The notes under the pieces were generated by a model. That model had not been told where the DNA came from, searched no databases, and saw nothing but the letters and a program-made list of their open reading frames with translations. Below are positions 1 to 17,075 of a stretch of 17,075 nucleotides of DNA, piece after piece. Position 1 is the first letter of the stretch. Each line of letters starts with the position of its first letter. Origin of the DNA: Spirochaetaceae bacterium (lineage in GTDB: Bacteria > Spirochaetota > Spirochaetia > Treponematales > Breznakiellaceae); NCBI GenBank assembly GCA_031255115.1, contig JAIRTD010000208.1, positions 1-17,075 on the forward strand, given 5' to 3'. The translations under genes were made by a program, and so were the position numbers.

Positions 1-1276
1 GGACAGGGCGGACAATAAAGGAGGCGCATTTGGAAGGCCACTGGCTTTGGCCATCGGTATGGAGGATTAGGGCGGCATGCCGGTCCCCGCTTTCGATTGA
101 CGACCACAGAGAATATAGACCAAAAGGACCCGAAGCGTAGAGCTCTCTTAATTCATCCGCGCCGGGGAGGAACCAGCCGCCTCCACCATTGTAATCCGCG
201 GCAAGCTGGGCCGCCTTTTTATTCGACGGGGTATCGCTTAATTCGCCGGCCCGGTTTAAGGCGGCGAGTATGGCCTGGGTGTTGGCGTATCCTGAACCGA
301 TGCCGTAATTGTATGTCCCGGTATAGATTCCGTCCAAACCCCATTGGGCTGTTCCCAGATCAGGGCCGGCCTCAAGATAGTGGCAGAGTTCCCCGTTGAC
401 GTAGAATCGCGGCCCTTTGTAAAAGATTGTTCCCCCGCCGGGACCGGAATCGCCGAGACTACGGGTGGGACTGCCTGAAACTTCTACGACCGCCGCCTTG
501 ACCGTAACTTTCGCCGTGCCTGATACCGTGGATACACTCCCCGCGTAGGTATAGGTATTGGTCAGTTCCACATAATAGGTACGGTACCCTGCGGCAGAGG
601 TATTCGGTGAGAAGGAAAAGACGTTGGGCACGGAAAGATTATCAGGAGCTGTTTCATCATACCTGGTTCCGCTTTCGTCTTCGTAATACCACTGATATTC
701 ATAAGTATTGACCCAGCCCGTCCCAAACCAGGCGGCAAAATCGTCCGCAAGGGAGGGGTTACTATTTACTTCAACCTGGAGGGTTATGAGATCGCCAATA
801 TCGGCATATACATCTTTGGTCCCCGCCGCCGCCGCTCCCCAGGGCGCGAGAAAATCATCCGCCTTCATCGTAAGGGATACAAAATTTGTCCGCCCCGCCT
901 GTATGTCCAGATCCTTGACCCAGGCTTCCCCGGCGCAAGATAAAGAAGCGGGATGCCAGGCCGTTACACTAATCCCCCAAAGGCCCGGTTCGAGGTCAAT
1001 CGTTATCACTCTTTCCCTGGTACGGGGAATGGAGATTGAAGTGGAACCGGAAAAATAAATTTCGTATTCCATGTCCGAAGTTATTTCTCCGGGTAAATGG
1101 ACGCCGTCCACATCGGACCCAAGGGCGCGCCCCAATGCCGCGAAGTTCTCCGTTCCGGCGTCCGGCGTTGATGCTCCCGGAAGGGCGATGACAAGGGAGC
1201 CTTTGTCGTTTCTCCAGCCCGGGGGAAGATCGCAGGCCGCGGCCAGCAGCATAAGTATTACAAAATATTTTGCCAT
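1..1276 (-). CDS. Putative lipoprotein with C-terminal DUF1566/Lcl-like domain (3' end cut by window edge)
   Basis: An open frame runs without a stop from an ATG at 1276 to the left edge (425 codons), so the C-terminus is missing. An AAGGAG lies five bases before the ATG. The N-terminus has a short hydrophobic stretch ending in LLAAAC, a plausible relaxed spirochaetal lipobox with Cys15 as lipidation site, so the mature protein should be membrane-anchored facing the periplasm or surface. The middle (about residues 60-280) is beta-rich and Ig-like (for example YEYQWYYEDESG, then a repeated TYTYAG-like strand). Residues about 295-425 match the treponemal DUF1566/Lcl pattern: GDSGPGGGTIFY, then CHYLEAGPD, GIGSGYANTQAI, GGWFLPGADELRELY, LWSS and finally FIVRPV, which corresponds to the family's usual VRAVR ending. 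Only a few residues are therefore probably missing. Substrate and partner are unknown. Family assignment is from remembered motifs, not a search. Confidence 0.8.
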   Translation of the reverse strand, partial: MAKYFVILMLLAAACDLPPGWRNDKGSLVIALPGASTPDAGTENFAALGRALGSDVDGVHLPGEITSDMEYEIYFSGSTSISIPRTRERVITIDLEPGLWGISVTAWHPASLSCAGEAWVKDLDIQAGRTNFVSLTMKADDFLAPWGAAAAGTKDVYADIGDLITLQVEVNSNPSLADDFAAWFGTGWVNTYEYQWYYEDESGTRYDETAPDNLSVPNVFSFSPNTSAAGYRTYYVELTNTYTYAGSVSTVSGTAKVTVKAAVVEVSGSPTRSLGDSGPGGGTIFYKGPRFYVNGELCHYLEAGPDLGTAQWGLDGIYTGTYNYGIGSGYANTQAILAALNRAGELSDTPSNKKAAQLAADYNGGGGWFLPGADELRELYASGPFGLYSLWSSIESGDRHAALILHTDGQSQWPSKCASFIVRPV

Positions 1277-1387
1277 ATTCGCTCCTTTTGTTTGTAAGTA
1301 TGCTGCCACAGTGCCCCAAAATCACCCTCGAAATTTAAGGGGTCAGGCAAAAAAAGGAGAAAATCGTGCTTTTTTAGAACAGGCGAG

Positions 1388-1416
1388 CTTACTTTTTAAG
1401 AGAATTCCGGTAAAAT
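1388..1416 (+). promoter_or_regulatory. Weak candidate promoter for the membrane LuxR-type gene
   Basis: A TAAAAT -10-like hexamer at 1411-1416 is preceded by CTTACT at 1388-1393 with a 17-base spacer. The -35 match is poor (three of six). It lies in the 167-base divergent region between the lipoprotein and the LuxR-type gene and points rightward. A strong GGAGG at about 1433-1437 precedes the ATG at 1444. Confidence 0.25.
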
Positions 1417-1443
1417 CTTGCTAATTCCACTGGAGGCCGAAAT

Positions 1444-2901
1444 ATGAGCTCTTCGATACTTGTGGAGAACGAACAAAAACGCCTTTCCCTCAGCCTGCCC
1501 TGGCTCTGCTGTTTTGCCCTGTTTACCGCCTGGCAGGTCGGCGTATTCAGCTACTCAGGCGCGGCCCTGGCGGTAACAGGCCGTCTGCCCCTGGGCATAG
1601 ACGCCGAAAATCTCACCCCCCTTATCTCGCTGGGATATGTTTTTTCTATTATTTGGATGCTGGTTTTCCCCGCGCGCATTGTCTGGGCGGAGCGCATCAT
1701 GGCGGGGACGGCCCTGCTTTCGACCCTGGCCCTGTACCTGCCCCTTTCCCGGGGAACAACGGCGGCGTTCTTCCTCATCCAGTTGTTTTGCTGCTGCGTG
1801 ATGATAGGTTTTGAAACCGCCATCATTGTGGGGCTTTTTAGCGAGGCAAGCGCCGTCAAGCACCTGCTTGTAGCCTACGGCCTTATTTTTATCCCCGCCG
1901 CGCTGATGCAGGCCGAGTTTTTTGCAGTCCCCTATTGGGTGTTCCAGCACTTTAACGCGGCGGCCCTTGTCCTGCAGCTCCTCTTTTACTGGAAACTGCC
2001 CGCCGGGGTATGGCCTCGTTATGCGCAGGCAAAAAGCCCCCTCTCCTGCCCCAAACGCCTCTTTGCGGGGCTCTTTGCCCTGTGTTTTCTGGGGAATATC
2101 GTGTTTTCCTTTGGCATTTCCGCTGCTGAGGGGGTAGCGCACGGCGTATTTGTCTTTTATGTTTCCTCTTCGGCCTTTGCCATAAGCGGCTATGCCCTAT
2201 TGCGGCGGCTGGGCCTTTCTCCCCTCCGTTACGCCTCCATCTCGGTGATGGTGTCCGTGGCGGGCTTTATACTTGCCATTGTAGCCCTGTACATACCCGC
2301 CCTGGCCCTGCTTTCCTGTGTTCTGCTCGGCCCCGGCACCGCCGTCTGTATTTTAATCCCCTATTACGGGGTGGTGATGACCAAGCGTTATCCTTCACGG
2401 CTTATCGCCCCGCTTATCATCGGGATTTCCTTTGCCGCCTCAGTGCTGCTTCTCGCCTGGTTAATCGAAGCGTTCCGGGCAAATACGACCCTCCTGTATA
2501 CGCTCTACCTTGCCATTGCCGTGGCAATGGCGGTTTTGTACCTGGCGCTGGAACCCTACCTCCTGTACTCCTTCCGGGGACGGCCCCTCATCAGCGACGA
2601 AGAAATCGCCGGTATCGCCCGGACCGAAGCGCCCCTTTCGGACAGGCAGCGAAACCTCATCGCAGGCGCCTTTGACAGGCTCTCCGTTAAAGAACTGGCC
2701 ATTGCCGAACTTCTGATGCAGGGTTTTAAATATGAAGTTATCTGCGCGCGCCTGGGTATCAGCAAGAACACCGCGTACTGGTACCGCAGACAGTTATTCG
2801 ACAAGCTCCAGATAGGCTCGCTGCAGGAACTCTTTGCCCTGGCAGAAAAGCGCGGACAGGGAGAAGCCGCTTATACAGCGCCGGAAAATCGCCGCGAATG
2901 A
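1444..2901 (+). CDS. Multi-pass membrane protein with C-terminal LuxR-type HTH
   Basis: The 485-residue product has about twelve hydrophobic segments between residues 15 and 375, giving an MFS-like integral membrane domain. A linker and a LuxR/NarL-type helix-turn-helix follow at about 413-468: KELAIAELLMQGFKYEVICA, then LGISKNTAYWYRRQLFDKL, which fits the family's recognition-helix pattern and its trailing leucines. A plausible role is a one-component sensor in the cytoplasmic membrane that binds DNA while anchored, as proposed for MFS-LuxR proteins of gut Actinobacteria; the ligand is unknown. The start is supported by GGAGG seven bases before the ATG. It lies upstream of and co-directional with the PocR-AraC genes but 239 bases away, so it may control them or be an independent unit. 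There is no kinase or receiver domain. Confidence 0.8.
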   Translation: MSSSILVENEQKRLSLSLPWLCCFALFTAWQVGVFSYSGAALAVTGRLPLGIDAENLTPLISLGYVFSIIWMLVFPARIVWAERIMAGTALLSTLALYLPLSRGTTAAFFLIQLFCCCVMIGFETAIIVGLFSEASAVKHLLVAYGLIFIPAALMQAEFFAVPYWVFQHFNAAALVLQLLFYWKLPAGVWPRYAQAKSPLSCPKRLFAGLFALCFLGNIVFSFGISAAEGVAHGVFVFYVSSSAFAISGYALLRRLGLSPLRYASISVMVSVAGFILAIVALYIPALALLSCVLLGPGTAVCILIPYYGVVMTKRYPSRLIAPLIIGISFAASVLLLAWLIEAFRANTTLLYTLYLAIAVAMAVLYLALEPYLLYSFRGRPLISDEEIAGIARTEAPLSDRQRNLIAGAFDRLSVKELAIAELLMQGFKYEVICARLGISKNTAYWYRRQLFDKLQIGSLQELFALAEKRGQGEAAYTAPENRRE

Positions 2902-2919
2902 AGCTCCCGGCCGCAAGGC

Positions 2920-2990
2920 GGGGTATTAGACCCCACCGCGAATAAGGCCATTCATAAAATAAACGGCTTTATGGGCGGATATTGACCGCC
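2920..2990 (+). other. Cluster of three small inverted repeats in the gap before the PocR operon
   Basis: The 239-base gap 2902-3140 has no gene. It contains GGGGT-ATTAG-ACCCC (2920-2934), CATAAA with TTTATG (2953-2973) and GGCGG-N7-CCGCC (2974-2990). None is followed by a T-run, so they are not clear intrinsic terminators. They could form the 3' end of the LuxR-type transcript or a structured leader. I saw no cobalamin-riboswitch core. Confidence 0.35.
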
Positions 2991-3076
2991 GAACCTTGTC
3001 CGTAAGCTGAAATTTCCGAATAACACCTGTAAAAAACCCCCGGATTCTCCAAAAAACCCTTAAATAAAAAATTTTT

Positions 3077-3093
3077 TACACCATTAGGGTGTA
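3077..3093 (+). promoter_or_regulatory. Operator-like inverted repeat upstream of the PocR-AraC operon
   Basis: TACACC at 3077-3082 and GGTGTA at 3088-3093 form a perfect 6-base inverted repeat with a 5-base spacer. A TAAAAT -10-like element lies at 3114-3119. If transcription starts near 3126, the repeat is centred near -41, the usual place for an activator overlapping the -35 site. The inverted repeat is seen directly; the promoter placement is inferred. Confidence 0.45.
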
Positions 3094-3140
3094 TTTCGTT
3101 CCAAAGACTTCCATAAAATGCTAAGGTACGGAGGTATGTC

Positions 3141-4514
3141 ATGAGCGCCGTTAGTTTCAAAATAGATTCCAACATTATCGAACGCCGGGAAGGAGAACCA
3201 TTGATTTTTAAGGCCCGGGAAACAGCATCTTACTATCAAAGCGCGGCCGGAGTGGGCAGCGCGGTCCTTGATCATACAGGGCATATCCTGCAAGATTCCA
3301 TTTGCGGAGAAAGATGCCCTTTTCGGGAGGTCTGCCTGCACTGGCACCATGATGAAGCGCCGCTTTCCGCCCAGGCCCGGCGCCGGAAAACAAAGAGCGA
3401 AATCAGCGCCGCCTACCCCTGCGCGTCGATAAATACGGACTACCTCATCAAGGCCAGGGAAAACGGCGGGGCGTACATTTTTACCTGCAGGGCCGGCTTG
3501 GTACACTGGACCAGCCCCCTGCACCGCAACGGCCGTCTCTACGGCGCCCTTATCGCCGGCAAGGTGTTGGGCGGGACGCGCGAAGAGGCCGCCAAAAATA
3601 TATGCGCGGTGAGCGGCGGCGGACTTTCCGTTGCCGAGGCCCTGGACCTTTTAAAGCATATCCCGGAAAAAACCCATGCCGAAGTAAAAGCCCTGGCCCG
3701 GGTACTCCTTGTCTGCGCGGACCAGGTATCAAAGTACGCCGGTATTCCGCACGATACACGGCAGGCCGCGGCCAGGGAAAAGCCTGACGAAGTTCCCAGG
3801 GAGCCTGAAAATCCCGTATACCCCTTTGACAAGGAAAAACTGCTCCTTGCCGCCCTGAGGAGGGGGGATATCGAAACCGGGCGGAAATTCCTCAACGAAC
3901 TGGTTAAAGAATTTTTTTCCGAACCAAAAATCTCAACCCCTGTCCAGCACAGAGCCGTAGAACTGGTAACCCTGCTTTCCAGGGCCGCCATGAGTAATTC
4001 CGAAACGGATAACGTCGATATTCTTGCGGCTAACGACCGCTGCCTTCAATATATCCGGGACGCCAAAGAACCTGAGGACATCGCCAATGTACTGCGTTAC
4101 AGCCTGGAACGCATAGGCGGAAAAATCTTCTCCTTTAGGGGCCTGCGCCACGCTTCGGCGCTGAGACGGGCAGAACGGTTCATTTGGGAAAACTATACCC
4201 GGAAAATCAGCCTGCGGGAAATCGCCAAAGCGTCGGGACTGTCGGCGCCCTATTTTAGTACCATCTTTAAAAAGGAAATGGGCGAAAATCTTTCGAGCTA
4301 CCTCAATTACCTGAGAGTAAACCGCGCCGCCGCCATACTGACAAAAACAAAACAGTCCCTCGACAGCATAGCCTTGTCCTGCGGGTTTGAAGATCAGAGC
4401 TGGTTCTCAAAAATATTCAAACTCCATACGGGAATGAGCCCGGGTAAATTCAGGGAACAGGGAAAGAGGGAAGGACTTTTTGATGACAGACAGAAAATCC
4501 GCTTCGGCGCTTAA
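3141..4514 (+). CDS. PocR sensor domain-AraC family transcriptional regulator (copy 1)
   Basis: The product has 457 residues. Residues about 15-200 resemble the PocR ligand-binding domain, with a cysteine cluster at C55, C59, C65, C94 and C116 and the family's FTCRAGL strand followed by WTSPL. Residues about 230-330 form a helical linker (KEKLLLAALRRGD). Residues about 338-440 are an AraC/XylS double HTH: SLREIAKASGLSAPYFSTIF, then IALSCGFEDQSWFSKIFK and TGMSPGKFREQ. Salmonella PocR controls propanediol and cobalamin genes, so a role in sensing a small metabolite and activating nearby genes is likely; the ligand cannot be read from the sequence. The ATG at 3141 sits six bases after GGAGG. It overlaps the next gene by 32 bases and is probably co-transcribed with it and with the corrinoid-like gene. 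Confidence 0.85.
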   Translation: MSAVSFKIDSNIIERREGEPLIFKARETASYYQSAAGVGSAVLDHTGHILQDSICGERCPFREVCLHWHHDEAPLSAQARRRKTKSEISAAYPCASINTDYLIKARENGGAYIFTCRAGLVHWTSPLHRNGRLYGALIAGKVLGGTREEAAKNICAVSGGGLSVAEALDLLKHIPEKTHAEVKALARVLLVCADQVSKYAGIPHDTRQAAAREKPDEVPREPENPVYPFDKEKLLLAALRRGDIETGRKFLNELVKEFFSEPKISTPVQHRAVELVTLLSRAAMSNSETDNVDILAANDRCLQYIRDAKEPEDIANVLRYSLERIGGKIFSFRGLRHASALRRAERFIWENYTRKISLREIAKASGLSAPYFSTIFKKEMGENLSSYLNYLRVNRAAAILTKTKQSLDSIALSCGFEDQSWFSKIFKLHTGMSPGKFREQGKREGLFDDRQKIRFGA

Positions 4515-5874
4515 ATCAGGCGGAAAAACCAATCCACTTCTGCTTGAGGCGCTAAAAGAAGTAACAGCTTACGGACAGGCCACTGGAGCTCTGGTCTGCG
4601 TTATGGATGAAAATTTTTTGCCCATAGCGGAAATGTTCAGCGAAGTAATAGGCCAGGGAAACACCTGCCGCTACTGCCTTAAATACCTTGCCCGGCAGGG
4701 CGAAACAGAAGAAGGCTCCAAAAAAAATCCCTGCAATGAGCTGCATATCAACGCTATCAAAGAGTCCTATCGTTTTTCCGGCTCTTATATTTATACCTGC
4801 GACCTGGGCTTTATGTTCTGGACCAGCCCGCTCTTTTCCAACAGCCGCTTTGTCGGTTCCCTTTTGTGTTCGGGCTTTCTCGGCGTAGACAAGAGCGAAA
4901 CCGTCGAAACCTTAAAGGAAGTGAGCCACGGAGAACTCAACGAAAAAGAACTGCTTGAGTATCTTTCCCGCTTTCCACGGGGAGAGCCCGAACATATCAA
5001 GGCCCTGGCGGAACTGCTCCTCATCATCGCCGAATCCCTTTCCAAGGAAAGCGAAGATTACCACGAAACCCTTAAAAGGCGGGCCCAGCAGCAGAGTTAT
5101 ATTTCGGAACAACTTGCGATACTAAAAAACCAGTACCCGCCCGGCGAACCTTCTCCCGGCTACCCTCTGGAAAAAGAAAAACTGCTCCTTGCCGCGCTGA
5201 GAAGGGGCGACGAAGAAGCGGGACGAAAAATACTCAACGAGCTGCTCGGCGTATTGTTCTTTACCAACCCGGACCAGTTCAAATCAATACAGTACCGGGC
5301 CATAGAACTCGTGGTACTCCTTTCCCGTGCGGCAATAAGCCCCGGCAACACCGAAGAAAACATTCTTGAGATAAACAACCAGTACCTCATGCGCATACAG
5401 GAAACCCAGAGCATAGAAGAATTAACCGATGTGCTCCATACAATACTGGAACGCATGACCGGACAGATTTTTTCGTTCCAGGGAATACGCCACGCGTCGG
5501 CCCTGCAGAAGGCCGAGTGGTTTATCTGGGAAAACTACACCAGAAAAATCAGCCTGCAGGAAATCGCCGAGGTATCGGGCCTTTCGGCGCCGTACTTCAG
5601 CACGGTATTCAAAATCGAAATGGGGGAGAACCTTTCGAATTATCTTAACCGGCTCAGGGTAGAAGAAGCAAGCCGCCTCCTTACAAGGACAAAAATGCCC
5701 ATCAGCGACATTGCCGAGGCCTGCGGTTTCGGAGACCAGAGCTGGTTCTCCAAAATTTTCAAAAGTTTTACCGGCGTCAGTCCGGGAAAATTCAGGGAAC
5801 AGGGGGGCGGGACCGTTTCAGAAATTTCAGAAGAGAATTTTTCCGAGAACTGCCGCGGTCTATTCAGGAAGTAG
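4483..5874 (+). CDS. PocR sensor domain-AraC family transcriptional regulator (copy 2)
   Basis: The product has 463 residues from the ATG at 4483; the TTG immediately before is an alternative start. AAGGA lies seven bases upstream inside the preceding gene, and the 32-base overlap points to translational coupling. The domain order matches copy 1: a PocR-like domain (about 20-190) with CRYC (C62, C65), C84 and C106, a helical linker from about 230, and an AraC double HTH (about 340-440). From residue 231 to about 440 the two copies align without a gap in identical numbering, and the HTH part is roughly 70% identical by eye. Their sensor domains differ much more, including in the cysteine pattern. 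This suggests a tandem duplication followed by ligand divergence while DNA recognition was kept. The two could share operators or heterodimerise. Confidence 0.85.
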   Translation: MTDRKSASALKSGGKTNPLLLEALKEVTAYGQATGALVCVMDENFLPIAEMFSEVIGQGNTCRYCLKYLARQGETEEGSKKNPCNELHINAIKESYRFSGSYIYTCDLGFMFWTSPLFSNSRFVGSLLCSGFLGVDKSETVETLKEVSHGELNEKELLEYLSRFPRGEPEHIKALAELLLIIAESLSKESEDYHETLKRRAQQQSYISEQLAILKNQYPPGEPSPGYPLEKEKLLLAALRRGDEEAGRKILNELLGVLFFTNPDQFKSIQYRAIELVVLLSRAAISPGNTEENILEINNQYLMRIQETQSIEELTDVLHTILERMTGQIFSFQGIRHASALQKAEWFIWENYTRKISLQEIAEVSGLSAPYFSTVFKIEMGENLSNYLNRLRVEEASRLLTRTKMPISDIAEACGFGDQSWFSKIFKSFTGVSPGKFREQGGGTVSEISEENFSENCRGLFRK

Positions 5875-5897
5875 CGAATACGCACAGGAGGCATGCT

Positions 5898-6539
5898 ATG
5901 AACCTGGCTCAGATTTCAGAACAGCTTGTATCAGGAGACGCGGCGGCGACTTCAGTCCTGGTGAACCGCGCTCTGGAAGAACACTACAGCGCGGAAGCCA
6001 TAGTCAGACAGGGACTCATCGCCGGACTGGCATCGGCGGAAACCCGGTACCGGAACAGGGAAATGCTTATTCCCGAAATACGCATGACGGCCCGGGCCCT
6101 TAACCGGGGCATACGACACCTGCAGGCCGCCATAGACACATTGTATTCCCGAACCCTGGGAGTGGTTATTCTTGGAACAGTAGAAGGCGAATACGAGGAC
6201 ATTCACAAGAACCTGCTTGCCATCATGATGCGCTGCCTGGGTCTCAAAGTTTTTGACCTGGGCACCGGCGTGTCCCATACACTCTTTCTCGAAAAGGCCG
6301 CCCAGGAAAAAGCCGCCGTTATCTGCGTCAACGCCATGCATACCCTTAATCCCATCCCGATGAAAAATCTGGTACAGGGAGCAATAACCAGGGGCCTGCG
6401 AAAAAAAATAAAAATTATACTTTCGGGAACCCCCATCACCGAAGGCTTCTGCCGCAGCATAGGCGCGGACTTCTATGCCCCCGATGTAGAAAGCGCCGCC
6501 GAATACGCCGCTTCCTGCTACCAAAACCGCCGGAACTAA
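5898..6539 (+). CDS. Corrinoid (B12-binding) protein-like, with degenerate cobalamin motif
   Basis: The 213-residue protein has the size and two-part layout of methyltransferase corrinoid proteins (MtmC/MtbC/MttC type). Residues 1-85 form a helical cap with the GLIAGL...NREMLIPEIRMTARAL signature, and residues 88-207 form a Rossmann-like domain. The usual DxHxxG that supplies the lower-ligand histidine reads ExExxH here (E98, E100, H103 in GTVEGEYEDIHKNLL). The SxL position is N145-A-M147 and the later GG is SG (176-177). The fold should be kept, but canonical His-on cobalamin binding should not; H103 lies three residues past the normal site and might substitute. AGGAGG lies six bases before the ATG, 23 bases after the second PocR-AraC gene. 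No methyltransferase is in the window. It may be a sensor or partner for the PocR proteins, which is inference. Confidence 0.8.
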   Translation: MNLAQISEQLVSGDAAATSVLVNRALEEHYSAEAIVRQGLIAGLASAETRYRNREMLIPEIRMTARALNRGIRHLQAAIDTLYSRTLGVVILGTVEGEYEDIHKNLLAIMMRCLGLKVFDLGTGVSHTLFLEKAAQEKAAVICVNAMHTLNPIPMKNLVQGAITRGLRKKIKIILSGTPITEGFCRSIGADFYAPDVESAAEYAASCYQNRRN

Positions 6540-6584
6540 CAAGCGCTTCTGTAAAGCTGTTCAAGAATTCCGCGGCGGCTTCTC

Positions 6585-6616
6585 AAATTTTACCACGGAC
6601 CAACGCGGGAAAATTT
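6585..6616. terminator. Imperfect hairpin between convergent genes, possible bidirectional terminator
   Basis: AAATTTT (6585-6591) pairs with AAAATTT (6610-6616). An inner CC-x-CG/CG-x-GG stem around GACCAA carries two mismatches. It sits between the corrinoid-like gene (rightward) and the toxin gene (leftward) and overlaps the toxin stop codon. The stem is weak. Confidence 0.35.
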
Positions 6617-6956
6617 ATGCTTCGGTGTCTTCTTTACGAATTTCAAGCAGCTTCGCAAGCTGCCGTGAAATCTGACGCATTTGATCACTGGTCAGGACGC
6701 CTTTTTTTTCTCCCAGTTCTTTTTTGTCAATCGTTATCAATTTTTCTGTCATTACAAAACTGTCTCTCTTTAAGCCGTTTGTTTCATTGGAACTAATATA
6801 AACCCTTGTAGGTATATGGGACGATTCAAACGTAGTAAACAAACAAAGAATTACAGAGTCAAACAATTCCCCCGGGTTCGCTTGAACGATGACAACAGGT
6901 CGCGCCTTGCGGGAATATCCTTCATCACGAAGAGTCCAAATCTCACCACGATTCAT
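6615..6956 (-). CDS. MazF/PemK-type toxin (mRNA endoribonuclease family)
   Basis: I chose the ATG at 6956 (MNRGEIW, 113 residues) because MazF/PemK proteins begin this way; a longer frame to 7007 would add 17 residues lying entirely over the antitoxin. The family core is visible: RGEIW at the N-terminus, RPVVIVQ with the conserved arginine loop, LFTTF with the threonine that helps catalysis, then TNGLKRDSFVMTEKL and a C-terminal helix LAKLLEIRK. The family cleaves single-stranded mRNA at short sequences and is neutralised by its cognate antitoxin. The start lies inside the last codons of the antitoxin gene (14-base overlap), the usual layout of such pairs. No truncation is seen, so it is probably functional. 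Confidence 0.85.
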   Translation of the reverse strand: MNRGEIWTLRDEGYSRKARPVVIVQANPGELFDSVILCLFTTFESSHIPTRVYISSNETNGLKRDSFVMTEKLITIDKKELGEKKGVLTSDQMRQISRQLAKLLEIRKEDTEA

Positions 6957-7200
6957 TGATAACCTTTTTTGAAAGCCGGGTAACGAATTCGGTTGCTTCT
7001 TTTTCATCGCTGAATGCTTCTATGGTATCAGGAAGGGAACTTTCACGATTCGCGCCCGGCTGGGTGCCCGGCTGGGTATCACCCTCCGCATAATCAAAAA
7101 TATTTATCGCTATTCTGGCCTTGCCCGCCGGAACTTGAGGCGGCAAGTCAACATAAATGCGGCGACTGTCAGGTATCTCAATAGTTTGTTCTATGATCAT
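6943..7200 (-). CDS. Putative antitoxin of the MazF-like toxin
   Basis: This 85-residue protein lies directly upstream of and overlaps the toxin. The N-terminal half (MIIEQTIEIPDSRRIYVDLP, then PAGKARIAINIF) is beta-rich; the C-terminal part (EAFSDEKEATEFVTRLSKKV) is an acidic helix, the usual toxin-wrapping element. It is not a clear AbrB-type MazE, and I recognise the N-terminus only as a motif common in bacterial antitoxin-like small proteins. Between the halves lies a TQPGTQPG repeat encoded by two perfect copies of a 12-base unit (7054-7077). The upstream SD is weak. Such antitoxins usually repress their own operon. Confidence 0.7.
   Translation of the reverse strand: MIIEQTIEIPDSRRIYVDLPPQVPAGKARIAINIFDYAEGDTQPGTQPGANRESSLPDTIEAFSDEKEATEFVTRLSKKVINESW
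7054..7077 (+). repeat. Two perfect tandem copies of a 12-base unit
   Basis: GCCCGGCTGGGT is repeated head to tail at 7054-7065 and 7066-7077. It lies in frame inside the antitoxin gene and encodes its TQPG-TQPG linker on the other strand. Slippage here would change linker length without a frameshift. Confidence 0.9.
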
Positions 7201-7272
7201 GATAAATCTCTATTATCCAAATATATACTAAAAACAAGGGAAACGCAACGGGGCGCATTGCCCCAAAAACCG

Positions 7273-7683
7273 TCATCGGAAAGCCCAGACCAGGCTGCCG
7301 CTAAGAATCGCCGCCGTTGGGACGGCTATCAGCGTAAAAGTTCTCCAGAAGCGCGAGCTTTTTTCGTATCTCGCCGATAAGTCCGACTGCTTCCTGTAAA
7401 TTTCGGACATTTCGGAGAGCCGTTCCTGTAAGTCCTTCAACAAGCTCTCCCGCTCTGCTATTATGCTCTCGTAGCTCCCGATTAATTCCCCGCTCTCGAT
7501 CAAGGTCTGTCGTAAGTCGTCCAATTGTTTCTGTTGCTCCACGGAGTTCGTGAGCGTATCTTGTATCAAGTTCTCTAATTCTGAGAGATCCCTGTCGAGA
7601 GAAGAAAAGTCCTGAGAGAAGGCAGCCCGCGGCAAAAGCAAGCAGAACAAAACGGCGGCGAAAAAGAAATGTGGTGATTTCAT
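7273..7683 (-). CDS. Secreted coiled-coil protein with C-terminal membrane anchor (frame A of an overlapping pair)
   Basis: The 136-residue product starts with a signal peptide (MKSPHFFFAAVLFCLLLPRA, cleavage likely after AFS). A long heptad-rich helix at about residues 28-108 contains LSELENLIQDTL, SYESIIAERESLLKDLQERL and SEMSEIYRKQS. A C-terminal hydrophobic segment FTLIAVPTAAILSGSLVWAF would anchor it in the membrane with the coiled coil in the periplasm. Third codon positions are about 65% G/C by my count, similar to host genes, so this is the more likely primary frame. The ATG at 7683 is nine bases from AGGAGGA. It resembles phage-derived spanin-type proteins of treponemes, but no other phage gene is nearby. 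It lies 72 bases upstream of the antitoxin on the same strand. Confidence 0.65.
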   Translation of the reverse strand: MKSPHFFFAAVLFCLLLPRAAFSQDFSSLDRDLSELENLIQDTLTNSVEQQKQLDDLRQTLIESGELIGSYESIIAERESLLKDLQERLSEMSEIYRKQSDLSARYEKSSRFWRTFTLIAVPTAAILSGSLVWAFR

Positions 7684-7687
7684 GCAA
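7301..7687 (-). CDS. Possible overprinted membrane coiled-coil protein (frame B of the overlapping pair)
   Basis: In the +1 frame, almost wholly inside frame A, a TTG at 7687 opens a 128-codon frame. Its product has positive charges then a hydrophobic segment (RRRFVLLAFAAGCLLSGLFF), followed by a helical body (TETIGRLTTDLDRERGINRE, then NVRNLQEAVGLIGEIRKKL) and a polar tail. That is the plan of an inner-membrane spanin (Rz), and the body resembles sequences I associate with treponemal small proteins. The TTG sits five bases after AGGAGGA, a better distance than for the frame A ATG. Against it: many CGA, AGA, GGA and ACA codons, G/C at third positions near 40%, and high Arg with few Lys, as expected of a shadow frame. 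It could be real overprinting or chance. Confidence 0.45.
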   Translation of the reverse strand: MHEITTFLFRRRFVLLAFAAGCLLSGLFFSRQGSLRIRELDTRYAHELRGATETIGRLTTDLDRERGINRELREHNSRAGELVEGLTGTALRNVRNLQEAVGLIGEIRKKLALLENFYADSRPNGGDS

Positions 7688-7692
7688 GGGGG

Positions 7693-7699
7693 TCCTCCT
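7693..7699 (-). promoter_or_regulatory. Ribosome-binding site serving two overlapping start codons
   Basis: A full AGGAGGA reads leftward at 7699-7693. It is five bases from the TTG of frame B (7687) and nine bases from the ATG of frame A (7683). Both spacings are usable, so a single site could drive both frames. Confidence 0.7.
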
Positions 7700-7795
7700 G
7701 TGTAAAAAGTATGAGGGGTTCTTCCTTATAATGTCAACCGCAAAAAAACAGGCTTAACTTTCTTTCTCTCTTGTGGTTATATAGTAGTGTTATGG

Positions 7796-7810
7796 TAGAT
7801 AAATTATCTA
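7796..7810. promoter_or_regulatory. Near-perfect palindrome upstream of the outer-membrane protein gene
   Basis: TAGATAA-A-TTATCTA has two perfect 7-base arms around one base and ends 31 bases before the start at 7842. A TATAGT -10-like hexamer lies just upstream (7780-7785), so the palindrome falls where a repressor would block transcription or early elongation. The binding protein is unknown. Confidence 0.45.
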
Positions 7811-7841
7811 TTGATTTTTGGAATATGAATTGGGAGGATGT

Positions 7842-10800
7842 ATGATTTTTAAGAGAAGCGCCGTAGTATTATGCCTGTTTTTTGTATTTGCTTTGTCAGG
7901 TTTTGCCGATCAGCCTGTGGGAGTGGATACCCTGACCGAACTCTACGCGCCCCTTTTTGCCGGACCGGGCGCCTTTGCCACTTCGCAGGGAGCGGCTACG
8001 GCAAGCAGCATCAATCCCGCCGCCGGCGGCGGAGCCCAGCTCATCAATTTTGACGCGGCGTATATGGCCCTTAACGGTATGGGAGACGAGGACGGTTTCG
8101 GCCACGCCGCGGCCCTTGGGGCGCTTTTTCCCACAAAATACGCCGTATTCGGCACTTCGCTGCGTTTTCTGACCAGCCCCTTTGACCGCTTTGACGTGGG
8201 GAATACTTTTGGCGGCAATGTCAATATAGCAAAGGAACTCTATCCGGGCATGAGCCTTGGCGCCGGTCTTAACTTTGGCTTTGGCGATGACTGGAGCCTC
8301 GCCCTTGACCTGGGTTTCAGGCACAACCTGGGCAGGCTTTGGCGTTTTAACAATGTTACCTGGGCCCTGGCCATTAAAAACCTCGGCAAAGCCTATCCCT
8401 TTCCGGCCTTTACGCCGGTGGCAGGCATTGCCCTGGATCTTCTAACCATTAAAGGTGAAGGCAAGACCGATCCGCTGCGGCTTAGGGGGGCGGCTGACTT
8501 AAGTTTTCCCGGCTGCACCACGCTGAGTACCAAATTCGGCCTTGAGCTTACCATAGCCGAACTCATCGTTCTTTCAAGTTCCCTTGGTTTTAATGTCCGT
8601 GAACTGATAGAGGACACGGCCCCGCCCTTGAGGCCCTCTGTCGGGCTCTTCCTCAAATTCGCTCTGGAAAACCCCGGCCGGGCCTTGCCTGACCAGGAAG
8701 CGGTGGACGGCGAACTTGCCCTGCGCATGGGCGCCAAACCCCTGCCCGCCGATATTTGGGGCATAGGGGCGGGAGTAAGCTGGACCATGGGGGTTCCTGA
8801 CAGTACGGCTCCGGTAATTCTGGCAAACTATCCCGAGACCCAGTGGATTTCGCCTAACAACGACGGTCTCGCCGACGCGCTGGAATTCCCCATCAACATT
8901 AGCGACCAGCGTTATGTGGTGGAATGGACGTTTGAAATCCAGGATGAATCAGGAGAAACCGTACGGAGCTACCGGAACAAGGAAAGGCGGCCCGAAACCC
9001 AGGGTAAGGTACAGAATATTATCTCCCGGCTCAGCGATGTTAAATCAGGGGTGGATATTCCCGAAACCCTGCGCTGGGACGGCATACTCGACTCAGGGGC
9101 CCCCGCTCCTGACGGGCGTTATTTCTTTGTTATCAGCGCTGCGGATGACAACGGCAACAGGGCCTTTACCGGAAGCTACGAAGTGTACATTGATACCACC
9201 CCGCCTGAGATTGAACTGGACTCGCTTTCCGGTCAGGACAGGATCTTCTCCCCCGACGGCGACGGCAGCAAGGATGTGCTGCGGATAAGCCAGCGGGGTT
9301 CCGAAGAGGACAACTGGGACAGCGGCATCTACGACGCGTCGGGTGTCAAGGTAAAGAGCTTTGACATACACGGCGGCGAACCCAAAGACCTGAGCTGGGA
9401 CGGAACCAATGACAGTGGGGACTTTGTTCCCGACGGAGTCTACTCCTACCGCGTCAGCGCCACCGACCGGGCAAAAAATACTTCCGGCGAGGTCATGGAC
9501 AACATCATAGTCAGCACCATACAGCCTTCGGTGGGCCTCCCCATAGCGGAGGGTTTCTTTTCGCCTAACGGGGACGGGGTCAAGGATACCCTTGTCCTGC
9601 ATCCGGCGGTTCCGGTAAGCGAGGGCATAGTCCAGTGGCTTGTAGAAGTAAAAGATGCTTCGGGCAATACCCTGCGCAGCGTGCGCGGTTCAGGGGAGCT
9701 TCCCCGGAACATAGACTTTGACGGTAAAACCGACTCAGGCGCGCTCCTTGCCGAGGGGAATTACCACGCCGCTCTTGCGGTAAGTTACCGTAACGGCTAT
9801 GTCTCTAGGGCCCAGTCCCCTGACTTTACCCTGGATATTACCGCGCCTACCGCCGCCATACGGTCAGACTACAGCGCCTTTTCTCCCAACAATGACGGCA
9901 GCCAGGACACGATGGTTATCAGCCAGGAAGGCTCGGACGAAGCTGCCTGGACCGGAGAAGTACGCGACGCCGCCGGAAACAGCGTTGTAAGGACCTTCCG
10001 TTTTTCTGGCCGTCCCGCTTCCCGGATTGAATGGGACGGAAGGGACGACGGAGGCCGCCCTGTTCCGGACGGCAGCTATGAATACCTCCTCTCCGCCGTG
10101 GACGCGGCGGGCAATACGGGAAGATCAGGCGCGCTGCGCTTTGTCCTCAGTACCGCCGATACGCCGGTGATGATAAGCACCGACAGCAGGGCCTTTTCGC
10201 CTAACGGAGACGGATCCAGGGATACCATCAATATCCTGCCCCAGTTTCAGGTAAAGGAAGGGATACGTTCCTATACAGTAGACATACTCAACAGCGCGGA
10301 CGAAGTTATACGGAGTTTTGAAGGAGGAAGCAGCGTGCCGGCCGGCATAAGCTGGAACGGCAGGAACAACGCCGGAACCCCCGCCCCGGACGGACTGTAC
10401 AGCGCCCGCATACAACTGATCTACGCCATGGGCAACCAGCCTTCCGCCCGGTCTCAGCCCTTTACCCTGGACACCCAGGCGCCGGAACTCAGCCTTTCAA
10501 CAGACTATACCCTGTTCTCCCCCAATGGCGACGGCAGAAAAGACACCCTGCCCATCACGGTTACGACCCGGGGCGATGATGAATGGCAGGCCGTTATACT
10601 CGACCCACAGGGAAACGAGATGCGGAGCTGGACCTGGAGAGGAAGCGCCCCGGCTCTGGAATGGAACGGCGCCGACAGGGCGGGGAATATCGTGCCCGAC
10701 GGAAACTACCGTTTTGTACTCAGTTCGGAAGACGAGGCCGGTAACAAAACCCGGGAAACCATCAATACGATTACCGTGGATTCCCGTATACCCAGGGCCT

Positions 10801-11876
10801 TCTTTACCGTATCGTCCCAGGCCATATCCCCAAAAGAAGGCGCGCGGAGCGAAAATACCCAGACGCGTTTTTCCATCATATTGAATCCCAGGGACAATAT
10901 CACCGACTGGAAGCTAGAAATAAAGGACGAATCAGGTACGGTACGCCGCAGCTTCCCTGTTGCGCGGGAAAGTCCGGCTTCAACAAGAACGGGGCAGGCG
11001 GCCCCGGCGGCAGTTCCCGAAACACTGGACTGGGACGGCAAAACAGAGAGCGGCCAGGTTGTCGAAGGAAGATACACCGCCTGGCTTACCGTGAATTACG
11101 AAAAGGGAGACCTGGTCAATCTTAGCGCGGGACCCATTACCGTTGATATATCAGGACCCGTTCTGGGATTCAGTTCCAGCCCCGAATATTTCAGCCCGGA
11201 TAACGACGGCGTTGACGACGATCTGTATCTCTCCGTTAGCGCGGAGGATCTTTCGCCCATAGCGACCTGGTCTCTGGAAATACGGGAACCGGTGGCGCCC
11301 TTCAATCTCTTTTACCGTGTCGAAGGCAGGGGCGCGCCGGCCAATCGCATTGTATGGGACGGAAGAAGCGGCCGGGGCGAACTGGTGCAGGCCGCTACTG
11401 ATTACCCGGTCAAGTTCAGGGCGAGCGACACGCTGGGCAATGCCAGCGAACTGGACGCGGTCATAGGCGTTGACGTTCTGGTCATCAGGGACGGAGACCT
11501 CTTGCGCATACAGGTGCCGTCCATCCTGTTCAGGGAGAACGCCGCAGATTTTGAAAGCCTTGCGCCTGAGGTGGTGGCCAATAATCTCAGGGTCCTGCGG
11601 CGCATCGCCGAAATACTCAACAAGTTCCAGGATTACCGGGTTACTGTTGAAGGCCACGCCAATCCGGTAAGCAGGACCGCCGCGGAAGAACAGAACGAAC
11701 TCCAGCCCCTGAGCGAAGCCAGGGCAAGGGCCATTGTTGACCGTCTTACGGAATTCGGGGTAACCCGGAACCGCCTTACCTATGTGGGCAAGGGCGGAAC
11801 AAGGCCGGTGGTACGCTGGGAAGACCGGGACAACTGGTGGAAGAATCGCCGGGTTGAATTTATCCTGATCAAGTAA
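7842..11876 (+). CDS. Giant outer-membrane protein: UPF0164/FadL-like barrel, eight FlgD-type Ig repeats, OmpA C-terminal domain
   Basis: I start at the ATG 7842 (1344 residues) because GGGAGGA precedes it and the protein then begins with a signal peptide (MIFKRSAVVLCLFFVFALSG, cut near FA-DQ). Residues about 26-320 look like an outer-membrane barrel domain (GAATASSINPAAGG at its start, many Gly/aromatic strands). Residues about 335-1215 hold eight units of roughly 105 residues, each opening with a variant of FSPNGDGxxDT (near 8848, 9243, 9558, 9876, 10191, 10513, 10819 and 11186) and usually closing with WDG...PDGxY...AGN, as in FlgD Ig-like modules. Residues about 1222-1344 are an OmpA-like peptidoglycan-binding domain (VEGHAN, LSEARARAIVDRL, NRRVEF). 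It should tether the outer membrane to peptidoglycan and display or transport something; the exact role is unknown. Confidence 0.85.
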   Translation: MIFKRSAVVLCLFFVFALSGFADQPVGVDTLTELYAPLFAGPGAFATSQGAATASSINPAAGGGAQLINFDAAYMALNGMGDEDGFGHAAALGALFPTKYAVFGTSLRFLTSPFDRFDVGNTFGGNVNIAKELYPGMSLGAGLNFGFGDDWSLALDLGFRHNLGRLWRFNNVTWALAIKNLGKAYPFPAFTPVAGIALDLLTIKGEGKTDPLRLRGAADLSFPGCTTLSTKFGLELTIAELIVLSSSLGFNVRELIEDTAPPLRPSVGLFLKFALENPGRALPDQEAVDGELALRMGAKPLPADIWGIGAGVSWTMGVPDSTAPVILANYPETQWISPNNDGLADALEFPINISDQRYVVEWTFEIQDESGETVRSYRNKERRPETQGKVQNIISRLSDVKSGVDIPETLRWDGILDSGAPAPDGRYFFVISAADDNGNRAFTGSYEVYIDTTPPEIELDSLSGQDRIFSPDGDGSKDVLRISQRGSEEDNWDSGIYDASGVKVKSFDIHGGEPKDLSWDGTNDSGDFVPDGVYSYRVSATDRAKNTSGEVMDNIIVSTIQPSVGLPIAEGFFSPNGDGVKDTLVLHPAVPVSEGIVQWLVEVKDASGNTLRSVRGSGELPRNIDFDGKTDSGALLAEGNYHAALAVSYRNGYVSRAQSPDFTLDITAPTAAIRSDYSAFSPNNDGSQDTMVISQEGSDEAAWTGEVRDAAGNSVVRTFRFSGRPASRIEWDGRDDGGRPVPDGSYEYLLSAVDAAGNTGRSGALRFVLSTADTPVMISTDSRAFSPNGDGSRDTINILPQFQVKEGIRSYTVDILNSADEVIRSFEGGSSVPAGISWNGRNNAGTPAPDGLYSARIQLIYAMGNQPSARSQPFTLDTQAPELSLSTDYTLFSPNGDGRKDTLPITVTTRGDDEWQAVILDPQGNEMRSWTWRGSAPALEWNGADRAGNIVPDGNYRFVLSSEDEAGNKTRETINTITVDSRIPRAFFTVSSQAISPKEGARSENTQTRFSIILNPRDNITDWKLEIKDESGTVRRSFPVARESPASTRTGQAAPAAVPETLDWDGKTESGQVVEGRYTAWLTVNYEKGDLVNLSAGPITVDISGPVLGFSSSPEYFSPDNDGVDDDLYLSVSAEDLSPIATWSLEIREPVAPFNLFYRVEGRGAPANRIVWDGRSGRGELVQAATDYPVKFRASDTLGNASELDAVIGVDVLVIRDGDLLRIQVPSILFRENAADFESLAPEVVANNLRVLRRIAEILNKFQDYRVTVEGHANPVSRTAAEEQNELQPLSEARARAIVDRLTEFGVTRNRLTYVGKGGTRPVVRWEDRDNWWKNRRVEFILIK

Positions 11877-11909
11877 CGACAGACTGTTCTATAACGTTTG
11901 AGAATGAAC

Positions 11910-11929
11910 GCCGGGCGTAAAAGCCCGGC
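11910..11929. terminator. Hairpin between convergent genes, likely bidirectional terminator
   Basis: GCCGGGC-GTAAAA-GCCCGGC forms a perfect 7-base GC-rich stem with a 6-base loop. It lies between the outer-membrane protein gene (rightward, ends 11876) and the synthetase gene (leftward), touching the latter's TAG stop. Neither side has a clear T-run. Confidence 0.6.
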
Positions 11930-13698
11930 TATCCTTCCCGTATCGCGACACGGCGTATCTTTCCGCTGATGGTTTTGGGGAGTTCGTCAACGAATTCCAC
12001 GATACGGGGATATTTATAGGGAGCGGTGCTCTTCTTTACATGGTCCTGGAGTTCCTTTTTTAGCTCGTCAGAGGCGGTCCAGCCCCGTGTCAGCACGACA
12101 GTGGCCTTGACCACCGCTCCCCGGTCGGGGTCAGGCGCGCCGGTAATGGCGCATTCGAGTACCGCCGGGTGTTCGAGGAGGGCGCTTTCAACCTCAAAGG
12201 GGCCTATGCGGTACCCTGAACTTTTTATCACGTCATCGGAGCGGCCCACAAACCAGTAGTAGCCGTCCTCGTCCCGCCAGGCCATGTCGCCGGTATAGTA
12301 AAGTTCGTCGCGCCATACTGCCCTGGTAAGATTTTCGTCCCGGTAATAGCCGCCGAAAATACCCAGGGGCCTTCGCGCGCCGGTTCGTATCACGAGCTGG
12401 CCTTCCTCGCCCATGTCGCAGGAGCTTCCGTCCTCGCGTATGAGGTCGACATCATAGCCCGGGGAAGGCAGGCCCATGGAACCGGGCTTTTCCTTCATCC
12501 AGGGAAACGTCGCAAGGGTCAGGGTGAGTTCGGTCTGGCCGTAACCCTCGTGCAGTTTCTTTCCGGTGGCGGCAAGGAAGCGTTCGTAGATTTCGGGGTT
12601 GAGGGGCTCTCCGGCAACGCAGCAGTATGTAAGGGCGGAAAGATCATATTTTGAAAGCGCTTCTTTTATAAAGAAGCGGTAAATGGTCGGCGGGGCGCAA
12701 AAGCTCGTTACCTTGTGGCTGCTGATGACAGAAAGCATAGCCGCCGGATCAAAGTGGTCATAGTCATACACAAAGACCGCCGAGCCGCATATCCACTGCC
12801 CGTAAATTTTTCCCCAGGCGGCCTTGGCCCAGCCGGTGTCGGCTACGGTAAGGTGGAGTCCGCCGTCCTGTACGCACTGCCAGTATTTGGCGGTCAGTAT
12901 ATGCCCCAGAGGATAGGTGTAATCATGGCGCACCATTTTCGGCATGCCGGTAGTTCCTGAGGTAAAATAGAGGAGCATGGTGTCGTCATTGCTGTTTCGT
13001 TCAGAAGGACGGACAAAAGCTGCTTCCGCCTCAGCCATGCGGGCATTAAAATCCGCCCAGGGCACGAGGTCTCCGGATATGCCCGCGTCGGAGTGGCCCG
13101 CTTCTCCGCCGTTCCGCCTTTCAAAAATTTTTCCGGCTTCTACGGCGGGGTCCGAATCACAGGGCGTATGGACAGAACGGACAAAGGCCTTGTATTTTAT
13201 GGAAGAGGTCCATACCGCGTCTGAGTCCCGCTCCAGTTTGGCTTCCGCCTCGTCCACCCTGCACATAAGTTCAGGATCATCCACGCAGATGATACCGGCC
13301 ACGCCGGCCGATACGCAGCGGTACATTATATCCTTGGCGGTAAGGAGGTGGGTCGCCGGTATGCCGACGGCGCCTATCTTGTGAAGGGCAAGCAGGACCG
13401 GCCAGTACTCATGGCGGCGTTTGAGAATCACCATGACGGGGTCGCCTTTTTTTATGCCTCCCCTGACAAGAACATTGGCGGCCTTGTCGGAAAGCTGCTT
13501 CATTTCGGCAAAGGTAAATTCCGCCGTGGCTCCGGCCTCGTCGCACCAGAGAAGGGCCCGGTCCCCTCCCCGTTCCGCCGCGAGTTCATCAAGAACATCG
13601 TAGGCAAAATTAAAATGTTCGGGAACCTTTACCGAAAAATTGGCGAAAAAATCTTCATACGAATCAAAGTGTTCACGGGAAAGAAAACGTTCAAGCAT
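11929..13698 (-). CDS. AMP-forming acyl-CoA synthetase (ACSM/acetyl-CoA synthetase-like)
   Basis: The 589-residue enzyme belongs to the ANL adenylating superfamily, activating a carboxylic acid to acyl-AMP and then acyl-CoA. Motifs in order: YFTSGTTGMPKMV (244-256, ATP phosphate loop), DTGWAKAAWGKIYGQW (287-302, typical of the medium-chain/aromatic acyl branch), GYGQTE (385-390), YYTGDMAWRDEDGYYWFVGR (467-486), SSGYRIGPFEVE (493-504) and PKTISGKIRR with catalytic Lys580. Residues about 183-212 look like an extra low-complexity insert. Chain-length preference cannot be read off; acetate, butyrate or an aromatic acid are all possible. GAGG overlaps the stop of the upstream XRE-cupin gene, which ends seven bases before this ATG, so that regulator probably controls it. 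Confidence 0.9.
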   Translation of the reverse strand: MLERFLSREHFDSYEDFFANFSVKVPEHFNFAYDVLDELAAERGGDRALLWCDEAGATAEFTFAEMKQLSDKAANVLVRGGIKKGDPVMVILKRRHEYWPVLLALHKIGAVGIPATHLLTAKDIMYRCVSAGVAGIICVDDPELMCRVDEAEAKLERDSDAVWTSSIKYKAFVRSVHTPCDSDPAVEAGKIFERRNGGEAGHSDAGISGDLVPWADFNARMAEAEAAFVRPSERNSNDDTMLLYFTSGTTGMPKMVRHDYTYPLGHILTAKYWQCVQDGGLHLTVADTGWAKAAWGKIYGQWICGSAVFVYDYDHFDPAAMLSVISSHKVTSFCAPPTIYRFFIKEALSKYDLSALTYCCVAGEPLNPEIYERFLAATGKKLHEGYGQTELTLTLATFPWMKEKPGSMGLPSPGYDVDLIREDGSSCDMGEEGQLVIRTGARRPLGIFGGYYRDENLTRAVWRDELYYTGDMAWRDEDGYYWFVGRSDDVIKSSGYRIGPFEVESALLEHPAVLECAITGAPDPDRGAVVKATVVLTRGWTASDELKKELQDHVKKSTAPYKYPRIVEFVDELPKTISGKIRRVAIREG

Positions 13699-13705
13699 GA
13701 ATGCC

Positions 13706-14260
13706 TCACAGTACCAGGGCGAGAAAAAGGGCCCGCCTGCCGCCGAGGCACTTCATGCCATGGGGCTCATTGGAATCATAATAGATGGAATCGCCGGGAC
13801 CCAATTCGGTCTCCCGGCCTCCCACCGAAATCAAAAGCCGCCCTTCGAGAACATAATCAAATTCCTGACCAGGATGGGTATTAAGGCTTATGGGTTTATG
13901 TTCGGTGTCGGCCTTGGCTTCCACCAAAAAGGGTTCGCCTTTTTTTCCGTGGAAATTCTGGGCCAGGTTCCAGTAGGTATACATGGGACGCCGGCTTACC
14001 TCCGGCGCGCGGCCGGAACGGGTAACGCAAAAGGAAGTGAGTTTGGCGGTATTGCCCGTTACCAGTTCGGCAAGGTCAACCTTAAAGCGGGCGGCTATTT
14101 CTACCAGGGCGCCTATGGGAAATTCCGCCGCGCCTGATTCCCAGCTCTTGTATTCGAGGGGGTCAAAGCCCAGTTCGGCGGCCAGGGTATCGGCGGAAAT
14201 TTCGGCGATCTCCCGAAGCACCTTTACCCGTTGTATAATATCCTGTACTTCGCTGCTCAT
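13706..14260 (-). CDS. XRE-family HTH regulator with C-terminal cupin domain
   Basis: The 184-residue product has an XRE/Cro-type HTH at about residues 8-68 (VKVLREIAEISADTLAAELG, then YKSWESG and the IGALVEIAARFKVDLAEL tail). A small cupin beta-barrel follows at about 108-184 (NTHPGQEFDYVLEGRLLISV, ELGPGDSIYYDSNEPHGM). Potential metal or ligand residues are H129, E133 and H167. Such proteins are one-component repressors or activators that sense a small molecule in the cupin. Its ATG shares four bases (ATGA) with the rpiA stop, indicating translational coupling, and the acyl-CoA synthetase follows seven bases later. A matched effector, such as the acid or acyl-CoA handled by the synthetase, is a reasonable inference. 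Confidence 0.88.
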   Translation of the reverse strand: MSSEVQDIIQRVKVLREIAEISADTLAAELGFDPLEYKSWESGAAEFPIGALVEIAARFKVDLAELVTGNTAKLTSFCVTRSGRAPEVSRRPMYTYWNLAQNFHGKKGEPFLVEAKADTEHKPISLNTHPGQEFDYVLEGRLLISVGGRETELGPGDSIYYDSNEPHGMKCLGGRRALFLALVL

Positions 14261-14958
14261 TGTTTTACTTCCACGCTTCCGTTAGAACGGCCCACAAAGA
14301 CTACGGGCCGTATGCGGGTAAAAAACCCGTTTTCCACCACGCCGGGTATGCGGTTAAATTCGGTCTCCAGGGCGGCGCAGTCCGCCGGGCCGTCAAACGC
14401 AAGGTCAAGGAGCAGATTGCCGTGTTCGGTTATCACCGGGCCGGCCTTGCGCAGGGCCTCGCGGAGCGTTACCCGGGCGCCCAGTTTTTCCAGAGCCAGG
14501 GTAACGGTTCTCCGCGCCTCAGGTATCACCTCAAGGGGAACGGGAAATGTAAGCCCCAGGTTTTTAACGAGTTTGCTTTCGTCCACCACGACGCAGAAGG
14601 CCGACGACGCATAGGCGGTGATTTTTTCGACCAGGAGGGCGCCGCCGCCGCCCTTGGTGCACCAGTGTCTTTCGTCGATCTCGTCGGCGCCGTCTATGGT
14701 AAGGTCAAGCTGCCCGTTGATTTCCCCTGAGTTAAGGGTATAAAGCGGTATGCCCCACTTTTCACATTCCATGCTGGTCTGAAAACTCGTGGAAACAGCC
14801 TTGATGCCGGAGAGTTTTCCTTCCTTGAGAAGCAGGCCCAGGTGGCGTACCGCGGGAAGGGCGGTAGAACCTGTACCGAGGCCGAGCTTCATGCCGCTTT
14901 TGACAAGCTGCTCGACAGCGCTTTTGCCGGTGAGGGCTTTGATTTCGTTCTGGTCCAT
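14257..14958 (-). CDS. rpiA: Ribose-5-phosphate isomerase A
   Basis: The 233-residue protein catalyses interconversion of ribose 5-phosphate and ribulose 5-phosphate in the non-oxidative pentose phosphate pathway (cytoplasm). All hallmark motifs are present: GLGTGST (26-32), TIDGADEID (87-95), KGGGGALLVEK (102-112, with the catalytic glutamate E111) and VDESKLV (125-131). Length is normal. It is the first gene of a three-gene unit with the XRE-cupin regulator and the acyl-CoA synthetase, an unusual partner set for rpiA. No SD precedes the ATG: the upstream bases read CTCCTTTC, an anti-SD-like sequence, and a TATAGT -10-like box ends six bases before the ATG, so translation may be leaderless. 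Confidence 0.93.
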   Translation of the reverse strand: MDQNEIKALTGKSAVEQLVKSGMKLGLGTGSTALPAVRHLGLLLKEGKLSGIKAVSTSFQTSMECEKWGIPLYTLNSGEINGQLDLTIDGADEIDERHWCTKGGGGALLVEKITAYASSAFCVVVDESKLVKNLGLTFPVPLEVIPEARRTVTLALEKLGARVTLREALRKAGPVITEHGNLLLDLAFDGPADCAALETEFNRIPGVVENGFFTRIRPVVFVGRSNGSVEVKQ

Positions 14959-14964
14959 ACGATT

Positions 14965-14994
14965 ACTATAATTAAATTTGAAAGGAGATGTAAG
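14965..14994 (-). promoter_or_regulatory. Candidate promoter placing transcription start at the rpiA ATG
   Basis: Reading leftward, CTTACA (14994-14989, four of six to the -35 consensus), an 18-base spacer and TATAGT (14970-14965) are followed by six bases and the ATG at 14958. A start about seven bases after the -10 box would fall on the ATG itself. This agrees with the absence of an SD. Confidence 0.45.
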
Positions 14995-15011
14995 GGGCGT
15001 ATTATCAACAG

Positions 15012-15037
15012 AGGCGCAAAAACGTTTTTTTCCGCCT
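15012..15037 (-). terminator. Hairpin downstream of aroDE, possible terminator
   Basis: Reading leftward, AGGCG-G-AAAAA, loop AACG, then TTTTT-G-CGCCT gives a 10-pair stem with one G·G mismatch. It lies 39 bases past the aroDE stop and before the rpiA promoter. There is no T-run after the stem, so termination strength is uncertain. Confidence 0.5.
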
Positions 15038-15075
15038 ATACTCCATAGATTTGGGTTTGCCAGGGAATATTTTTG

Positions 15076-16584
15076 CTACAGTCCGAGCTTTTCGATAATC
15101 TCCGAATTTAACTCATGTCCCATGAAGAGGTTGTACTGGAATTTGGCTTGCTGAATCGACATATCGTATCCGTTGATGACCCTGCATCCGGCCTGGGCTG
15201 CTCTGGAAAGAAAGGCGCTGAGTTCAGGCTCATAGGCAATATCCATCACTACTTCCTTGCCGGTAAAATTGTACAGGGTCCCGGGATCGAAAGCAGTGTC
15301 GGACTCCGTACCGTCGCTGCTTGTATTGATAATGACATGGGAATAGCGTTCCATTATGGCCGTACCCTGATTGTCAAAACCGCCCCAGACAAAGCCGTAT
15401 TGCCGGGCAAGTTCCTTGGCCCTGAACACGGTATGGTTTAATATCAGGGCCTGGCCCTTGAGACGGTGGATTTCCGAGGCCGCTGCCCTGGCAGCTCCTC
15501 CGGCGCCCAGTATGGTAACGTGCCGCCTCGCAAAATTTTTACGGTTAAGAAAACGGAGCAGCGATCCGGAAAACCCTCTGGCTTCGGTATTGTACCCGGT
15601 CCAGCCCGAAGGAGTACGGAGTATGGTATTGCAGGCGCCTATATGATCCACCTGCCGGGATTTTGAAATCAGGTGGGGGATTATTTCTTCTTTATAGGGA
15701 ACGCTTACCGACGCGCCTTCGAGTTTTATCTCTTCGGCAAGGCGCAGAAAAGACAGGAGGCTGTCGGAAGGAAAGGGAACATACACCGCGTCTACATTGT
15801 TTTGGGTAAAGAGGGGATTAAAAAAGGCCGGGTCCGCGCCGCTGTCAAGGGGATAGCCGGTGATTCCGAATATCCTGGTCCGCTCTCCTATACGATGAAA
15901 GCGGTACAGTTCGTCGAGTTCCCGAGGATCAGGCTGCCCCGGAGCGCAGCATTCCGCGTCCTTTTCGTCTTTGATTCCGGCATAGCTGAGATAGGAACCA
16001 AGCAGGGCGGCAAGAATACGGGTATTGGTTCCCAGGCGGCCCGTGCAGAGCAGTATCTTGTCCATGTCCCTGGTCTCCCTGGCGGCCTGGTATACGCTGA
16101 CAAGACCGGCGGCGTTTTGGGGAGAAAGGACAAGTTTGGCTATTTCGTCTCCGACCCTTCTGAGGCCCGAGAGTTTTGCGGCAAGCTCCCCGCCCGTGCC
16201 TTCAAAATTATAACAGGATCTGATAATTCTTGTGCCGAAAGTACGGGCGGCTTCTTCGAGGCTCGGCACGTCAAAGTCTTCTTCGATATCCACATAGGCA
16301 AAATTCCTGCGCCGGTCGGCGTCGGCAAAGGCCAGCCCCTGGGAAAGGAGCGCGATGCGGGAACCCTCGCCGCCGGAAAAGCGTCCGCCGTCCATACTCC
16401 GCCTGATGGTAAGTATCACCGGAATACCGGCCATTTCGGGAAAGCGGCGTATGGAAAAACGCTCGTCAGAGTCAAGGCAGTCAACCCTGAGTTCGGCAAG
16501 GTCTATATATTTGCGGTATTTATTGATAAATTCCAGATTTCTGGCCAGGGTTTTTCCGGTGAGGCAAAGGCATATTCTGGACAT
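15076..16584 (-). CDS. aroDE: Fused 3-dehydroquinate dehydratase (type I) / shikimate dehydrogenase
   Basis: The 502-residue bifunctional protein covers two shikimate-pathway steps. Residues 1-225 are a type I dehydroquinase (ELRVD 31-35, ILTIRRSMDGG 57-67, YVDIEED 97-103, K150 as Schiff-base lysine, GRLGTNTRI 182-190, CCAPGQ 212-217). Residues 237-502 are AroE-like (VPYKE with K298, GACNT 316-320, GYNTEARGF 330-338, nucleotide loop GAGGAARAA 360-368, YDMSIQQAKFQ). Several catalytic positions are unusual: the HNF/HDF histidine of AroD is Tyr125 (SCYNF), the Ser before APGQ is Cys213, the AroE catalytic Asp of NTD is Glu334, and the second Ser of the shikimate-binding SxS is missing. GGAGG lies four bases before the ATG. 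The partial gene upstream ends 42 bases before it, suggesting one operon. The fold call is firm; activity of either half is uncertain. Confidence 0.87.
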   Translation of the reverse strand: MSRICLCLTGKTLARNLEFINKYRKYIDLAELRVDCLDSDERFSIRRFPEMAGIPVILTIRRSMDGGRFSGGEGSRIALLSQGLAFADADRRRNFAYVDIEEDFDVPSLEEAARTFGTRIIRSCYNFEGTGGELAAKLSGLRRVGDEIAKLVLSPQNAAGLVSVYQAARETRDMDKILLCTGRLGTNTRILAALLGSYLSYAGIKDEKDAECCAPGQPDPRELDELYRFHRIGERTRIFGITGYPLDSGADPAFFNPLFTQNNVDAVYVPFPSDSLLSFLRLAEEIKLEGASVSVPYKEEIIPHLISKSRQVDHIGACNTILRTPSGWTGYNTEARGFSGSLLRFLNRKNFARRHVTILGAGGAARAAASEIHRLKGQALILNHTVFRAKELARQYGFVWGGFDNQGTAIMERYSHVIINTSSDGTESDTAFDPGTLYNFTGKEVVMDIAYEPELSAFLSRAAQAGCRVINGYDMSIQQAKFQYNLFMGHELNSEIIEKLGL

Positions 16585-16626
16585 GGAACCTCCCGTCCCT
16601 ACTCCCGGTCCTCCCGCAGATCCGGG

Positions 16627-17075
16627 TTAAAAATCGGCGCGGTATATGTACAGCGCCGATACAGTATCCGCCCTGCCTCCCACGACGCCTCTTCTTAAAT
16701 TCACCCTTAGGGCAAGCGGCCAGGGGCGGCCGGAAAAGACGTACACAAGGGCGTATTCGCCTTCCCGCCCGCCGGGGATTTCGGTAAAGCCCGGACCAAG
16801 CGCCGCTTCTACCTGTTCGCGGGTATCGCCTGTTTTTATACGGTACGCCTCGCTGGGGCTTACCTGCCATACCCGGTCCTTAAAAAGGTAAACATCGAGG
16901 GAAGGATACACAAAGACCACATCATCCTGCCACAGCTCAAGCCCCCTGACCGCGTACACCGACTGGGGCGTTCCCGCGCCGGCAAGGAGTTCTTCCAGAG
17001 TCGCGCCTATAAGCCCCTCAGGATCGCGGATTTCCGGCCGGAACCCGGAAGAAGGCTGGGTCTGGGCAGGGAGCC
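16627..17075 (-). CDS. Partial gene for a hypothetical secreted protein (5' end beyond window)
   Basis: An open frame enters from the right edge with no stop or convincing start and ends at 16627, giving at least 149 residues. A GTG at 16959 is possible as an internal start but is unlikely, because the frame upstream keeps coding character. The visible sequence begins LPAQTQPSSG, which looks like the region just after a signal peptide. It then shows two similar segments, GATLEELLAGAGTPQSVYAV and GDTREQVEAALGPG, which recall the G-x-T-x-x-x-V-x-x-x-L-G-x-P turn of BamE/SmpA-like repeats. Beta-rich strands (WQDDVVFVYPSLDVYLFKDR, ALYIYRADF) surround them. No family is assigned with certainty. 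It is 42 bases upstream of aroDE on the same strand and probably co-transcribed. Confidence 0.7.
   Translation of the reverse strand, partial: LPAQTQPSSGFRPEIRDPEGLIGATLEELLAGAGTPQSVYAVRGLELWQDDVVFVYPSLDVYLFKDRVWQVSPSEAYRIKTGDTREQVEAALGPGFTEIPGGREGEYALVYVFSGRPWPLALRVNLRRGVVGGRADTVSALYIYRADF

Follow-up and report, generated by a model that had tools for sequence, protein, structure and literature searches.

What becomes of a corrinoid protein when the loop that supplies the lower axial ligand of cobalamin has been rewritten? The question is raised by an open reading frame in a 17,075-nucleotide stretch of DNA from a Spirochaetaceae bacterium (the whole stretch analysed, hereafter the window), where a homologue of methyltransferase corrinoid proteins follows two PocR-type regulators. 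The original prediction, made from the sequence alone, proposed that this protein binds another ligand, binds cobalamin through a shifted histidine, or acts as a non-catalytic sensor or partner.

Altered cobalamin-contact motifs in a corrinoid fold

The ORF (5898-6539, plus strand) encodes a corrinoid-fold protein of 213 amino acids. Residues 4-75 match the Pfam cap family PF02607 and residues 89-193 the Rossmann family PF02310, both above cut-off, and the two-domain fold of methyltransferase corrinoid proteins is present. Size, cap helices and Rossmann fold are shared with MtgC, MtbC and MttC (TIGR02370; 1y80, 3ezx, 7xcn, 4jgi), as is the GTVxG and KN(L) framework. The best NCBIfam matches are methyltransferase corrinoid proteins too, all scoring far below cut-off (129.5, 112, 111.1 and 109.7 bits against 370, 350, 215.3 and 310 bits). 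The features of the gene and its surroundings are as follows.

3081..3098, plus strand: conserved box CCATTAGGGTGTATTTCG upstream of PocR1, a candidate operator (13-base core scan)
3141..4514, plus strand: PocR1, PocR sensory domain and AraC HTH (PF10114, PF12833), its end overlapping the start of PocR2
4480..5874, plus strand: PocR2, PocR sensory domain and AraC HTH (PF10114, PF12833), its stop 23 bp before the corrinoid ORF
5886..5891, plus strand: AGGAGG ribosome-binding site, read directly, 6 bp before the corrinoid ATG
5898..6539, plus strand: ligand-less corrinoid-fold protein, four-helix cap and Rossmann domain (Pfam, 213 aa)
6189..6206, plus strand: codons 98-103, EYEDIH replacing DxHxxG, the lower axial ligand loop (alignment with 1y80 and 3ezx)
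6330..6338, plus strand: codons 145-147, NAM (N145-A-M147) replacing SxL (alignment)
6423..6428, plus strand: codons 176-177, SG (S176-G177) replacing GG (alignment)

In an alignment against Moorella 1y80, GTVKGDLHDIGKNLV pairs gap-free with GTVEGEYEDIHKNLL, and Asp98 is replaced by Glu, His100 by Glu and Gly103 by His. Passages of the CobDH paper (PMC3727330) describe the Asp of DxHxxG as hydrogen-bonding to the ligand His, the Asp and His of that motif and the Ser of the second motif as holding the cofactor, and the Ser of SxL as contacting the DMB base. EYEDIH recurs in the three other species of the genus (L002, L003 and L004; 89-91% identity), so that all four genomes carry it, and chance is excluded as its source because those species share it under purifying selection. 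Together with the Pfam matches and the 1y80 alignment, the sister species confirm the original prediction of a corrinoid-protein homologue with a rewritten motif; a normal DxHxxG, sought in these closest relatives as a sign that the window's copy alone was mutated, was found in none of the three.

We searched 195 genomes of the family at an E-value of 1e-5 and obtained matches, canonical and degenerate, in 160. A first tree of 70 rows, using 66 matches from fetched loci, gathered the degenerate rows into one clade of 43 (39 genomic rows and 4 database proteins) with support of 100/99 and canonical L051 (DLHNIGKNL) as its sister. After removal of the six motif columns, a second tree of 88 rows recovered the degenerate clade, now of 48 rows and nested among methyltransferase corrinoid proteins, at 100/100, joined it to L051 at 100/97 and placed the canonical operon proteins L095 and L097-L100 next at 100/91. 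On this tree the fewest changes were two for the Gly and four for the His, the Gly count being a minimum because only 17 of the 65 new database rows were included and the Arg100/Gly103 rows were left out. The ORF is a member of a well-supported ligand-less clade and not a lone mutant.

All 39 genomic degenerate rows belong to one Spirochaetota family. In a profile search of 392 genomes drawn from the phylum, eleven matches from outside the family ranked above all other outsiders, and these were fetched together with some weaker ones. The corrinoid proteins recovered from them, at L095-L107 and L109-L111, are all canonical; L108 yielded none. So far, the clade has been seen in this one family. 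A profile search of a protein database returned 70 proteins at E 1e-30 among 8,000 scored candidates, and 47 of the 65 rows P0008-P0072 are without the H..G pair, two of them being the same proteins as L071 and L075. Among these 47, Arg100 occurs in 40, P0027 keeps His100 and seven keep Gly103. One scan of viral contigs gave no relative.

His100 and Gly103 are kept together in none of the 43 clade rows, against 26 of 26 canonical rows, which all retain D98, S145, L147, G176 and G177 as well. Singly, His100 survives in two clade rows (L058 and L061) and Gly103 in one (L071). Ser145 is kept in 7 of the 43 rows, Leu147 in none, Gly176 (the first Gly of GG) in 2 and Gly177 in all; K104, N105 and D120-L121-G122 are largely kept. 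The original claim that all three contact motifs have drifted thus stands in that DxHxxG, SxL and GG are each altered, and fails at residue 98, which stays acidic in 43 of 43 clade rows (32 D, 11 E) and in all 47 database rows without the pair. Positions 100 and 103 read Q/E in 15 clade rows, R/E in 7, E/H in 5, and K/E, Q/D and E/L in 2 each, with ten other pairs occurring once each. An acid stands at one of the two positions in 40 of 43 clade rows and in 39 of the 47 database rows.

ExExxH, envisaged earlier as a mark of the clade, is confined to the window's genus and a database fragment, P0005 (EYEDTH); what marks the clade is the absent H..G pair. In column 103, His appears in 5 of 43 rows and one of D, E, G, L, M, N, P, Q, S, T or Y in the others, a variety that makes His103 a genus-level letter, and the shifted-histidine ligand is rejected at the level of the clade. 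Neither 100 nor 103 has a residue of metal-ligand type conserved throughout the clade. Cys144 (33 of 43 rows) and Cys185 (41 of 43) were considered as replacement ligands and rejected as an innovation, both being present already in canonical L051 and in P0045. From these substitutions we infer that base-off/His-on cobalamin binding has been lost in the clade; weak or other binding would be possible.

Selection on the gene and cobalamin use in the genus

By simple pairwise counts, dN/dS of the corrinoid gene within the genus ranges from 0.082 to 0.112 (mean 0.093, 6 pairs), lower than that of PocR2 (0.120, 6 pairs), the OmpA-like neighbour (0.200, 3 pairs) and PocR1 (0.230, 6 pairs). Two other degenerate groups gave 0.133 (28 pairs) and 0.078 (5 of 6 pairs with finite dS), and canonical genes 0.075 (7 of 15 pairs with finite dS). 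Across 40 rows, twelve columns never vary (I35, G39, K156, T181 and Y193 are examples), and no internal stop is listed for the clade's genomic places. Purifying selection on the corrinoid gene is strong, and dN/dS speaks clearly against decay; a pseudogene is rejected on these values.

MetH with a normal GDVHDIGKN is encoded in three of the four genomes of the genus (two above the NCBIfam TIGR02082 cut-off; L135, in a cut frame, reaching 943 of 1,011 bits), which means that the motif change does not reflect a general loss of B12 use. In the window's own genome, a 74%-complete MAG, no methionine synthase was seen. This genome has a cobalamin riboswitch, with none shown in the other three, and it yields one match with the 213-aa protein as query and one further B12-binding protein, of about 500 aa, with the PF02310 profile. 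An Rfam scan of the window detected no RNA family at gathering score.

The PocR-AraC cassette, its canonical counterparts and a promoter box

Both upstream neighbours have PF10114 (51.7 and 60.6 bits, cut-off 23.9) and an AraC HTH (HTH_18, 74.3 and 76.7 bits, cut-off 33.6) above cut-off, and qualify as PocR-AraC regulators. At 37 of 39 degenerate loci the gene immediately upstream, on the same strand, encodes a PocR-AraC protein; the exceptions are L060, with 599 bp to the contig end, and L074, with no such gene in 5.6 kb. Tandem pairs make up 36 of the 37, and L054 shows only a piece at a contig end. The gap between PocR and corrinoid genes, which depends on the choice of start codon, is -17 to 143 bp at 36 of the 37 loci, overlapping in 5. 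The conserved cassette reads PocR-PocR-corrinoid, with the corrinoid gene at its end. Among 15 ORFs of the window scanned with Pfam, five of which matched no family, no methyltransferase or RACo came to light.

The gap at L071 is 1,545 bp and holds a repeat array, with about 1.5 kb of low-complexity repeats (L071:6549-8048) open in frame between PocR2 and the corrinoid start. A 708-aa ORF here had suggested a gene fusion with an extra domain of 500 aa; its first part is low-complexity repeat without a Pfam match, and the fusion was discarded.

Within the regulators, C63, C66, C85 and H89 of PocR2 are kept in 28 of 28 aligned rows, and the same Cys/His columns of PocR1 in 79-93%; in PocR1 of the window, two of these four columns are occupied by Arg62 and Asn98. 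MalT-like LuxR genes (PF00196) lie upstream at 18 of 39 degenerate loci, though not in the window, with PF17874 above cut-off in two of six scanned. At 1444-2901 (plus strand) the window encodes a LuxR-type protein with a long, apparently membrane-embedded N-terminal part, at the site occupied by the MalT-like LuxR genes in the three other species of the genus.

PocR pairs also occur by themselves. Fourteen loci where a corrinoid gene had not been seen, each with 1 kb or more of sequence beyond the PocR pair, were selected, and all 14 lack the gene, which indicates that the pair can work without the carrier and that the carrier is dispensable in some lineages.

Among the canonical relatives, a PocR gene with an AraC HTH stands beside the corrinoid gene at 10 of the 12 loci L095-L106 (L095, L097, L098 and L100-L106; Pfam); at L096 the neighbour is RACo, and the piece of L099 tested gave an HTH only. 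RACo is found at seven of the 12 (L095, L096, L097, L098, L101, L103 and L104), a UroD-type methyltransferase at four (L095, L097, L098 and L102) and CobW at three (L095, L097 and L098), counts for which L099, L100 and L105 were scanned at the PocR neighbour only. Several of the nearest canonical relatives sit in methyltransferase operons that combine RACo, PocR-AraC, the corrinoid protein, a UroD-type methyltransferase and CobW. Not all near relatives have the full operon: L051 runs PocR, canonical carrier, CobW, an alcohol dehydrogenase lies downstream at L101 and an aldose epimerase at L103, and a peptidase precedes PocR at L102. These arrangements may form a series from enzyme operon to reduced operon to a regulator pair with a stripped carrier, with the PocR pair alone as a fourth state.

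In 35 of the 36 degenerate cassettes that were scanned, the 300 bp before PocR1 contain a box within two mismatches of CCATTAGGGTGTA; it is missing in L039 and in canonical L051. Of 3,000 random 330-bp stretches drawn from these loci, 0.43% contain it, a descriptive comparison as the core was derived from the loci themselves. Of the 195 family genomes, 68 contain the pattern CCRTTWGGGTGTRNNNYG, at 74 places in all (3 when the pattern is reversed); most of these genomes have a single copy, and most copies stand before PocR genes. At least 56 of the 74 places are within 3.2 kb upstream of a PocR gene, among the matches listed. The box precedes PocR pairs that have no corrinoid gene as well, and so does not depend on the corrinoid protein. 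We infer that it is a candidate site for self-control by the PocR pair; a sigma-factor promoter element is the alternative.

The other 18 places include a PocR-AraC gene (L142), and several have no clear gene. At L153 and L154 the box stands ahead of 170-aa ORFs that match only part of PocR-AraC proteins and might be relics or a short regulator. Other possible targets preceded by the box are two sensor kinases related to each other (L140 and L148) and, at L141, a response regulator whose sequence includes an HD-GYP-like part; kinase and HD-GYP are labels that come from reading the sequence. A perfect palindrome, TACACC-N5-GGTGTA (3077-3093), was considered as the operator and set aside, as it occurs in one of four genus genomes, only here; the conserved element is the asymmetric box. 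General scans of the window were uninformative (4 promoter-like sites where 3.9 were expected; 14 terminator-like sites where 8.6, sd 3.3, were expected).

Candidate roles for the ligand-less carrier

The clade departs from methyltransferase corrinoid proteins in the loss of the lower axial His, the motif Gly, SxL and the first Gly of GG, in having no methyltransferase or RACo found adjoining, and in falling below the NCBIfam cut-offs. We lean, with modest confidence, towards the reading that the protein is a former methyl carrier of a methyltransferase that no longer binds cobalamin base-off/His-on and persists as a protein partner of the two PocR-AraC regulators encoded just before it. The computed basis is the fold, the clade-wide loss of the H..G pair, purifying selection, the fixed gene order, the promoter box and the canonical sisters next to PocR-AraC genes. 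The non-catalytic sensor or partner proposed at the outset, with a role in signalling, is well supported by the cassette order, the lack of a methyltransferase or RACo among the genes found, and a motif lost under purifying selection.

In such a system the three cassette genes would share one transcript and the PocR domains would sense a small metabolite. The corrinoid-fold protein would contact PocR2, perhaps PocR1, as AerR contacts CrtJ, and tune DNA binding, and the pair would control its own promoter through the box. A fixed gene order is by itself no proof of such contact. The ancestral carrier, loaded with a methyl group or cofactor, may have signalled flux to the regulator, and its descendant would have lost the cofactor while retaining the contact surface. 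What was once an enzyme operon would in this way have shrunk to its regulator and a carrier without ligand, which today would serve the PocR pair as a co-regulator. More tentatively, and with somewhat less conviction, we suggest that a carrier subunit became a ligand-free adaptor in a complex with two PocR-AraC proteins, and that living relatives may display the stages: the enzyme operon; PocR with a canonical carrier and CobW; the PocR pair with a ligand-less carrier; and the PocR pair alone.

Similar cases bear on this proposal. A stand-alone B12 fold next to a transcription factor is a trait of PpaA/AerR proteins and is found here at the 37 of 39 loci with PocR-AraC upstream, where the PocR-AraC protein would be the regulator that it works with; compared with 7te2, the 213-aa protein has a matching fold at 12% identity. 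CarH, as its structure entry titles indicate, resembles AerR in having a His ligand and binding cobalamin. AerR itself keeps its His ligand and binds cobalamin according to passages of PMC9144470, whereas the window protein is without the ligand motif. Closer is HP1 of Rhodospirillum rubrum, which the passages of PMC10734443 describe as a PpaA/AerR-like antirepressor without a B12 motif that still controls photosynthesis genes: a B12-fold-like protein coded beside its transcription factor, its motif lost and its regulation kept. HP1 differs in being alphaproteobacterial with PpsR as partner, while the clade has candidate PocR-AraC partners and a methyltransferase subunit as apparent ancestor. 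A ligand-less B12-fold regulator is thus known in one form, HP1, from which the clade differs in origin and partner. In AppA, the SCHIC domain is described (passages of PMC9144470) as a B12-type fold with a changed ligand that binds haem via a His shifted by two positions; the His of the window protein is shifted by three, to 103, in one genus and 5 of 43 rows, and the SCHIC arrangement is not found. HP1 and SCHIC appear to be the nearest precedents. For the sensory side, the passages of PMC9768040 concern a methyltransferase cluster that encodes a kinase with a PocR domain, for which dichloromethane or other small hydrocarbons have been proposed as the signal. This mec cassette of dichloromethane degraders likewise sets a PocR-domain sensor beside corrinoid methyltransferase genes, but with a histidine kinase and a working enzyme cluster, where the window has AraC-type regulators and no enzymes found. 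In the open-access literature searched, we recognised no paper on the ligand-less clade, its origin or its partner.

It is possible, if unlikely, that corrinoid is still bound, His-off or base-on, and that the protein serves the PocR pair as a sensor of corrinoid level. The fold is intact, Asp or Glu at 98 and Gly177 are present in all 43 rows with K104, N105 and D120-L121-G122 largely kept, a cobalamin riboswitch occurs in the same genome and MetH in three genus genomes, and passages of PMC3727330 name the reductive dehalogenases as cobalamin proteins without DxHxxG. Against this, the nucleotide-tail residues are changed too (Ser145 in 7 of 43 rows, Leu147 in none, the first Gly in 2), and an acid usually occupies the ligand position or lies three residues on. 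We find it more doubtful still that the pocket now holds haem, a metal or a small metabolite in the manner of AppA SCHIC. That precedent (in the passages of PMC9144470 and PMC10734443), Cys185 in 41 and Cys144 in 33 of 43 rows, and His103 in the window's genus would fit another ligand, but His103 is limited to 5 of 43 rows, no residue of metal-ligand type is conserved at 100 or 103, and both cysteines, found already in canonical L051 and in P0045, did not arise as replacement ligands.

A decaying relic on its way to loss would account for the 14 chosen PocR-pair loci without the gene, among them that of G039 (L131), the single genome of the eleven in its genus to give no such match, and for L074 and L060, which are without a matched N-terminus. 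Selection argues otherwise: with no internal stop listed, dN/dS of about 0.08-0.13 in three groups and 12 invariant columns in 40 rows, this explanation is disfavoured and has very little probability in our view. A methyl carrier still working for a methyltransferase encoded elsewhere, as the NCBIfam best matches might suggest, is likewise disfavoured and the least probable of all, given that those matches fall far below cut-off (129.5 against 370 bits at best), the protein has lost the lower ligand, its surroundings revealed no methyltransferase and canonical kin keep the motif in 26 of 26 rows.

If the protein is indeed a co-regulatory partner of the PocR pair, database names given to clade members ('methanogenic corrinoid protein', '5-methyltetrahydrofolate--homocysteine methyltransferase', 'cobalamin-dependent protein') would overstate B12 and C1 metabolism in one spirochete family. 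The clade and its relatives would also trace, step by step, how an enzyme subunit became a regulator; as related regulators stand next to canonical carriers in some and stripped ones in others, comparing the two would allow a test of what the cofactor contributed to regulation. The promoter box would be a direct handle on the targets of the PocR pair.

Directly after the cassette, the window encodes a PemK/MazF-like toxin (PF02452) at 6615-7200 on the minus strand, and a small ORF upstream of it, with no Pfam match, may be its antitoxin. Further along, at 11929-14260 (minus strand), an AMP-forming acyl-CoA ligase lies beside an HTH-cupin regulator.
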